64,000 bases of DNA, from contig SUXD01000009.1 of the NCBI GenBank assembly GCA_015061145.1, positions 1 to 64,000 of the forward strand, written 5' to 3'. Origin of the DNA: Bacteroidales bacterium (GTDB taxonomy: Bacteria; Bacteroidota; Bacteroidia; Bacteroidales; Paludibacteraceae). Both the position numbers and the translations under genes were made by a program. Numbering within the stretch: position 1 is the first letter of the stretch; the number at the start of each line of letters is the position of its first letter. The notes under the pieces were generated by a model that saw only the letters and a program-made list of their open reading frames with translations, was not told the origin of the DNA and searched no databases. This document shows positions 1 through 64,000 of the stretch, piece by piece.

Positions 1-339
1 ACACAGGCGGCGCTTGAGTTCGACATTGAAGCCGGCGAAAACAAAGACCGCTTCTTCCTGAACCTGGAGTATGACGACACGCTGCAGCCCACAACGGACA
101 TCGACGAGAACACGGCAGACGACATCACCATCACCTGCAACGACAAAAGAATCATCATCAAGTCGGCTGGGGCTGACTTGCGCAAAGTGCGCATTGCCGA
201 CGCTGCAGGACGAAGCACTAAAACAGATGCCAGCGGACGCATGGAAATCATCGACATGAACGGATACGCCAACGGCGTGTACATGGTAACGGTGTGGACC
301 AAGAACGGCAATAAAACAGAAAGAATTATCGTGAAATAA
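1..339 (+). CDS. C-terminal part of a T9SS-sorted secreted protein (5' end outside window)
   Basis: The reading frame is open from the first base and ends with TAA; about 112 residues are visible. The last ~70 residues look like a type A T9SS C-terminal domain: a beta-rich stretch with a DAAGRS-like turn, then GYANGVYMVTV and a basic tail ending ERIIVK. In this family the domain directs export across the outer membrane and surface anchoring, and is cleaved afterwards. The catalytic or binding part lies outside the window, so the protein's function cannot be stated. A strong terminator follows about 55 bp after the stop. Confidence 0.75.
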   Translation, partial: TQAALEFDIEAGENKDRFFLNLEYDDTLQPTTDIDENTADDITITCNDKRIIIKSAGADLRKVRIADAAGRSTKTDASGRMEIIDMNGYANGVYMVTVWTKNGNKTERIIVK

Positions 340-353
340 TAGAAGACAGAAAT

Positions 354-395
354 AAGAAGCAAGAAGCAAGAAGCGAGATGCGAGATGCGAGATGT
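354..395. repeat. Six tandem 7-bp units between stop codon and terminator
   Basis: Three copies of AAGAAGC (354-374) are followed directly by two copies of GAGATGC and one GAGATGT (375-395). The units share a 7-bp period and purine-rich character. They lie in the 3' untranslated region of the T9SS-sorted protein. No function is evident; short tandem units like this can arise by replication slippage. Confidence 0.8.
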
Positions 396-424
396 AAAGA
401 CGGTGCATGCACCGTCTTTTTTTT
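396..424 (+). terminator. Intrinsic terminator after the T9SS-sorted gene
   Basis: Arms AAAGACGGTG (396-405) and CACCGTCTTT (410-419) enclose the loop CATG and run into a tract of eight T. It ends the transcript of the first gene. Confidence 0.85.
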
Positions 425-574
425 GCGCCGCATTGCCACGCCGTACAGACGCAGCGAAATTGATGGCTGAGCATAGTCGAAGCCACACCTCGACGTTTCG
501 ACAAGCTCTATGTTCAAATCCTCAAATTTTCAAATTAGAAACGAAAAAGCAAAAAGAAATTGAAAATTATTTCA
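425..574. other. Gap between convergent genes holding a degenerate inverted repeat
   Basis: No gene is seen. Around 466-508 there is an imperfect inverted repeat: GAGCATAGTCGAA on the left and TTTCGACAAGCTC on the right. Words of the TTCGACAAGCTC type recall dispersed intergenic repeats of Bacteroidota genomes, but only one copy is visible here, so that is inference. Confidence 0.4.
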
Positions 575-2020
575 TTATTCTACCACAAACGAGGCAATAC
601 AGTGTGGAGGCATAGCGAATTTCAACTCTGAAGTTTGAACAATCAACTTCAAATCGATAGAACTATCCTGAGGATTTTGAACTACAACAACAAGACTGCC
701 ATCGGTATTCTTAAATGCTGTAGCATAGAAATTGGCGCGACTGGCACAGCAGGCCACCCTTTGCGCTCCTGGACGAATGAATTTTGAGAAATGTCCGATA
801 GCATAATATGCCGAAGTGAAATAAAGCGAATCGGCAACCACATGCACTGGCGCAAAACAGAAGTTATTCACATGATTCGGACCGCCTTTGCCGTCAAGGA
901 GAATATTCCAGTCTGTCCATGCCGCAGCACCGGCATTAAAGTCGTTAATCATACTGTAGGCATATTTCTCGCTCAACTCCCAACTGGCAATTTTAGACGC
1001 ATCAAAAGCCTCGGCACACCCTTCCGTAAAAATAAGCTCTTTGTCAGGAAAAGCCTGTTTTGTCATGCTCACCGCGTTGAAATTCATCGGAGCGCCGGTC
1101 CATGTTTCGTACCAATGATACCCTACGCCCCACACATATTTGGCGGCCTCGGGGTCGTTGAGAATGGTGCTGGCACGATGAAATAGCAAATCACGGTTGT
1201 GGTCCCACACTATCAGTTTTTTATCTTTCATGCCATTTTTCCATAGTGCCGGTCCGAGGTGATTTTTTACAAAATCCCGTTCTTCCTCTGCTGTAAAGAT
1301 GCAAGATTCCCATGTCTGCACCGCCATCGGCTCGTTCTGCACCGAAAGTCCCCATACGGGGATATTTCTCTCCTCCAGCGCCTGTATATATTTTACAAAA
1401 TACGCAGCCCAAACGCCAGCATACTCGGGCAAAAGTTTTCCTCCATGAAAATATTCCCGGTTGCTCTTCATCCACAACGGCGGCGTCCATGTGCTGACAT
1501 AAAGCGGCATTACGCCCTTCTCGTCCATAATTTTTTTAATCAGCGGCAAACGATATTTCTCATCATGCGAAATGTCGAAAGAAAGCAACGAAGTGTCGCC
1601 CTCTTGAATATAGTCATAGTTTTCCGTTCCGAAATCGCAACTGTTCATGGTGGTGCGCATCAGCGAATAGCCAATTCCCTTTTCCGCATCGTAATAAGCA
1701 CTGAGAAGATGCTGCTGTTCGTCTTCTGGCAAAGCGGCAAAATTCTGGGCTACGGCATCCGTTATTGCACCCCCTATGCCCACCAATGTCTGAAAGCGGT
1801 GCATCGTATCCACATAAACAAAGCACTCAGGTTCGGCGGGCTGCTCGGCTGGCGACAAATGCATACTTTCCGCTACCTTCGCAAGATGCAATGCGCTGTC
1901 TTTTGCAGACAGATAAACGGCAGCTGTCGGTTCGCAAACTGCCGATTCGAGCTGTTTTTCTGTACTTACAGTACAAGCCGTCAATGAAATCGCACAAAGC
2001 GACAATAATGTTTTTCTCAT
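575..2020 (-). CDS. Glycoside hydrolase family 30 lipoprotein
   Basis: A 481-residue exported hydrolase of the GH30 (glucosylceramidase/beta-1,6-glucanase-like) family. The start MRKTLLSLC was preferred over an upstream in-frame ATG because it begins a lipoprotein signal peptide with lipobox LTAC (Cys16). The GH30 barrel carries GIGGAITDA near residue 81, the acid/base Glu230 in SVQNEP and the nucleophile Glu333 in FTEGC; a beta-sandwich ends the protein. The exact substrate cannot be read from sequence. A terminator-like hairpin from the upstream CoA-transferase gene ends only 7 nt before the start codon, leaving little room for a separate promoter. Confidence 0.9.
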   Translation of the reverse strand: MRKTLLSLCAISLTACTVSTEKQLESAVCEPTAAVYLSAKDSALHLAKVAESMHLSPAEQPAEPECFVYVDTMHRFQTLVGIGGAITDAVAQNFAALPEDEQQHLLSAYYDAEKGIGYSLMRTTMNSCDFGTENYDYIQEGDTSLLSFDISHDEKYRLPLIKKIMDEKGVMPLYVSTWTPPLWMKSNREYFHGGKLLPEYAGVWAAYFVKYIQALEERNIPVWGLSVQNEPMAVQTWESCIFTAEEERDFVKNHLGPALWKNGMKDKKLIVWDHNRDLLFHRASTILNDPEAAKYVWGVGYHWYETWTGAPMNFNAVSMTKQAFPDKELIFTEGCAEAFDASKIASWELSEKYAYSMINDFNAGAAAWTDWNILLDGKGGPNHVNNFCFAPVHVVADSLYFTSAYYAIGHFSKFIRPGAQRVACCASRANFYATAFKNTDGSLVVVVQNPQDSSIDLKLIVQTSELKFAMPPHCIASFVVE

Positions 2021-2027
2021 AGTTTTT

Positions 2028-2071
2028 AAAAAAAGTAGAGACGCCGTTTGAATTTTATATGACATCTCTAC
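2028..2071 (-). terminator. Intrinsic terminator of the CoA-transferase gene, abutting the GH30 start
   Basis: On the minus strand GTAGAGATG and CGTCTCTAC (2063-2071 and 2035-2043) form a 9-bp stem with one G-U pair, followed by seven T (plus-strand A-run 2028-2034). The run ends 7 nt before the GH30 ATG. Confidence 0.6.
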
Positions 2072-2112
2072 AAATTATTTTATTGCCGGCATTTATCATG
2101 CCTACGATATAT

Positions 2113-3417
2113 TTATTTCTGCACGAAATGAAAATGAGACCCGAAACGTTCGAAAGCCGCCTTATCCAATGCTTCACGATCATCAGGGTGCGCTATGCTT
2201 GTAATGAGTTTGGCGCGCTCTTGCATAGTGCGTCCGTAGAGGTTCACTGCGCCAAATTCGGTAACAAACCAATGCACATGGAAACGGGTTGTAACCACAC
2301 TTGCGCCGAGGGTAAGTGTCGGAACTATTTTGCTGATTCCTTTTTTGGTACGCGTCGGCATCGCAATAATGGCCTTGCCTCCTTTAGAGCGCGAAGCGCC
2401 ATAGATAAAGTCAATCTGACCGCCTGCTCCCGAGAATTGCTTTGTGCCGATAGAATCTGCACAAACCTGTCCGGTGAGGTCAATTTCGATTGCGGAATTG
2501 ATGGCCGTCATTTTAGGTTGCTGTGCTATGACAAAGGGGTCGTTGGTGTAAGCCACATCTCTCATCATCACCATCGGATTTCGGTCGGCGAATTTATACA
2601 CATTGTTGGTGCCCAGCAAGAAAGTAGAAACAATCTTACCTTTGTCGAGGGCTTTATTCGCACCAGTTATCACACCCTTTTCCACCAATCGAAGCACTCC
2701 GTCGGCAAACATTTCGGTATGGATGCCCAAATCCTTATGATTGCCCAAGCATGCCAAGGTGGCATTGGGAAGCGAGCCGATGCCCAATTGCAGACAAGCG
2801 CCGTCTTCTATCAGTTCAGCGCAATGATGTCCGATGGCAATGTCCGTTTCGTTGGGCTCCTCGTAGAATTTTTCAAGCAGAGGGGTATCGTCCTCCACAA
2901 AAATGTCTATTTTATCCATCGAGAATTCTGCATCACCGAGCGAGTGCGGCACATTCTTGTTCACTACCGCAATGGTATAGTCGGCCACTTTCATAGCCGA
3001 GAGACACGCATCCACCGAAGTACCAAGCGACACCATGCCGTTCTCGTCGGGCGGACAAACCTGAATCATGCACACATTGCAAGGAATGCGTCCATCGGTA
3101 TAAAGACGTCCCGCTTCGCCCAGAAAAACGGGAATGTAATCGGCATATCCCGCCTGTACGCTTTTACGAGTGTTGGCACCCACAAAAAAGGCATCATGCT
3201 GAAAAATTCCTTCAAACTCAGGCGCGGTATAAGGCGCCTCGCCCTCGGTATGGAAATGATGAATATGCACATTGCGCAATTCGCCGCGCCGACCACGCTC
3301 ACACATTGCCTTAATAAGCACCTGCGGCGCATTTCCTATTGCGTTCAGATGAACATGATCGCCACTCTTAATCACTTTCACAGCCTCCTCGGCCGAAACG
3401 GGTTTGTATGCTTTCAT
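2113..3417 (-). CDS. Acetyl-CoA hydrolase / class I CoA-transferase (4-hydroxybutyrate or succinyl-CoA:acetate type)
   Basis: A 434-residue cytoplasmic protein of the acetyl-CoA hydrolase/transferase family, which moves CoA between acetate, propionate, succinate or 4-hydroxybutyrate. The start MKAYKPVSAEEA was chosen because the 40 residues upstream are A+T-rich, low-complexity and overlap promoter sequence. The expected active-site Glu is Glu235 in GIHTEMFADG, and the CoA-binding region LGIGSLPNA is just before it. Near the C-terminus GASVVTTRFHVHWFVTEFG is the conserved family segment. In anaerobic Bacteroidales such enzymes commonly serve acetate, propionate or butyrate formation; the actual acceptor is not decided by sequence. 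Confidence 0.85.
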   Translation of the reverse strand: MKAYKPVSAEEAVKVIKSGDHVHLNAIGNAPQVLIKAMCERGRRGELRNVHIHHFHTEGEAPYTAPEFEGIFQHDAFFVGANTRKSVQAGYADYIPVFLGEAGRLYTDGRIPCNVCMIQVCPPDENGMVSLGTSVDACLSAMKVADYTIAVVNKNVPHSLGDAEFSMDKIDIFVEDDTPLLEKFYEEPNETDIAIGHHCAELIEDGACLQLGIGSLPNATLACLGNHKDLGIHTEMFADGVLRLVEKGVITGANKALDKGKIVSTFLLGTNNVYKFADRNPMVMMRDVAYTNDPFVIAQQPKMTAINSAIEIDLTGQVCADSIGTKQFSGAGGQIDFIYGASRSKGGKAIIAMPTRTKKGISKIVPTLTLGASVVTTRFHVHWFVTEFGAVNLYGRTMQERAKLITSIAHPDDREALDKAAFERFGSHFHFVQK

Positions 3418-3443
3418 TTCTGTATCTATGAAAAAATTTTTGG

Positions 3444-3471
3444 CAAAGGTAATGCTTTTTTGCAATTCAAA
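3444..3471 (-). promoter_or_regulatory. Promoter of the CoA-transferase gene
   Basis: On the minus strand TTTG (3471-3468) and TACCTTTG (3451-3444) fit the Bacteroidota -33/-7 form, although the spacer (16 nt) is a little short. Confidence 0.5.
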
Positions 3472-3489
3472 TACATTTTTCTCTAAAAA

Positions 3490-3537
3490 ATTGCATAAAT
3501 ATTCATAAATATTTAAAATTATTGCATAAATATTCAT
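3490..3537. promoter_or_regulatory. Two identical ARG-box-like palindromes upstream of the CoA-transferase gene
   Basis: ATTGCATAAATATTCAT occurs twice exactly (3490-3506 and 3521-3537), 31 bp apart, which is about three helical turns. Each copy contains TGCATAAATATTCA, fitting the general ArgR operator pattern TGNATWWWWATNCA. They lie upstream of the minus-strand promoter and also upstream of the divergent phosphorothioation operon. Binding by ArgR is inference. Confidence 0.5.
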
Positions 3538-3601
3538 TTACACAACATCCACATTGTATATAAAAAACATATATAAAAAATTTTTTTTTATGTTTTTTTT
3601 C

Positions 3602-3609
3602 TATTTTTG
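3602..3609 (+). promoter_or_regulatory. Candidate -7 element of the phosphorothioation operon
   Basis: TATTTTTG matches TAnnTTTG. No clear TTTG is seen at the usual distance upstream. If used, it gives a leader of about 265 nt before the first gene. Confidence 0.4.
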
Positions 3610-3610
3610 T

Positions 3611-3870
3611 ATCAAATTAGTTAGCAGTTCTGAACTGTATAAAAAATGACATAATTAACGTTTACTTAACGTTTTGTTCTTGATGTACTAGAATCTTGCA
3701 AATTCAAAAAAACTTTGTCAAGACAAAGCAACAGTAGATGTTTCATGATGTATGTTATATCTCATGACATACAGCGTGGGCTTCTGCGTTGCTCGTTCTT
3801 ACAAAGTTGGGCAATGCAAGAGCCTTAGTACGTGGAACGACAACAAACAAGTTTCACGCTTTTTTTTTGT
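3611..3870 (+). promoter_or_regulatory. Structured leader or small RNA ahead of the phosphorothioation operon
   Basis: This gene-free stretch holds several potential hairpins in a row: CTTTGTC/GACAAAG (3713-3728); TGTATGT/ACATACA (3749-3755, 3767-3773); a 13-bp stem GCTTCTGCGTTGC/GCAATGCAAGAGC with two wobble pairs and one mismatch (3780-3792, 3811-3823); and the terminator hairpin that follows. A 27-codon reading frame begins at tandem ATGs (3745) and stops at TAG (3826-3828), two bases before the terminator stem. It may be an attenuator leader or a separate short RNA; neither is proven. Confidence 0.45.
3831..3868 (+). terminator. Intrinsic terminator just before the dndC-like gene
   Basis: CGTGGAAC (3831-3838) and GTTTCACG (3851-3858) form an 8-bp stem with one wobble pair, followed two bases later by nine T (3860-3868). 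The run ends 12 nt before the ATG, so expression of the operon must pass it. Confidence 0.75.
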
Positions 3871-3880
3871 CTTTTAGTAC

Positions 3881-5215
3881 ATGGATTTTATTAACAACAT
3901 AATTGACGAAATAATTGACCAATACATGTTCGCGGACAATTCCAAACGTCCGTGGATAATAGGATTTAGTGGAGGAAAAGATTCTACCGTAATGCTCCAA
4001 TTAGTATGGAAAGCACTGGAAAAAGCCAAGCACTTTCACGGATTTGTGGGGCGCGATGTCTATGTTGTAAGTAACGATACAATGATAGAAAACCCAATCA
4101 TTGTTGAGTATGTCAATGACGTGCTGAATAAAATAGAACAAGCCGCCGTTGAACAAGATATGCCAATTAGAGTAGTTAGAACAATTCCTCGGTTAGAAGA
4201 TTCATTATGGGTGAATATGATTGGGAAGGGTTATCCTGCACCTAATAACGCCTTTCGGTGGTGTACTGAGCGTCTAAAGATAAAACCAACCGCACGATTT
4301 ATTACAGAACAAGTTGATGCTTTCGGTGAAGCTATTATTTTAATAGGCACACGTTATGCAGAAAGTGCTAATCGCGCGAGAACGATGAAAAGCCACTCAA
4401 TAAAAGGTAAACGTCTCACTAAACATCCGATACAACCTAATACGTGGATGTATGCTCCAATACGATATTTAATGTTAGAGGAAGTATGGTATATAATTAA
4501 TTCGATGCCATCTCCCTGGGGAGCAGACAACAAACAATTGTTTCAAATATACGCTAATGCTTCTGCTGATGATTATGAATGCCCTGTTGTAGTTACTGAC
4601 ACAAAACATACTTCGTGTGGACAAAGCCGTTTTGGATGTTGGTTATGTACGGTTGTAAAAGAGGATAAATCTATGGCAGCCCTAATTAATAATGGTTTTG
4701 AATGGCTAAAACCATTATTGGCATATAGAGATTGGATTGTTGCCGAACGCAATAACATCAATAACCGAATGACAACAAGACGTAACGGAACAAAAGCCGT
4801 AAACGATATGGGCAGTTATACCCCAGTTTATAGGGCATTGATGTTGGAAAAACTGATGGAAACGCAGAAGGAAATACAACAAAATCATCCTAATGCACAA
4901 TTGATTACCAATCAGGAACTTATTGCAATACAAACAATATGGTATAGAGATTTCATTTTTGACTATAAAGTGTCAGAAATCTATCAAAGAATTTATAAAA
5001 CTGATTTCGATATGAAAGAGAACAACGAGAAACTCAAAAAAGAGGTCGATTTGCTGAAAGAAGTCTGCAAAGACAGTCCCAACAATTACGATTTGATACA
5101 AGAGTTGCTGACTCTACAAAAAAGCAAATCGTTATTGAATCGTAAACGTGGGTTAAAAACCGACATTGAAACACGCATCGAAAACTACATAAACAAAGAG
5201 AACAATGCAGATTAA
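3881..5215 (+). CDS. dndC: DndC-like DNA phosphorothioation sulfurtransferase
   Basis: A 444-residue PP-loop ATP pyrophosphatase of the PAPS-reductase superfamily, the DndC branch. In known Dnd systems DndC activates and transfers sulfur into the DNA backbone together with a cysteine desulfurase. The PP-loop SGGKDS lies at residues 30-35. RWCTERLKIKP holds Cys128, and TSCGQSRFGCWLC holds Cys246, Cys253 and Cys256; these four are the expected 4Fe-4S ligands. The end is helical and charged. The stop overlaps the next start by 11 bp. No dndA is adjacent, so a housekeeping IscS-type desulfurase would have to supply sulfur; dndB is also absent. The gene is visibly richer in A+T than tig-clp nearby, consistent with horizontal acquisition. 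Confidence 0.9.
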   Translation: MDFINNIIDEIIDQYMFADNSKRPWIIGFSGGKDSTVMLQLVWKALEKAKHFHGFVGRDVYVVSNDTMIENPIIVEYVNDVLNKIEQAAVEQDMPIRVVRTIPRLEDSLWVNMIGKGYPAPNNAFRWCTERLKIKPTARFITEQVDAFGEAIILIGTRYAESANRARTMKSHSIKGKRLTKHPIQPNTWMYAPIRYLMLEEVWYIINSMPSPWGADNKQLFQIYANASADDYECPVVVTDTKHTSCGQSRFGCWLCTVVKEDKSMAALINNGFEWLKPLLAYRDWIVAERNNINNRMTTRRNGTKAVNDMGSYTPVYRALMLEKLMETQKEIQQNHPNAQLITNQELIAIQTIWYRDFIFDYKVSEIYQRIYKTDFDMKENNEKLKKEVDLLKEVCKDSPNNYDLIQELLTLQKSKSLLNRKRGLKTDIETRIENYINKENNAD

Positions 5216-7322
5216 AGATATAACACTCAACAACTTCCGTATTTACAAAGGTATAAATACGATTAACCTTTTGCCGTCAAACGACAAAAATATCGTTGTA
5301 GTGAGCGGTAAAAACGGATTTGGCAAAACAACGTTTTTGATGTCATTGGTTTGGTGCTTGTATGGCAAGCAGATGGAACACGTCGACGAAATGTACAAGA
5401 AAGTTATTGAAGAAAGTGGCGGTTATACAAAATACATAGCGAAAACTTTGAACAATCAAGCCAAACAAGAAAACGAAACTAAATTTTCGGTGTCAGTGGT
5501 GTTCCTAGATGTGAAAATACCAGAAATAACGTGTAATGAGGTCCGAATAACAAGAACTTACGATGATATTACAAGTCAAGACCGCGTTGAAGTGCTGATT
5601 GATGGTTATCAAAACGAACTGATTAGAGAACTAACGACCGATGGGAAACAGGATGGCGAAGAAATATTTATCAGAGATTTCATATTACCTATTGAAGTAG
5701 CCAAGTTCTTCTTTTTTGATGCCGAAAAGATTGTTTCAATTGCAGAGAACAACTCACCCGAGCAACGCAAAATATTGAGCAAGGCTTATACTGAAGTTTT
5801 GGGAATCAAAAAATATGAGGATTTAAAAGACCAATTGGAAAGTCTGCAAGATGATTATCGTAAAAAATCAGCATCAAAAGAAGACCAACAGGCATTTAAT
5901 CAAATCGAAACTGACATAAAAAACAAAGAAATTGAGATCGACACTAATAGTGAACGTATCACAGAACTGCACAATGAAAAGGTTGAAAAGAAAAAAGAAT
6001 CTGACGAAATACAAATTCGTCTAATTCAAGATGGTTGTGTTATAACGCCAGAACAACTTGCAAATCTTAAAGAGAAAGAGGAAGAACAAGAACACAAAAT
6101 TGCCGATTTGCAATCGCAATTGAAAGAGCTTTACGATTTAATTCCTTTTGGTTTATCGGGAGAAGTTTTGAACGATGTGTATGAACAGATAAAAGATGAA
6201 AAAAACTTCAATGATAACAAGTTCAAGCAAGATGATGTGGAATCAAAAACAAAATCAATCTTGAATGATATTGAAATTGAGAAGAAAAACATTAAAAGTG
6301 TTATACCAACCGATGCACGTGATTTTTATGAGTTGCAAATAAAAAAACTGATACGTAAATATTTTTTCTCAAGTGCAGTAGATGTACCGACAGATTTCAA
6401 AGTGTTACACGAATTCACCGACACTCAAATTAATGAAACAAGTGCACTTATCGGTAATTTAAAAGGTAGTTTCAGTGCAGAGTTCAATAAAATAACTGAC
6501 GCTTACAATCGCGCAAGAAATGGTATTGACAAAATTCGCAGAGACATCAAAAAGGCAGAGAAGGATGCTGATGATGAATATACTGCCGATTTAAGACTAA
6601 AGAAGTCAAAGCTTGACAATAGGGTTTCGATGATAGACAACGAAATAGGTAGATTAGAGGAGCAAATAAGAACAATAAAAGAAGAAATTACCGCAGCTAA
6701 AAAACGACAAGAAGATTTGCGAAAAAAATTGGATGATTCAAGAAGCTACTCTGAAAAGGATAAAAAAACGCAAGAACTCGTTGCTAATCTTAAAGATTTC
6801 ATAAATAAATATAGGAATGAAACCAAGGAAAAACTGTCAGAGAACATTTTGAGTGAGTTGAATGCTCTTATGCACAAGAAGGGGTTCATTAAAAAAGTTG
6901 TTGTTGACATAAACCAGGAAGGCAACGACGTGGACATAAACCTATTAGACAATAATGGTCAAAAAATAGATAAAAGTGGTTTGTCGAAAGGAGAAAGCCA
7001 AATGTATGCCTCTGCTTTGCTCAAATCATTAGTTGATGAATCCGACATTGATTTCCCTGTTTTCATTGATAGTCCAATGCAAAAGTTTGATAGAGAACAT
7101 GCTGAAAATGTTATCAAAGAATTTTATCCCAAAGTATCTAACCAAGTCATAATATTCCCGTTGATTCACAAAGAATTAACAGAAGCAGAATATAATTTGT
7201 TAAAACCAAATGTAAGCAAGACTTATATTATCGACAATGTTGGCATATACGAGTCAAAATTTGTTGAAATTGAACCAGATTGTTTAATCAAAGAATACAA
7301 TGAGCGCTATGCAGCAGATTAA
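5205..7322 (+). CDS. dndD: DndD-like SMC/Rad50-type ATPase
   Basis: A 705-residue ABC-type ATPase with two head halves separated by long coiled coils, as in DndD. Walker A GKNGFGKTT is at 35-43, the ABC signature LSKGESQMY at 593-601 and Walker B PVFIDSP at 618-624. Residues roughly 180-330 and 430-560 are strongly charged, heptad-like coiled coil. No CxxC zinc hook is seen between the arms. In Dnd systems this ATPase is part of the DndCDE modification complex and is thought to act on DNA structure. It overlaps the gene before by 11 bp and the gene after by 23 bp, indicating translational coupling and a joint complex. Confidence 0.88.
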   Translation: MQIKDITLNNFRIYKGINTINLLPSNDKNIVVVSGKNGFGKTTFLMSLVWCLYGKQMEHVDEMYKKVIEESGGYTKYIAKTLNNQAKQENETKFSVSVVFLDVKIPEITCNEVRITRTYDDITSQDRVEVLIDGYQNELIRELTTDGKQDGEEIFIRDFILPIEVAKFFFFDAEKIVSIAENNSPEQRKILSKAYTEVLGIKKYEDLKDQLESLQDDYRKKSASKEDQQAFNQIETDIKNKEIEIDTNSERITELHNEKVEKKKESDEIQIRLIQDGCVITPEQLANLKEKEEEQEHKIADLQSQLKELYDLIPFGLSGEVLNDVYEQIKDEKNFNDNKFKQDDVESKTKSILNDIEIEKKNIKSVIPTDARDFYELQIKKLIRKYFFSSAVDVPTDFKVLHEFTDTQINETSALIGNLKGSFSAEFNKITDAYNRARNGIDKIRRDIKKAEKDADDEYTADLRLKKSKLDNRVSMIDNEIGRLEEQIRTIKEEITAAKKRQEDLRKKLDDSRSYSEKDKKTQELVANLKDFINKYRNETKEKLSENILSELNALMHKKGFIKKVVVDINQEGNDVDINLLDNNGQKIDKSGLSKGESQMYASALLKSLVDESDIDFPVFIDSPMQKFDREHAENVIKEFYPKVSNQVIIFPLIHKELTEAEYNLLKPNVSKTYIIDNVGIYESKFVEIEPDCLIKEYNERYAAD

Positions 7323-8883
7323 TATTAAAACATCAGAACAGAATAAGGATGTCGTTCGCAAACTAACGGCAAAACTACCAACAGGAACAAGCGAAAACGT
7401 AATCGCAAGAATTGCATTGGCTTATTCATTGGAAAGTGGCAAAAAATTTTCTTCTTCGGAATTTAACTGTTATGATTCAAAAGGAAAAGAGTATAAAGAC
7501 CATATTCTTTTCGACCCCAAGTACAGGGATTTATACATTGCTTTGATTTGTCAGCATTACGGCATCTATAAAACAGACGAGAATATACCAAAATATGTAA
7601 AACTGCATATTGACCATGGTCTTGAATTAATGGACAAACTTTTTGAAGGCAGCAACAACTATACTATCATTGATTTTTTAATTGACAATTTGGATACGGG
7701 AATTGCTCATTTGGAAAGTCATTCTGAATATGGTTCCGTTAAAAACAATAGTCAAAATATTGATAAAACAGTATTTGGAGAGCCTATAAAGATTTCGTTG
7801 GGTAATAAATTGGGTACAAACGAAGAAATAGTATTAGGTTTTAACAATACCGAGTTGTACAATAATAATCATATTGCTATTGCAGGAAATTCTGGAACAG
7901 GGAAAACTCAATTTGCGCTTTATTTATTGCGCGAAATAAGCAATCTGTCAAACCATCTAGTAAATTTCATTTATTTGGATTTTAAAGGATTAAAGGACGA
8001 TGATATAAAACAAATGGCTACTTTCTTTGAAAAAACCAGAACAACATTCATTGATGTACCCAATACACCCTTCCCTATAAACCCATTATCGTTTGTCGAT
8101 TGTTTTAATGACACAAACAAATCGATGGGCATTGATAAGTTCACCGACATTATATGCAAGTATTCAAATCTAGGACAAAAACAGAAAGGAAATCTTCGAA
8201 CAGCAATTAAGGAATGTTTTGAAGAAAAAAAACCTGGAGAATATCCAAATTTCAAAGAAATAAACGAAAAACTACTTGAAGTCGTTGGCGACAAAAGAGA
8301 CTCTCTTACTGAAATAATAGATGATTTAAGTCGTTACAATGTTTTTTCGGAAGAAAAAAATGCCAACAATTTCATAAATCAAAATATATATTTGTCTTTG
8401 TCGGGTGATTTGTCTGTATCTGTGAGATTTACATCTTTATTCTTAATAATAAATTACATTTACAATGTATTTATGAATATGGAGAACACGGGGGTAGAGA
8501 ATGGTTGTAGAGCAATGCGTTATGTTCTTTTAATAGATGAAGCACACGTTATTTTCAAGGAAAAGAAATATCACGATATTTTGGAAAAAATACTACGTGA
8601 AATACGTTCGAAAGGAGTTTCTGTAGTTTTGCTTTCACAAGGTGTTGAGGAATTTAATCAGTCTGCATTTGATTTTTCATCGATGTGTGAAATTTCATTT
8701 ATGTTTGATGTGAAGGACAAAAACAATACAAAAGCGATAAATAAGTTTTTAGGAATCAGTGAATCAGATGGAGCAAAAGCCTATCGTAGCCTCGAAAAAA
8801 TACAGAAAGGACAGGCAATTTCTAATATGAAAGAATTTACAAAAGGAGAACTATTTGAGATAAAACAATTCTACAAAAATTGA
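7300..8883 (+). CDS. DndE domain fused to a HerA/FtsK-type ATPase
   Basis: A 527-residue fusion. Residues ~5-115 resemble DndE (DUF1832): INIKTSEQNKDVVRKL at the start, a CYDSKGKEY turn, LYIALICQHYG and KLHIDHGLELM, matching the order of conserved segments in stand-alone DndE, which is normally only about 110-130 residues. Residues ~155-527 form a RecA-fold HerA-like ATPase with Walker A GNSGTGKTQ (196-204), Walker B VLLIDEAH (409-416) and a LLSQG sensor (444-448). DndE is known to bind DNA; HerA-type proteins are hexameric DNA translocases, often paired with nucleases in defence. Here both parts are one polypeptide, overlapping dndD. A second ATG three codons in is also possible. No DndFGH restriction genes are present in the window. 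Confidence 0.85.
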   Translation: MSAMQQINIKTSEQNKDVVRKLTAKLPTGTSENVIARIALAYSLESGKKFSSSEFNCYDSKGKEYKDHILFDPKYRDLYIALICQHYGIYKTDENIPKYVKLHIDHGLELMDKLFEGSNNYTIIDFLIDNLDTGIAHLESHSEYGSVKNNSQNIDKTVFGEPIKISLGNKLGTNEEIVLGFNNTELYNNNHIAIAGNSGTGKTQFALYLLREISNLSNHLVNFIYLDFKGLKDDDIKQMATFFEKTRTTFIDVPNTPFPINPLSFVDCFNDTNKSMGIDKFTDIICKYSNLGQKQKGNLRTAIKECFEEKKPGEYPNFKEINEKLLEVVGDKRDSLTEIIDDLSRYNVFSEEKNANNFINQNIYLSLSGDLSVSVRFTSLFLIINYIYNVFMNMENTGVENGCRAMRYVLLIDEAHVIFKEKKYHDILEKILREIRSKGVSVVLLSQGVEEFNQSAFDFSSMCEISFMFDVKDKNNTKAINKFLGISESDGAKAYRSLEKIQKGQAISNMKEFTKGELFEIKQFYKN

Positions 8884-8950
8884 AAAAATAAGTGCAAATC
8901 TAATACGTGACAGTTTTCAAAATACTTGGCAATAAAAACAAACATACTGA

Positions 8951-8988
8951 AAATAAAAAAAGGCGCAGAAGCTTCACTCCTGCGCCTT
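8951..8988 (-). terminator. Intrinsic terminator of the GH71/99-like gene
   Basis: AAGGCGCAG (8960-8968) and CTGCGCCTT (8980-8988) form a 9-bp stem. Read on the minus strand it is followed by a run of T (plus-strand A 8954-8961), so it serves the convergent minus-strand gene; on the plus strand it has no T-run for the dnd operon. Confidence 0.8.
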
Positions 8989-9012
8989 GCCGTATTGTCA
9001 ATCGCCAATTAA

Positions 9013-11808
9013 TCAATCGTCAACTATCTTTTGGCCCAATATATTATATTCGACGCCATCTTTCAGAATTATCACTCGACCATTGCGGATAATCTTCTGC
9101 ACTTTCGACGTTGTGCCGTCTTCCGGCAGGTCACCAATCCCGACAGTGCCGTTCGCATAAATTGTTTTTGTCATCTGGTTATTGTTCATGTCGCTCTCTT
9201 CGAAAGTTCCGCCGTTGTCGTTCACCCAAGCCATCACAGTGTAGGTGGCATTCGGTCCGCATGTCCAATAAGCATTCGGTGTGCCGCCGTTTATTGTAAG
9301 GTCAACCGAAGCGCCTGCAGGGATAGACGCATAATGCGTATCGCTCCATGTAGCGCCGTCAACGCCTGTCACATGAAAACTCAATCCATGCTTCACATTA
9401 TTAGGAGTAGCAGCATCGCCCTGATTTTTGACAGTGGCATAGAAAGTCACATGGTCGCCCTCTTTAGGATTGGCTGGTGTCCAGAAGAAATCCGTCACTA
9501 TCATATCAGGTTTGCCAGTCACCGGTGCAGGTTCACCGTCCTCTATTATCACATCGTCGAAATACGCCGAGAAATTTCCGGCATTTCCTTTGTAGGCCAT
9601 CAGTATGCCCGAGATAGTCTTTCCCGTACAAGAGGTGCCCAGCGAAAATTCCACAAGCTCCATTGCGCCTGTTTGTGTCGATACCGTCACTACCGGCGAA
9701 CCATTCATATCGCTCAAACGGGTATTGTCGGAGAAAAGCAGATCCACAAATGCGTTTTTGCCATTTTCGTTGGAAGCGTATTTGTAGTAGCTGACTTTCA
9801 TGTTGTCTTTCACCACAATCTTCGTTTCGTTGGTTTTGTAGGCATAATCGGCGCCAGCGCTGGCATTACCCTCGAACAACACGCTATAATCGCCGCTACG
9901 GCGTTGCGCATTTTTCACTATTGCGCAGTTGGCGTTAGACATGTTGTTGTTTTTCAGCACACTGTTATTGTAGAAACAAGGGTCAACAGGCAAATCGATG
10001 CTATAGTCGGGTTGCTGCCCTTGTCCTTTTCCTGAACCATTCTTGTTGATGGTAGAAAGTTTGCTTTCGAAACTGTTACGGAAATACACCGGTCCTTCGG
10101 AATAAGGCACAGGCACCCCAGCAGTGAACGTCTTCTCGCCGCGAAGCACTTGTGCGGCATACGAAGCCAAACGCAGATAAAAGTCGCTCGAAACCCAGAT
10201 ACCGTCGCGTGAGAATGTCTCGAAATACTGATCTACTGGGATGTCGAAATAATCGACCGCACCCTTTATCAAGTTGGTACTTTCCTCGAACTCATCCACC
10301 ATAGCGAAATAAACGGAGTTCAAGCCCATTTCGTAGGCGTTGGTGATTTGCGCCCAAAGCAGTTCGCCGCCACGACGGAAATTCTGCAACAAGCGAAGGT
10401 CATCAGTAAGCCAGTTGGCACTGCCCGCAAACACCACAGGAAGATAATCCATGCCATTAGCATCGCAATAGGCTTTGTCGTTCAGCATTGTATTCTTGTA
10501 ATTTCTTGCACTGGCAATATCGCCGCCATAAACACCGACAGTCCAAGGCGAAACGCAATCAAGTTTCTTGTATGCAGTGGCATAAGCGCCGCCGCTGCTC
10601 CAGCCATTAGGCGTACCGCCTATCACATAACATCCTCTGGAATGCAGAAAATCTATGATACCGTTGTTCTGCTCGGGAGTAGCCATGTCGTAACCGATGC
10701 CCCATAGTTCCACAACCGGTTTGCCATCCACTGTAGCGTAATTATCCGAAGAAGTCAACGCGCGAATCTGCTCTATTTCATACACCCAGTCCATCTTGAT
10801 TCGTTGCACTATGGTAGCATCTGAACCGTTCAGATCGTAGCAAATATAGAACAAACGCCCTGTAGCTTCGCAAGCATTCTTGACATTCGTCAAGTGCGAT
10901 TTATCCGATTCGGTGACAGACTTGCCTATGCCACCCACAAAACGTTGCACAGCCACGCCGTCGAAACCGGCCGTTTGCATCCACTGCATCTGTTTGTTGA
11001 TGATATAAGCATCTTTGGAGTTGTAAAGTTTGGTTGGCTGTCCATTGCCCAAATTGCCAAAGTTCGTTGCATACATATAATTATCATCATACTCCGAGAT
11101 ATCAGGGAAACTCGACACATCTACACCATTGTACATGTGAAATCCGGGACCCGGCTTATGTCCGTATGTCCAGTGCACCCAGTCAGAATCGTTCGGACCG
11201 GCTTCGTGCCAAATCTGATAACCGCCGAATGAGCGTCCCTTGAACTGGTTGGAAGGCAAGTTCCGCTTGGCAGGAATCGGTTCGTTATCGGGGTCGAAAG
11301 TGCCAAACGCCAAGGCTATCTCCTTAATGTAGTTGTCGCTTCCGCTATATCCCAATCGGATATCACCGCCAGAGTTCATTGTTCCGCGGAAATTCGCATC
11401 GGTCAGCGCAACGATGGTTGTCACCCAACCGTCAGCATTCACTTTAGTGAAATCGGCGCCCGCGTAATCGCTGGACGTGCCGTTGTAATTGAACCAAAGC
11501 GCATTGGAATTGTTGCCGTAATAAGTGATTTTAATCATCACTTGCCGTTGCGAAGAAGGCACCGCATTGCGGTCGAACTTCACGTACATGAATTTCCCGG
11601 AAGGAATTTTACGACAGGCCGAACCACCCATAACAGCCGCCTCGGTGTAGGGTTCATCGTACGGATTGTCATTGGCGACATACGAAGCCGACTGGCTCGT
11701 ACTGTTCGCAAAATTAACATAAGCCACCGGCGTAGGGAAATTCAATGCCGCATACGACGAGAGCAAAGCCCCTGCCCAAAGCAAAGGGAGAAGTAAAAAT
11801 TTTTTCAT
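9013..11808 (-). CDS. Secreted GH71/99-like glycosidase with CARDB domain and short sorting tail
   Basis: A 931-residue exported multidomain protein. A signal peptide (residues 1-20) is followed by a beta-sandwich domain (~22-170), a catalytic-type region of the glycoside hydrolase 71/99-like superfamily (~185-560; GYQIWHEAGPND, MQTAGFDGVAVQRF, PVVELWGIGYD), a second beta-sandwich (~590-750), a CARDB domain (~755-885) with KPDMIVTDFFWTP and a terminal motif KIIRNGRVIILKDGVEYNI - LGQKI. That tail resembles the short form of T9SS-type C-termini common in Bacteroidales. The family includes endo-alpha-mannosidases and alpha-1,3-glucanases; which one applies here is unknown. It is monocistronic, with its own terminator. 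Confidence 0.75.
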   Translation of the reverse strand: MKKFLLLPLLWAGALLSSYAALNFPTPVAYVNFANSTSQSASYVANDNPYDEPYTEAAVMGGSACRKIPSGKFMYVKFDRNAVPSSQRQVMIKITYYGNNSNALWFNYNGTSSDYAGADFTKVNADGWVTTIVALTDANFRGTMNSGGDIRLGYSGSDNYIKEIALAFGTFDPDNEPIPAKRNLPSNQFKGRSFGGYQIWHEAGPNDSDWVHWTYGHKPGPGFHMYNGVDVSSFPDISEYDDNYMYATNFGNLGNGQPTKLYNSKDAYIINKQMQWMQTAGFDGVAVQRFVGGIGKSVTESDKSHLTNVKNACEATGRLFYICYDLNGSDATIVQRIKMDWVYEIEQIRALTSSDNYATVDGKPVVELWGIGYDMATPEQNNGIIDFLHSRGCYVIGGTPNGWSSGGAYATAYKKLDCVSPWTVGVYGGDIASARNYKNTMLNDKAYCDANGMDYLPVVFAGSANWLTDDLRLLQNFRRGGELLWAQITNAYEMGLNSVYFAMVDEFEESTNLIKGAVDYFDIPVDQYFETFSRDGIWVSSDFYLRLASYAAQVLRGEKTFTAGVPVPYSEGPVYFRNSFESKLSTINKNGSGKGQGQQPDYSIDLPVDPCFYNNSVLKNNNMSNANCAIVKNAQRRSGDYSVLFEGNASAGADYAYKTNETKIVVKDNMKVSYYKYASNENGKNAFVDLLFSDNTRLSDMNGSPVVTVSTQTGAMELVEFSLGTSCTGKTISGILMAYKGNAGNFSAYFDDVIIEDGEPAPVTGKPDMIVTDFFWTPANPKEGDHVTFYATVKNQGDAATPNNVKHGLSFHVTGVDGATWSDTHYASIPAGASVDLTINGGTPNAYWTCGPNATYTVMAWVNDNGGTFEESDMNNNQMTKTIYANGTVGIGDLPEDGTTSKVQKIIRNGRVIILKDGVEYNILGQKIVDD

Positions 11809-11982
11809 TTCAATCAGTATTTAAGATTTAAGTTCCGAAAGTTAGAAAAAAAAAGCTAAACGCAATAACCGTCCAGCCATTTTCTTTCTGAAAGAGGGAT
11901 ACTCGCCACTCTTTTTTCCAAAAACTCTGCATGATTTCTTTTCATTCTTGCCTTTTGTTTCGTTTTTCAAAAAAATATTTTT

Positions 11983-11990
11983 TAACTTTG
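11983..11990 (+). promoter_or_regulatory. -7 element of tig
   Basis: TAACTTTG matches TAnnTTTG about 68 nt before the tig start; T-rich sequence with TTTTG lies upstream (11953-11957), at slightly more than the usual spacing. Confidence 0.5.
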
Positions 11991-12058
11991 CAACTCATTT
12001 TGTAGCAATGTGACAAATTGGCTATTCCATTGAAAAACAATTTATTAAAAACAAAAAT

Positions 12059-13411
12059 ATGAATATCGAAAGACAAAACATCGACGAAGTTAACGTTGTG
12101 CTGACCATCAACATCGCCAAAAGCGACTATCAGGACAAAATGGCGCAAACACTGAAAGACTACCGTAAAAAGGCAAATGTACCTGGATTCCGTCCGGGAA
12201 TGGTGCCCACTGGCTTGCTGAAAAAAATGTACGGAAAAGCCATTTTGGTTGACGAAGTGAACAAAGCTGTTTCCGACGGTCTTTACAATTATATAAAAGA
12301 CAACAAAATGGAAGTGCTGGGCGAACCACTGCCTTCGAAAGACCAACCCGAGAACGATTTTTCGGACGAGAACGACTACACTTTCAAATTCGATGTGGCA
12401 CTCGCTCCCGAATTCAACATCAGTCTCACGGCAAAAGACAAAATGAAATTCTACGAAATTACCCCCGACGAAAAAATGATTGAGGGACAAATCAAATCAT
12501 ACACCGGACGCTTCGGCACTTACGAACAAGTTGACGTTGTTGAGGCCGACGATATGGTGAAAGGCAACATCGTAGAAATGAGCGGCAAAAAAGAGAAAGA
12601 AGACGGCGTGAAAGTAGAGAATGCCGTGCTTACCGCCGCATACATGAAAGACGAAAAAATCAAGAAACAATTCATCGGCGCAAAAAAAGGCGACAGCATC
12701 GTCTTCAACCCGAGCAAAGCATACGACGGCAACGAAGCTGAACTCGCTTCACTGCTCAGAATCAAGAAAGAAGATGTAAACGGATTCTCGTCTGATGTGA
12801 AAATCACCATCGAAGGCATCACACGCTACAAAGAGGCCGAAATCAACCAAGAGCTTTTCGACAAAGCATTCGGCAAAGACGCCGTGAAAAGCGAAGAAGA
12901 ATTCAAAGCAAAAATAACCGATGGCTTGAAAGAAAACCTGGCCGTTGAGTCACAGTTCAAATTCGCCGACGACGTGAAAGCACTCATCGCCAAAAAAATG
13001 GACAAACTCACATTCCCTGTTGATTTCTTGAAACGCTGGGTACTCGAAACAAACGAGAAAATGACCGCTGAAGAACTCGACAAGAATTTCGACCAAATGT
13101 TGAGCGACCTGAAATGGCAATTGGCAAAAGACAAGATTGCTAAAGAAAACGAAGTGAAAATCGAACAGGCCGACATCGAGAACTATGCGAAGAAAGTAGC
13201 AAAAATGCAATTCGCACAATACGGAATGATGAACACTCCAGAAGACATCCTCGAAAACTACTCAAAAGACATGCTGAAAAACAAAGATACAGCACGCAAT
13301 ATTTTCGAAAGAGTTTCGGAAGAGAAAGTAATCGAGGCTGTAAAGAACAAAGTCGCTGTTGAAAACAAATCCGTAACAATAGAAGAATTCAACAAATTGT
13401 TCGAAAAATAA
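12059..13411 (+). CDS. tig: Trigger factor, ribosome-associated chaperone and prolyl isomerase
   Basis: A 450-residue cytoplasmic chaperone that binds the ribosomal exit tunnel and nascent chains. The N-terminal ribosome-binding domain contains GFRPGMVP, the family's ribosome-binding signature region (GFRxGxxP), near residue 42. A degenerate PPIase-like domain follows (~150-250, GNIVEMSGK), then the helical C-terminal chaperone arms. The length is typical. It heads the conserved order tig-clpP-clpX; an inverted repeat lies between it and clpP, which could tune downstream expression. Confidence 0.92.
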   Translation: MNIERQNIDEVNVVLTINIAKSDYQDKMAQTLKDYRKKANVPGFRPGMVPTGLLKKMYGKAILVDEVNKAVSDGLYNYIKDNKMEVLGEPLPSKDQPENDFSDENDYTFKFDVALAPEFNISLTAKDKMKFYEITPDEKMIEGQIKSYTGRFGTYEQVDVVEADDMVKGNIVEMSGKKEKEDGVKVENAVLTAAYMKDEKIKKQFIGAKKGDSIVFNPSKAYDGNEAELASLLRIKKEDVNGFSSDVKITIEGITRYKEAEINQELFDKAFGKDAVKSEEEFKAKITDGLKENLAVESQFKFADDVKALIAKKMDKLTFPVDFLKRWVLETNEKMTAEELDKNFDQMLSDLKWQLAKDKIAKENEVKIEQADIENYAKKVAKMQFAQYGMMNTPEDILENYSKDMLKNKDTARNIFERVSEEKVIEAVKNKVAVENKSVTIEEFNKLFEK

Positions 13412-13431
13412 AAAAAATACAAATATATTTT

Positions 13432-13467
13432 GAAAGGTACGGAGCGTTTCTTAACTTCGTACCTTTC
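13432..13467 (+). terminator. Hairpin between tig and clpP (partial terminator or attenuator)
   Basis: GAAAGGTACG (13432-13441) and CGTACCTTTC (13458-13467) pair perfectly, extendable by three inner pairs. Only three T follow before ATGC, so termination is likely weak. The hairpin ends 28 nt before the clpP start. Confidence 0.45.
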
Positions 13468-13495
13468 TTTATGCAAACATTTAACACAACACACC

Positions 13496-14176
13496 ATGAA
13501 CAACAACGACTTTAAGAACTATGCGACAAAACATTTGCGCATGAACGGGCTCGCCCTCGATAAATACATTGACATCACAAGCAACTACATCTCGCCAAGC
13601 ATATTGGAAGAACGACAGCTGAATGTGACGCAAATGGATGTGTTCTCGCGACTGATGATGGACCGTATCATTTTCCTCGGCACACAAATCGACGACTATA
13701 CAGCCAATGTCATTCAAGCGCAGCTGCTCTACCTCGACTCTTCTGACCCAGGCAAAGACATCTCCATCTACCTGAACACTCCAGGAGGAAGCGTATATGC
13801 AGGACTGGGCATCTACGACACCATGCAGTTCATCGGCAGCAAGGTAGCCACCATTTGCACCGGCATGGCAGCTTCGATGGGCGCCGTACTGCTTGTGGCT
13901 GGCGAAAAAGGGAAACGCTCGGCGCTGAAACACTCGCGCGTGATGATTCATCAGCCGATGGGCGGCGCGCAAGGACAAGCCTCCGACATCGAAATCACCG
14001 CTCGCGAAATACAGAAACTCAAAAAAGAACTCTACACCATCATCGCCGAACATTCGGGCAACGATTATGACAAAATATATGCCGACAGCGACCGTGACTA
14101 CTGGATGACCGCCCAAGAAGCTAAAGAATACGGCATGATAGACCAAGTATTAACAAAAACAGCAGAGAAAAAATAA
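13496..14176 (+). CDS. clpP: ATP-dependent Clp protease proteolytic subunit
   Basis: A 226-residue serine peptidase that forms the double-ring chamber of the Clp protease. The start MNNNDFKNY was chosen because an upstream in-frame ATG lies on the hairpin before the gene. The catalytic triad is visible: Ser127 in GMAASMGA, His152 in IHQPMGG and Asp201 in DRDYWMT. YLNTPGGSV is the oligomer/active-site strand. The stop lies three bases before clpX, whose product unfolds substrates for it. Confidence 0.95.
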   Translation: MNNNDFKNYATKHLRMNGLALDKYIDITSNYISPSILEERQLNVTQMDVFSRLMMDRIIFLGTQIDDYTANVIQAQLLYLDSSDPGKDISIYLNTPGGSVYAGLGIYDTMQFIGSKVATICTGMAASMGAVLLVAGEKGKRSALKHSRVMIHQPMGGAQGQASDIEITAREIQKLKKELYTIIAEHSGNDYDKIYADSDRDYWMTAQEAKEYGMIDQVLTKTAEKK

Positions 14177-14179
14177 TAT

Positions 14180-15403
14180 ATGGGCAAACTGAATACCTGC
14201 AGTTTCTGCGGCAGAAGCGAGAAAGATGTGCCACTGCTCATCAGCGGCATCAACGGATTCATCTGTTCCGACTGCGTCGGCGCTGCTCAAGAGATTGTCA
14301 ACGAAAACATCAAGCACAAAAGCGGATTCGATGTTGACGCCAACAGTCTGCCCAAACCTGCCGAGATAAAGGATTTTCTCGACAAGTATGTCATCGGGCA
14401 AGACGAAGCGAAGAAGTTTCTCTCTGTGGCCGTCTACAACCACTACAAACGCATCTTGCAGAAAAAGCAGGACGATGAAGTGGAAATTGAGAAATCGAAC
14501 ATCATACTGGTAGGTTCGACAGGTACCGGCAAAACTTTGTTAGCCAAAACCATCGCGAAAAAAATCAATGTGCCATTCACCATTGTCGACGCCACCGTGC
14601 TCACCGAAGCCGGATACGTAGGCGAAGACATTGAAAGCATTCTCACACGTTTGCTGCAAGTGGCCGACTATAATGTGGAAGCCGCTGAAAGAGGCATCGT
14701 ATTCATCGACGAGATTGACAAAATAGCCAGAAAAGGCGACAATCCCTCTATCACACGCGACGTAAGCGGCGAAGGCGTACAACAAGGACTGCTGAAATTA
14801 TTGGAAGGCTCCGTTGTGCTGGTGCCGCCACAAGGCGGTCGGAAACACCCCGACCAGAAAATGATAGCGGTGAACACACAGAACATCTTGTTCATCTGCG
14901 GAGGCGCATTCGACGGCATTGAGAAGAAAATTGCCGCAAGGCTCAACACACGCACCGTGGGATACACCGCAGCGCAAAAATCGGCAGAGGTAGACAAGAA
15001 CAACATGCTGCAGTATGTCAGTCCTCAAGATCTGAAATCATTCGGGCTCATCCCTGAAATCATCGGCCGACTGCCTATCCTCACCTACCTGAAGCCTCTA
15101 GACCGCGACGCATTGCGCAAGATACTTACCGAGCCGAAGAACTCCATCATACGGCAATACGTGAAACTTTTCCAGATGGACAATGTAGAACTGACCTTCG
15201 ACGACGAAACACTTGATTTCATTGTGGACAAATCCATCGAATACAAATTAGGCGCACGCGGACTTCGCTCCATCGTTGAAACCATCATGATGGACGCCAT
15301 GTTCTCCACACCGTCGGAGAAAGTGGACCATCTGAACATCACACTCGCCTACGCCCAAGAAAAAATAGGCAAAGCGAACCTGAACAGACTGAAAAACGAA
15401 TAA
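14180..15403 (+). CDS. clpX: ATP-dependent Clp protease ATP-binding subunit ClpX
   Basis: A 407-residue AAA+ unfoldase. The N-terminal zinc-binding domain has Cys7, Cys10, Cys29 and Cys32. Walker A GSTGTGKT is at 112-119 and Walker B VFIDEIDK near 175; the GYVGEDIES pore-loop region sits between them, and a C-terminal sensor-2 region has [10 protein letters not shown]. It delivers unfolded substrates to ClpP. It is co-directional with clpP, three bases downstream, and is followed by a strong terminator. Confidence 0.95.
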
Positions 15404-15419
15404 AAAGAAAAAAATGCCG

Positions 15420-15464
15420 CGCAAGCGTAACTCCCCTTAAATGAGGAGTTACGCTTGCGTTTTT
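15420..15464 (+). terminator. Intrinsic terminator after clpX
   Basis: A perfect 15-bp stem, CGCAAGCGTAACTCC (15420-15434) and GGAGTTACGCTTGCG (15445-15459), with a 10-nt loop and five T. Confidence 0.9.
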
Positions 15465-15540
15465 CTGGCACTTGCACACACAAAAAAACGTATAAGAAAA
15501 AATATTTTTCATGAAAATTCTTTTTCATACGAAAAATAAT

Positions 15541-15548
15541 TATATTTG
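15541..15548 (+). promoter_or_regulatory. -7 element of recQ
   Basis: TATATTTG matches TAnnTTTG; it lies about 75 nt before the recQ start, downstream of the clpX terminator. Confidence 0.45.
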
Positions 15549-15621
15549 TTATTGCATTACGAACGAGTTTCTGTGAGAAACGACTTCGTGAAAACACTAT
15601 TCATTGCAGAGACACAAATAA

Positions 15622-17802
15622 ATGAGTCAGAAAGAGTTACACGATCAACTGAAAAAATATTTTGGTTTTGACGGCTTCAAAGGAAATCAAGAAGCCATCA
15701 TCAATAATATTTTGGAGGGGAAAGACACTTTCGTGCTGATGCCAACAGGAGGCGGCAAATCATTATGCTACCAGCTCCCGGCATTGCTGAAAGAAGGTGT
15801 CGCCATTGTCATATCACCGCTCATCGCACTCATGAAAAACCAAGTGGACGCCATGCGCTCGTTCAGTGCTGAAGACGGTGTGGCGCACTTTTTGAACTCC
15901 TCGCTCACGAAAGCGGCCATCGAAACCGTACAGAACGACATGCTAAGCGGCAAGACGAAACTGCTGTACATCGCTCCCGAATCGATGACAAAAGAGGAGA
16001 ATGTTGAGTTTCTGAAAAAAGTGAAAATCTCGTTCTACGCCATCGATGAGGCTCATTGCATCTCGGAATGGGGACATGACTTCAGACCCGAATACCGAAG
16101 GATACGGCCCATCATCAACGAGATACAGCCAGCCCCCATCATAGCGCTGACGGCTACTGCCACCCAAAAAGTTCAACACGACATACAAAAAAGCCTTGGC
16201 ATCAGCAATGCCACGGTATTCAAATCGTCGTTCAACCGTCCGAACCTCTATTATGAAGTGCGTCCGAAAACCGCAAATATCGATAAAGACATTATCAAAT
16301 ATGTTCACGGGCAAAAAGGAAAATCCGGCATCATTTACTGCCTCAGCCGGAAAAAAGTGGAGGAATTGGCCGAAACACTATTGGTGAATGACATAAAGGC
16401 GCTGCCTTATCATGCGGGAATGGACTCCGCCACGCGTTCCGAGAACCAAGACAAATTCCTGATGGAAGAAGTGGATGTCATCGTGGCAACCATTGCCTTC
16501 GGCATGGGCATAGACAAACCTGATGTGCGCTTCGTCATACACTACGATATTCCTAAAAGTCTGGAAGGCTACTATCAAGAAACAGGAAGAGCGGGGCGAG
16601 ACGGAGGCGAAGGCGAATGCATCACATTCTACTCGAATAAAGACATACAGAAACTTGAGAAGTTTATACAGGGGAAACCTATCGCCGAACAGGAAATAGG
16701 GAAACAACTTCTGGCAGAGACCGCCGCATACGCCGAATCGGCAATATGCCGAAGAAAATCTCTCCTGCATTACTTCGGAGAAGAATACAACCAAGATAAT
16801 TGCGGCAACTGCGATAACTGTTTAAATCCTAAAAAGCAAATGGAAGCACAAGATATGTTATGTATGGTATTAGAGGCCATCATAACGCTCAAAGAAAAAT
16901 TCAAAGCCGATCATGTCGTGAATGTACTTATCGGAAAAGAGACCGGTCAAGTGAAAGAAAACGAACATGAAGATCTGGAGATATTCGGCACGGCGCCCGA
17001 AGAAGACGAAAAAACATTGCATTCCGTCATCCGGCAAGCCATGATATCCGGATACATCGACAAAGACATTGAGAACTACGGATTGCTGAAAGTGACAAAA
17101 AAAGGACATGCCTATCTGAAAAAACCTGTTTCTTTCACCATCATCGAAGACAACGACTTTGACGAGAAAGAAGAAGAGGTGCCGGTAAAAGGCGGAGCCA
17201 GCTGCGCCGTCGATCCAGCATTATTCTCTATGCTGAAGAATCTGCGGAAGAAAATGGCCAAGACACTGGAACTCCCGCCTTATGTGATTTTCCAAGACCC
17301 CTCTCTCGAAGCGATGGCGACAACATACCCCATCACCATAGAGGAACTGCAGAACATACCTGGCGTAGGAGCAGGAAAAGCCAAAAGATACGGACAGGAA
17401 TTCGCCAACCTCATCAAACGTCATGTGGAGGAAAACGAAATTGAGCGCCCAGAAGACTTGCGCGTGCGTACCGTAGCCAACAAATCGAAGCAGAAAACAT
17501 CCATCATACAAGCTATCGACCGCCAGATTGCGTTGGACGACATCGCCGAATCAAAAGGCATGGAGTTTGACGAACTGCTGACAGAAATCGAATCGATCGT
17601 AAACTCGGGTACGAAGATAAACATCGACTACTTCTTGCGCGAAATTATGGAAGAAGAAAGGATTCAGGATGTGTTCGAATATTTCAAGGAAGCCGAAACC
17701 GACGACATCGAGGAGGCTTACAAGGAATTTTGCAACGAAGACTACACCGAAGAGGAAATTCGTTTGGTACGCATCAAATTCCTTTCGGAAATGGGCAACT
17801 AA
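15622..17802 (+). CDS. recQ: ATP-dependent DNA helicase RecQ
   Basis: A 726-residue 3'-5' DNA helicase of superfamily 2. Walker A MPTGGGKS is at 40-47, the DEAH box AIDEAHCIS near 140, and the second RecA fold contains TGRAGRDG. A zinc-binding RQC segment has CRRKSLLHYFG and CGNCDNC. An HRDC domain (~540-610, LPPYVIFQD and IPGVGAGKAKRYG) follows. The C-terminal ~110 residues extend past the HRDC domain, a longer tail than E. coli RecQ. It acts in recombination, repair and replication restart. Confidence 0.93.
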   Translation: MSQKELHDQLKKYFGFDGFKGNQEAIINNILEGKDTFVLMPTGGGKSLCYQLPALLKEGVAIVISPLIALMKNQVDAMRSFSAEDGVAHFLNSSLTKAAIETVQNDMLSGKTKLLYIAPESMTKEENVEFLKKVKISFYAIDEAHCISEWGHDFRPEYRRIRPIINEIQPAPIIALTATATQKVQHDIQKSLGISNATVFKSSFNRPNLYYEVRPKTANIDKDIIKYVHGQKGKSGIIYCLSRKKVEELAETLLVNDIKALPYHAGMDSATRSENQDKFLMEEVDVIVATIAFGMGIDKPDVRFVIHYDIPKSLEGYYQETGRAGRDGGEGECITFYSNKDIQKLEKFIQGKPIAEQEIGKQLLAETAAYAESAICRRKSLLHYFGEEYNQDNCGNCDNCLNPKKQMEAQDMLCMVLEAIITLKEKFKADHVVNVLIGKETGQVKENEHEDLEIFGTAPEEDEKTLHSVIRQAMISGYIDKDIENYGLLKVTKKGHAYLKKPVSFTIIEDNDFDEKEEEVPVKGGASCAVDPALFSMLKNLRKKMAKTLELPPYVIFQDPSLEAMATTYPITIEELQNIPGVGAGKAKRYGQEFANLIKRHVEENEIERPEDLRVRTVANKSKQKTSIIQAIDRQIALDDIAESKGMEFDELLTEIESIVNSGTKINIDYFLREIMEEERIQDVFEYFKEAETDDIEEAYKEFCNEDYTEEEIRLVRIKFLSEMGN

Positions 17803-17842
17803 GCAACTTACGCGCCCATTTTCATATATTGCGAAAATATAC

Positions 17843-17850
17843 TAACTTTG
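17843..17850 (+). promoter_or_regulatory. -7 element of the fumarate reductase/succinate dehydrogenase operon
   Basis: TAACTTTG matches TAnnTTTG about 40 nt before the first gene; no clear TTTG at the usual -33 distance. Confidence 0.5.
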
Positions 17851-17890
17851 CAAAACTGAATTTTATTAATATTAATTATAATTTAAATTT

Positions 17891-18610
17891 ATGTGGTTAT
17901 TTAATTCCTCTATCGGAAAGAAACTGATAATGAGTTTATCTGGTGCTTTCCTTGTGTTATTTTTGTTGTTTCACATGTCAATGAATCTCGTTGCTGCCTT
18001 CTCTGGCGAAGCATACGATGCGATTTGTGAATTTTTGGGCGCTAACTGGTATGCATTGGCTGGAACCATGGTACTGGCACTCGGCGTAGTAGTTCACTTT
18101 GTTTACGCTTTCATCCTTACATTCCAGAACAGGAAGGCGCGTGGAAACAACGCTTACGAAATCAGCAAAAAACCTAAAACTGTAGAATGGGCATCGCAAA
18201 ACATGCTTGTTTTGGGGTTGATTGTTTGCGTCGGTCTGCTGTTGCACCTCTCGCAATTTTGGGCTCACATGCAATACGCCGAAATTGCAGGAACCGAAGT
18301 CAACAATGTTGCAGGCGTGGCTGACGGAGCAGCATGGATACAATATTATTTTAATGGTTGGGAATATGCTTGGCTGAATGTATGCCTTTACATCGTATGG
18401 CTCGCTGCATTGTGGTTCCACCTCTCTCACGGTGTTTGGAGCGCTATGCAAACCATCGGTTGGAACAACAAAGTATGGATCGACCGCTGGCACTGCATTT
18501 CTGTCATCATCGCGACAGTCGTTATCGCAGGTTTCATGCTGGTGGTGCTGGGCTACGCCTTTGGTCTGTTCCCTCTTTGCAATGCCGCATGCTGTGCAGC
18601 TGCTTGCTAA
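17891..18610 (+). CDS. sdhC: Succinate dehydrogenase/fumarate reductase cytochrome b subunit
   Basis: A 239-residue integral membrane protein with about five hydrophobic segments that anchors the enzyme and holds heme b, exchanging electrons with menaquinone. Conserved-looking His residues occur in LFHMSMN, VVHFVYA, LHLSQFWAH and FHLSHGVWS. This is the five-helix single-anchor form found in Bacteroidota (subunit order C-A-B). In anaerobic Bacteroidales the complex mainly runs as fumarate reductase. The C-terminus is unusually Cys/Ala-rich (CNAACCAAAC). Confidence 0.9.
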   Translation: MWLFNSSIGKKLIMSLSGAFLVLFLLFHMSMNLVAAFSGEAYDAICEFLGANWYALAGTMVLALGVVVHFVYAFILTFQNRKARGNNAYEISKKPKTVEWASQNMLVLGLIVCVGLLLHLSQFWAHMQYAEIAGTEVNNVAGVADGAAWIQYYFNGWEYAWLNVCLYIVWLAALWFHLSHGVWSAMQTIGWNNKVWIDRWHCISVIIATVVIAGFMLVVLGYAFGLFPLCNAACCAAAC

Positions 18611-18649
18611 CCGACATGAATAATTAATTTTCAAGAAAATTTACTCAAT

Positions 18650-20629
18650 ATGGCAACAATAGATTCAAAAATTCCACAGGGTCCGGTGGCTGAGAAATGG
18701 ACCAATTACAAGGCTCACCAGAAATTGGTGAACCCTGCCAACAAACGAAAACTCGACATTATTGTAGTAGGTACAGGACTTGCAGGCGCATCGGCAGCCT
18801 CTACGCTTGGCGAAATGGGTTTCAATGTGCTTAACTTCTGCATACAAGACTCTCCTCGCCGCGCACACTCTATCGCAGCTCAAGGCGGTATCAACGCCGC
18901 TAAGAACTATCAGAACGACGGCGACTCCGTTTATCGCTTGTTCTACGATACCGTAAAAGGTGGCGACTATCGTGCTCGCGAAGCTAATGTTTATCGTTTG
19001 GCTGAAGTGTCAAACAACATCATCGACCAATGTGTGGCACAAGGTGTTCCTTTCGCACGCGAATACGGAGGTTTGCTTGCCAACCGTTCTTTTGGCGGCG
19101 CACAGGTGAGCCGTACTTTCTACGCCAAAGGTCAGACTGGACAACAGTTGCTGCTCGGCGCATACTCATCATTGAACCGTCAGATAAAAGCCGGCAAAGT
19201 AAAAAGCTATAACCGCTACGAAATGCACGACATCGTAATGGTGGACGGACGCGCACGTGGTATTATCGCCAAAAACCTTGTAACAGGAAAATTTGAACGC
19301 TTTGCTGCACACGCAGTAGTTATCGCCACCGGAGGTTACGGAAACGCCTATTTCCTCTCGACCAACGCTATGGGATGCAACTGCTCTGCTGCCATCGCTG
19401 CTTACCGCAAAGGCGCATACTTTGCAAACCCATCATACGTACAGATTCACCCGACCTGTATCCCCGTTCACGGCGACAAACAATCAAAACTTACATTGAT
19501 GTCAGAATCGTTGCGTAACGACGGACGCATCTGGGTGCCTAAAAACATTGAAGACGCAAAGAAACTTCAGAAAGGTCAAATAAAAGGTTCGGATATTCCT
19601 GAAGAAGACCGCGACTACTACTTGGAACGCCGCTACCCAGCTTTCGGAAACCTTGTTCCGCGTGATGTTGCCAGCCGTGCAGCAAAAGAGCGGTGCGACA
19701 AAGGTTTTGGCGTAAACAACACTGGTTTGGCCGTATTCCTCGACTTCTCCGAAGCTATCAATCGTCTTGGCATTGATGTTGTTCGTCAACGCTACGGTAA
19801 CTTGTTCGACATGTACGAAGAAATCACCGATGTAAACCCAGGCGAACTTGCCAAAGAGATAAACGGCGTTAAATATTACAACCCAATGATGATTTTCCCT
19901 GCTATCCACTATACAATGGGCGGTATTTGGGTTGACTACGAACTGCAGACTTCGGTAAAAGGTTTGTTCGCTATTGGCGAGTGCAACTTCTCTGACCACG
20001 GCGCAAACCGTTTGGGAGCTTCAGCGTTGATGCAAGGTTTGGCTGACGGATATTTCGTTCTGCCATACACTATCCAAAATTACCTGAGCGACCAGATTTC
20101 CGTACCGCGCTTCGACCCGAACAGCAAAGAGTTTACTGACGCTCAAGCAAAATGCGAAGCCGAAGAAGACGCATTGCTGAAAATCGGCGGAAAACGCTCG
20201 GTTGACTCCATCCACAAAGAACTTGGCCACATCATGTGGGAATATGTCGGCATGGGTCGTACAAAAGAAGGTTTGGAAACTGCTTTGGAAAAACTGAAAG
20301 AACTGCGCAAAGAATTTGAGACAAATCTGTTTGTCCCTGGCAAAAAAGAAGGAATGAACATCGAATTGGACAAAGCGTTCCATTTGAAAGACTTCATCGT
20401 AATGGGAGAATTGATTGCACGCGATGCGCTCAACCGTAACGAAAGCTGCGGTGGACACTTCCGTGAAGAATACCAGACCGAAGAAGGCGAAGCAAAACGC
20501 GACGACGAGAACTATTTCTATGTTGGCTGCTGGAACTATCAAGGAAGCGACGAAAATGAACCTGAACTGATAAAAGAGCCGCTTGAATACGAAGCTATCA
20601 AAGTTCAAACTCGTAATTATAAATCATAA
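18650..20629 (+). CDS. sdhA: Fumarate reductase/succinate dehydrogenase flavoprotein subunit
   Basis: A 659-residue FAD-containing catalytic subunit interconverting fumarate and succinate on the cytoplasmic face. The dinucleotide-binding [10 protein letters not shown] is near residue 41, and [14 protein letters not shown] holds the His that links FAD covalently. HPTCIP and the Arg-containing active-site segments follow, and [11 protein letters not shown] is the conserved substrate-domain segment. It lies 39 bp after the cytochrome b gene and 20 bp before the iron-sulfur subunit. Confidence 0.95.
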
Positions 20630-20649
20630 ATTTAAGAAAGGGAATACAA

Positions 20650-21405
20650 ATGGATAATATAATGAAAGTCAATCTTAAAGTTTGGCGTCAGGCTGGACCC
20701 AAAGAACAAGGCGGTTTTGTAACTTACGAGAATGTGGAGACCACTCCCGACACTTCATTCTTGGAAACCTTGGACATCTTGAACGAAACGCTTATTGAAA
20801 AAGGACAGGAACCTATTGTTTTTGACCACGACTGCCGCGAAGGCATCTGCGGCATGTGTTCGCTCTATATCAACGGACATCCGCATGGTCCAGCAACAGG
20901 AGCTACAACCTGCCAACTTTATATGCGTCGTTTTAAAGACGGCGAAACCATTACTGTAGAGCCTTGGCGTTCTGCTGCATTTCCTGTAATCAAGGACTTG
21001 ATGGTGAACCGTAACGCATTCGACCAGATTCAGCAGGCCGGAGGCTATGTCTCTTTCAACTGCGGTGGAGCACAAGACGCCAACGCAATTCCTATCTCTA
21101 AAGTTGACGCTGACGAGGCTATGGATTCTGCAACTTGCATTGGTTGCGGCGCTTGCGTTGCAGCTTGCAAAAACGGTTCGGCAATGCTATTTGTCTCTGC
21201 AAAAGTTTCACAGTTCGCTTTGCTCCCACAAGGACGCGTTGAAGCAGTGAAGCGTGTGAAAGCAATGGTAGCAAAAATGGACGAACTTGGTTTCGGAAAC
21301 TGCACAAACACACGTGCATGCGAAGCAGAATGTCCTAAAAAAGTATCTATCAGCAACATAGCTCGCTTGAACAGAGAATTTATCAAAGCTAGTCTGAAAA
21401 ACTAA
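20650..21405 (+). CDS. sdhB: Fumarate reductase/succinate dehydrogenase iron-sulfur subunit
   Basis: A 251-residue electron-transfer subunit. Ligands for 2Fe-2S are in CREGICGMC and a later Cys in TTCQLY; those for 4Fe-4S and 3Fe-4S are in [11 protein letters not shown] and CEAECPKK. The start was kept at the first ATG, with AGAAAGGGAA just upstream; another ATG lies four codons in. It is the last gene of the operon and ends at a strong terminator. Confidence 0.95.
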
Positions 21406-21424
21406 TTTCAACAGACATACAGCA

Positions 21425-21456
21425 GAAAAAAACGCCTCAAATGAGGCGTTTTTTTT
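21425..21456 (+). terminator. Intrinsic terminator after sdhB
   Basis: AACGCCTC (21431-21438) and GAGGCGTT (21443-21450) with loop AAAT, preceded by A and followed by six further T. Confidence 0.9.
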
Positions 21457-21475
21457 ATACGCTCACGCGTTAATG

Positions 21476-21501
21476 TTGCACACATTTGAATAATTGTGCA
21501 A
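21476..21501. promoter_or_regulatory. Inverted repeat overlapping the TonB-receptor promoter (operator candidate)
   Basis: TTGCACA (21476-21482) and TGTGCAA (21495-21501) are perfect inverted copies 12 bp apart. The -33 TTTG of the promoter lies between them, so a dimeric regulator bound here would cover it. The regulator is unknown. Confidence 0.5.
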
Positions 21502-21518
21502 TAAAATATTTATCTTTG
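21485..21518 (+). promoter_or_regulatory. Promoter of the TonB-dependent receptor
   Basis: TTTG (21485-21488), a 22-nt spacer and TATCTTTG (21511-21518); transcription would begin only some 15-20 nt before the ATG, leaving no room for a riboswitch. Confidence 0.65.
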
Positions 21519-21542
21519 TGTGTATTATAAAATAATTTCATT

Positions 21543-23630
21543 ATGAACAAAACAACAAAAAAAAGCAGGACTTTTCGGTTCCGACGGTTCTGCCGTGGCA
21601 AATTCGCCACATTTCAATCACTTCACAAAGAAGTGAGCATCGGACACTTGGCCAATTACATTGCCGACAAGCAATTGAAGAAATCAAAAGCAGTTCAATC
21701 ATTCGCCACTACCGCCATGCTGGTTTGCGCACCTTTCAGCATTTCGGCAGATGAGCCTTCAAATGAAGAAATTGCCGTAATTCCGCTCAATGAGGTTGTC
21801 GTCTCAGCAGTACAGACACAAAATCAAAGCAATGCGCTGCATGTCGCGTCAACTTTATCAGCAGAAGAAATAAAGAATCTGCCTATACAAAGCTTAAACG
21901 ACCTGCTTGACCAACTTCCGCAAACCGACATCAGAACACGCGGCAGCAACGGCGTACAAGCCGATTTATCAATTAACGGCAGCACATTCGACCAGACCAT
22001 CGTCCTGCTGAACGGCATCAATTTCACAGACACCCAAACTGGGCACGCCAACCTCGACATTCCCATAGACCTTGCGCTTATCGACAGCATTGAGATTCTG
22101 CAAAACACAGCATCTAGCACATTCGGACAAGCCTTTGGCGGCGCCATCAACATCATCACAAGACAAAAAAGAGAACACTCGCTGCAAGCTGGCATTACTG
22201 GAGGAGAACACGGATATGTCAACCCGTACATCGCACTGAATACCGGAAAAGGAAAATGGAATTGCACTATCAACGGCAGTTACAACAAAAGCAACGGACA
22301 TATCGCCAACACCGACTATCAATACGGCAACATCTTTCTGAACACCAAATACTTGAAGTCAGCGAGCGAGAAATGGGATTTCCAAGTCGGCACACAACTA
22401 AAAGAATTCGGTTCAAACTCATTCTATTCACTCAAATATCCCGACCAGTTTGAATGCACCAGGACACTCATCAGTTCATTGTCGTGGGAGAAATTTATCG
22501 GCAACATAAAGATAGAAGCGCATGCGCTATACCGAAGGCATTTCGACCGATTTGAACTATTCAGAGAAGGGGAAACAGTTTTCCCCGAATGGTACACGCA
22601 ACACAATTACCATGTCACAGATATCGGCGGAGCTGGCGCCAAATCCACCTATTATTGGCCCAAAGGGAAAACTGCCATTGGAGCAGAACTGCGCAACGAA
22701 CATATATTCAGCAATGTACTTGGCGACCCTCTTGACACCCCCAAACTTGTACCGTGGACGAACGACACTACATTTTTCACAAAATCAAAAAACAGAGTGA
22801 ATTTAAACTATTTCATAGAACAAAGCTTTGTGCTCGACAGATTCTCGGTTGCTGCGGCAGTTTCGGGGAATTACAACAATCTGTTCAACAATCATTTCTC
22901 TTGCAGCGCAAACACCAGCTACAGAATAAAAAATTGTATGCTGCTCTGTTCTTTCAGCCACACATTCCGCCTGCCAACTTTCACTGACCTCTATTACGAA
23001 AGCGCCACCCAAATTGCGAACCATCAGCTGAAGCCAGAAAAAAGCACAACCTGCAACATCGGATTCAATTACAAGAAAAAAACATTGGGTATCAATGCCA
23101 ACATATACTATCGCAGGGGGAAAGACATTATAGACTGGATAAAGTCGCCAGAAGAAGAAAAATGGCACAGCATGAATCACACCAAAGTTGACGCGCTGGG
23201 CGGAGATGTCACGCTGTCGTATCTCAAGAACGGGAATGTTATCAGAAACATCGTCGTTTCATACGCATTTCGTACTATGGAAAAAGGGAATGACAATTTT
23301 CTGTCGAAATATGCATTAGACTACCTGAAGCATAAACTTACCTTGCGCACCGATATTCATATATATAAAAAGTTAGGCACTTGCTGGTCATTCTTATTAC
23401 AAAAACGAAACGGCAGCTACATCGACCGAGACAACAACATACAAAACTATTCCGCCATTTTCATGCTGACGCCAAAACTGTATTGGAAAGACAAGAATTT
23501 CTGCTTATATGCTGAATGCAGCAATCTGCTGAATCAACGCTACTACGATTTTGGCGGCGTAGAGCAGCCGCGACGATGGCTGAAAGCCGGTGCCAACATA
23601 AACATAAACATGAAGAAAAAAAAGCAATGA
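21543..23630 (+). CDS. TonB-dependent outer membrane receptor with extended N-terminus
   Basis: A 695-residue outer membrane receptor. From about residue 80 there is a TonB box-like PLNEVVVSA, then a plug domain (LNDLLDQLPQTDIRTRG, VLLNGINFTD, IEILQNTASS, GGAINIIT) and a 22-strand-type barrel to the C-terminal NININM strand. It looks like the BtuB/siderophore size class rather than SusC. The first ~68 residues are odd: a basic FRFRRFCRGKF segment, an amphipathic stretch and only then a hydrophobic signal-like core ending SISADE. This resembles extended signal peptides of some Bacteroidales receptors. No SusD or periplasmic partner is adjacent, so the ligand (cobalamin, heme, iron chelate) stays open. 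Confidence 0.85.
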   Translation: MNKTTKKSRTFRFRRFCRGKFATFQSLHKEVSIGHLANYIADKQLKKSKAVQSFATTAMLVCAPFSISADEPSNEEIAVIPLNEVVVSAVQTQNQSNALHVASTLSAEEIKNLPIQSLNDLLDQLPQTDIRTRGSNGVQADLSINGSTFDQTIVLLNGINFTDTQTGHANLDIPIDLALIDSIEILQNTASSTFGQAFGGAINIITRQKREHSLQAGITGGEHGYVNPYIALNTGKGKWNCTINGSYNKSNGHIANTDYQYGNIFLNTKYLKSASEKWDFQVGTQLKEFGSNSFYSLKYPDQFECTRTLISSLSWEKFIGNIKIEAHALYRRHFDRFELFREGETVFPEWYTQHNYHVTDIGGAGAKSTYYWPKGKTAIGAELRNEHIFSNVLGDPLDTPKLVPWTNDTTFFTKSKNRVNLNYFIEQSFVLDRFSVAAAVSGNYNNLFNNHFSCSANTSYRIKNCMLLCSFSHTFRLPTFTDLYYESATQIANHQLKPEKSTTCNIGFNYKKKTLGINANIYYRRGKDIIDWIKSPEEEKWHSMNHTKVDALGGDVTLSYLKNGNVIRNIVVSYAFRTMEKGNDNFLSKYALDYLKHKLTLRTDIHIYKKLGTCWSFLLQKRNGSYIDRDNNIQNYSAIFMLTPKLYWKDKNFCLYAECSNLLNQRYYDFGGVEQPRRWLKAGANININMKKKKQ

Positions 23631-23634
23631 CTCC

Positions 23635-23669
23635 AACAGGAACCGCCTAAAACGGTTCCTGTTTTTTTT
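23635..23669 (+). terminator. Intrinsic terminator after the TonB receptor gene
   Basis: AACAGGAACCG (23635-23645) and CGGTTCCTGTT (23653-23663) with a 7-nt loop; the T-run is eight long counting the last two stem bases. Confidence 0.9.
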
Positions 23670-23730
23670 CTTTACGAAAAGAGTTTCAAATACAGAAAAA
23701 TGAATCCATAAAATTTAAACAGCCTCTTAA

Positions 23731-23761
23731 TTCGGATTTTAATAATATTTCATTATATTTG
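23731..23761 (+). promoter_or_regulatory. Promoter of the CotH-type gene
   Basis: TTCG (23731-23734), 19 nt, then TATATTTG (23754-23761), close to the Bacteroidota consensus; 27 nt before the start codon. Confidence 0.55.
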
Positions 23762-23787
23762 TTACTTAATCCAAAATTCGACTCTTT

Positions 23788-25575
23788 ATGTACAAAAGCA
23801 TTGCATGCCTGACAATCTTCTTGCTTATGATTTTTGCCTTCGCACCTTCATGTACCGATGAAGACGAGAAATACATCAATGACGAATCCGAACTTTGTCT
23901 GGATAATTTTTCTATCGAAGGCGTGAGTTTCTCTTACGAAAATGACACTATTCTAGGGCATGCCAGCACCAACATGGACCTCAGCAACCTCATCGCTGAA
24001 TTTTCCAGCAACGGAGATGTGTTCGTGAACAACATACCGCAAATCAGCGGTGTGACAGAAAATGATTTTTCTTCACCAGTCGTCTATACCATATCATACC
24101 CTCAGAAAGGCTGGGAGAAGAAATATACCGTCATCATTGAAATAGACGAATCTGCGTTGTTTGTGTCATCATTCAGCATCGGCGACATCAAGTTCACCAT
24201 AACGGAAGATTCCATTATCGGGTACTGCAAGCCAAACATTGACGTCACAAACCTGGCGCCGACTTTCGTTGCCAGCGGAGAGATGGAGTTGAACGGCACA
24301 CCGCAAATTAGCGACGAAAGCGTTCAGGATTTCTCAAAACCGCTGACATATACCGTATATTCGAGCAACAGGAAACTAAGCAAAGACTACACCGTAGTTT
24401 TACAGACATTCACCAAAATACCACAAATTTTCATATACACCGGCGGAGCGCCTATCGATTCGAAAGAAACGTACGTTACCGCCACTTTTGCCGTAAACCC
24501 CAATGCCACAATAGAGAATGTCACCCGTCAGAAATACAACGGGAAAGTCCGTTTGCGCGGAAATTCCACTCTCGGCTATCCTAAACCATCATTTAAAATC
24601 AAGTTCAACGACGAGGTGCCGCTGCTCGGCATGCACGCCTACGAAGAATGGTGCCTGATAGCCAATTATGCCGACAAAACATTGCTCCGCAACTGGCTTG
24701 CTTACGAAATGGCAGAAAGATTGGGCATGCCATTCGCGCCCGCCCATCGTTTTGTGGAAGTATATGTAAACGGCAAACACAAAGGATGTTACCTGCTCAC
24801 CGACCAAGTGGAAATCGGAGATACGCGCGTCAATATTCCGAAACTGAAAAGTACAAGCGCTGACTCCGACATCACCGGCGGCTACCTGCTGGAAGCCGAC
24901 TACCCTTCTAATGAAGACGATCCCGGAACTATCCGATGGGAATCTTTCGGCATGCCTATCACTTTAAAATCGCCAAAATCGCCAACTGCCAAACAACTTG
25001 ATTACATCAGCAGTTTTGTGAAAAACGCTGACAGCCTCATCTGGAAAGGAAACACCAACGGACTGAAGTATTTTGACTTCGAAAGCACAACGCAATGGTT
25101 CTTAACAAATGAATTGTTCAAGAACTGCGACGCCAGCGGTTACAGCAGCATATTCTTTTACAAAGACCGCGATGACGACAAGATATACATGGGACCAGTA
25201 TGGGATTTCGACATCGGCGCAGGGAATGCCAACCACTGCACAGACTGTCAAAACACAAGCGGATGGCATGTGCGCTATTGGCCGCGCATCACACGACTGC
25301 ATGACACAGGCTACAATACATGGTGGAAATACACCGTACAATACTGGCAGGCACACAAAATGGTTTTCCGCGAAGTGATAGATATGATTGACCCTCTGGT
25401 AGAAAAATACGACCTGTCTATAAAGGAGAACAACAAACTATGGCCAAACATGCAAGAACCAGGATTCGTAGTGCCAGGAAACACAACTTACGAGATGCAA
25501 ATAGAGCACCTGAAGAATTTCTTAAATGACCGATATAATTGGCTGGATGGAAAATTCAACAGTTACGATTTTTAA
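23788..25575 (+). CDS. CotH-kinase family lipoprotein with two N-terminal repeat domains
   Basis: A 595-residue exported lipoprotein (lipobox FAPSC, Cys22). Two similar ~85-residue beta domains follow (about 37-120 and 125-207; each starts with FSI, contains a DLSNL- or DVTNL-type strand, a PQIS segment and ends in a YTV strand), like DUF5018-type adhesion domains. The rest is a CotH protein-kinase-like domain: RLRGNSTLGYPKPSFKIKF, GCYLLTDQVEIG and the metal-site motif MGPVWDFDIGAGN. CotH proteins have a kinase fold; some phosphorylate secreted proteins. The Bacteroidota members are uncharacterised. The downstream beta-helix gene begins 24 bp later, so the two are probably co-transcribed. Confidence 0.8.
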   Translation: MYKSIACLTIFLLMIFAFAPSCTDEDEKYINDESELCLDNFSIEGVSFSYENDTILGHASTNMDLSNLIAEFSSNGDVFVNNIPQISGVTENDFSSPVVYTISYPQKGWEKKYTVIIEIDESALFVSSFSIGDIKFTITEDSIIGYCKPNIDVTNLAPTFVASGEMELNGTPQISDESVQDFSKPLTYTVYSSNRKLSKDYTVVLQTFTKIPQIFIYTGGAPIDSKETYVTATFAVNPNATIENVTRQKYNGKVRLRGNSTLGYPKPSFKIKFNDEVPLLGMHAYEEWCLIANYADKTLLRNWLAYEMAERLGMPFAPAHRFVEVYVNGKHKGCYLLTDQVEIGDTRVNIPKLKSTSADSDITGGYLLEADYPSNEDDPGTIRWESFGMPITLKSPKSPTAKQLDYISSFVKNADSLIWKGNTNGLKYFDFESTTQWFLTNELFKNCDASGYSSIFFYKDRDDDKIYMGPVWDFDIGAGNANHCTDCQNTSGWHVRYWPRITRLHDTGYNTWWKYTVQYWQAHKMVFREVIDMIDPLVEKYDLSIKENNKLWPNMQEPGFVVPGNTTYEMQIEHLKNFLNDRYNWLDGKFNSYDF

Positions 25576-25599
25576 CACATAAAAAATATAAACACAACA

Positions 25600-27360
25600 A
25601 TGAAAAAAATCTTTTATCTAATCACAGCAATGCTGCTCATAGGAGCAGCTAACGCTCAAGAACCCGCTCCTAGAGGCGCGAACATGAACTATACCCGCCT
25701 CGACTCTAAAGACGCAAAAAAAGGAGGGAAGGCGACTGTTGAGAAAATCAAAGACTTCAATTATCACAAAACAGCCTCCGAAGCCACCAACCAAGAGTAC
25801 ATCGCCCTTCACACCACAGATGACTACATCAGCTGGGAAAACGACCGCGTGCGCATCAACGGAATGACCATCCGTTTCACTTTGCCTGACAACGAAAGCG
25901 GCGAAAGCACCGGACGCAAAAGCGCACTCGACATCTTCATCAACGACCAGAAAGTAACGACTGTGAACATCGACTCACGCTGGGCATGGCAGTATTTCAT
26001 CATGAACGAATCAATGCCGCAAATCGACATCACCGACATGCCGATGATGCGATTCGACGAAGTGCATTTCCGACTGCCGAAATACTTGAGCAAAGGCGAC
26101 AAAATTACCATTCGCAAAAGCACAAACGACGGACTGGACTGCGGCATCGACTTTATCGAGATTGAAGAAATCCCACCTGTAAGACCGCAATCCAAATACT
26201 CCGTTTCGGTACGCGACTTCGGAGCAGTGGGCGACGGAATTCATGACGACATGCCCGCCTTCAGAGCCGCCATCGACTATGCCGTAAAGAACCATCGCTC
26301 GGTATATGTGCCGATGGGCGACTATGCGCTCGACAGCCTTCTCTGCCTGTTCGAAGACGGCATCGTACTGCAAGGCGCCGGCATGTGGTACACCAACCTC
26401 TACTTCACCAACAACGGCATTATGAAAGGCGGCATCTGCGCCAATGCCAGCCGCATACAACTCTCCGGGTTCTACATCAACGGCATCAATACACTACGCC
26501 AAGAACGGAACGGCGACTACCGTGACTACAAAGCCATTTGGGGAAATTTCGGCGAAGACTCACACATCAGCGACATCTGGTCGGAACATTTTGAATGCGG
26601 TATCTGGATTGCTGGTTACTATCCGCCTATCAAAGCTCCTACACAACGGCTGACCGTTTCCAATGTCCGCTTGCGCAACCACTATGCAGACGGAGTGAAC
26701 TTTGCCGAAGGCACTTCGAACTCCATCTTTGAGAACGGAAATATCCGAAACTGCGGTGACGACGGCATTGCATCATGGTCGCAGACACACAAGACAAACC
26801 AATGCAACACGCACAATATATTCCGCAACTCAACCGTCGAACTTGGATGGAGAGCCGGAGGAATTGGCATGTTCGGCGGTAGCGGACACGAAATATACAA
26901 CTGCGAAGTGCGCGAAATGCTGATGAGCGCCGGCATACGTTTCACCGCCGATTTCCCCGGGTGCGCCCTCGACAGCGTGAAGCCTATGCGCGTATGGAAC
27001 TGCACCGTCTATAAATGCGGCACGACCGAGGACCTCTTCCACGACCGCCTCGGAGCCATCGACATTCACGGAGGAGCACGCTATCCGCTCACAAATATAC
27101 AATTCGAGAACATCGACATCATCGACTCGCAGACGGATGCTGTGCAACTTTGGGGCGGCGACGTGAACCGTATCTCGTTCAAAAACATCAACATCCGCAA
27201 GGTGGGCAAAGGCTACAAATTCAAAAAGAAAATGCCGAAATCGTACGCCATAGCCACACACAACGACGGCTCGGCAACCTTTGAAAACACCACTATTAAA
27301 GGAGCTAAGAAATTCAACAAAAAACAAAAAACATTCAACTTAAAACTTAACGAAGAATAA
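25600..27360 (+). CDS. Secreted parallel beta-helix protein (pectate-lyase-3/GH87-like)
   Basis: A 586-residue exported protein with signal peptide (1-19, cleavage after ANA). Residues ~60-190 form a beta-sandwich resembling a CBM35-type carbohydrate-binding domain (EYIALHTTDDYISWEN). From DFGAVGDG (206-213) a right-handed beta-helix of the pectate-lyase-3 superfamily runs to the end; GDDGIASWSQ and the DAVQLWGGD repeats are typical coils. The arrangement recalls GH87 alpha-1,3-glucanases (mycodextranases) but also generic polysaccharide lyases and epimerases, so no substrate is assigned. Its pairing with the CotH-type gene is unexplained. Confidence 0.7.
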   Translation: MKKIFYLITAMLLIGAANAQEPAPRGANMNYTRLDSKDAKKGGKATVEKIKDFNYHKTASEATNQEYIALHTTDDYISWENDRVRINGMTIRFTLPDNESGESTGRKSALDIFINDQKVTTVNIDSRWAWQYFIMNESMPQIDITDMPMMRFDEVHFRLPKYLSKGDKITIRKSTNDGLDCGIDFIEIEEIPPVRPQSKYSVSVRDFGAVGDGIHDDMPAFRAAIDYAVKNHRSVYVPMGDYALDSLLCLFEDGIVLQGAGMWYTNLYFTNNGIMKGGICANASRIQLSGFYINGINTLRQERNGDYRDYKAIWGNFGEDSHISDIWSEHFECGIWIAGYYPPIKAPTQRLTVSNVRLRNHYADGVNFAEGTSNSIFENGNIRNCGDDGIASWSQTHKTNQCNTHNIFRNSTVELGWRAGGIGMFGGSGHEIYNCEVREMLMSAGIRFTADFPGCALDSVKPMRVWNCTVYKCGTTEDLFHDRLGAIDIHGGARYPLTNIQFENIDIIDSQTDAVQLWGGDVNRISFKNINIRKVGKGYKFKKKMPKSYAIATHNDGSATFENTTIKGAKKFNKKQKTFNLKLNEE

Positions 27361-27399
27361 TGATAGGGGCAGAATAGAAATTTTTCAAAAATAAAATAC

Positions 27400-27407
27400 T
27401 ATCTTTG
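27400..27407 (+). promoter_or_regulatory. -7 element of efp
   Basis: TATCTTTG matches TAnnTTTG, 38 nt before the efp start. Confidence 0.5.
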
Positions 27408-27444
27408 CCGTGCAATTTTGAATTTTTATAAACACTAAAGCGAT

Positions 27445-28008
27445 ATGATTAACGCACAAGACATCAAAATCGGAACTTGTATCCGTATGGACGGAAACCT
27501 TTATTTCTGTATCGATTTCCTCCATGTAAAACCCGGAAAAGGAAACACCTTCATGCGTACAAAACTGAAAAATGTCGTTGACGGCCGTGTTTTGGAACGC
27601 CGCTTCAACATCGGCGAGAAATTGGAAGATGTACGCGTAGAGCGTCGTCCATACCAATTCCTCTACACCGAAGGCGAAAACGACATCTTCATGAATCAGG
27701 AAACATTCGAACAAATTCCTATTTCTAAAGAATTGGTTACTGGCGCAGCTTTCATGAAAGAAGGTGACATCGTAGAGGTTGTATCCGACGCATCAACCGA
27801 AACAGTACTTTATGCAGAAATGCCTTTGAATGTCATTCTGGAAGTGACCTACACCGAACCAGGATTGAAAGGCGATACTGCAACAAACACTTTGAAACCT
27901 GCGACAGTAGAGACTGGCGCCGAAGTTCGCGTGCCGTTGTTCATCAACACTGGCGACAAAATTAAAATTGACACCGTAGAAGGCACCTACAAAGAACGAG
28001 TTCGCTAA
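27445..28008 (+). CDS. efp: Elongation factor P
   Basis: A 187-residue translation factor that relieves ribosome stalling at polyproline. Three OB-type beta domains are recognisable. The loop reaching the peptidyl-transferase centre is KPGKGNTFMR with Lys32 at the tip, the position modified in some bacteria; no epmA/epmB-type modification gene is nearby. The C-terminal EVRVPLFINTGDKI - KIDTVEG is the family signature. Length is standard. It has its own promoter and terminator. Confidence 0.95.
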   Translation: MINAQDIKIGTCIRMDGNLYFCIDFLHVKPGKGNTFMRTKLKNVVDGRVLERRFNIGEKLEDVRVERRPYQFLYTEGENDIFMNQETFEQIPISKELVTGAAFMKEGDIVEVVSDASTETVLYAEMPLNVILEVTYTEPGLKGDTATNTLKPATVETGAEVRVPLFINTGDKIKIDTVEGTYKERVR

Positions 28009-28016
28009 AAACACTC

Positions 28017-28047
28017 AAAAGAGAGCTGCTTCGGCAGCCTCTCTTTT
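28017..28047 (+). terminator. Intrinsic terminator after efp
   Basis: AAAAGAGAGCTGC and GCAGCCTCTCTTTT pair around a TTCG tetraloop with a single bulged C. Confidence 0.8.
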
Positions 28048-28097
28048 GCTTGAATAAGCTGTAAAAAAGGACTTTTGCAAAATTTATTCGATTTTTG

Positions 28098-28128
28098 TTT
28101 GCATAACGGGAAATTTTGCATACCTTTG
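28098..28128 (+). promoter_or_regulatory. Promoter of tRNA-Leu
   Basis: TTTG (28098-28101), exactly 19 nt, then TACCTTTG (28121-28128): a textbook Bacteroidota promoter, about 10 nt before the tRNA 5' end. Confidence 0.8.
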
Positions 28129-28138
28129 CGGACGCAAT

Positions 28139-28222
28139 GCCCAGATGGCGGAATTGGTAGACGCGCTGGTCTCAAACACCAGTGGATTCACTTCCATGCC
28201 GGTTCGATCCCGGCTCTGGGTA
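28139..28222 (+). tRNA. tRNA-Leu (anticodon CAA)
   Basis: The full cloverleaf is visible. Acceptor strands GCCCAGA and TCTGGGT (one G-U end pair), a D arm with GCG/CGC, anticodon arm CTGGT-CTCAAAC-ACCAG giving anticodon CAA for codon UUG, a long class II variable arm (TGGA/TCCA) as expected for leucine, and T arm GCCGG-TTCGATC-CCGGC. The discriminator is A; CCA is not encoded. Confidence 0.95.
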
Positions 28223-28230
28223 CAACAAAC

Positions 28231-28267
28231 AGCTGTTAATCTTTTCGATTATCAGCTTTTTTATTTT
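28231..28267 (+). terminator. Terminator after tRNA-Leu, abutting purU
   Basis: AGCTGTTAATC (28231-28241) and GATTATCAGCT (28247-28257) pair with one mismatch, followed by a T-rich tract. The tract ends about 14 nt before the purU ATG. Confidence 0.65.
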
Positions 28268-28281
28268 TAAACACTTAACTC

Positions 28282-29148
28282 ATGAACATTCAACGAAATA
28301 CGGCCATACTGCTGATGCACTGCCCCGACCAGCAAGGCATATTGGCTGCTGTCACAGAATTTATCAACCAGAACAAGGGTAACATTGTGTACCTCGACCA
28401 GCATGTGGATTACGAACAGAATGTTTTCTTCATGCGAACAGAATTTGACCTGACCAATTTCCTCATACCGAGAGACAAGATAAAAGAATACTTCAACACC
28501 CTTTTCGCCGAGAGATACCAAATGGAGTTCTCGCTCTATTTCGGCGACCAGAAGCCACGCATGGCGCTGTTCGTTTCGAAAATGTCGCACTGCCTGTTCG
28601 ACATTTTGGCTCGATACACTTCGGGCGAACTTGACGTGGACATACCGCTGATCATAAGCAATCACGAAGACCTCCGATGGGTGGCTGACAAATTCGGCAT
28701 CGAATATCACGTATTCAACATTACCAAGGAAAACAAAGAAGAACAGGAAGCCAAAGAGATGGCGCTGATGAAAGAAAAAGGCGTCACTTTCATTGTATTG
28801 GCACGCTACATGCAAGTCATCTCCGAAAAGATGATTGCTGAATACCCGAACAAAATCATCAATATACACCACTCGTTTTTGCCCGCCTTTATTGGCGCAA
28901 AACCTTACCATGCAGCGTATGCACGTGGTGTGAAAATCATTGGCGCAACCGGTCATTACGTAACAACCGAACTCGACGCTGGTCCTATCATCGAACAGGA
29001 TGTGGCACGTGTGAACCACAAAGACACCGTGCAATCATTCATTCACAAAGGTCAAGACTTGGAAAAAATCGTATTGTCGCGCGCCGTCGAAAAGCATGTG
29101 GAACGCAAAGTGCTTGTTTATCAGAACAAAACAGTGGTTTTCAACTAA
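28282..29148 (+). CDS. purU: Formyltetrahydrofolate deformylase
   Basis: A 288-residue enzyme that hydrolyses 10-formyltetrahydrofolate to formate and tetrahydrofolate, supplying formate and balancing one-carbon pools. An N-terminal ACT domain (~7-85, LLMHCPDQQGILAAVTEFI) is followed by a formyltransferase fold. The catalytic region shows NIHHSFLPAF with the conserved His, GATGHYVTTELDAGPII with the conserved Asp, and QDVARVNH. Length fits the family. There is no space for its own promoter after the tRNA terminator, so it may depend on read-through from the tRNA-Leu promoter. Confidence 0.93.
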   Translation: MNIQRNTAILLMHCPDQQGILAAVTEFINQNKGNIVYLDQHVDYEQNVFFMRTEFDLTNFLIPRDKIKEYFNTLFAERYQMEFSLYFGDQKPRMALFVSKMSHCLFDILARYTSGELDVDIPLIISNHEDLRWVADKFGIEYHVFNITKENKEEQEAKEMALMKEKGVTFIVLARYMQVISEKMIAEYPNKIINIHHSFLPAFIGAKPYHAAYARGVKIIGATGHYVTTELDAGPIIEQDVARVNHKDTVQSFIHKGQDLEKIVLSRAVEKHVERKVLVYQNKTVVFN

Positions 29149-29196
29149 AAAACAAGATTTTTGCATCCTAAAAACAACTTATTCCAATTCTTTTGG

Positions 29197-29204
29197 TATA
29201 TTTG
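29197..29204 (+). promoter_or_regulatory. -7 element of the small lipoprotein gene
   Basis: TATATTTG matches TAnnTTTG, 29 nt before the start codon. Confidence 0.5.
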
Positions 29205-29233
29205 CTTAATTGTAATTTTAAAAACACATAGTT

Positions 29234-29686
29234 ATGAAATCATTGAAATTCGCCGCTGCATTCATCTTGGCAGCAATTATGTTTTCTTGTACTACAACAA
29301 GTACATCATCGACTACAGCAACAAATTCAGCTGCTTACACAGCAGGACAGTCATTCGGAACATCATTCAAATCGTTGTTTTCCAGCTACAAATCAACCGG
29401 AAAACTGGACATGACCAACACCACCAACCTGCTTAATATCGCAACTTTGGCAAACTCCTGCACTACCATCAAATCGCAGGCCAAAACTAGCGCAGTTTAC
29501 AAAGATTTCGCAAAAGGCGCCGTAGTTGCCGGCACTGGAATCATCAACAACTCCAATGTTGACAACATCATCTCTTCCGTATCCAACATCAGCGGATTGA
29601 GCAACGTGAAAAACAACTCCACCGTACAAAACGCAACCAGCGTTGTCAGCGGTTTGAGCAGCATACTGAACGCACTGAGCAAATAA
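29234..29686 (+). CDS. Small Ser/Thr/Asn-rich lipoprotein, unknown function
   Basis: A 150-residue predicted lipoprotein: MKSLKFAAAFILAAIMFSC has a signal peptide with lipobox MFSC (Cys19). The mature part begins with a Thr/Ser linker, then a GQSFGTSFKSLFSSYKSTG segment and LDMTNTTNLLNIATL; the rest is Ser/Asn-rich with short hydrophobic repeats (SGLSNV, SGLSSIL). It looks like a small lipoprotein type seen in Bacteroidales, but no function is known to me. It has its own promoter and shares a bidirectional terminator with the convergent recA. Confidence 0.75.
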   Translation: MKSLKFAAAFILAAIMFSCTTTSTSSTTATNSAAYTAGQSFGTSFKSLFSSYKSTGKLDMTNTTNLLNIATLANSCTTIKSQAKTSAVYKDFAKGAVVAGTGIINNSNVDNIISSVSNISGLSNVKNNSTVQNATSVVSGLSSILNALSK

Positions 29687-29703
29687 AAATAATTGCCACA
29701 GCA

Positions 29704-29741
29704 AAAAAAATGTCGGATATTTACATATCCGACATTTTTTT
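29704..29741. terminator. Bidirectional terminator between the lipoprotein gene and recA
   Basis: A perfect 17-bp stem: A7-TGTCGGATAT (29704-29720) and ATATCCGACA-T7 (29725-29741), loop TTAC. The A and T runs make it work on both strands for the convergent genes. Confidence 0.9.
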
Positions 29742-29756
29742 GTTTTACAAGGTCGC

Positions 29757-30782
29757 TTACGCCTGCTTTTCTTTCATTGCAGCCATAATCTTCTCCTCTA
29801 TTTCATCTGCCAGTTCCTGGTTGTCGCGAATCACATCCTTGGCTGCCTCACGGCCCTGCGCCAAGCGTGTCTCGCCATAGCTGAACCACGAACCGCTCTT
29901 TTTCACAATGCCAAGTTCGACACCCATGTCGATAATTTCACCTGTGCGAGAAATTCCTTCGCCAAACATAATGTCAAACTCCGCTTTGCGGAAAGGAGGC
30001 GCCACTTTGTTTTTCACCACTTTCACACGAGTCTGGTTTCCGATAGCCTCGTCGCCGTCTTTAATCTGACTCACACGACGGATGTCCAGACGGACAGAAG
30101 CATAAAACTTCAGCGCGTTACCACCAGTTGTTGTTTCCGGGTTTCCAAACATCACGCCGATTTTTTCGCGCAATTGGTTGATGAATATGCAGCAAGTGTT
30201 TGTCTTGTTGATGTTTGCTGTGAGTTTACGCAACGCCTGCGACATCAATCGTGCCTGCAAGCCCATCTTCGAATCGCCCATATCGCCTTCCAATTCGGCT
30301 TTCGGCGTAAGAGCGGCCACAGAGTCAATCACCACCAAATCGACAGCCGAGGAGCGAATAAGCTGATCAGCCACTTCCAAAGCCTGTTCACCGTTATCGG
30401 GTTGAGAAATGAGCAGATTCTCCACATCCACACCAAGTTTCTCGGCATAAAAGCGGTCGAAAGCATGCTCTGCATCGATGATGGCCGCAATGCCGCCAGC
30501 TTTCTGCACATTGGCTATAGCATGGATGGCCAATGTTGTCTTACCAGACGACTCCGGACCAAAAATTTCTATCACCCTTCCCTTGGGATAACCGCCTACG
30601 CCCAATGCCAGATTCAAGCTGATGGAACCAGTAGGGATAACCGCTACATTCTCCACATGATTTTCGCCCATGCGCATGATAGTTCCCTTGCCATGGTCTT
30701 TCTCGATTTTTTCCATCGCCAGCTGCAATGCTTTCAGTTTTTCGGCCGATGGCGCTAATTTCTGTTCTTGTTCCTTTGACAT
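29757..30782 (-). CDS. recA: Recombinase RecA
   Basis: A 341-residue DNA strand-exchange ATPase and SOS coprotease. Walker A GPESSGKT is at 75-82, the Walker B region [14 protein letters not shown] near 148, and the DNA-binding loop 2 [22 protein letters not shown] near 205-226 are all intact. The C-terminal domain is short and acidic-poor ([13 protein letters not shown]). Length is typical. It is monocistronic between a promoter and the shared terminator. Confidence 0.97.
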
Positions 30783-30872
30783 AATTTTCAGATTCTTATT
30801 GTTTTCTTTTTCTTTTACAAAATTACTCTACCAAACTGACAAATAACGGCAGTTGATAAATATTTTTACAAA

Positions 30873-30880
30873 CAAAGATA
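30873..30880 (-). promoter_or_regulatory. -7 element of recA
   Basis: The minus strand reads TATCTTTG, matching TAnnTTTG, about 90 nt before the recA start. Confidence 0.5.
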
Positions 30881-30954
30881 ATTTTTTTATTGAAATCAGT
30901 AAATCAAAACCTTACGAAAGTTATAAACATGGCATATTTTTAAAATATATTGGT

Positions 30955-30962
30955 TACCTTTG
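30955..30962 (+). promoter_or_regulatory. -7 element of the DUF3857 pair
   Basis: TACCTTTG matches TAnnTTTG, about 83 nt before the start of the first DUF3857 gene. Confidence 0.5.
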
Positions 30963-31045
30963 CGCTGTTTTTTACCATTTTTCCTCATAACAAATGGTAA
31001 AAAAACGAGAAAAATTAACACATTATATTTAAAACAGAATAATTC

Positions 31046-33022
31046 ATGAGAAAAATTATTTTAGGATTCATCATTTCCATATCCATTGCGACAATGAATG
31101 CGCAAGAGTATGGGGTAAAGTTTGGAAAAGTTTCAAAAGAAGATTTATCTTTAAATGTTTACGAAGCTGACACAACTGCCGAAGCTGTCATTCTATATGA
31201 AGAAGGTATGTTGAAATATGATTTATTAAAAGATCAATATTCCTATTATTACAAAGCAAAAGTCAAAATATTAAAAAAAGACGGCACTCATTTTTCAAAT
31301 ATAACAATTCCAACACGAATTTATGAGAAACAAAAAGAAACACTTTCGAACATTTCCGCGACATCATATAATCTGAAAGACGGGAAAATCACAAAAAGCG
31401 AATTAACAAAACAACATATAGAAAACGAACAAATAAATGAGCATCTGCAATTAACCAAATTTACCATACCCGAAGTTTATGAAGGAACAATAATAGAATA
31501 CAAATACACTATAACATCTGACTTCATAGAGAACATCCCAGACATGAAGATTCAGCACATTATACCCGTAATAAAATCAAGAATAGAATATCAAATTCCC
31601 GAATTTTATATTTTCAAAATCAAACAAACCGGAGAATACAATGTAAATCTTGTACAAACGAGAGGCTTTGTTACAATAGGAGGGCCTCAACAAACATCAA
31701 GAACTGTAACAACATCTTTAAGCGGCGGGAACTCTCAAGCCGCATCAATACAAACTCTTCAATATCAAACCAACAACTATATTTGCGAAGCGTCAAACAT
31801 ACCTTCCTTAAAAAAAGAACCTTACGTATATTGCATTAGCGATCACGAAACACGAATCAAATTCGAATTATCATCTTTCACAATCCCAGGCAGATACTAC
31901 AAAACCTTCAATCACAGTTGGAAAGAAGTGGACGAGGTACTATCCCAAAATGGGTTCGACGGGGATCTAAGAGTTTCTTATCCATTCAAAGAGGAAGTAA
32001 TGGCTTTAAAAAGAGAAAACGGAAATAATCTCGAAAAATTAAGGTCAGCCTTAAAATTAACCCAAACTAAAATGGCATGGAATGGCGTATATTCCATATT
32101 ATCCTCCAATGCCGCTAAAGCAGCAAAAGAAGGACAAGGAAGTAGCGCCGAAGTAAATTTTGTATTAAATTCAGTTTTAAACGACCTTGGATACAAAACG
32201 ATTCCAGTCATCATGTCTCCTCGTTCTCAAGGGAAAATGACAACTCCCAATATATATAAAATTTCTACTTTTATTATCGCAGTGATTTGTGAAAATGGAG
32301 ACTACACATATCTTGACGCCACAAATAAAAATGAGGATTTAAATTTGTTATCTCCTGATTTACAAGCAGACAATGCTCATTTTTACAAAACAAACATTAC
32401 AAAAAATCTATCCTTTTTGAGCAGAGGAAATGTGCAAAATATTAATTTTTCATGCACCATAAACCCCAACGGTGAAATCAACGGCGACATTGCATTGTCA
32501 TTACGACAACAATTGTATCTTGACTTTTTGGACAACAACACAGACGAAAATGCCATGAAGGACATATATGAGAAACACGGAATTACAATCAATAAATTTG
32601 AGAACATTGACAATGGTACTGATGGAACATGGAAAATGAATATTACGTTCACACCTAATATGACCAATGATTTTATGTACTTAAATGCAAGTGTTATTCC
32701 TATTGAATCAACCATATTCACTTCTTCAGAAAGAACGATGCCAATAGAATTTGATTTCCCATATACTATTCGAATCAAAGGAAATGTCAAATTACCTGAT
32801 GGATATTCAATAGAAGAACTTCCACAAGATGTGACATTTAAAGCATGTGACAATAGCATTACTTGTCAATACAAAACTGCTGTTACAAATGGCTATCTAC
32901 AAATATACTTGTCATTTGATCTAGCCAGAGCCACTTTCTTCCCGAAAGAATATCATGACTTAAAACAAATCTTTGACCTTTTCAAAAAGATTTCTGAATC
33001 TTCTATTGTATTGAAACGATGA
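31046..33022 (+). CDS. DUF3857 exported protein with degenerate transglutaminase-like domain
   Basis: A 658-residue exported protein with signal peptide (MRKIILGFIISISIATMNA). The N-terminal half matches DUF3857 (YYYKAKVKILKKDG, YNLKDGKI, EGTIIEYKYTITSDF). A transglutaminase-like segment (~330-440) follows, but the catalytic Cys position reads GQGSSAEVNFVLNS, so Ser367 stands where an active enzyme has Cys; DYTYLDATN is retained. The C-terminus is beta-rich (DUF3858-like). It overlaps the next gene by four bases (ATGA). Function unknown; probably a periplasmic or surface partner of the next protein. The A+T-rich composition differs from nearby housekeeping genes. Confidence 0.75.
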   Translation: MRKIILGFIISISIATMNAQEYGVKFGKVSKEDLSLNVYEADTTAEAVILYEEGMLKYDLLKDQYSYYYKAKVKILKKDGTHFSNITIPTRIYEKQKETLSNISATSYNLKDGKITKSELTKQHIENEQINEHLQLTKFTIPEVYEGTIIEYKYTITSDFIENIPDMKIQHIIPVIKSRIEYQIPEFYIFKIKQTGEYNVNLVQTRGFVTIGGPQQTSRTVTTSLSGGNSQAASIQTLQYQTNNYICEASNIPSLKKEPYVYCISDHETRIKFELSSFTIPGRYYKTFNHSWKEVDEVLSQNGFDGDLRVSYPFKEEVMALKRENGNNLEKLRSALKLTQTKMAWNGVYSILSSNAAKAAKEGQGSSAEVNFVLNSVLNDLGYKTIPVIMSPRSQGKMTTPNIYKISTFIIAVICENGDYTYLDATNKNEDLNLLSPDLQADNAHFYKTNITKNLSFLSRGNVQNINFSCTINPNGEINGDIALSLRQQLYLDFLDNNTDENAMKDIYEKHGITINKFENIDNGTDGTWKMNITFTPNMTNDFMYLNASVIPIESTIFTSSERTMPIEFDFPYTIRIKGNVKLPDGYSIEELPQDVTFKACDNSITCQYKTAVTNGYLQIYLSFDLARATFFPKEYHDLKQIFDLFKKISESSIVLKR

Positions 33023-34911
33023 AAAAAATATTTTTTTTACTAACCATATTGTTAGCATACACAAATGCGTATGCTAACAATTTTTTATTCGGGATACCTG
33101 ACACAATTAGAAAAAATGCGAATAGCATCATACACGAGAACTCCATAAATATTAATGTTCTATCTAAAACAAAATTCACAAAATGTGTAAAGTTCACAAT
33201 AACGATTTTAAATAAAAATGGTGAAGAAAATGGAGACATTTTATTGTATATAGACGAGAACTGTAATTTAGACAAATTCCGAGGCACAATATATGATTTT
33301 AATGGACATATGCGTAACGAAATCAAGAAACCCGATTTAAGTATTTATACTTATTCCGGACAAAGTATGCTCAAAACTGACCTGAGAATATATATGTATG
33401 ACGTACAAATGACTCATTATCCATATACTGTAAGTTACGAGTATGAAATTTCATCCAAGGTTGGATTCAACAGGTTCCCAACTTTCTTTTTACAGTCAGA
33501 TTATGAACAAGGTGTGATTAAGTCTCAATATAAAGTCACTGCGCCTGAAGATTATGAAATGCAAATAAAGCAGGAGAAATTCCCCTCAAAAGCTACAATT
33601 ACAAGAAATGACGGACAAGTCACCTATACTTGGATTGCAGAAAACATACCTCCCATAAAAGCCGAAAGAGATTTCTCTCCTGAATACAAATCTATATTCC
33701 CACATATAGAAATAGCACCCGTTAGTTTTACTTATTTTCAAACAAGCGGTTCTCAAAAATCCTGGACGGATTTCGGAGAATGGATATATCAATTGTGTCA
33801 AGACAAAGACATATTGCCAGCAGATTTAAAGGAAAAAGTCCACGCTATGTGTGACAATAAAACTCCAATAGAACAATTAAGCACACTTTATGAGTATTTA
33901 GGAAAATCTACCCGTTATGTTGGAATCGAGAGCGGACTACTAGGTTTCCAAACCATACCTGCTGAAGATACATACAAAACTGGATTCGGAGATTGTAAGG
34001 GATTGACTAATTATTTAAAGGCCATGCTAAAAGAAATAGGCATACCTTCTTATGAAATCCTTGTAAATACTCATTCGAAAGAAATAAATAAAAACTTTTA
34101 TGCTACCCAATTTAATCATGTCATATTGTGCGTACCTTTAGAAAAAGACACTTTTTGGATTGAATGTACAAACCCTGATATCCCTTTGGGATATACCCAT
34201 CAAGGCTTAGCCGGGCATGATGCCGTAATTATAAATGGGCCATATAGCAAACTCATTAGAATACCATCATATGCAGATTCTTTAAATGTATCTACAAGAA
34301 ATATCCAAATGAACATAAAAGAAAATGGAGATGCTTCTATATCTGTTCAAACCATCTATAAGATGACATTAAATGAATGGTTCGGCATGAAATTTGAAAA
34401 ATTGGGGAAAGACGAGCGTATTAAAGAAATTTCCCAAAGTATCCATATACCATTAACAGAGATAACTGAAGCCTCTGTCAAATCAAACAAAGGAAAAAAT
34501 CCATCGACAGAAATTCAATATCATGCCAAAATTCAGAAATACGCATCTTGTTCATCAAACAGATTATTTATCCCCATCAATCGTTTCAATAACAATGTTG
34601 TAAAATTGCCTGAAACTGAGCGTTTAACTCCTATTTATATTGAAATTGGATATAATGATTGCGACACCATTACATTCAATATCCCCAGTGGATATACAAT
34701 AGAATCTATACCTCCAGATTTTGAATACAAATCTGAATTTGGAATCTGTAAAATGAACATTAAAATAACTGAACAGCAAATAATCGTTGTTCAACACTTT
34801 TCTCTATATTCAGGTTCTTACACAAAAGAAAAATACAACGATTTACTTCAATTAATGAAAGAATGCCGCAAACTTTACAACTCTCAAATAGTGTTAAGAA
34901 AAAAACAATAA
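33019..34911 (+). CDS. DUF3857 exported protein with intact transglutaminase-like active site
   Basis: A 630-residue relative of the preceding protein, with signal peptide (MKKIFFLLTILLAYTNAYA). DUF3857 occupies roughly 40-230 (NKNGEENGDILLYID, FNGHMRNEIKKPD). In the transglutaminase-like domain the core Cys326 in GFGDCKGLTNYLKAML and His367 in QFNHVILCV are present, so unlike its neighbour it could be catalytically active, as a cysteine peptidase or transamidase. The C-terminal part resembles DUF3858. Translation is probably coupled to the preceding gene. Confidence 0.78.
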   Translation: MKKIFFLLTILLAYTNAYANNFLFGIPDTIRKNANSIIHENSININVLSKTKFTKCVKFTITILNKNGEENGDILLYIDENCNLDKFRGTIYDFNGHMRNEIKKPDLSIYTYSGQSMLKTDLRIYMYDVQMTHYPYTVSYEYEISSKVGFNRFPTFFLQSDYEQGVIKSQYKVTAPEDYEMQIKQEKFPSKATITRNDGQVTYTWIAENIPPIKAERDFSPEYKSIFPHIEIAPVSFTYFQTSGSQKSWTDFGEWIYQLCQDKDILPADLKEKVHAMCDNKTPIEQLSTLYEYLGKSTRYVGIESGLLGFQTIPAEDTYKTGFGDCKGLTNYLKAMLKEIGIPSYEILVNTHSKEINKNFYATQFNHVILCVPLEKDTFWIECTNPDIPLGYTHQGLAGHDAVIINGPYSKLIRIPSYADSLNVSTRNIQMNIKENGDASISVQTIYKMTLNEWFGMKFEKLGKDERIKEISQSIHIPLTEITEASVKSNKGKNPSTEIQYHAKIQKYASCSSNRLFIPINRFNNNVVKLPETERLTPIYIEIGYNDCDTITFNIPSGYTIESIPPDFEYKSEFGICKMNIKITEQQIIVVQHFSLYSGSYTKEKYNDLLQLMKECRKLYNSQIVLRKKQ

Positions 34912-34926
34912 ACTGCTAACTTACCT

Positions 34927-35457
34927 TTATTTAAAAAACGAAAAATTCACATTCCCGTAATGGCGGTGCTGCACAAAATGCGGGTGTTGCGAGAAATCGT
35001 AGTTTTTTGGGTGCTCCAGCACAAACAGTCCGTCGTCGGAAAGGAGCGCCTTTCCGAATATCAAATCGGGCAAATCTTTCAGTTCTGGCAAAGCGTAAGG
35101 CGGATCGGCAAAGATAAAATCGAATTTCAGATCGGTGGATTCGACATAGCGGAACACATCTGCCTTAAGCGGCGTAATTTCTGATACGCCCAGTTCTTTC
35201 ATCGTTTTACGAATGAAGGCCAAGTGTCGCTCACTCTGCTCTATCGAATAAATTTGCGGACAACCGCGCGAAGCTAGTTCCAGACTGATGGAACCCGTTC
35301 CCGAGAAAAGATCTAGCGCCGTAAGTTGTTCAAAATCAAGCATATTATTCAATACATTGAACAAACTTTCCTTTGCAAAATCTGTAGTAGGACGCGCCGT
35401 TATGTTGTGCGGCGGATCGAAACGACGACCTTTGTATTTGCCACTTACTATACGCAT
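34927..35457 (-). CDS. rsmD: 16S rRNA (guanine966-N2)-methyltransferase RsmD
   Basis: A 176-residue Rossmann-fold methyltransferase for G966 of 16S rRNA. MRIVSGKYKGRRFDPP and RPTTDFAKESLFNVL at the start, the SAM-binding LDLFSGTGSISLE, and the catalytic FADPPYALPEL are all classic. Length is typical. It is the distal gene of a minus-strand run with the DUF3822 gene upstream. Confidence 0.92.
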   Translation of the reverse strand: MRIVSGKYKGRRFDPPHNITARPTTDFAKESLFNVLNNMLDFEQLTALDLFSGTGSISLELASRGCPQIYSIEQSERHLAFIRKTMKELGVSEITPLKADVFRYVESTDLKFDFIFADPPYALPELKDLPDLIFGKALLSDDGLFVLEHPKNYDFSQHPHFVQHRHYGNVNFSFFK

Positions 35458-35501
35458 AATTCAATTAATAACAGCTTCTTAATCTTCACCTCAAACATTG
35501 A

Positions 35502-36191
35502 CTACCCTCTTTCCACCACATTTTTTATATACTTCTGCAACAACGCCTTTTTAGCCTTTGCCCTGTCAAAATCGGTATAAAACACCGCTGTTTCCTGTTG
35601 ATTCAACGAAAACTGCGTAAATATATCCGCAATCGCATAAAGGAATTGTTCATCAGAGTCGCAAAGGAACGAATTGGCAAACAGCAGGCCGCTGTTTTCG
35701 GCCACCAACGCATACACACGGCGCGAATAGACATCCAGATAAAGCCGTCTGGCTGCGCCATCCTCTGGCAGTTGAAGCAACAAAGGTGTGAGCGTATGGC
35801 AAAAAGAGACACGCTCCGACTTTGTTCGGAAATATTCGCACAAATCGGCATCAGCCGTATAAAGCATAAACATATCCGTTCCCTCTACATATTGCCGCAT
35901 TACACATTCGTTGTCGGCCACATCAAAGAGTTTTCTGAAATCGTGTTCGGCATTCGCATATGCATTTGGGAAAAACGAGAACTTTGAGCTTTCGAAGGCC
36001 ACTTCCAAAACATCAAAATCAGTCTGATGGCGCAAGAAATTTTCGAATTCCATTTTCAGGCGAGCGTACGAACGCTCGTGCAAAAACTCCTTGCGCACAG
36101 TGTATGACTGTGTCGAAAAATAAAATCCATCCGTAGATATACGAATGGATAATATTTTATTGGGCATGTTTTGGTTGGTGATATTCTGCAT
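35502..36191 (-). CDS. DUF3822 family protein
   Basis: A 229-residue cytoplasmic protein recognised as DUF3822, found in Bacteroidota and structurally related to the actin/hexokinase-like ATPase fold. ILSIRISTDGFYFS at the start and YLDVYSRRVYALVAENSGLLFANSF in the middle are the phosphate-loop-like beta hairpins; DFDRAKAKKALLQKYIKNV ends it. An ATG nine codons in (MPNKILS) is an alternative start. It begins three bases after the upstream gene's stop and precedes rsmD, an arrangement that suggests but does not prove a link with rRNA or coenzyme metabolism. Confidence 0.75.
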   Translation of the reverse strand: MQNITNQNMPNKILSIRISTDGFYFSTQSYTVRKEFLHERSYARLKMEFENFLRHQTDFDVLEVAFESSKFSFFPNAYANAEHDFRKLFDVADNECVMRQYVEGTDMFMLYTADADLCEYFRTKSERVSFCHTLTPLLLQLPEDGAARRLYLDVYSRRVYALVAENSGLLFANSFLCDSDEQFLYAIADIFTQFSLNQQETAVFYTDFDRAKAKKALLQKYIKNVVERG

Positions 36192-36194
36192 AAA

Positions 36195-36824
36195 TCACTC
36201 CCAGTTGCCAGCATTATTGTTGGCCTCGTTCACATCGCCCACTTTCAGTCCTGCATAGCGGTCGAGTTTGCGAGCCACGTCATTCAAGTTGATGAGCTCT
36301 TGTCTATCCATTCCTTGCAAATAAACATTGTAAGGAGTCTTTGCTTCGAAAACAGGCACGCTCACACCCGACTGTGAAGTCAGTACGGCAGCAGCCATTT
36401 CGAATTTTGCGCCATTGCCAAACGGCACATATACGATAGAGTCAACGTTGAAATTCTCGTCGAACAGCGATTTAGCCACATTCACATAAGAAGTATCACG
36501 ACGGATAAGCCCCATCTCAACTGCTTTTTTCTCAGTCAAACCTTCTTCCAACTGCTGGTCGGTAAGCTCGCCCTCCTTATAGATTGTTGCGATTTTTCCG
36601 TTTTTGAGGAATGCCACCAACGAATCGAGGCTTCCTGTATATTGATTATACTGTTTCTTGTACTCCACCTGCACCTTGCGGATATCGCACAAACGATTGA
36701 TGATCACTTCTTCGCGTGCCGCACGCTGCTCGTCGAACTTGATAGGCGTTGTAATGGTTTTTACACACAGGTAGCCCAACAGCACTACTGCCACAACCAT
36801 TAAAATGTTAAATACTGTTTTCAT
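36195..36824 (-). CDS. Membrane-anchored protein of unknown function
   Basis: A 209-residue protein with one N-terminal transmembrane helix (MKTVFNILMVVAVVLLGYLC) and a soluble, presumably periplasmic, domain. The segment after the helix (FDEQRAAREEVIINRLCDIRKVQVEYKK) is a charged helix reminiscent of pilin-like or coiled-coil anchors; the rest has no motif I can name. It is directly upstream of the DUF3822 gene and rsmD and probably in one transcript with them. Confidence 0.65.
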   Translation of the reverse strand: MKTVFNILMVVAVVLLGYLCVKTITTPIKFDEQRAAREEVIINRLCDIRKVQVEYKKQYNQYTGSLDSLVAFLKNGKIATIYKEGELTDQQLEEGLTEKKAVEMGLIRRDTSYVNVAKSLFDENFNVDSIVYVPFGNGAKFEMAAAVLTSQSGVSVPVFEAKTPYNVYLQGMDRQELINLNDVARKLDRYAGLKVGDVNEANNNAGNWE

Positions 36825-36849
36825 GTAATTTTTATTGATTTAAAGTGAA

Positions 36850-36857
36850 CAAATATA
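36850..36857 (-). promoter_or_regulatory. -7 element for the membrane protein-DUF3822-rsmD run
   Basis: The minus strand reads TATATTTG, matching TAnnTTTG, about 26 nt before the start of the membrane-anchored protein. Confidence 0.45.
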
Positions 36858-36902
36858 AGCAAGATTTCTCAATAACGGAAATCCGTTTTCATATTTTTTA
36901 TT

Positions 36903-37499
36903 TTAGCATTTATGTCTTGTCTTCAATTCTTTCGCCAAATCATCGATACGAAGTCCTTTGGAAGTAAGCAGCACGATCAAGTGATAAATCATGTCAGATG
37001 CTTCATAAATCAGACGGTCATCGGTACCATTGGTGGCTTCAATAACGGTTTCCACCGCTTCTTCGCCCACTTTCTGCGCCATACGGTTCAGACCTTTTTT
37101 GAAAAGCGAAGTGGTGTAAGAGCCTTCCGGCATTTCTTTATAACGTTTTTCTATAAAATCTTGCAAATAAGAAAGGAACTGGATGTTCGCTTCATTCGTT
37201 TCGTTCCAGCAAGTATCGGCACCTGTGTGGCATACCGGTCCTACAGGATTCGCTTTCACAAGCAGGGCGTCATTATCACAATCGGAAGCTATTGAAACGA
37301 GTTTCAGAAAATTGCCGCTTTCCTCGCCTTTTGTCCAAAGACGCTGTTTGCTGCGGCTGAAAAAGGTAACGAGTTTCGTTTCCATTGTCTTATTATAGGC
37401 TTCTTCGTTCATATAGCCCAACATCAGCACCTTGGAAGTCTGCGCATCTTGTATGATAGCAGGTACCAGACCGCCCATTTTTTCAAAATCGATTTTCAT
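36903..37499 (-). CDS. hisIE: Bifunctional phosphoribosyl-AMP cyclohydrolase / phosphoribosyl-ATP pyrophosphatase
   Basis: A 198-residue histidine-biosynthesis enzyme performing steps 2 and 3. The HisI domain (~1-108) shows MLGYMNEEAYNKT, FFSRSKQRLWTKGE, DCDNDALL and the Cys residues of VCHTGADTCW used for zinc. The HisE domain (~110-198) has SYTTSLFKKGLNRMAQKVGEEAVE and YEASDMIYHLIVLL. It lies 28 bp after hisA. hisF and hisH, usually found between or beside these genes in Bacteroidales, are not here. Confidence 0.93.
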   Translation of the reverse strand: MKIDFEKMGGLVPAIIQDAQTSKVLMLGYMNEEAYNKTMETKLVTFFSRSKQRLWTKGEESGNFLKLVSIASDCDNDALLVKANPVGPVCHTGADTCWNETNEANIQFLSYLQDFIEKRYKEMPEGSYTTSLFKKGLNRMAQKVGEEAVETVIEATNGTDDRLIYEASDMIYHLIVLLTSKGLRIDDLAKELKTRHKC

Positions 37500-37527
37500 A
37501 TCCTTAAAATTTGTTTATCCTTGAGAA

Positions 37528-38256
37528 TTATTGTTTGCAAAGGTACGAATAAATTTCATTTATTTGAATTTTTCCTTCATAAAGAGCCTTGCCCACTATC
37601 ACGCCTGGCACATTCATCTCGTCCAGCCTGCGAATATCATCCATTTTAGAGACTCCGCCACTGGCTATCAGATGTATGCCCGAACACTCGTTCATTATTT
37701 TTGCGTACAATTCAAAAGAAGGGCCTGCCAGCATACCGTCTTTCGCAATGTCGGTACTGATAACCTTGTTCACGCCTTTCTGGAGATACTGTTTTATAAA
37801 ATCCACCACATCCAGTTCGGTAGTTTCAGTCCAACCTGTCACTGCAATTTTTCCTTGTGCAGCATCAGCCCCTAAGATGATACGCTCGCTACCGTACTTG
37901 GCTATCCATGCGTTGAACACCTCGGGATTTTTCACCGCAATGCTTCCGCCTGTTATCATCTTTGCGCCACACTCAAATGCAATGCGAAGGTCATCTTCTG
38001 ATTTGAGGCCGCCGCCAAAGTCAATTGTGAGAGCGGTTTTCGTCGCTATATTCTCCAACACCTTATAATTGACGATATGATGCTGCTTGGCACCATCCAA
38101 ATCGACCAAATGAAGACGGCGCACACCTGCGTCCTCAAACATTTTCGCCACTTCGACGGGATTCTCGTTGTAAACCTTTTTCTGATTGTAATCGCCTTGT
38201 GACAAACGCACGCATTTTGCGTCAATAATATCAATCGCCGGAATAATCTCTATCAT
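37528..38256 (-). CDS. hisA: Phosphoribosylformimino-5-aminoimidazole carboxamide ribotide isomerase
   Basis: A 242-residue TIM-barrel isomerase of histidine synthesis. The start [12 protein letters not shown] was chosen because the family begins this way; an upstream in-frame ATG would add 28 residues overlapping the promoter. The catalytic Asp8 in PAIDIID and the second Asp in [11 protein letters not shown] are present, with phosphate loops [12 protein letters not shown] and [11 protein letters not shown]. It is the first gene of a two-gene transcript with hisIE. Confidence 0.93.
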
Positions 38257-38297
38257 TTTCTTTGTTGTTACTTGTGACAGATTTTTAACATCAATCA

Positions 38298-38329
38298 CAA
38301 AAATACAAAAATCATCACATTCACGCAAA
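38298..38329 (-). promoter_or_regulatory. Promoter of hisA-hisIE
   Basis: On the minus strand TTTG (38329-38326), 20 nt, then TATTTTTG (38305-38298), fitting the Bacteroidota consensus and giving a ~35-nt leader. Confidence 0.6.
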
Positions 38330-38543
38330 ACTACGAGCAAAAATCAAGATTTACACAACTTGCTCTTTGCATAACCGCAAGAAATTTCCGCTAATACAAT
38401 TTCTATATAAACTACATCGTAAATAAATATAAATAACTTATAATCTGCTAATTAATAAAATATTAATTCTATATTTCAACCACAAAAGTCGCCACAGAAA
38501 CTTTTACATATTTTTACTTTTTTACAGATTATTTTTCAAAATA
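38330..38543. other. Gene-free region between the divergent hisA and M23 promoters
   Basis: A+T-rich sequence with no coding frame, no clear hairpin and no repeat that I can support. Confidence 0.5.
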
Positions 38544-38575
38544 TTTGCAAATTGAAATTCTTTATTATAACTTTG
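38544..38575 (+). promoter_or_regulatory. Promoter of the M23 peptidase gene
   Basis: TTTG (38544-38547), 20 nt, TAACTTTG (38568-38575): full consensus, with the start codon 24 nt later. Confidence 0.75.
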
Positions 38576-38598
38576 GAATCCTTAAGTCAGAAAAGAAC

Positions 38599-39444
38599 AT
38601 GAAAAAACACATACTAACTGCATTTACCATGATTGCCGCCGCTTGCTTGAGCGCGCAAGAATTCAAAGATTTGGCAAGCCTGGCCCCAAGCTACGGCTAC
38701 GAAATACAAAAAGACAAATACCTTTACACCATAGACGACGAACCGGCTCCTGCCGAAAACATTTACGCCAACTATGCAGAATGGCAAAATAAATGGGTGA
38801 ATCCTTACAAGACAGCCATAAAAGATGTGCCAGACTCTTTGGTTGTTGACTGCCGAGAATACTACAACCCCACAGAAGGCGATGTGACATCGCCTTACGG
38901 ACCGCGTTGGGGCCGTTTCCATCACGGCATCGATTTACGGGTGAGCATCGGCGAACCTATTCACGCCGCTTTCAACGGCAAGGTGCGTGTGACAGACTAT
39001 GACAAATACGGATACGGATATTTTGTAGTCATTCGCCACGACAACGGACTTGAAACGCTATACGGCCATTTGTCTAAAATACAAGTAGTGCCAAACCAGA
39101 CCGTTTTGGCTGGCGATGTCATCGGACTGGGCGGCAACACAGGACGCTCAACAGGTCCGCACCTGCATTTCGAATTCCGCTATCTTGGAAATTCCATCAA
39201 CCCAACAAACATAGTGGATTTTCAATACCACGTGCCGTACAACGACACTTATGTAGTTTGCAAAGCACAGTCATTCAAAGAATTGCAAAACTACAGCGCA
39301 CCGAAGTATCACATTGTCCGCTCGGGCGAGACATTGTCTAGCATCGCACGCAAATACCACACCACTATCGACAAGCTCTGCAAGCTTAACAACCTGAAGA
39401 AAACTTCTATTTTACGAGTAAAACAACGATTGCGTTACGCATAA
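38599..39444 (+). CDS. M23 family metallopeptidase with C-terminal LysM domain
   Basis: A 281-residue exported cell-wall peptidase. The start MKKHILTAF was chosen because it begins a signal peptide and sits just after a consensus promoter; an earlier in-frame ATG lies inside the promoter. The M23 domain shows SPYGPRWGRFHHGIDLRV (zinc ligands His and Asp), YGHLSKI and GPHLHFEFR. The final ~45 residues are a LysM peptidoglycan-binding motif (YHIVRSGETLSSIARKYH). It probably cleaves peptidoglycan cross-bridges. A DUF4491 gene follows after three bases. Confidence 0.9.
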   Translation: MKKHILTAFTMIAAACLSAQEFKDLASLAPSYGYEIQKDKYLYTIDDEPAPAENIYANYAEWQNKWVNPYKTAIKDVPDSLVVDCREYYNPTEGDVTSPYGPRWGRFHHGIDLRVSIGEPIHAAFNGKVRVTDYDKYGYGYFVVIRHDNGLETLYGHLSKIQVVPNQTVLAGDVIGLGGNTGRSTGPHLHFEFRYLGNSINPTNIVDFQYHVPYNDTYVVCKAQSFKELQNYSAPKYHIVRSGETLSSIARKYHTTIDKLCKLNNLKKTSILRVKQRLRYA

Positions 39445-39447
39445 ACT

Positions 39448-39738
39448 ATGAACATCTATTTTGAAGGCCTGATAATAGGCATTTGCACCTTTTTAACCAT
39501 CGGACTTTTTCATCCCATTGTCATTAAAGCGGAATACTATTGGGGCACTGGCTGCTGGTGGATTTTTCTTTTAGTGGGCATTGCAGGCGTTGCAGCATCG
39601 CTGCTGATTGCCAACACGGTCATTTCTGCTGTATGTGGCGTGTTCGCCTTCTCGTGCTTTTGGTCTATCAAGGAACTGTTTGAACAGGAAAAACGAGTAG
39701 AACGCGGATGGTTTCCAAAAAATCCCAATCGCAAATAG
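39448..39738 (+). CDS. DUF4491 small membrane protein
   Basis: A 96-residue protein with three hydrophobic helices and a basic C-terminal end (ERGWFPKNPNRK). GLIIGICTFLTIGLFHPIVIKAEYYWG and WWIFLLVGI match the DUF4491 family as I know it. It is in one transcript with the peptidase gene; function unknown. Confidence 0.75.
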   Translation: MNIYFEGLIIGICTFLTIGLFHPIVIKAEYYWGTGCWWIFLLVGIAGVAASLLIANTVISAVCGVFAFSCFWSIKELFEQEKRVERGWFPKNPNRK

Positions 39739-39754
39739 CCCTCAGTATCACCAA

Positions 39755-40630
39755 CTAAACAACAGCACGCTTACGCCACAAAAAGACGATTATATTCAAG
39801 GCCAGCAGTGCGCTTAGCATTATCAGAATAAACGAGTCTGTTCCAAACGAATCAAAACCTGCAGGGACGGCACCCCAGTTGCAAAGCACCGTTGCCGCCA
39901 CCACCAACGCATTGTTGACAAAATGTGCCAAAACGGGCATCCACAACGAGCCTGTGGAAAAATACAGGTAACCGAACGCCACTCCTAAAAGCAAACGGGG
40001 GAAAAAGCCGAAAAACTGAAAATGAATAAAACTGAAAAGAAAAGCAGACAACCAGACAGCCGCATGCGCTGACATTCTTTCAGAAAAAATATTCTGAAGA
40101 AAACCACGGAAAAACAATTCTTCACAAACCGCAGGAATCAATGCCACGGAAAGCAGATTGAGCAACAATCCGCCAACGGAATTCACGGATAGGAAACGCT
40201 CGGTGAGCGCCGAGGCCTCATCCTCGCACAAACGCATCCACTCCTGCAATTCAGAAAGAGACGACGGCAGCGACAAGCCCTCGTTCCATGCTGTCAGCCA
40301 ATTCAGAAAAGGAATGCTCACCAGCACCAGCAACACCGACAGCACGATTTGCTGCCACGATGCTTTACGCTTCAGCGAAAACCAAACTTCGCCCTGCTGC
40401 GGGAAAAAGAGCCAAAGGTACGCTGCAACAGGAAACACAAAGACAAACAACGAAGTTGATGCTTGAGAAAACTGCAAAAACGCATACGAATCTTTTCCAA
40501 ACACATATCCTGCCACAATGACAACAGGCACCGACAATGTAAGGCCAAAAGCCAGCAGAAAGAGGAAAGAGAAAATTCTCATAAATAAAGAAGTGCCCGA
40601 AAATATGCCTTTCAATCGAAAATTATTCAT
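39755..40630 (-). CDS. CPBP family intramembrane glutamic endopeptidase
   Basis: A 291-residue multi-pass membrane protein of the CPBP (Abi/CAAX-processing) family. The three family motifs are present in order: CEELFFRGFLQN, FSFIHFQFFGFFPR and LAHFVNNALV. These motifs carry the Glu, Arg, His and Asn of the intramembrane active site. Its substrate is unknown; members process prenylated proteins or bacteriocin-type peptides. It ends the run ricT-gldH-trmB-mrp-yraN. Confidence 0.85.
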   Translation of the reverse strand: MNNFRLKGIFSGTSLFMRIFSFLFLLAFGLTLSVPVVIVAGYVFGKDSYAFLQFSQASTSLFVFVFPVAAYLWLFFPQQGEVWFSLKRKASWQQIVLSVLLVLVSIPFLNWLTAWNEGLSLPSSLSELQEWMRLCEDEASALTERFLSVNSVGGLLLNLLSVALIPAVCEELFFRGFLQNIFSERMSAHAAVWLSAFLFSFIHFQFFGFFPRLLLGVAFGYLYFSTGSLWMPVLAHFVNNALVVAATVLCNWGAVPAGFDSFGTDSFILIMLSALLALNIIVFLWRKRAVV

Positions 40631-40632
40631 AC

Positions 40633-40998
40633 TTAATTTACCGGTGCCATAAAGGCATTTTCAATATGTTCAATCTGATAACCGCTTTTAGTCATTGTGA
40701 TAGTGATGACATCAAAACGAGTCTCCATCATCAAGTCGAACTGCTCGATATACCCCTGTGTCGCATTGACTATGTTGCGAATCTTTCGCGGCGTGATACT
40801 GTCGTGCGCATCGCCAAAAACGGCGGTGTTGCGCGATTTCACCTCAACAACAATCAACTCTCCATTATATTCGGCCACAATATCGAGTTCATCTTTCTGA
40901 TAAAACCAATTCGTATGGCGAATGACATACCCTTTTTTCTGAAGATATTCACGCGCCATTTTTTCTCCTAAATTTCCAAAATCGTTATGTTCTGCCAT
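40633..40998 (-). CDS. yraN: YraN family endonuclease-like protein
   Basis: A 121-residue protein of the UPF0102 family with a Holliday-junction-resolvase-like nuclease fold. GNLGEKMAREYLQKKGY, DELDIVA and VVEVKSRN give the Glu, Asp, Glu and Lys of the PD-(D/E)XK pattern. The exact role is unknown. It is tightly packed between mrp and the CPBP gene. Confidence 0.88.
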   Translation of the reverse strand: MAEHNDFGNLGEKMAREYLQKKGYVIRHTNWFYQKDELDIVAEYNGELIVVEVKSRNTAVFGDAHDSITPRKIRNIVNATQGYIEQFDLMMETRFDVITITMTKSGYQIEHIENAFMAPVN

Positions 40999-41001
40999 AC
41001 A

Positions 41002-42108
41002 TCAGCGTTTTGTCTCCACCTTTTGAGTAGGGGCAACATTAGCGTTACGAAGTTCCGTTTGTCGCGCTACCTCGCCTGCCAATGCCAGAAATGCCTCTGA
41101 CACAATGCTGTCTTCGCGCACCGCAATCGGTTCACCGGCGTCGCCGCATTCACAAATGCTCTGCACAATAGGAATCTGTCCCAACAAAGGCACCTGCAGT
41201 TCTTCAGCCAGACGCTTGCAACCTTCTTTGCCAAATATGTAATATTTGTTTTGCGGCAATTCTTTCGGCGTGAACCAAGCCATATTTTCCACCAAGCCCA
41301 GCACCGGCACATTCACTTTTTCATTCATGAACATATCCACCCCCTTGCGAGCATCGGCTAAGGCCACCTCTTGCGGTGTACTGACCACTATTACACCCGT
41401 TATGGCTACCGTCTGCACCAACGTAAGGTGAATGTCGCCCGTACCTGGAGGGAGATCGAGCACCAAATAATCCAATTCGCCCCAGTTGGCATCAGTAATC
41501 AGTTGTTTCAATGCATTGCTTGCCATGCCACCGCGCCATACAAGCGCGCTCTTGGGGTCGATAAAGAAACCGATAGACAAAATTTTGACGCCATATTTCT
41601 CTTCGGGCGCTATCAGTTCGCGACCGCCGACCTCTTCCAACAAAGGCCGCGCATCTTCCATACCGAACATTTTGGGGACAGATGGGCCATGAATATCCGC
41701 ATCAAGCAATCCCACTTTATAGCCAAGCCTCGACAACGCCACAGCAAGATTTGACGCAACGGTAGATTTTCCTACGCCCCCCTTACCTGACGAAACGGCT
41801 ATAATATTCTTCACTCCGGGCAACGGATTCTCTTTCGCTTCCTGCGGCTGCTCGTTGAACACAGCGGTGATGTTGCCTTTGATATCCACTTCGGCGCCAA
41901 CATACATCAGAATGGCCTGCTCGGCTGCCTTCACCACCGATTTGGCGAAAGGGTCGTTTTGCTTGCTGAAAATCAACGAAAAAGTCACTTTATTGCCATC
42001 TATTCTGATGTTGTCGTCAACCATGCCCGCCGACACAATGTCTTGTCCCGTTCCTGGATAGCGCACATGAGCAAGCGCATCCAATATCAATTTAGGATAA
42101 ATATTCAT
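41002..42108 (-). CDS. apbC: Mrp/NBP35-type iron-sulfur cluster carrier ATPase
   Basis: A 368-residue protein. An N-terminal MIP18/DUF59 domain (~4-85) precedes a ParA-like P-loop ATPase with GKGGVGKST at 108-116 and the switch region YLVLDLPPGTGDIHLT. Mrp proteins carry and transfer iron-sulfur clusters in the cytoplasm. Usual C-terminal CxxC is not obvious here; C-containing SICECGDAG is the nearest. Upstream is trmB and downstream yraN, all on one transcript. Confidence 0.88.
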   Translation of the reverse strand: MNIYPKLILDALAHVRYPGTGQDIVSAGMVDDNIRIDGNKVTFSLIFSKQNDPFAKSVVKAAEQAILMYVGAEVDIKGNITAVFNEQPQEAKENPLPGVKNIIAVSSGKGGVGKSTVASNLAVALSRLGYKVGLLDADIHGPSVPKMFGMEDARPLLEEVGGRELIAPEEKYGVKILSIGFFIDPKSALVWRGGMASNALKQLITDANWGELDYLVLDLPPGTGDIHLTLVQTVAITGVIVVSTPQEVALADARKGVDMFMNEKVNVPVLGLVENMAWFTPKELPQNKYYIFGKEGCKRLAEELQVPLLGQIPIVQSICECGDAGEPIAVREDSIVSEAFLALAGEVARQTELRNANVAPTQKVETKR

Positions 42109-42133
42109 TTTTTATTGTATTAAATGCCACAAA

Positions 42134-42892
42134 TCATTTCCCGAAATCGAGTTCACTGCGTTTCTCACGGTTATAACTGCGGTAATTGTCCAATTCTATT
42201 TCTACATCTGGTTCGGATAGACTGCCCGATTGGGGCAGTCTGAATTTCAGATATTTGATATTCAAGCCACGGCTGAGCCACTGCTTTTCATAATAAGTCT
42301 GAATGCCAAGAATATCGTCCACCAAGCCCGAGTGATACAAATCGTCGGTGACGAACTCCACTGGCAACGCATTATGCTCCACCATATATTTAGTATATGT
42401 AAACATAAAATTGCTGTCGGTCTTGAGATGCACAATGCCGCCATCGACAAGGAAACGGCGATAACGCTCCATGAAGTAAGTGGAAGTAAGCCGTTTTGTC
42501 GCTTTTTTCATTTGCGGATCGGAAAACGTTAACCATATTTCGCTCACTTCGCCAGGCGCAAAAAAGCGGTCTATTATTTCAATGTTGGTTCGCAAAAAAG
42601 CGACATTCTTCATTCCTTTTTGCAGCGATTCGGTAGCACCAGCCCACATACGCGAACCTTTGATGTCCACACCGATGAAGTTCATATTAGGGAATTTCTC
42701 GGCAAGTCCCACAGTGTATTCGCCACGACCGCATCCTAGTTCAAGAACGACAGGATTGCTGTTGCGAAAGAAATCAGACGCCCACTTGCCGCGCATCTCG
42801 AAACCTTCTTGGCTCAACTGCGAATACGGGCATTGAAACACATGCGGATACTGTTCCATATCCGCAAATTTCGACAATTTATTTTTGCTCAT
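42134..42892 (-). CDS. trmB: tRNA (guanine46-N7)-methyltransferase
   Basis: A 252-residue SAM-dependent enzyme that makes m7G46 in the tRNA variable loop. [17 protein letters not shown] is the SAM site, [11 protein letters not shown] follows, and [19 protein letters not shown] matches the family motif around the catalytic Asp. Its first 14 bases overlap the end of gldH. Confidence 0.92.
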
Positions 42893-43361
42893 CCTCCGCG
42901 AGTTTTACATGAAGACCAATATCGCTCACACCCTGCAAAACCGATTCTCGCATTCCTTGTTTTATCTCAAAATGGTAATTGCCCTGCTCCGGGAATTTAA
43001 TTTTTGACATGTATAATATCGGCAAAGTGCTCATCGAGCCGATACCGCTGCCATACCAATGCCCTTGGTTATCGGCCAGAATGCAATTGAGCGTATCGCA
43101 TGCTTTGGCGTCAGAAGGCGAAGTGGAAGTGATGAACAGATACAAATTCTGGTACGGATATTCATTTTTGTTTCGGATATTCACTATCACATCGTAAACG
43201 CCAATAGTATCACTCACCGCCACATCAAACACAGCGACTGAATCTTTCTTCCATCCGTTCTTGTCTATCGTTTTATATTCCGAAAAAACCGTTTTCTTCG
43301 TACAGCCGGCAGCAGCCAAAAGCACGAACAAGAAAGCAAAGAGAATATCAATTCGTTTCAT
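42879..43361 (-). CDS. gldH: Gliding motility lipoprotein GldH
   Basis: A 160-residue lipoprotein. The start [10 protein letters not shown] was chosen because it begins a lipoprotein signal with lipobox AAAGC (Cys20); the longer frame upstream reads through the coding region of the preceding gene. [15 protein letters not shown] and [17 protein letters not shown] match GldH. The family name comes from Flavobacterium gliding; in non-gliding Bacteroidales the homologue's role is not settled. It overlaps both neighbours by 14 bases. Confidence 0.88.
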
Positions 43362-44622
43362 TGGGTGTATTGTTTTTATTGTCGTTAGACGGGCGCCGAC
43401 GATGGCGATGACGGTTTCCGCGTCCTTCGCGAGGTCTGCCGCCTTCTTCTTGGGTCGGCTGTTGCGCCGAGCGCTCTGTATTTTCTTCAGCCGCAGGTTG
43501 TTGCGCCGTCTGCTGCGCATTGCCCGGCCTGTTTTTCTTATGTTTTTTCTTCTTGTCGAAACGCGTCACGCTGTCTTGTCCCACTACATTATGGAAATCA
43601 ACAGGACGTTCCTCTGCACCCTGACCGCCTTGCGCATCTTCCAACCGTTCTGGTTTCTCGCCGCGCTTGTTCATAGCTATCACCTCTTTCACTTTGTCAA
43701 CCGAGAGCACCACCAGGTTAGCGGCAATATGCGCATCAGTAGAATAAGTCATTTGGCGTTTGAACACATCGGTCTTGAAATGGAAATAAGTAGCATCTTT
43801 CGTCTCGAGACGCACATCTTTGTGCGGAAAATCTTTTGTCGCATCGATATAGGTATCCAGCTCGTAATTCATGCAGCATTTGAGTTTTGTACACTGCCCC
43901 GCCAGTTTCTGCGGATTGAGCGAAAGGTCCTGATAACGCGCTGCGCTGGTCGACACCGAATTGAATGATGTCATCCACGTAGAGCAGCACAACTGTCGTC
44001 CGCAAGGGCCTATACCACCAATGCGTCCTGCCTCTTGCCGCGCTCCTATCTGTTTCATCTCAATGCGTACATGAAAAGCCTCTGCCAAATCTTTTATCAA
44101 TTGGCGGAAATCCACACGCTCGTCGGCTATGTAATAGAATATCGCTTTATTGCCATCGCCTTGAAATTCCACATCACCGATTTTCATGTTCAGTTTCAGA
44201 CCTTCGGCTATCTGGCGCGACCGTATCATGGTTTCGTGTTCGCGCGCCTTCGACTCCTCCCATTTTTCAATATCGCTCTGACGGGCGATGCGGTAAACGC
44301 GTTTCACTTCCTGCTTGCGCAAATCGAAATTGTTTTTCCGCATCTGGCACAGTACCAGACGACCGACCAGCGTAACTTCGCCGATATCGTGTCCGGGAGT
44401 AGCTTCCACCGCTACTATATCACCTTTTTTCAAATCTATGTTTGTAGGGTTGCTGTAATAACCCTTGCGTGTATTTTTAAACTGAACCTCGACAAATTCC
44501 GTGTCATTTTTAGTTTCGGGAAGATCGGAGAACCAGTCGAATACGCTCAATTTGTGCGCGCCCGTATTGGCACACCCTTGCGCAGTCAGTTTGCAACGAT
44601 CAGTATCTAATTTAAAATCCAT
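43348..44622 (-). CDS. ricT: PSP1 domain protein (RicT/YaaT-like)
   Basis: A 424-residue cytoplasmic protein. The start MDFKLDTDRC was chosen because the longer frame upstream crosses the promoter. The PSP1 core spans ~35-290: VEVQFKNTRKGYYSNP, VEATPGHDIGEV, GPCGRQLCCSTWM and CTKLKCCMNYELD, whose Cys-rich motifs fit the iron-sulfur ligands of RicT. The C-terminal ~110 residues are low-complexity (Gln/Glu/Lys then RHRHRRRP), typical of the Bacteroidota form. In Bacillus RicT helps mRNA processing; the role here is inferred. It is first in a six-gene transcript. Confidence 0.88.
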   Translation of the reverse strand: MDFKLDTDRCKLTAQGCANTGAHKLSVFDWFSDLPETKNDTEFVEVQFKNTRKGYYSNPTNIDLKKGDIVAVEATPGHDIGEVTLVGRLVLCQMRKNNFDLRKQEVKRVYRIARQSDIEKWEESKAREHETMIRSRQIAEGLKLNMKIGDVEFQGDGNKAIFYYIADERVDFRQLIKDLAEAFHVRIEMKQIGARQEAGRIGGIGPCGRQLCCSTWMTSFNSVSTSAARYQDLSLNPQKLAGQCTKLKCCMNYELDTYIDATKDFPHKDVRLETKDATYFHFKTDVFKRQMTYSTDAHIAANLVVLSVDKVKEVIAMNKRGEKPERLEDAQGGQGAEERPVDFHNVVGQDSVTRFDKKKKHKKNRPGNAQQTAQQPAAEENTERSAQQPTQEEGGRPREGRGNRHRHRRRPSNDNKNNTPNETN

Positions 44623-44640
44623 TTTTCTTGCTATTTTGCA

Positions 44641-44648
44641 CAAAGATA
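44641..44648 (-). promoter_or_regulatory. -7 element of the ricT-gldH-trmB-mrp-yraN-CPBP run
   Basis: The minus strand reads TATCTTTG, matching TAnnTTTG, about 19 nt before the ricT start. Confidence 0.5.
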
Positions 44649-44722
44649 ATAAAAAGTATAGTTTCTGGAAAAAAGTCGAAGCATAAACATTATTTCGTCT
44701 TTCGTTTTCTTCGTTTTTTTTA

Positions 44723-44730
44723 TAGTTTTG
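44723..44730 (+). promoter_or_regulatory. -7 element of the FAD oxidoreductase gene
   Basis: TAGTTTTG matches TAnnTTTG; TTCG lies 18 nt upstream (44701-44704). It includes the TTG at 44728, which is therefore not the start codon. Confidence 0.5.
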
Positions 44731-44757
44731 CAAAGAAATCAAACAAAAAAGCATTCC

Positions 44758-46311
44758 GTGTCACAGAAAATTCAGATAATCGTATCGCCCGAAGTGTCGT
44801 GCAAAAACGACTTGCTTACAGCTGCCGTAGCAAAAGTAATCGGCATATCTGCCAACCGCATATCCGGCATCCGCATCGAAAAGAAATCTATCGACGCACG
44901 CAAGCCGCCCATCAAAGTGAACCTCACGGTGGAAGCGTTTTGTGACGGCGAAATGCCACACGACGAGCAATGCGAATTCCGTTACGACAATGTGTCGGCC
45001 AAAAAGCCTGTTCTGATTGTCGGCGCAGGTCCGGCAGGTCTGTTCGCCGCCTTACGACTCATCGAGCTCGGACTGAAGCCCGTAATTCTAGAACGCGGGA
45101 AAGATGTGAGCAGCCGCAAGGTGGACATTGCGCAACTCTGCCGCAACAACGGATTGAACACCGATTCCAATTACTGTTTCGGCGAGGGCGGCGCAGGAAC
45201 TTTCAGCGACGGAAAACTTTTCAGCCGCTCGAAGAAACGCGGAAACTTTCAAAGAATCTTCCAGATATTCCACCAGCACGGCGCCAGCGACACCATCCTA
45301 TACGAAGCGCATCCGCACATCGGAAGCGACAAACTGCCACTGATAATCAAGAATATACGACAAACCATACTTGACTGCGGCGGCGAGATACACTTTGGCG
45401 AACGCGTTGAGGAACTCATCGTTGAAAACAACTGCATAAAAGGCGCGAAAACCGCAAACGGAGAATGGCGCGCCGACGCCGTGATACTCGCTACTGGACA
45501 TTCTGCACGCGACATATACGAGATGCTTCACCGCAACAACATCGCACTCGAGTGTAAAGGATTCGCCATGGGCGTACGCGTAGAACATCCGCAAGCGCTG
45601 ATTGACAGCATTCAATACAAACGAAAGGAAAGAGGCGAATATCTGCCAGCTGCCGCATATAGTTTGGTAGCGCAGTCGAACGGCAGGGGCGTTTACTCGT
45701 TCTGCATGTGCCCGGGCGGCATGATTGTACCCGCCTCTACCGGAGCCGACGAGATAGTGGTGAACGGCATGTCGAACTCTCAACGCTGCTCACCATACGC
45801 CAATTCGGGCATCGTAGTGGAGATTCGTCCTGAAGACCTTGGCGAATTTTCGCAATATGGCGTACTTGCAGGCCTGAAATTCCAACAGCACACCGAACAC
45901 CTCTCGTTTCTGAACGGCGCAGGCGGCGTGAAGGCTCCCGCACAACGATTAGCTGATTTTGTGAACGGACGACTCTCGGCTGGACTGCAAGAATGCTCCT
46001 ACTTGCCGGGACTGGTATCGTCGCCCGTACATTTCTGGTTACCCGAAATGATTGCAGACAGGCTGCGCGACGGGTTCCGCCAATTCGACAAGAAGATGCA
46101 CGGATTCGTCACCAACGAAGCACTGGTGGTAGGTGTTGAGTCGCGCTCATCGTCGCCCATCCGCATTCCACGCAACGCAGACACTTTGCAGCATACGCAA
46201 ATAAGCGGCCTTTTCCCATGTGGCGAGGGCGCAGGCTATGCCGGCGGCATCACCTCCTCTGCCATAGATGGAGAAAACTGCGCCGAAATGGCGGCGAAAG
46301 CAATTCTATAA
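44758..46311 (+). CDS. FAD-dependent oxidoreductase of the COG2509 type
   Basis: A 517-residue flavoprotein read from a GTG codon; an in-frame TTG at 44728 sits inside the -7 promoter box and was rejected. An N-terminal ~85-residue domain precedes VLIVGAGPAGLFAALRLIELGL, the FAD-binding fold. FGEGGAGTFSDGKL, VILATGHSARDIY and LFPCGEGAGYAGGITSSAIDG are the conserved family segments. These proteins are widespread, cytoplasmic and of unknown substrate. It stands alone, divergent from ricT. Confidence 0.88.
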   Translation: MSQKIQIIVSPEVSCKNDLLTAAVAKVIGISANRISGIRIEKKSIDARKPPIKVNLTVEAFCDGEMPHDEQCEFRYDNVSAKKPVLIVGAGPAGLFAALRLIELGLKPVILERGKDVSSRKVDIAQLCRNNGLNTDSNYCFGEGGAGTFSDGKLFSRSKKRGNFQRIFQIFHQHGASDTILYEAHPHIGSDKLPLIIKNIRQTILDCGGEIHFGERVEELIVENNCIKGAKTANGEWRADAVILATGHSARDIYEMLHRNNIALECKGFAMGVRVEHPQALIDSIQYKRKERGEYLPAAAYSLVAQSNGRGVYSFCMCPGGMIVPASTGADEIVVNGMSNSQRCSPYANSGIVVEIRPEDLGEFSQYGVLAGLKFQQHTEHLSFLNGAGGVKAPAQRLADFVNGRLSAGLQECSYLPGLVSSPVHFWLPEMIADRLRDGFRQFDKKMHGFVTNEALVVGVESRSSSPIRIPRNADTLQHTQISGLFPCGEGAGYAGGITSSAIDGENCAEMAAKAIL

Positions 46312-46354
46312 TTTTGGGAAAAAATCATGTGGAGAGGGGTGTTTAACTGCGCAT

Positions 46355-47644
46355 CTACTCGATGCTTTCGCTAACAGCCCTCAACACATACTCCAACATA
46401 TCGTCATCATGACACGCAGAAATGAAATTTCCCTCGAATTGCGACGGAGATACATACACCCCTCTTTCAAGCATGCGCTGAAAATAACATGCAAAACGCT
46501 TTTTCGAGCTGTTTTGCGCATCAGCGAAATTGCGAACCGGCTGCGGATTGAAAAACAGCGTATACATAGAGCCACATCTGTTCAACTGCACATCGTGTCC
46601 GGCAACAATCTGTTCCAATCGGCTGAAGAAAGCATCGCAACGCGCCTCTAAACGCTCGTAAAAACCGCTGACAGCCAGTTGTCGCAGAGTAGCGATGCCA
46701 GCTGCCATTGCCACAGGATTGCCCGACAATGTTCCCGCCTGATAGACCGGTCCGACTGGAGCAAGCACAGACATGATGTCCTCCCTTCCTCCAAAAGCAG
46801 CAGCAGGATATCCTCCTCCAACAATCTTGCCGACAGTCGTCAAATCGGGTTCAATGCCGAAACGCTGTTGCGCTCCGCCGTACGAAAGGCGGAACCCCGT
46901 TATCACCTCGTCAAAAATGAGCAATGCGCCGTATTCGGATGTCAGCCGTCTAACCGCTGACAGAAAGTCACTGTCGGGCACCACCACACCCATATTGCAC
47001 GCCACCGGTTCTATTATCAAAGCCGCCACATGCTCGCCCTCAGCACGGAAGAAACGCTCCAGCGCCTCCAAATCGTTGTAAGGCAGGCACACAGTATGCT
47101 TTGTGAAATCAAGTGGCACACCGGCCGACGACGCTGTCGAAATATTAGCCACCGCCGACCCTGCACAGACCAGCAAATGGTCAGCATGACCATGATAACA
47201 CCCTTCGAACTTCACAAGCAAGTCTCTTCCTGTAAAGCCCCTTGCTACCCGTATTGCCGACATCGTAGCTTCGGTACCGCTATTGACAAAGCGCAACCGC
47301 TGCATTGACGGGAATGCAGCACGCACCATTTCTGCCAGTTCTGTTTCCGAAAGCGTAGGAATTCCATAACTGCTGCCCTTCTCTACAGCCGCTATCACCC
47401 TTCTGTTCACCTCATCCCTGTTGTGTCCGAGCATAAACACACCCCACGACATACACAAATCGATGTACGAGTTTCCGTCAATGTCGTATATCCTCGCGCC
47501 ATCGGATCTATCGACAAAAAGCGGAGTAGTTCCTATACTTTTCAGTGCACGGACAGGACTATTGACACCTCCTGGAATGATCTGCTGCGCTTTTTCAAAG
47601 GCTTCAATCGAGTACCTTCGCGCATGAATGTTTATATGTTCCAT
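46355..47644 (-). CDS. hemL: Glutamate-1-semialdehyde 2,1-aminomutase
   Basis: A 429-residue PLP enzyme converting glutamate-1-semialdehyde to 5-aminolevulinate. The PLP lysine is Lys273 in VGKIVGGGYPAAAFGG; FVNSGTEATMSAIRVARG, GCYHGHADHLL and IFDEVITGFR are the cofactor and substrate motifs. It is the last gene of the siroheme operon and overlaps the hemB stop by 13 bp. In this operon it acts directly after HemA. Confidence 0.95.
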   Translation of the reverse strand: MEHINIHARRYSIEAFEKAQQIIPGGVNSPVRALKSIGTTPLFVDRSDGARIYDIDGNSYIDLCMSWGVFMLGHNRDEVNRRVIAAVEKGSSYGIPTLSETELAEMVRAAFPSMQRLRFVNSGTEATMSAIRVARGFTGRDLLVKFEGCYHGHADHLLVCAGSAVANISTASSAGVPLDFTKHTVCLPYNDLEALERFFRAEGEHVAALIIEPVACNMGVVVPDSDFLSAVRRLTSEYGALLIFDEVITGFRLSYGGAQQRFGIEPDLTTVGKIVGGGYPAAAFGGREDIMSVLAPVGPVYQAGTLSGNPVAMAAGIATLRQLAVSGFYERLEARCDAFFSRLEQIVAGHDVQLNRCGSMYTLFFNPQPVRNFADAQNSSKKRFACYFQRMLERGVYVSPSQFEGNFISACHDDDMLEYVLRAVSESIE

Positions 47645-48606
47645 TTTATAAGATATTCTTTGGCGTAATAAGTAATAATATATTGTGCGCCAGCCCTTTT
47701 CATTGCAATCAAACTTTCGTAAACAGTACGGCGTTCGTCAAGGTATCCGCATTGTGCGGCAGCTTTCAGCATCGAATATTCTCCGCTGACCTGATAGGCC
47801 ACCAGCGGCACTTCGGGGAAACGCTGCGCGGCACGCGCCACTATATCGAGATAAGGCAGCGCAGGCTTCACCATCGTCCAATCCGCACCTTCATCAATGT
47901 CAGCCTCAATCTCATCAAGCCCTTGATTGAAGGTACGATAATCCATCTGATAAGTCCTCCTGTCACCGAAAGAAGGGGCCGAGGCCGCCGCATCACGGAA
48001 TGGGCCGTAAAAAGCCGACGCATATTTAGCGGAATAGGCAAGCACTTTAGTTTTGGAGGCAAGACCATTAGCGTACAGTTTCTTCTTTATGGCCTCCACC
48101 TGCCCGTCCATCATAGCAGATGGAGCCACAAAATCTGCGCCAGCCTCGGCATGACGGCATGCCATCTCGGCCAGCAACGGCAGCGTGGAGTCATTGTCCA
48201 CATCATGACCGCATATCAATCCGCAATGACCATGGCTAGTGTACTCACACAAACATACATCGGTGAACACCATGATTTCGGGGAATACCTGTTTAATAGC
48301 GCGCACAGCTCTCGATATGAGATTGTCTTCGGCATAGGCTGCCGTACCACGTTCATCCTTCTCTTCGTCGCTTATCACGCCGAAAAGCAGTACCTTGCCG
48401 ATGCCCAACGCTTTAACCTCCTGCACATCACCAACAAGTCTGTCGATGCTGTATCGGTTTATACCCGGCATAGCGGGAATTGGTTCTACGATATTCTCTC
48501 CTTCAACCACGAAATATGGATAGATGAAGTCCTTTGCTTCGAGACTTACATCAGCATATCGGTCACGTGTAGCCTGATCGGTTCTATATGTTCTAAATCT
48601 TTTCAT
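47632..48606 (-). CDS. hemB: Delta-aminolevulinic acid dehydratase (porphobilinogen synthase)
   Basis: A 324-residue TIM-barrel enzyme joining two 5-aminolevulinates into porphobilinogen. The Schiff-base lysines are Lys194 in YSAKYASAFYGP and Lys247 in MVKPALPYLD. DVCLCEYTSHGHCG offers Cys118, Cys120 and Cys128 as zinc ligands, the zinc-dependent form. Start overlaps the hemD remnant's stop (ATGA). Confidence 0.95.
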   Translation of the reverse strand: MKRFRTYRTDQATRDRYADVSLEAKDFIYPYFVVEGENIVEPIPAMPGINRYSIDRLVGDVQEVKALGIGKVLLFGVISDEEKDERGTAAYAEDNLISRAVRAIKQVFPEIMVFTDVCLCEYTSHGHCGLICGHDVDNDSTLPLLAEMACRHAEAGADFVAPSAMMDGQVEAIKKKLYANGLASKTKVLAYSAKYASAFYGPFRDAAASAPSFGDRRTYQMDYRTFNQGLDEIEADIDEGADWTMVKPALPYLDIVARAAQRFPEVPLVAYQVSGEYSMLKAAAQCGYLDERRTVYESLIAMKRAGAQYIITYYAKEYLIKWNI

Positions 48607-48872
48607 TTCTCACGATGACTTTTTAATACTTTCATCAAATATTGTTTAGTGACAGCGCCCCGTGTCACATACTCTATATGCTTCGGCAACCCTCCGTATA
48701 TTCTGACGAAATTGTTTATCGTCGATGGCGAAGTGAACACCACACGCTGTATGTTCTGCAAATTTACCCGCCGTACTTTCTGCGGTAACACATTCTGATA
48801 AACCGTCACAACAGTCACCTGAAATCCCATCTTGCACAAACCGTCAGGAATAATGTCAAGTCCGAGATTGGA
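48603..48872 (-). pseudogene. hemD: C-terminal part of HemD, cut off by an in-frame TGA
   Basis: The 89 residues encoded after the TGA continue the uroporphyrinogen-III synthase domain in the same frame: SNLGLDIIPDGL, then VTVVTVYQNV and the family motif VVFTSPSTINNF. Joined to the upstream frame, with Arg in place of the stop (CGA to TGA would be one base change), the protein would be 647 residues. It could be a real nonsense mutation, a sequencing error or a read-through site. The stop overlaps the hemB start. Confidence 0.8.
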
Positions 48873-50546
48873 TCATGGGAAAAGGACTTTTCTTCCCGAT
48901 GGCTGACGGCTGAAATAGTCCAATACACCATAAGAATCGTCCTTTTCCGTCTGAAACACATCTGTTACGCCAAACAATTTCAGTTCTTCCGTCGTTGCCG
49001 GACCAATAGACACCACTTGTGCCGCAACCGCCGCCTTTCCCTTCTGGAACCAGCATCTGACCGCATGTCTGCTAGTGAATAGCAGATAGTCGAAACCATT
49101 CGTATCGGGCAGTTCAAATTCCACAGGGCGAATTTCTATCAGTGGCGTATGAATATAATCAGGTTCAGGACAAGACAGCCCTGTATAAAGTGTCCGACGA
49201 ACAGTGGATGCTGTTTGACGGCGAAGGCGTGCAACATCGCCTACAAGGGCGATAACGGGAGTCGGATAATCTGTCGCATTTCCCTCTGCCAACTGGCCGA
49301 CAGTGGTTTCGAAAGTCTGTTCATCTGGCAAAGAAACATTGTGGACAAGCAAGACGGGGGTAGCAGTAGGCCATCCTTCCGCATGCAACGACTGTCCTAT
49401 CCTGCCAATGCTTTTTCCCCCCATATAATAGACAACAGTTTCTGTATTGGGGACAATGGGGTACGCAGCATGACCATTCACAAACGACACGCCAGAACTG
49501 ATATCCCGATGCGTCAGGCTGACTTTTGTTGAAGCGGCCAAGGCTGAAGCTGTGGTGATACCAGGAATGACTTTCACATCTACCAGATTGCTTTGCAAGA
49601 ATTCTATTTCTTCGCCGCCATGCGCAAAAATCATAGGGTCGCCACCTTTCAGTCTTACGACCTCTTTCCCTTTGCGAGCCGCATCGAGCAAAAGCCGGTT
49701 GATACTGTCTTGCTCAGTGTGATGAAGCCCGTTGCGCTTGCCTACATAGATTTTCTCGGCAGTCAGCGTATCAAGATACTGTTTGCCAATCAGGTCGTCG
49801 TAGAAGATGATATCTGCCTGCCGAAGTGCCTTGACAGCCTTGACTGTGAGCAATTCGGGGTCGCCTGGGCCGAAACCCGCTAAGACAACATGTCCTTGAC
49901 GATGCAACACATCGTCACGCTTCAAAAGTTCTTTCAAATCATTGCGCCCGCGACGTGCTGTCACGGCCAGATATCCTTGCAACGGATGCGTTTCGAAAGG
50001 CAGCACCTCACTGATTTCGTCCACCATACCCAACCGTTTCAAGGCACATGTAGCCACAATAGCGGCATCAAACTCGCCCTCGCGCACTTGACGGACTCTT
50101 TCCTCAATGCAACCACGAATGCCGACAACCTTCAAGTCGGGACGCAGAGCCTGCAATTCACGACGGCGCATGGGCGAACTCGTGCCAACGGTACTGCCTG
50201 CAAGCAACTGTGCAAGCGTCAGATGACTGCGACTGACCAAAGAGTCACTTTGGTCAAAAGGCGGGAACAATGCAACGACTTCGAGCCGCGCATCCATCGG
50301 ATAAGGCAAGTCCTTGGCTGAATGGATAGCTAGATCGGCGCGTCCCTCGATCAGCGCTTCATCCAGTTCGCGTGTGAACATATCGGCTGGCGCCTCGCCA
50401 TTGAGCAATGATATATGCTGATGCCTGTCGCCATACGACGCAAGAAGTTCGACCCTGAAACTCACTTCAGGGAACTTTGCCGCCACTTCCTCAACTTGCA
50501 GTCGAGAAAGACGGCTATTCCGTGCTATCACTCTAAATTCCAACAT
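48873..50546 (-). CDS. Fused HemC - CobA (SUMT) - HemD, truncated in the HemD part
   Basis: A 557-residue readable product of a trifunctional gene. Residues 1-212 are hydroxymethylbilane synthase domains 1 and 2 (SAKDLP with the catalytic Asp79, GIRGCIEERV with substrate-binding Arg). Domain 3 with the dipyrromethane-cofactor Cys (GGC motif) is not present: CobA starts at GHVVLAGFGPGDPELL. The SUMT domain (~218-445) is intact (VVRLKGGDPMIFAHGGEE). HemD starts near 450 and stops at an in-frame TGA after GRKVLFP. It makes hydroxymethylbilane, uroporphyrinogen III and precorrin-2 if all parts work. It overlaps hemA by 14 bp. Confidence 0.85.
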   Translation of the reverse strand: MLEFRVIARNSRLSRLQVEEVAAKFPEVSFRVELLASYGDRHQHISLLNGEAPADMFTRELDEALIEGRADLAIHSAKDLPYPMDARLEVVALFPPFDQSDSLVSRSHLTLAQLLAGSTVGTSSPMRRRELQALRPDLKVVGIRGCIEERVRQVREGEFDAAIVATCALKRLGMVDEISEVLPFETHPLQGYLAVTARRGRNDLKELLKRDDVLHRQGHVVLAGFGPGDPELLTVKAVKALRQADIIFYDDLIGKQYLDTLTAEKIYVGKRNGLHHTEQDSINRLLLDAARKGKEVVRLKGGDPMIFAHGGEEIEFLQSNLVDVKVIPGITTASALAASTKVSLTHRDISSGVSFVNGHAAYPIVPNTETVVYYMGGKSIGRIGQSLHAEGWPTATPVLLVHNVSLPDEQTFETTVGQLAEGNATDYPTPVIALVGDVARLRRQTASTVRRTLYTGLSCPEPDYIHTPLIEIRPVEFELPDTNGFDYLLFTSRHAVRCWFQKGKAAVAAQVVSIGPATTEELKLFGVTDVFQTEKDDSYGVLDYFSRQPSGRKVLFP

Positions 50547-51429
50547 AAAATCTTCGCCGTTTTAAGACTGCCTGAAGACCTGCTATCCCTTCTTCAATGA
50601 TATGTTCTGCCTTGGCCACTTCACTTTTTCTCACAAAAATATTTCGCTGCACCCGACGCTCCACATCGCGAATATTGTAAAGCGTGACATAGGGCAATTC
50701 GCCCACCAACGGATTCACATCTCGGGGGAAAGCAAGGTCAATCACCATCAGCCGCTGATCGGGACGCACATCTTCTACATCAATTATAGTATGCGGTGCC
50801 GATGTGGCTGTTATAAGAATATCTGTTTGCGGCAAAAAGATGCATTTCTCCGAAAGCCGGCATACCTCGGCACCATGCCGTCCGGCTATCTCACGCGCCT
50901 TTTCCTCGCTCCGATTGGCAAGAAACACCGTTTTCGCCCCTTTGTTTCTCAGAAATTTCAATATATCGTCTGTCAACTTGTTTACACCAATAATGGTTAT
51001 GTGCGCTTTGCTCAAATCCACTTTCGATTCGCTTATTAATTCTATTGCCGCAAGAGAGTGAGAAACGGCTCCTTTCGAAATCTCGGTTTCGGTACGCACA
51101 CGCTTGCCCGTCTGCAAAGCGTACTCGAACAATTTATGAAGACCGGCAGACAGTCTGTACCGCTTGCACGCCGACAAGTAAGCATCGCGGACCTGTCCTT
51201 GCACGGCACGCTCGCCAATAAGCACCGATTCCAGCCCCGATGCCACACGAAACAGATGATTCGCCACTTCATCAGACACCTCGCCATCGCCATAATACAA
51301 TTCCATACGGTTGCAGGTTTTCAGAAAGACAGACGGTTCATTTGTCTCTGAAAACATTCCCGAACAGAAATCGGCCTCAACTGCCGCAAGCGGCAAATCT
51401 TGTCTTTCAATCGATTCGTAAACTACCAT
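50533..51429 (-). CDS. hemA: Glutamyl-tRNA reductase, short form
   Basis: A 298-residue enzyme reducing glutamyl-tRNA(Glu) to glutamate-1-semialdehyde with NADPH. The catalytic Cys39 is in LKTCNRMELYYG; ESVLIGERAVQGQVRDAY and GKRVRTETEISKGAVS complete the catalytic domain, and ITIIGVNKLTDDIL is the NADPH-binding domain. Canonical proteins are about 420 residues; this one ends soon after the nucleotide-binding domain and the following helix, so the C-terminal dimerisation domain is largely missing. The start overlaps the Met8-like gene by 23 bp. Confidence 0.9.
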   Translation of the reverse strand: MVVYESIERQDLPLAAVEADFCSGMFSETNEPSVFLKTCNRMELYYGDGEVSDEVANHLFRVASGLESVLIGERAVQGQVRDAYLSACKRYRLSAGLHKLFEYALQTGKRVRTETEISKGAVSHSLAAIELISESKVDLSKAHITIIGVNKLTDDILKFLRNKGAKTVFLANRSEEKAREIAGRHGAEVCRLSEKCIFLPQTDILITATSAPHTIIDVEDVRPDQRLMVIDLAFPRDVNPLVGELPYVTLYNIRDVERRVQRNIFVRKSEVAKAEHIIEEGIAGLQAVLKRRRFYVGI

Positions 51430-51862
51430 TTTCTATCGCCTCCTTTATATTATTGCGTACACGAATGCTGCGTTTCACATCTTTCGCATCCGAAGCCACC
51501 GAAATTGTCAGGCTGCCGCTTCCAAACACCGCCGGCGACACAAAATCGCATTCCGACGGACTGTCGCACACATTGACCAAAACCCCTTCACGTTCGGCTG
51601 CCTCTCTTATACTTCTGTTCAGCTGACGATTATTTGTACAAATGTACAACAAGGTCACACCTTCCAAATCAGATGGTTGGAAACATCGCTCAATACACTG
51701 GAAAGGCAAATTTCGAATATCGGCGCTAATGTCGGGCGCGACCACAGTCACCCGATTCGTGAAACGATTCAGTATCAACGCTTTGTGTGTCGCCACTCTA
51801 CCGCCTCCAACAATCAGTATCCGTGCGTTGCTAATACGTATGCCTATAGGCAGAAAATCCAT
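51407..51862 (-). CDS. Precorrin-2 dehydrogenase (Met8/CysG N-terminal type)
   Basis: A 151-residue NAD-dependent enzyme that oxidises precorrin-2 to sirohydrochlorin, and in some members also inserts iron. The Rossmann loop is LIVGGGRVATHKALIL; VNVCDSPSECDFVSPAVF carries the conserved Asp of the active site. It consists of little more than the nucleotide-binding part, shorter than Met8 or SirC. The TAA of the reductase gene is immediately before its ATG, without spacer. Confidence 0.87.
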   Translation of the reverse strand: MDFLPIGIRISNARILIVGGGRVATHKALILNRFTNRVTVVAPDISADIRNLPFQCIERCFQPSDLEGVTLLYICTNNRQLNRSIREAAEREGVLVNVCDSPSECDFVSPAVFGSGSLTISVASDAKDVKRSIRVRNNIKEAIENGSLRID

Positions 51863-54190
51863 TTATTTCTTTTTTATCAAGACCTTCCAATAATCTTCAA
51901 CCTTATCCACCGAAAGAACTTCGTGACCCTCTTCGCGCACCGAACCTGGCACATTGTTAATTGGTTGCCCATCGTCAAGGAATATTTCGAGCAACTGCCC
52001 CGACTGCATTGCAGCCAACGCTATTTTTGTCTTCACAAAGTTCATCGGGCATGCTACACCTCTGAAATCTTTTTTTACATCAGCACCGCCCCCCTTATTC
52101 TCATCCTTGGTCAGTTCCGTTTTTTGAGGGTTGGCAGTAGCCGCTGTCTTGAACTGCAGCGAATCATCCATACCGGCATAAAGTTCGTTGACTTTGTCGG
52201 CCAATGCTACGACCTGCTCCCTATATGCAGCCAACGGCTCGGCATGGCGGGCTTTCTCAACAATGACCTTGAAATCGTCAGAAACGATACCCGCATCAAT
52301 AAACAATTTCTCAAAGTCATTATACACTTCATCGTCGGTTCTTGGATCGGCTCCTCGTGTAACAAGCAGCATACGAGAAGCAGAGAACACTATGTCGTGC
52401 AACAGTTTCTCGATGTCGGCTCCACGCTGTTGCAAAGCCGCATATTTCTCTTTGATAGTAGCCTGATCCAGTTCGATAATGTCGAACAAACCGGCCGAGC
52501 ACTCTGCTTGCCCATGACTGTTCAGTGAAAAAACAGCATCTGCACCCCAATCAAAGTAGTAATTCTTGTCCTCGTCAAACGTTGGCACATCCTTATATTT
52601 TGAGATTTTTTGCTTGATGACATCCGCCCCTTCTGACCGGACAAAGGCATCATAGCCATCGTACTTGTCTTTCACCTGCAAATAGTGTCCTAAATAGTCG
52701 ACGACGAACTGCGGAATATCCTTTGCCGCCAGATACCCTAAAGCCTCTGCCAATTCTGTTTTCCCATGCGTGCGTGCCCATACCGTATAGGCGGGGTAAG
52801 GATGGTCGCCGACACGCCCGATGCGCCCGCTGAAACCCAAGTCGCTCCAAGCGCTCTGCGCACAGGAGTTAGAGCAACCGTTGATGTTAATCTTAATGTC
52901 GGGCAACTGGTCAAAATCCAGCCCGCTCTTCTCCAGTTGGCGGCGAATACCACTTACCAGTCCTTTAGGCAGACAAATGCCCAGACGACAAGTATCGGCT
53001 CCGGTACAGGAAGTCAGATTATTAAGAATGACCGGCGCATCGAGTGCCAGCCCCAACGCACGGAAGAACTGATAGACATTGGGCAGATATTCCTCAGGAA
53101 TATTGCGCAACTGCATATTCTGGCGAGGCGTGAAACGAATCACATCATTGCCGAATGGTTCCAGAAAATCCGCTATCTCAGCAAATATTTCAGGCGACGC
53201 ATTACCGTGCAAGAAAGGAATGACAGCGCAAAATCCGTTCCCTGCACTCTGTTTTTGCACATATCGGCGTTTCCATGCCGCAAACGACGCGCTCTCGTCC
53301 ACTGCCGGAGCAAATGAAGGGGTCTTGTATTCGAACGGCAACACTGCAGGCTCAAAATCAAGCGAAGCGTCGCCAACAAGTTTACCATACTCGTCCAAGT
53401 ATAACCTTACTGTTTCTTCTTCGCCGTTCTTATAGAATATATGACGTATACGCGCCTTGTACCTGTTTTTTCTGTTGCCATTCAGATTGAAGAAATTCTT
53501 GGCTGCTTTGGCAGCACGGAACAAATCCTTTTCGGGCAGAAAACTGAACACCTGCCATCCCTTGTGGGGATTGGAGGCCACACTGCCTCCCAACAAAACC
53601 TTGAAGCCACGCTTCCCGCCTTTGACAAGAGGAATCAGCCCCAAGTCTGCTACTAACGAGAAGTTAGCATCTTCTTCGTTGATGTCGAAAGCTATTTTCA
53701 ACTTGCGAGGCATTGTCCATGAGTCTTTCTCTGCTATCAGACGAGTTGTAAGACCTACTGCATAGGGGTACGGGTCGAACGCCTGTCGGCTGCTGATGCC
53801 GCCCTGCTCGTTTACAAGCATATTACGTATAGTATTACCACCGCCTCCTTGTGTGGACAAGCCCACCTCCTGCAACGACAGCAAAGCCTTTGTTGCATCG
53901 TCTATATCTACATCGTGAATTTGCAACTCCTGACGCGTGGTGATGTGAATGTGCGAGCATCGGACTTGCGCTCCGACCTCAGCCACTCTGCGCAACTGAC
54001 CTGGCGTAATGAGACCGCCAACACAGCGGATGCGCAACATATAATGTCCATCCTGACGTTGCTCGTAAATACCCATCGGTACACGATTCGACTTGAACTG
54101 ACCGCCAGTTATTTCGCCTGCTTTATACTTCTCGATGATTGACTTGTTGTACTCAATATCTGCAATCAATGTGTCTGGTATTCTATACAT
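51863..54190 (-). CDS. Siroheme sulfite/nitrite reductase fused to a C-terminal TusA domain
   Basis: A 775-residue fusion. Residues 1-~480 are a ferredoxin-type nitrite/sulfite reductase with two ferredoxin-like and two siroheme/4Fe-4S half domains; ligands are Cys395 and Cys401 (CTGADTC) and Cys439 and Cys443 (CSNSC). Residues ~485-690 are helical with no clear family. Residues ~705-775 are a TusA-like sulfur carrier (DFRGVACPMNFVKTK, Cys714). The fusion favours sulfite as substrate, with the sulfur carrier as acceptor or donor, but nitrite cannot be excluded. The start has a strong ribosome-binding site (GGAGGAG), and an operator-like palindrome lies on its promoter. Confidence 0.87.
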   Translation of the reverse strand: MYRIPDTLIADIEYNKSIIEKYKAGEITGGQFKSNRVPMGIYEQRQDGHYMLRIRCVGGLITPGQLRRVAEVGAQVRCSHIHITTRQELQIHDVDIDDATKALLSLQEVGLSTQGGGGNTIRNMLVNEQGGISSRQAFDPYPYAVGLTTRLIAEKDSWTMPRKLKIAFDINEEDANFSLVADLGLIPLVKGGKRGFKVLLGGSVASNPHKGWQVFSFLPEKDLFRAAKAAKNFFNLNGNRKNRYKARIRHIFYKNGEEETVRLYLDEYGKLVGDASLDFEPAVLPFEYKTPSFAPAVDESASFAAWKRRYVQKQSAGNGFCAVIPFLHGNASPEIFAEIADFLEPFGNDVIRFTPRQNMQLRNIPEEYLPNVYQFFRALGLALDAPVILNNLTSCTGADTCRLGICLPKGLVSGIRRQLEKSGLDFDQLPDIKININGCSNSCAQSAWSDLGFSGRIGRVGDHPYPAYTVWARTHGKTELAEALGYLAAKDIPQFVVDYLGHYLQVKDKYDGYDAFVRSEGADVIKQKISKYKDVPTFDEDKNYYFDWGADAVFSLNSHGQAECSAGLFDIIELDQATIKEKYAALQQRGADIEKLLHDIVFSASRMLLVTRGADPRTDDEVYNDFEKLFIDAGIVSDDFKVIVEKARHAEPLAAYREQVVALADKVNELYAGMDDSLQFKTAATANPQKTELTKDENKGGGADVKKDFRGVACPMNFVKTKIALAAMQSGQLLEIFLDDGQPINNVPGSVREEGHEVLSVDKVEDYWKVLIKKK

Positions 54191-54230
54191 ACTCCTCCTT
54201 TTTTAAAATTTCTTTCAATGAAAAACGATG

Positions 54231-54238
54231 CAAAGATA
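54231..54238 (-). promoter_or_regulatory. -7 element of the siroheme/sulfite reductase operon
   Basis: The minus strand reads TATCTTTG, matching TAnnTTTG, 41 nt before the first gene of the operon. The -33 region coincides with the palindrome next to it. Confidence 0.6.
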
Positions 54239-54245
54239 AAACATT

Positions 54246-54284
54246 TTTTTCATTTACCTACTAAAATGGTAGGTAAATGAAAAA
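54246..54284. promoter_or_regulatory. Perfect 16-bp inverted repeat over the -33 region (operator candidate)
   Basis: TTTTTCATTTACCTAC (54246-54261) and GTAGGTAAATGAAAAA (54269-54284) are exact inverted copies with a 7-bp centre. The flanks have T before and A after, the wrong order for an intrinsic terminator on either strand, and the element overlaps where -33 contacts are expected. A dimeric repressor of the sulfur or siroheme pathway is likely; which one is unknown. Confidence 0.65.
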
Positions 54285-54468
54285 TACTTAATAAGCGGTC
54301 TACCTGCGGCAACGATGGTGAGAATACGGGCGACAAAAGACACCTCCACATACCATTATGCTTTATTTCCAGCCGAAAAAAAAAGCATAAGCAGCAAAAC
54401 ACTTGTTCAAGCATACACACGATGGACAGTTATGAATATTTTTTTACCATCCGTGTTATTTTTTTTGC
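54285..54468. other. Gene-free region between divergent promoters
   Basis: No coding frame is supported. It contains an inverted pair TTATGCTTT (54356-54364) and AAAGCATAA (54382-54390) 17 bp apart without a T-run; nothing else stands out. Confidence 0.4.
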
Positions 54469-54476
54469 TATTTTTG
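54469..54476 (+). promoter_or_regulatory. -7 element of the DUF2723 gene
   Basis: TATTTTTG matches TAnnTTTG, 29 nt before the start codon. Confidence 0.5.
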
Positions 54477-54504
54477 TAAGTTTTATGACGAAACTTCATT
54501 AAAA

Positions 54505-57500
54505 ATGAAAAAATACAAACTGATCAACAACATTTCGGCGCTCGTGGTCTTTGCCATTGCATGGGTCACCTACCTGCTGACCATCGAGCCTACCGCAAGT
54601 TTTTGGGATTGCGGTGAATTCATTTCTTGTGCACACAAACTGGATGTGGGACATCCGCCCGGAGCACCATTCTTTATGCTCGCAGGCAAATTCGCCTCGC
54701 TGTTCGCTTCGGATGTCACCAAAGTGGCCATGATGGTAAACGCCCTGTCTGCCACCTTCAGCGCACTTACCATCCTGTTTCTTTTCCTCTCCATCACGCA
54801 CATGGCAAAGAAACTTGTGCAAAATGAAGACAAAACGCTCACACTCGCTCAAACAATAGCCGTGATGGGCGCTGGAGCAGTTGGAGCATTGGCCTATACG
54901 TTCTCCGATACATTCTGGTTCTCTGCTGTCGAAGGCGAAGTTTACGCCTTTTCGTCATTGTTCACAGCTGTCGTATTCTGGGCCATCCTCAAATGGGAAG
55001 AGAACTTCGCCGGCGAACATTCCGACCGTTGGCTGGTATTCATCGCCTATATGATGGGACTCTCCATCGGCGTGCACCTGCTCAACTTGCTGGCCATTCC
55101 TGCCATTGTCATGGTGTTCTATTTCAAGAAATACGAAACCACATGGAAAGGTGTCGCCGGAGCGCTGCTCGTATCTGTATTGCTGCTCGGAGCTATCATG
55201 TACGGATTCATACCTGGGTCCATCGAAGTAGCCGGATGGTTTGAACTGCTTTTTGTCAACGGATTCGGATTCGGCTATAACTCAGGCGCACTCGTCTATT
55301 TTGTGCTGACAACCGGCATACTCGGATGGGCCATCTACGAAACATACTCAGGAGAAAGCGCACAACGCATGAAACTGTCAGTTTTCTGCGCCATCGTCAT
55401 TTTGGGCGTTCCGTTCATCGGCAACAGCTGGCTGATTCCGTTTTTCGTCATCTGCGCACTCATCTACTGGTTGTTTTTGCGCAAAGACTACTCGCAGCGC
55501 ATACTTCATCTTACTGCAGTATGCCTCGCTATGCTTTTTGTGGGCTACTCATGCTACACCGTCACCATCATCCGTTCGCTCGCTAACCCATCGATGGACC
55601 AGAACGGGCCGAACAATGTATTCGCACTGCGCAGCTACCTCGGACGCGAGCAATATGGCGAAAGTCCTCTTTTCTACGGACAATACTATAGCGCAGAACT
55701 TAAACTGGAAACCGAGGGCAATTACTGCGTGCCCGTAGCCGACGAGACCACCGTTTGGCGAAAAGATACCGTTGAAAACGGCAAAGCGCACTATGTACCG
55801 TCTGTACAGAAACACTACAAATACGACAGCAAATTCTGCACACTGTTCCCTCGAATGTGGAGCGCACAACCTTCGCATATTTCGGAATACAAAAACTGGG
55901 CTGACATAAAAGGACACACTGTTCAACACGACCGCTGCGGAAGAAACATCACAGTTACGGTGCCAACCTTTGGTGAAAACCTCCGATTTTTCTTCAACTA
56001 CCAGTTGAACTACATGTACTGGCGCTACTTTATGTGGAACTTCAGCGGACGGCAGAACGACATACAAGGCAACGGTGGAATAATGGACGGCAACTGGATT
56101 ACCGGATTCGATTTTATCGACAGCGCCATGTATGGCGACCAGACCACCCTGCCCGAAGACTACGCCAACAACAAAGGACGCAACAAATACTATATGCTGC
56201 CGCTGCTGCTTGGATTGATAGGTATCTGGTATCAACTGAAGAAAGGCAAAAAAGGTACAGAAAGTTTCACCGTCACCACCCTGCTCTTTGTACTGACCGG
56301 CATCGCCATTGTGGTGTACCTAAATCAGACACCGCTGCAACCGCGCGAACGCGACTACGCTTACGCCGGTTCGTTCTATGCCTTCTGCATCTGGATTGGC
56401 TTGGGCGTGCTGGGCATTTACAGACTGCTCGACACGCTTCTTGCAAACAAGAAGCTGAACACGGCGAAAGCCATTGCCGCCTCACTGCTCTGCTTGGGCG
56501 TGCCGGCACTGATGGCTGCCGAGAACTGGGACGACCACGACCGCTCGAACCGCCGCACATGCGCCGATTTCGGCTACGACTACCTGATGTCGTGCGAACC
56601 TAACGCCATCATTTTCACTTACGGCGACAACGACACATTCCCCTTGTGGTATATGCAAGAAGTAGAAGGCGTGCGCACCGATGTACGCGTGTGCAACCTC
56701 AGCTATCTGCAAACCGACTGGTATATCGACCAAATGAAACGGCAATATTACGAGTCGATGCCGCTGCCCATCAAAGCACAGCGAAGCGTCTATGCCGAAG
56801 GCGTGCGCGACTACGCACAGGTGAACACTGCACAATCGCCCGTCAGCGGATACGAACGGTTTGCCGATAAAGTCATCGACCTCAACACCGCCATGAAATT
56901 CTACGAAGGCAAATCCGGTGAGAATGGACCTTTCATGCCTACCCAATACCTGTACTTGCCTGTAGACAAAGAACAAGTGCTGAAGACGGGCACCGTAGAT
57001 GCTGCCGAAGCTGCAAAAATCGATTCCGTCATTCCTATTACTTTGGGCTCCAGAATCATGAAAAACGAATACATGATTCTCGAGATGCTGAACAACAACA
57101 ACTGGGAACGACCGATATACTACGCCGTAACGGTAGGCAACGAGTGCAACCTCGGGCTGAAGCCCTATATGCGCAACGAAGGACTGGCAAGACGCATCAC
57201 GCCTATTGCCGACTCGCTGGGTGTAAACATCGAGAAAATGTACGACAACATGATGCACAAATTCCGCTGGGGAAATGTGAGCGACCCTAACGTATATCTC
57301 GACGAGAACAACCTCCGCATGTGCGGAAACATGCGCCGATTCTTCGTGCAACTGGCCGATGCTCTGGTAGCAAAAGGCGATAAGAAGCGTGCCAAAGAAG
57401 TGCTCGATCACGCCATGGAGGTAATGCCGACAACAACTGTGCCCTCGGACTACATCATCACCGCCGTAGCCGAAGTTTACTACAAAGCGGGAGACAACGA

Positions 57501-57735
57501 AACTGCCGACAACCTGCTGCAAGAGTTGGGACAGAAAACGTTGCGTAATCTGGAATGGTATTTCGCCCTCGACAGCAACAAAAAAGCCGCTGCAAGAATG
57601 CAAATTCAAGAAAACATGGGTATTCTGCAAAATATCACATTCCTAGCGCGCGACTACAAGAGAGAGAACATGGAAGAAACTTATCTGCCAGCTTTTGAGA
57701 ATTATTATCCAAAGTATGTAAACTTGAATAAGTAA
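54505..57735 (+). CDS. DUF2723 large membrane protein (glycosyltransferase-like)
   Basis: A 1076-residue protein with about 11-13 transmembrane helices in the first ~650 residues and a large soluble, TPR-like C-terminal part. ALVVFAIAWVTYLLTIEPTASFWDCGEFI is the DUF2723 hallmark, resembling the Asp-bearing first loop of GT-C glycosyltransferases such as protein O-mannosyltransferases, and GHPPGAPFFMLAG follows. RERDYAYAGSFYAF lies in a later loop. The activity is unproven, but Bacteroidota do glycosylate exported proteins. It precedes a polysaccharide deacetylase by four bases. Confidence 0.82.
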   Translation: MKKYKLINNISALVVFAIAWVTYLLTIEPTASFWDCGEFISCAHKLDVGHPPGAPFFMLAGKFASLFASDVTKVAMMVNALSATFSALTILFLFLSITHMAKKLVQNEDKTLTLAQTIAVMGAGAVGALAYTFSDTFWFSAVEGEVYAFSSLFTAVVFWAILKWEENFAGEHSDRWLVFIAYMMGLSIGVHLLNLLAIPAIVMVFYFKKYETTWKGVAGALLVSVLLLGAIMYGFIPGSIEVAGWFELLFVNGFGFGYNSGALVYFVLTTGILGWAIYETYSGESAQRMKLSVFCAIVILGVPFIGNSWLIPFFVICALIYWLFLRKDYSQRILHLTAVCLAMLFVGYSCYTVTIIRSLANPSMDQNGPNNVFALRSYLGREQYGESPLFYGQYYSAELKLETEGNYCVPVADETTVWRKDTVENGKAHYVPSVQKHYKYDSKFCTLFPRMWSAQPSHISEYKNWADIKGHTVQHDRCGRNITVTVPTFGENLRFFFNYQLNYMYWRYFMWNFSGRQNDIQGNGGIMDGNWITGFDFIDSAMYGDQTTLPEDYANNKGRNKYYMLPLLLGLIGIWYQLKKGKKGTESFTVTTLLFVLTGIAIVVYLNQTPLQPRERDYAYAGSFYAFCIWIGLGVLGIYRLLDTLLANKKLNTAKAIAASLLCLGVPALMAAENWDDHDRSNRRTCADFGYDYLMSCEPNAIIFTYGDNDTFPLWYMQEVEGVRTDVRVCNLSYLQTDWYIDQMKRQYYESMPLPIKAQRSVYAEGVRDYAQVNTAQSPVSGYERFADKVIDLNTAMKFYEGKSGENGPFMPTQYLYLPVDKEQVLKTGTVDAAEAAKIDSVIPITLGSRIMKNEYMILEMLNNNNWERPIYYAVTVGNECNLGLKPYMRNEGLARRITPIADSLGVNIEKMYDNMMHKFRWGNVSDPNVYLDENNLRMCGNMRRFFVQLADALVAKGDKKRAKEVLDHAMEVMPTTTVPSDYIITAVAEVYYKAGDNETADNLLQELGQKTLRNLEWYFALDSNKKAAARMQIQENMGILQNITFLARDYKRENMEETYLPAFENYYPKYVNLNK

Positions 57736-57739
57736 CAGC

Positions 57740-58351
57740 ATGTTCATCGAGCAACCGAGTTTCTATCTGCGCATGTTCTATCCACACGCGCTGTGGCGAA
57801 AGAACAAAAATGAGAAAATGGTGTACCTCACTTTCGACGACGGACCTATCCCCGAAGTGACGCCATGGGTGCTTGACGTGTTACGTGAAAACGGCGTGAA
57901 AGCCACTTTTTTCTGCGTAGGCGACAATGTGCGGAAACACCCCGAAGTGTTCGAAATGCTGAAAAACGAAGGGCATCAGGTGGGCAATCATACCTACAAC
58001 CATTTGCCAGGCTTTTTCAAAGACGCTGATTTCTACATCGACAATGTAATCAAGGCCGACCAGCTCATTCAAAGCAAACTGCTGCGACCGCCTCATGGAC
58101 ACATTACCAGAAAACAGTATCACCGATTGCGCAATATGGGATTCCGAGTAGTGATGTGGGACTTAATCACACGCGACTACAACGCCAAGCTATCGCCCGA
58201 ACGCATACTCAACAATGTGAAAAAATATGTGCGCAACGGCTCGATTATCGTTTTTCACGATTCGCTGAAGGCTGAGAAAAACATGCGTTACGCCATGCCA
58301 CGCGCCATAGAATGGCTCAAAGAACAAGGATATGAATTCGGAACATTATAA
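57740..58351 (+). CDS. Polysaccharide deacetylase family protein
   Basis: A 203-residue NodB-homology (CE4) enzyme. YLTFDDGP (29-36) has the two Asp of motif 1 and HTYNH (84-88) the metal-binding His residues of motif 2; LRPPHGH is motif 3 and IIVFHDS the final motif. No signal peptide is seen, so it may act in the cytoplasm or be anchored through partners. CE4 enzymes remove N-acetyl groups from peptidoglycan or polysaccharide. It is probably co-transcribed with the DUF2723 gene and purD. Confidence 0.88.
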   Translation: MFIEQPSFYLRMFYPHALWRKNKNEKMVYLTFDDGPIPEVTPWVLDVLRENGVKATFFCVGDNVRKHPEVFEMLKNEGHQVGNHTYNHLPGFFKDADFYIDNVIKADQLIQSKLLRPPHGHITRKQYHRLRNMGFRVVMWDLITRDYNAKLSPERILNNVKKYVRNGSIIVFHDSLKAEKNMRYAMPRAIEWLKEQGYEFGTL

Positions 58352-58381
58352 AAACAATTAATAATTAACAATTATAATAAT

Positions 58382-59653
58382 ATGAAAATCTTACTTTTAG
58401 GTTCAGGTGGTCGCGAATGCGCCATAGCATGGAAAATAGCACAAAGCAAGAAAGTCGAAAAACTGTATATCGCACCCGGAAATGCCGGGACCACGGCGTA
58501 CGGCGAGAACCTGCCGATAAAAGCCGATGATTTCGAAGGACTAAAAAAAGCCGTTATCGACAACAAAATCGACATGGTAGTGGTTGGTCCGGAAGACCCG
58601 CTGGTGAAAGGAGTTGTGGATTTCTTCCGTGCCGACAGCGCTTTGAAAAACATCCCTGTCATCGGCGCATCAAAGAGCGGCGCGCGTCTCGAAGGGAGCA
58701 AGGATTTTTCCAAACAATTCATGATGCGCCACAACATACCCACCGCAGCCTACAAGAGTTTCACCTCGGCAACGCTCAACGAAGGCATCGCTTTCCTCAA
58801 AACCTTGAAAGCGCCTTATGTGCTGAAAGCCGATGGTCTGGCCGCAGGAAAAGGCGTGCTCATCATTGACAATCTGCCCGAAGCCGAAAACGAACTGAAA
58901 AACATGCTCGACGGGAAATTCGGCTCTGCCAGCAGCACAGTGGTTATCGAAGAGTTCCTCTCAGGAATAGAATGCTCCGTTTTTGTCATCTCCGACGGCA
59001 AGAACTACAAGATTCTGCCCGAAGCGAAAGACTATAAGCGCATCGGCGAAGGCGACACCGGGCTGAACACCGGCGGCATGGGAGCTGTTTCGCCCGTTCC
59101 GTTCGTCACCAAAGAGTTTATGAACAAAATCGAGACCAGAATCATCAAACCCACCATCGACGGACTGGCGCAAGACAATATCGACTACAAAGGCTTCATT
59201 TTCTTCGGTCTGATAAACGTAGGCGGCGAACCATACGTGATAGAATACAATGCACGCATGGGCGACCCCGAGACTGAAGTCGTCATGCTGCGCATCAAAT
59301 CAGACATTGTGGATTTGTTTGAAGGCGTAGCCAACGGGAACCTCAACGAAAAGACCATTGAATTTGACGAACGCGCTGCCGTAACTGTCATGCTCGTATC
59401 GGGCGGATACCCTGGAGACTACGAAAAAGGCATCGAAATTTTCGGCACCGAAGATGTGAAAGACAGCATCGTTTTCCATGCAGGAACAGCCATTAAAAAC
59501 GGCAAACTGGTAACGAACGGAGGCCGTGTGATTGCTGTAAGTTCGTACGGAAAAGACAAAGAAGAAGCCTTGGCACAATCGTTCGAGAATGCCAAACGCA
59601 TCAAATTCGACAAAATGTATTTCCGCTCGGACATCGGTCGCGACTTGAAATGA
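58382..59653 (+). CDS. purD: Phosphoribosylamine-glycine ligase
   Basis: A 423-residue ATP-grasp enzyme of purine synthesis joining glycine to phosphoribosylamine. [18 protein letters not shown] begins it, [22 protein letters not shown] and [10 protein letters not shown] are the ATP-grasp segments, and [13 protein letters not shown] is the metal-binding family motif. Length is standard. A hairpin follows a few bases after the stop. Confidence 0.96.
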
Positions 59654-59662
59654 CAACATCAG

Positions 59663-59690
59663 AAGCCCGTCCGTACGGACGGGCTTTCAT
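59663..59690 (+). terminator. Terminator-like hairpin after purD, abutting the next gene
   Basis: AAGCCCGTCC (59663-59672) and GGACGGGCTT (59677-59686), loop GTAC, with a short T tract (TTTC). The next start codon (GTG) is 21 nt beyond the stem. Confidence 0.6.
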
Positions 59691-59707
59691 TCTAAAAAAA
59701 CATCGCC

Positions 59708-60712
59708 GTGGACAAATATTTCTTGAAAAAGCTCATCGCCCCAAACCAATATACTTTCATCGGTATATCGGCACTGGCTACTATTATGTTTTTTTCTACA
59801 TTCCTGCAACGAAAAGTCATCGTTTCGGGAACTGACACTTTTCTATCGGCTTTAATAAACGACTATCTGGCAGCAAAATCGCCTGTACTTGTTTCTGCCA
59901 TATATACAGCATTAGCGGTGACAATCGCACTGCTCATTATCAAGGTGAACGAAAATTACAGGTTTATTCATCGCCCTACTATTGTGCCTACATTCATATT
60001 CATGTTCTTCATCACCTTTTCAGAATACGATGTCAGACTGAATGCCGGACTGATAGGCGCACTTTTTCTGCTGCTGGCGATGAACAGTTTTTTTGTGATT
60101 TTCAGGCACGGCAACATTCTCAAATGCCTGTTCGACACGTTTTTCATCCTGTCGGCCGGCAGTCTGTTTCATATCCACCTGCTGTTTCTGAGCGCTGTTT
60201 TCCTATTGTTCGTCTTTTTTTCAGGAAGTTTCAATATACGGCATCTGTTTGCGGCACTTATCGGGTTTATCACTCCGCTCGTCATCGTTGTACCTATTAT
60301 CGTAGGTCTGGGATACGGCGAAGAATTCTTGATTTACACCAACTACGCAACAATGCTGAGCTACAATGTGATGCAAAGCTGGAGCTTCTCTCGAATATTC
60401 TATTCTGTTTTCTTCTTCATCGTAATTTTTGTATCCATCGCCTTTTTCTACATGACGAATCTGCGCGAAGAGACTCGAAACCGCCGAACGCTGTTTTTCA
60501 TCTTTGTGCTTACAATTACACTATGCGTGCTTGGAATTTATCAGATGAAGAACTTTTTCACTTATTATCCCATCTTCATCCTTTGCATGAGTCTGTGTTC
60601 TGGATATTATTTCAGCCTTTGCAAAGCAAAATACATCCGACATCTGTTCGCATTCTTCTTGGCCACTCCTGTGCTGTTCTCCATCTATTCATACCTGACA
60701 ATCGGTCAGTAA
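59708..60712 (+). CDS. DUF6427-like multi-pass membrane protein
   Basis: A 334-residue protein with about ten hydrophobic helices, starting from GTG (no ATG fits). YTFIGISALATIMFFSTFLQ and the FSEYDVRLNAGLIGALFLLLAMNSF region resemble a Bacteroidota membrane family (DUF6427). LFHIHLLFLSAVFLLFVFF and NYATMLSYNVMQSWSF follow. Function unknown. It has no room for its own promoter after the purD hairpin. Confidence 0.7.
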   Translation: MDKYFLKKLIAPNQYTFIGISALATIMFFSTFLQRKVIVSGTDTFLSALINDYLAAKSPVLVSAIYTALAVTIALLIIKVNENYRFIHRPTIVPTFIFMFFITFSEYDVRLNAGLIGALFLLLAMNSFFVIFRHGNILKCLFDTFFILSAGSLFHIHLLFLSAVFLLFVFFSGSFNIRHLFAALIGFITPLVIVVPIIVGLGYGEEFLIYTNYATMLSYNVMQSWSFSRIFYSVFFFIVIFVSIAFFYMTNLREETRNRRTLFFIFVLTITLCVLGIYQMKNFFTYYPIFILCMSLCSGYYFSLCKAKYIRHLFAFFLATPVLFSIYSYLTIGQ

Positions 60713-60754
60713 ATCACCCCGCCCAGCCTTCACAACAGTTGAGCAATGCAGTGT

Positions 60755-62056
60755 TTAGAAATGTTCCTTCCAGATTGATTTGATAGGATAAAGCAATCGT
60801 TCGATAAGACGCAGATCTTCGGTGATGATTTCACCAACACCTGACATTTCTTGCGTTAAAGGAAATACTTTCCGATAATTTGATTCCATTGTAGGTATTG
60901 CTACCTCGGCACAATAAACTGACTTCCCTGCAAATTCATCACCCTCGGTGATTGGCACCAAGGATATGCTTTTTACCGTACCTTCTAAAAAACCGTATTC
61001 CATATATGGGAAATTATCAACTTTAATGTTGACACGCTGTCCCTCTTTCACTTTTCCCATTCCATCTGACGGAATATAGAGTTTACCGATTATATCTGTT
61101 GATGACTGAGGAATGATGGTAGCAACCACTTCATTAACTTGAACCGCCTGATTCTTGCTCCAATATCTGGAGAATGTCACCCTTCCTTGTATAGGCGACA
61201 CCAACAGATACTTCTTTTTCCACAAATCCAATTGACTCAAGAATGTTTTATATGCCACGTCTATGGACAGTTCTGCTTTTCGGTAATCTTCATCCTCTTG
61301 TTTCCGTAAATCCAAGATTTCTTGTTGCAATTTATTAATCTGAAGTTGAACTGATATTATCTGGGAATTCATCTCCTCAAACAAAAGCCCCTGAGACAAA
61401 AAATTTTGTTCTGATTGCTCATACTCATATTTTGAAATCGCTTTTTTTTCAAAAAGCATAGCATTCCGTTCTCTTTGGATTTTTGCAAAATCAGCATTCT
61501 GTTTCAATATTTCCAATTGTTTACGCAATTGGGCCATATATGCCTCTCTGTCAGCCATCTCTTGTCTGACAATAGCCATTTGTTGCTGATAAAGACGAAT
61601 TTCACGCTTATTTTTCAACAATTGCACAGTCTGTAAAAAATCGGCGTAGGAAGTCTGGCATTCGCCAAGGTTTAAATCCTTTCTGCAAGCAAATTCATAC
61701 GGCGATTTCAAGGTGTCTAAAATGTTGCAAAGATATGTATAATCCGTATAGTTTGCCGTATTTTCAAGTACAGCTATCACTTCTTCGGGCATGACTTTCT
61801 GCTTCTCTTTAACAAAAACATCCGTAATTTTCCCCGACACTTGAGCTTTGAGCGGTGCAGGGGGATTTATTGTTGTAATCACTATACGAGATACTATAAT
61901 GTCGGGATATTTGAACACAAACGACAACAAAAGCAGCAGCAACAAAACAAAAGCGATGAGTATTGTTCCCGAACGCACAAGCCACGAAGGAGGCTGCCCA
62001 AGTACTTCTTGATACTCTGCACTGCGTAGTTCTATTTCCTTTTTATCTTCTTCCAT
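60755..62056 (-). CDS. HlyD-family periplasmic adaptor (type I export)
   Basis: A 433-residue membrane-fusion protein. A single helix (~28-50, GTILIAFVLLLLLLLSF) anchors it, followed by a lipoyl/biotinyl-like half (PLKAQVSGKITDVFVKE), a long coiled-coil hairpin (~150-270) and the second half (LVSPIQGRVTFSRYW) with the beta-barrel. It links an ABC exporter to the outer membrane. The exporter gene is directly upstream on the same strand, one base between stop and start. Confidence 0.88.
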   Translation of the reverse strand: MEEDKKEIELRSAEYQEVLGQPPSWLVRSGTILIAFVLLLLLLLSFVFKYPDIIVSRIVITTINPPAPLKAQVSGKITDVFVKEKQKVMPEEVIAVLENTANYTDYTYLCNILDTLKSPYEFACRKDLNLGECQTSYADFLQTVQLLKNKREIRLYQQQMAIVRQEMADREAYMAQLRKQLEILKQNADFAKIQRERNAMLFEKKAISKYEYEQSEQNFLSQGLLFEEMNSQIISVQLQINKLQQEILDLRKQEDEDYRKAELSIDVAYKTFLSQLDLWKKKYLLVSPIQGRVTFSRYWSKNQAVQVNEVVATIIPQSSTDIIGKLYIPSDGMGKVKEGQRVNIKVDNFPYMEYGFLEGTVKSISLVPITEGDEFAGKSVYCAEVAIPTMESNYRKVFPLTQEMSGVGEIITEDLRLIERLLYPIKSIWKEHF

Positions 62057-62057
62057 T

Positions 62058-64000
62058 TCAATTTCCCAACTCTAACTGGTTTTTCACTAAGCGATAATAT
62101 GCCCCCTGTTTTGCCGTAAGTTCTTCATGCGTACCCTGCTCCACAATCTTTCCTTTTTCCAGCACCACTATATTGTCGGCATTGCGTACCGTACTGAGAC
62201 GATGGGCAACGACAACCACAGTACGCCCTTGAGTGAAAGCGTTCAATTTACCCATAATTTCTTTTTCGTTATTCGCATCAAGAGCATTTGTCGCTTCATC
62301 GAAAAACAGATATTCCGGATTCTTATAAACCGCACGCGCTATCAATATACGCTGTTTCTGACCTTGACTAAGTCCATTCCCTTCGCTGCCGATTTTCGTA
62401 TTATATTTCAACGGCAGACTTTCGATAAACGATTCTATATTAGCAGTTTCCACCGCATAACGCAGCCGTTCTTTGTCTATAGTTTCAACGCCAACGGCTA
62501 TATTGTTCGCTATCGTATCGGAAAAAATAAAGCCCTCTTGCATCACCACTCCGCAGTTCTGTCGCCAGAATCGGTTGCCATAATTCTTCAGATTGGCACC
62601 CCCTACCAAAATATCACCCTCTATCGGAGAATAAAATCCGAGCATCAGTTTTATCAATGTGGTCTTACCGCTACCACTGCCACCAACTATTGCGGTGGTT
62701 TTCCCTTCGGGTATCAACATATTAAAGTTTTCCAACACTTTGCTGGAATGCGGACCCGAATATTGAAATGAAACATTTCTTATTTCAATGCTCTTATCTT
62801 GTGGCAGTTCATGTAGCAACTCCTCTGGGTGCTGTTCTTCATCTTCCTTTTCTTGGATTTCACCCAACCGTTCCAATGATATTTTCGCATCTTGATAAGA
62901 ATGTATGAACGACACAATATTATCAATCGGTGAATTTAATTGACCGATGATATATTGAACTGCCGACATCATGCCAAGTGTAATATCACCGTTCACTACC
63001 GACGAAGCGGCTAAGAATGTAACCAATATGTTCTTTCCTTCGTTGATGAAAGAAGCACCTGCCGACTGATACTGTGCCAAAGACAAATTCTTAACATTCA
63101 CCTTAAAAAGTTTCACCTGTATTTGTTCCCACTCCCAACGCTTCTGCCGTTCACAACCGTTCAGTTTTATCTCCTGCATGCCATTGATAAGTTGCACCAG
63201 CGTAGATTGGTTTTGCGACAATTGCAAAAACTGCTTGTAGTTCAAATCCTTACGCTTTTTCAAGAAAATCATCACCCATGCCACATACAATGCACTTCCT
63301 ACAAAGAAAACACTGAATATCTTCAAGTTATAGAAAGCTAACACTGCGCCGAAGACCATGATATTGATAAACGAAAACAAGGTAGATAGCGTGGACGACG
63401 TAAGGAAATCCTGTATCTTGCTGTGGTCTTGAATACGTTGAAGCAAATCGCCCATCATCTTTGTATCGAAGAAACCAATGGGAAGTTTCATCAATTTCAT
63501 CAGGAAATCCGAAATAAGAGAAATATTCACACGACTGCTTATATGCAACAATATCCACGAACGAATAAACTCTATGCTCATCTGACCCACAAACAAGAAC
63601 AATTGGGCGATGAGTACAAGGTAGATGAAATGGATATTGTTGGTATTGATACCCACATCCACAATACTCTGCGTGAGAAAAGGGAGCAATAACGCCAGCA
63701 AAGAGCCGAACAACATGCCTACCACAAGTTGAACTAGCAATTTTTTATACGGCTTAACATATTGGAGAAGAAACGCTATCGATTTTCGGTCGTTTTTTTC
63801 ATCTTCATTCTCGTAAAAAGCGGGAGTCGGCTCCAGTATCAGACACACACCCTGCTCCTTGCCACCACGATGCGTACTGACAAACGCCGCCTCAAATTCT
63901 TTTCTATTTAGCACAAACTTGCCACCCATAGGATCCGCCACATAAAAGCGGGGTTCTTTCTTGACCATCTTTACATCATACAGCACTACGAAATGAGCCT
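62058..64000 (-). CDS. C39-peptidase ABC exporter (5' part outside window)
   Basis: About 645 residues of a bacteriocin-type exporter are visible; the frame is open to the window edge. The first residues AHFVVLYDV and YVADPMGGKF carry the catalytic His and Asp of a C39 cysteine peptidase that cuts double-glycine leaders; the Cys is outside. A six-helix transmembrane domain (~70-370) and an ATPase follow, with Walker A GGSGSGKTT, signature GLSQGQKQR and FFDEATNALD. It would process and export small peptides through the adaptor next to it. No double-glycine leader gene is recognised in the window. Confidence 0.9.
   Translation of the reverse strand, partial: AHFVVLYDVKMVKKEPRFYVADPMGGKFVLNRKEFEAAFVSTHRGGKEQGVCLILEPTPAFYENEDEKNDRKSIAFLLQYVKPYKKLLVQLVVGMLFGSLLALLLPFLTQSIVDVGINTNNIHFIYLVLIAQLFLFVGQMSIEFIRSWILLHISSRVNISLISDFLMKLMKLPIGFFDTKMMGDLLQRIQDHSKIQDFLTSSTLSTLFSFINIMVFGAVLAFYNLKIFSVFFVGSALYVAWVMIFLKKRKDLNYKQFLQLSQNQSTLVQLINGMQEIKLNGCERQKRWEWEQIQVKLFKVNVKNLSLAQYQSAGASFINEGKNILVTFLAASSVVNGDITLGMMSAVQYIIGQLNSPIDNIVSFIHSYQDAKISLERLGEIQEKEDEEQHPEELLHELPQDKSIEIRNVSFQYSGPHSSKVLENFNMLIPEGKTTAIVGGSGSGKTTLIKLMLGFYSPIEGDILVGGANLKNYGNRFWRQNCGVVMQEGFIFSDTIANNIAVGVETIDKERLRYAVETANIESFIESLPLKYNTKIGSEGNGLSQGQKQRILIARAVYKNPEYLFFDEATNALDANNEKEIMGKLNAFTQGRTVVVVAHRLSTVRNADNIVVLEKGKIVEQGTHEELTAKQGAYYRLVKNQLELGN

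Follow-up and report, generated by a model that had tools for sequence, protein, structure and literature searches.

A probable phosphorothioation cassette with a DndE-motor fusion in a Bacteroidales genome, and the modules that follow its relatives

A contig of a Bacteroidales bacterium (GenBank assembly GCA_015061145.1, contig SUXD01000009.1) carries, within the stretch of 64,000 nucleotides analysed here (hereinafter, the window), three overlapping genes for a DndC-like protein, a DndD-like protein and a fusion of DndE with a HerA-type ATPase. The question raised by this arrangement is whether the three proteins together make a phosphorothioate (PT) mark, with the motor serving the modification, or whether the motor and the DndD protein themselves act against invading DNA. 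As judged from sequence comparison and structural modeling, the locus is probably a horizontally acquired DndC-DndD-DndEi cassette for PT modification that belongs to the already described DndEi type, with the motor built into DndE.

The three genes and the fusion protein

The cassette comprises three intact, overlapping ORFs in the ORF calls for the window. These genes and the other features discussed below are:

3774..3859, plus strand: imperfect hairpin 5' of dndC; the repeat is dispersed, with four matches in the genome, its own included
3881..5215, plus strand: dndC, PP-loop sulfurtransferase (TIGR03183, 428 bits against a cut-off of 290)
4229..4261, plus strand: predicted DndC specificity loop GYPAPNNAFRW, within dndC
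5205..7322, plus strand: dndD, coiled-coil ABC ATPase of the DndD type (TIGR03185, 271 bits against a cut-off of 246)
7300..8883, plus strand: dndEi, DndE fused to a HerA/FtsK (DndH-C-like) ATPase, 527 aa
7324..7638, plus strand: DndE domain of DndEi, residues 9-113 (PF08870)
7780..8880, plus strand: HerA/FtsK motor of DndEi, residues 161-527, from sequence profiles and comparison of the AlphaFold structure

An earlier note, made from the DNA letters and ORF translations, had described the three overlapping genes, the first coding for a DndC-like protein with a PP-loop and four cysteines and the second for a DndD-like protein with SMC heads. The gene arrangement is as the note had it, and so are the DndC identity and the PP-loop (SGGKDST, nt 3968-3988), which is invariant among 36 aligned DndC sequences; the count of cysteines has to be corrected, given that five (128, 234, 246, 253 and 256) are invariant in the same alignment. 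The DndD assignment likewise stands, but the protein, a DndD-type ABC ATPase with a coiled coil, is not an SMC protein proper. Its Walker A motif (nt 5304-5333), signature LSKGE (nt 6981-6995) and Walker B motif (nt 7056-7076) are conserved among the homologues. The best PADLOC label for this protein is PbeC, an identity that we reject because the CxC zinc hook is present in none of 35 DndD sequences (the window protein and 34 homologues) and the score against the DndD equivalog TIGR03185 is above the cut-off.

The claim that the first ~115 residues of the third protein are DndE is borne out by the PF08870 match to residues 9-113, which scores 72-75 bits against a cut-off of 25 (72.3 bits at E 5e-20), and this domain also matches the solved DndE structure 7x4e (E 3.8e-5). 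Against TIGR03184, the equivalog of the separate small DndE, the protein scores 39.8 bits, below the cut-off of 71.85. The claim of a HerA-type ATPase with intact Walker motifs is equally sound: in residues ~161-527, AAA_10 and HerA_C are above cut-off, and the PADLOC model of the DndH C-terminal ATPase matches at 1.2e-28. The Walker A motif (AGNSGTGKT, residues 195-203, nt 7882-7908), the Walker B motif (VLLIDEAH, residues 409-416, nt 8524-8547), the arginine-finger region (LREIRSKG, nt 8593-8616) and the sensor glutamine Q447 (in LLSQG, nt 8629-8643) are all intact and are conserved in 42 relatives. In the AlphaFold model of DndEi (mean pLDDT 81.9, pTM 0.69), the motor has as its nearest solved structure the C-terminal domain of DndH, 7es4 (VIA Z 37.6, rmsd 2.7 over 354 residues), the next match having a Z of 28.5; further structural neighbours are SIR2-HerA and DUF4297-HerA. 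Going by the relatives, translation of dndEi may start at the in-frame ATG at 7309 instead of 7300.

The predicted specificity loop of DndC reads Asn-Asn-Ala in the window protein and Asn-Asn/Ser-x in all 36 aligned sequences. Three classes of DndC loops have been published, with Thr-Arg-Ser reported for GAAC/GTTC, and the window loop falls outside all three. We would predict either that these cores read another motif or that the proposed loop-to-motif code is incomplete, given that GAAC/GTTC is what the studied DndEi responds to; the recognition motif of the window cassette may thus differ from that of the studied protein. The conserved Asn-Asn loop provides a direct test case for this code.

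Genomic setting and origin of the cassette

The genome is a 96% complete draft of 2.15 Mb in 40 contigs. The genes around the cassette are unremarkable: to its left are those for a GH30 glycosidase and an acetyl-CoA hydrolase/transferase, and to its right those for a CARDB-domain protein, trigger factor and ClpP (ClpP being recognized by its sequence and by the gene order of a relative). The gene next to dndEi, 130 bp away on the opposite strand, encodes the secreted-type CARDB-domain protein. No nuclease is found inside the cassette or adjoining it, and a search 3' of dndEi for the remnant of a lost partner gave no match: the downstream slot is empty in the window.

The cassette has a GC content of 34% vs 45% in the rest of the window and aligns over ~5.0 kb, at 85% DNA identity, with the locus of a rumen relative (L058), whose flanks are dissimilar from those in the window; because of this compositional difference and the confinement of the identity to the cassette, horizontal acquisition is most likely. 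Carriage by a plasmid or phage was considered and rejected, the matches being only ~21-28% identical, HerA/DptH-like and covering at most 68% of the query. For an empty-site comparison, trigger factor was located in five genomes of the same family, where the gene order differs. The hairpin upstream of dndC was also dismissed as a mobility signal, given that it is a dispersed repeat (other copies at G000 C34:3976, C36:175216 and C24:26309) of which the inspected copies do not flank obvious defence genes; Rfam returned nothing credible for it. In some of the relatives, the cassette has hairpin repeats of similar appearance at its flanks.

Profile search of all 40 contigs detects a single DndE, the fusion itself. 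The earlier note had reported DndA, DndB and DndFGH to be absent and had named, as grounds against its reading, the lack of a DndE match or a separate dndE with dndFGH elsewhere, this locus being silent and the DNA free of PT. By genome profile search, there is no match to DndB (PF14072) and no full-length DndH: DndEi itself matches only positions 1322-1706 of the 1715 in the DndH profile, and the second match to this model in the genome is a short one, to another HerA-type protein. With the DndE domain confirmed, no second dndE or DndH was found. SufS-family desulfurases are encoded in the genome, one of them adjoining SufE on contig C9. Elsewhere in the window, the minus strand (51863-54190) encodes a 775-aa protein with sulfite/nitrite reductase domains and a C-terminal TusA sulfurtransferase domain.

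Related loci and the genes downstream of dndEi

Through near relatives of the window protein, 43 related loci (L028-L070), nearly all from Bacteroidota, were fetched and their ORFs called mechanically. Wherever readable, they keep the C-D-Ei order and the overlaps. What follows the core is far less uniform. Directly 3' of dndEi, 23 of the 42 readable loci carry a further module, of at least three two-gene kinds overall: a ParB-like protein with a restriction-like protein in 13 loci, L032 being counted although its ParB-like frame is interrupted close to the end; a GHKL ATPase with Methyltransf_35 in five; and DndB in another five, where it stands behind a GIY-YIG-like protein in four and behind a membrane-like protein in L033, whose 166-aa neighbour we rejected as a GIY-YIG candidate. 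On a tree of 42 DndEi sequences, the module labels require 23 changes vs a mean of 21.6 for shuffled labels (L033 was placed with the GIY-YIG group in this run and the RhuM of L063 was counted apart), that is, no fewer than when shuffled, so the type of module does not track the core phylogeny. The loci L036 and L037 share a 5.2 kb core that is 91% identical, differ in their modules and become similar again beyond them. L031 retains, after dndEi (11611-11664), 55 bp that correspond to the 3'-terminal part of the L030 restriction-like gene, a deletion scar and thereby evidence of module loss.

The restriction-like gene is present in four of 393 genomes surveyed within the order, and three of these four have DndEi. 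With DndEi in 25 of the 393, a count that includes a small number of remote HerA-type proteins (24-25% identical) and so renders the test, if anything, conservative in its background, this co-occurrence has a hypergeometric p of ~9e-4. Methyltransf_35 of the module type is found in one of the 393, together with DndEi. A ParB-like/restriction-like pair with no dndEi just upstream is present as well (G256:C316; L082:363-2412). As for the restriction-like partner itself, its putative restriction fold comes from a weak match to MspJI (Foldseek E 8e-3, VIA Z 6.4, tied with unrelated rows), and the canonical lysine position is not kept (QCACG). A HARE-HTH + Mrr restriction enzyme follows some of the modules (L046:13708-14526; also L038 and L060).

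In two loci, the gene that abuts dndC encodes SufE, by Pfam in L070 (6145-6567) and as its homologue in L069 (6144-6548), which suggests a route of sulfur supply where DndA is missing.

We tentatively propose, with somewhat more doubt than confidence, that a fixed DndCD-DndEi core is followed by a recombination-prone slot in which the ParB-like/restriction-like, GHKL/Methyltransf_35 and GIY-YIG/DndB modules interchange and from which they sometimes drop out, so that the sulfur mark stands alone, as in the window, and that the Asn-Asn-Ala loop would read DNA unlike the three published classes. Since the same core occurs with several modules or with none among near-identical relatives, such loci allow one to ask whether any of the downstream genes reads the sulfur mark, and which one.

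Function of the cassette and its place among known systems

In the modification pathway that we envisage, the housekeeping SufS with SufE would supply sulfur in place of DndA, DndC would activate the sulfur and then transfer it, the DndE part of DndEi would contact DNA, and the fused HerA/FtsK motor would use ATP to move along the duplex, or to open it, at the target, leading to sulfur insertion. The SufS-SufE source, the target sequence and the modification-only state of this genome are inferred. Because no restriction gene adjoins the window copy, its mark probably comes about without a dedicated nuclease.

A modification-type cassette is favoured because the PT motifs are complete, the motor has a published role in modification and the cassette neither contains nor adjoins a nuclease gene. 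The earlier note had left two branches open, modification alone with a translocase built in and an SMC-HerA pair acting as the effector. The intact signatures of DndC and DndD, the desulfurase pair and the lack of a nuclease fit the former. Under the latter, the locus would be a self-contained defence system: DndD and DndEi would recognize or translocate the DNA of invaders and double as the effector, PT being only a mark of self. HerA motors do occur in several defence systems, including the structural neighbours named above, and the best match of the motor is to the motor of DndH, a restriction protein. However, none of the three proteins has a nuclease or toxic domain by Pfam profile search, the nuclease-like genes of the relatives, their putative effectors, are encoded separately downstream, and the title of the DndEi report (doi 10.1074/jbc.M115.694018) ties the motor to modification; the branch is thus unsupported, and we consider it very unlikely.

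Only slightly less improbable, in our estimate, is a restriction-modification system of which the cassette forms the modifying half, the restriction gene being located elsewhere in the genome. The nuclease-like or regulator modules just 3' of dndEi in the relatives, the one relative with the scar of a lost restriction gene and the draft state of the genome are all compatible with such a split, but of the candidates that the genome search covered, namely, the restriction-like and Methyltransf_35 partners, DndB and DndH, none is present. Least plausible is an inactive remnant that makes no PT, as the empty partner slot and the solitary copy might suggest: the three frames are intact, the catalytic residues are invariant and DndEi is 88-94% identical to its rumen relatives. 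PT modification by the cassette therefore remains our preferred reading.

The novelty of the DndE-HerA fusion that was implied in the earlier note has to be abandoned, for DndEi has been in the literature since 2016, and again in 2020 and 2024. The studied DndEi protein is reportedly that of Riemerella anatipestifer. The title of the 2016 study (Zheng et al. 2016, J Biol Chem 291:1492, doi 10.1074/jbc.M115.694018) names a helicase activity of DndEi that is essential for PT modification and an ATPase that is stimulated by GAAC/GTTC DNA. Subsequently, dndEi was noted in PT clusters of Bacteroidales (PMC7464106), and Rakesh, Aravind and Krishnan (2024, PMC10853773) describe HerA/FtsK domains of DndH clade 3 that are joined to DndE and have a DndD-related ATPase as neighbour. 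The window locus is a further, ordinary member of this published system, and its value is mainly comparative. Compared by description, it shares with the DndEi type the DndE joined to a helicase/ATPase domain and encoded with dnd modification genes, and it differs in a DndC loop unlike the published GAAC/GTTC class and in the lack of an adjacent restriction partner. With the clade 3 proteins it shares the identical domain fusion, the DndD-type ABC ATPase alongside and the kinship to DndH motors; the ParB-like/restriction-like and GHKL/Methyltransf_35 modules and SufE are not named in the consulted portion of the main text of PMC10853773. Novelty, if any, may lie in the related loci, that is, in the exchangeable downstream modules, SufE beside dndC and the Asn-Asn-Ala loop.

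Canonical DndABCDE systems have in common with the window DndC, DndD, the DndE domain and, by implication, the sulfur chemistry, whereas the window lacks DndA and DndB, and its DndE is not a separate small protein. The motor has the fold of the DndH C-terminal domain, but DndEi lacks the N-terminal multidomain part of the DndH of DndFGH restriction systems, restriction nuclease included. In contrast to the HerA-NurA and SIR2-HerA defence pairs, there is no partner effector gene beside the window herA, the next gene being the opposite-strand one for the CARDB protein. The PbeABCD and CxC ABC ATPase systems also pair an ABC ATPase with a DndE domain, in line with the PADLOC label, but the window differs from them in the missing CxC hook, the presence of DndC and the DndD equivalog score.

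More distant arrangements were encountered as well. L095, L096 and L097 contain pairs of DndD and DndEi-like proteins with no DndC match within the fetched stretches, and in L096 and L097 an upstream protein combines helicase-associated and sigma-70 region 4 domains. In L099 (1944-11401), an ABC ATPase and a 528-aa HerA-type protein that has no Pfam DndE match are encoded between two SF2 helicase proteins.
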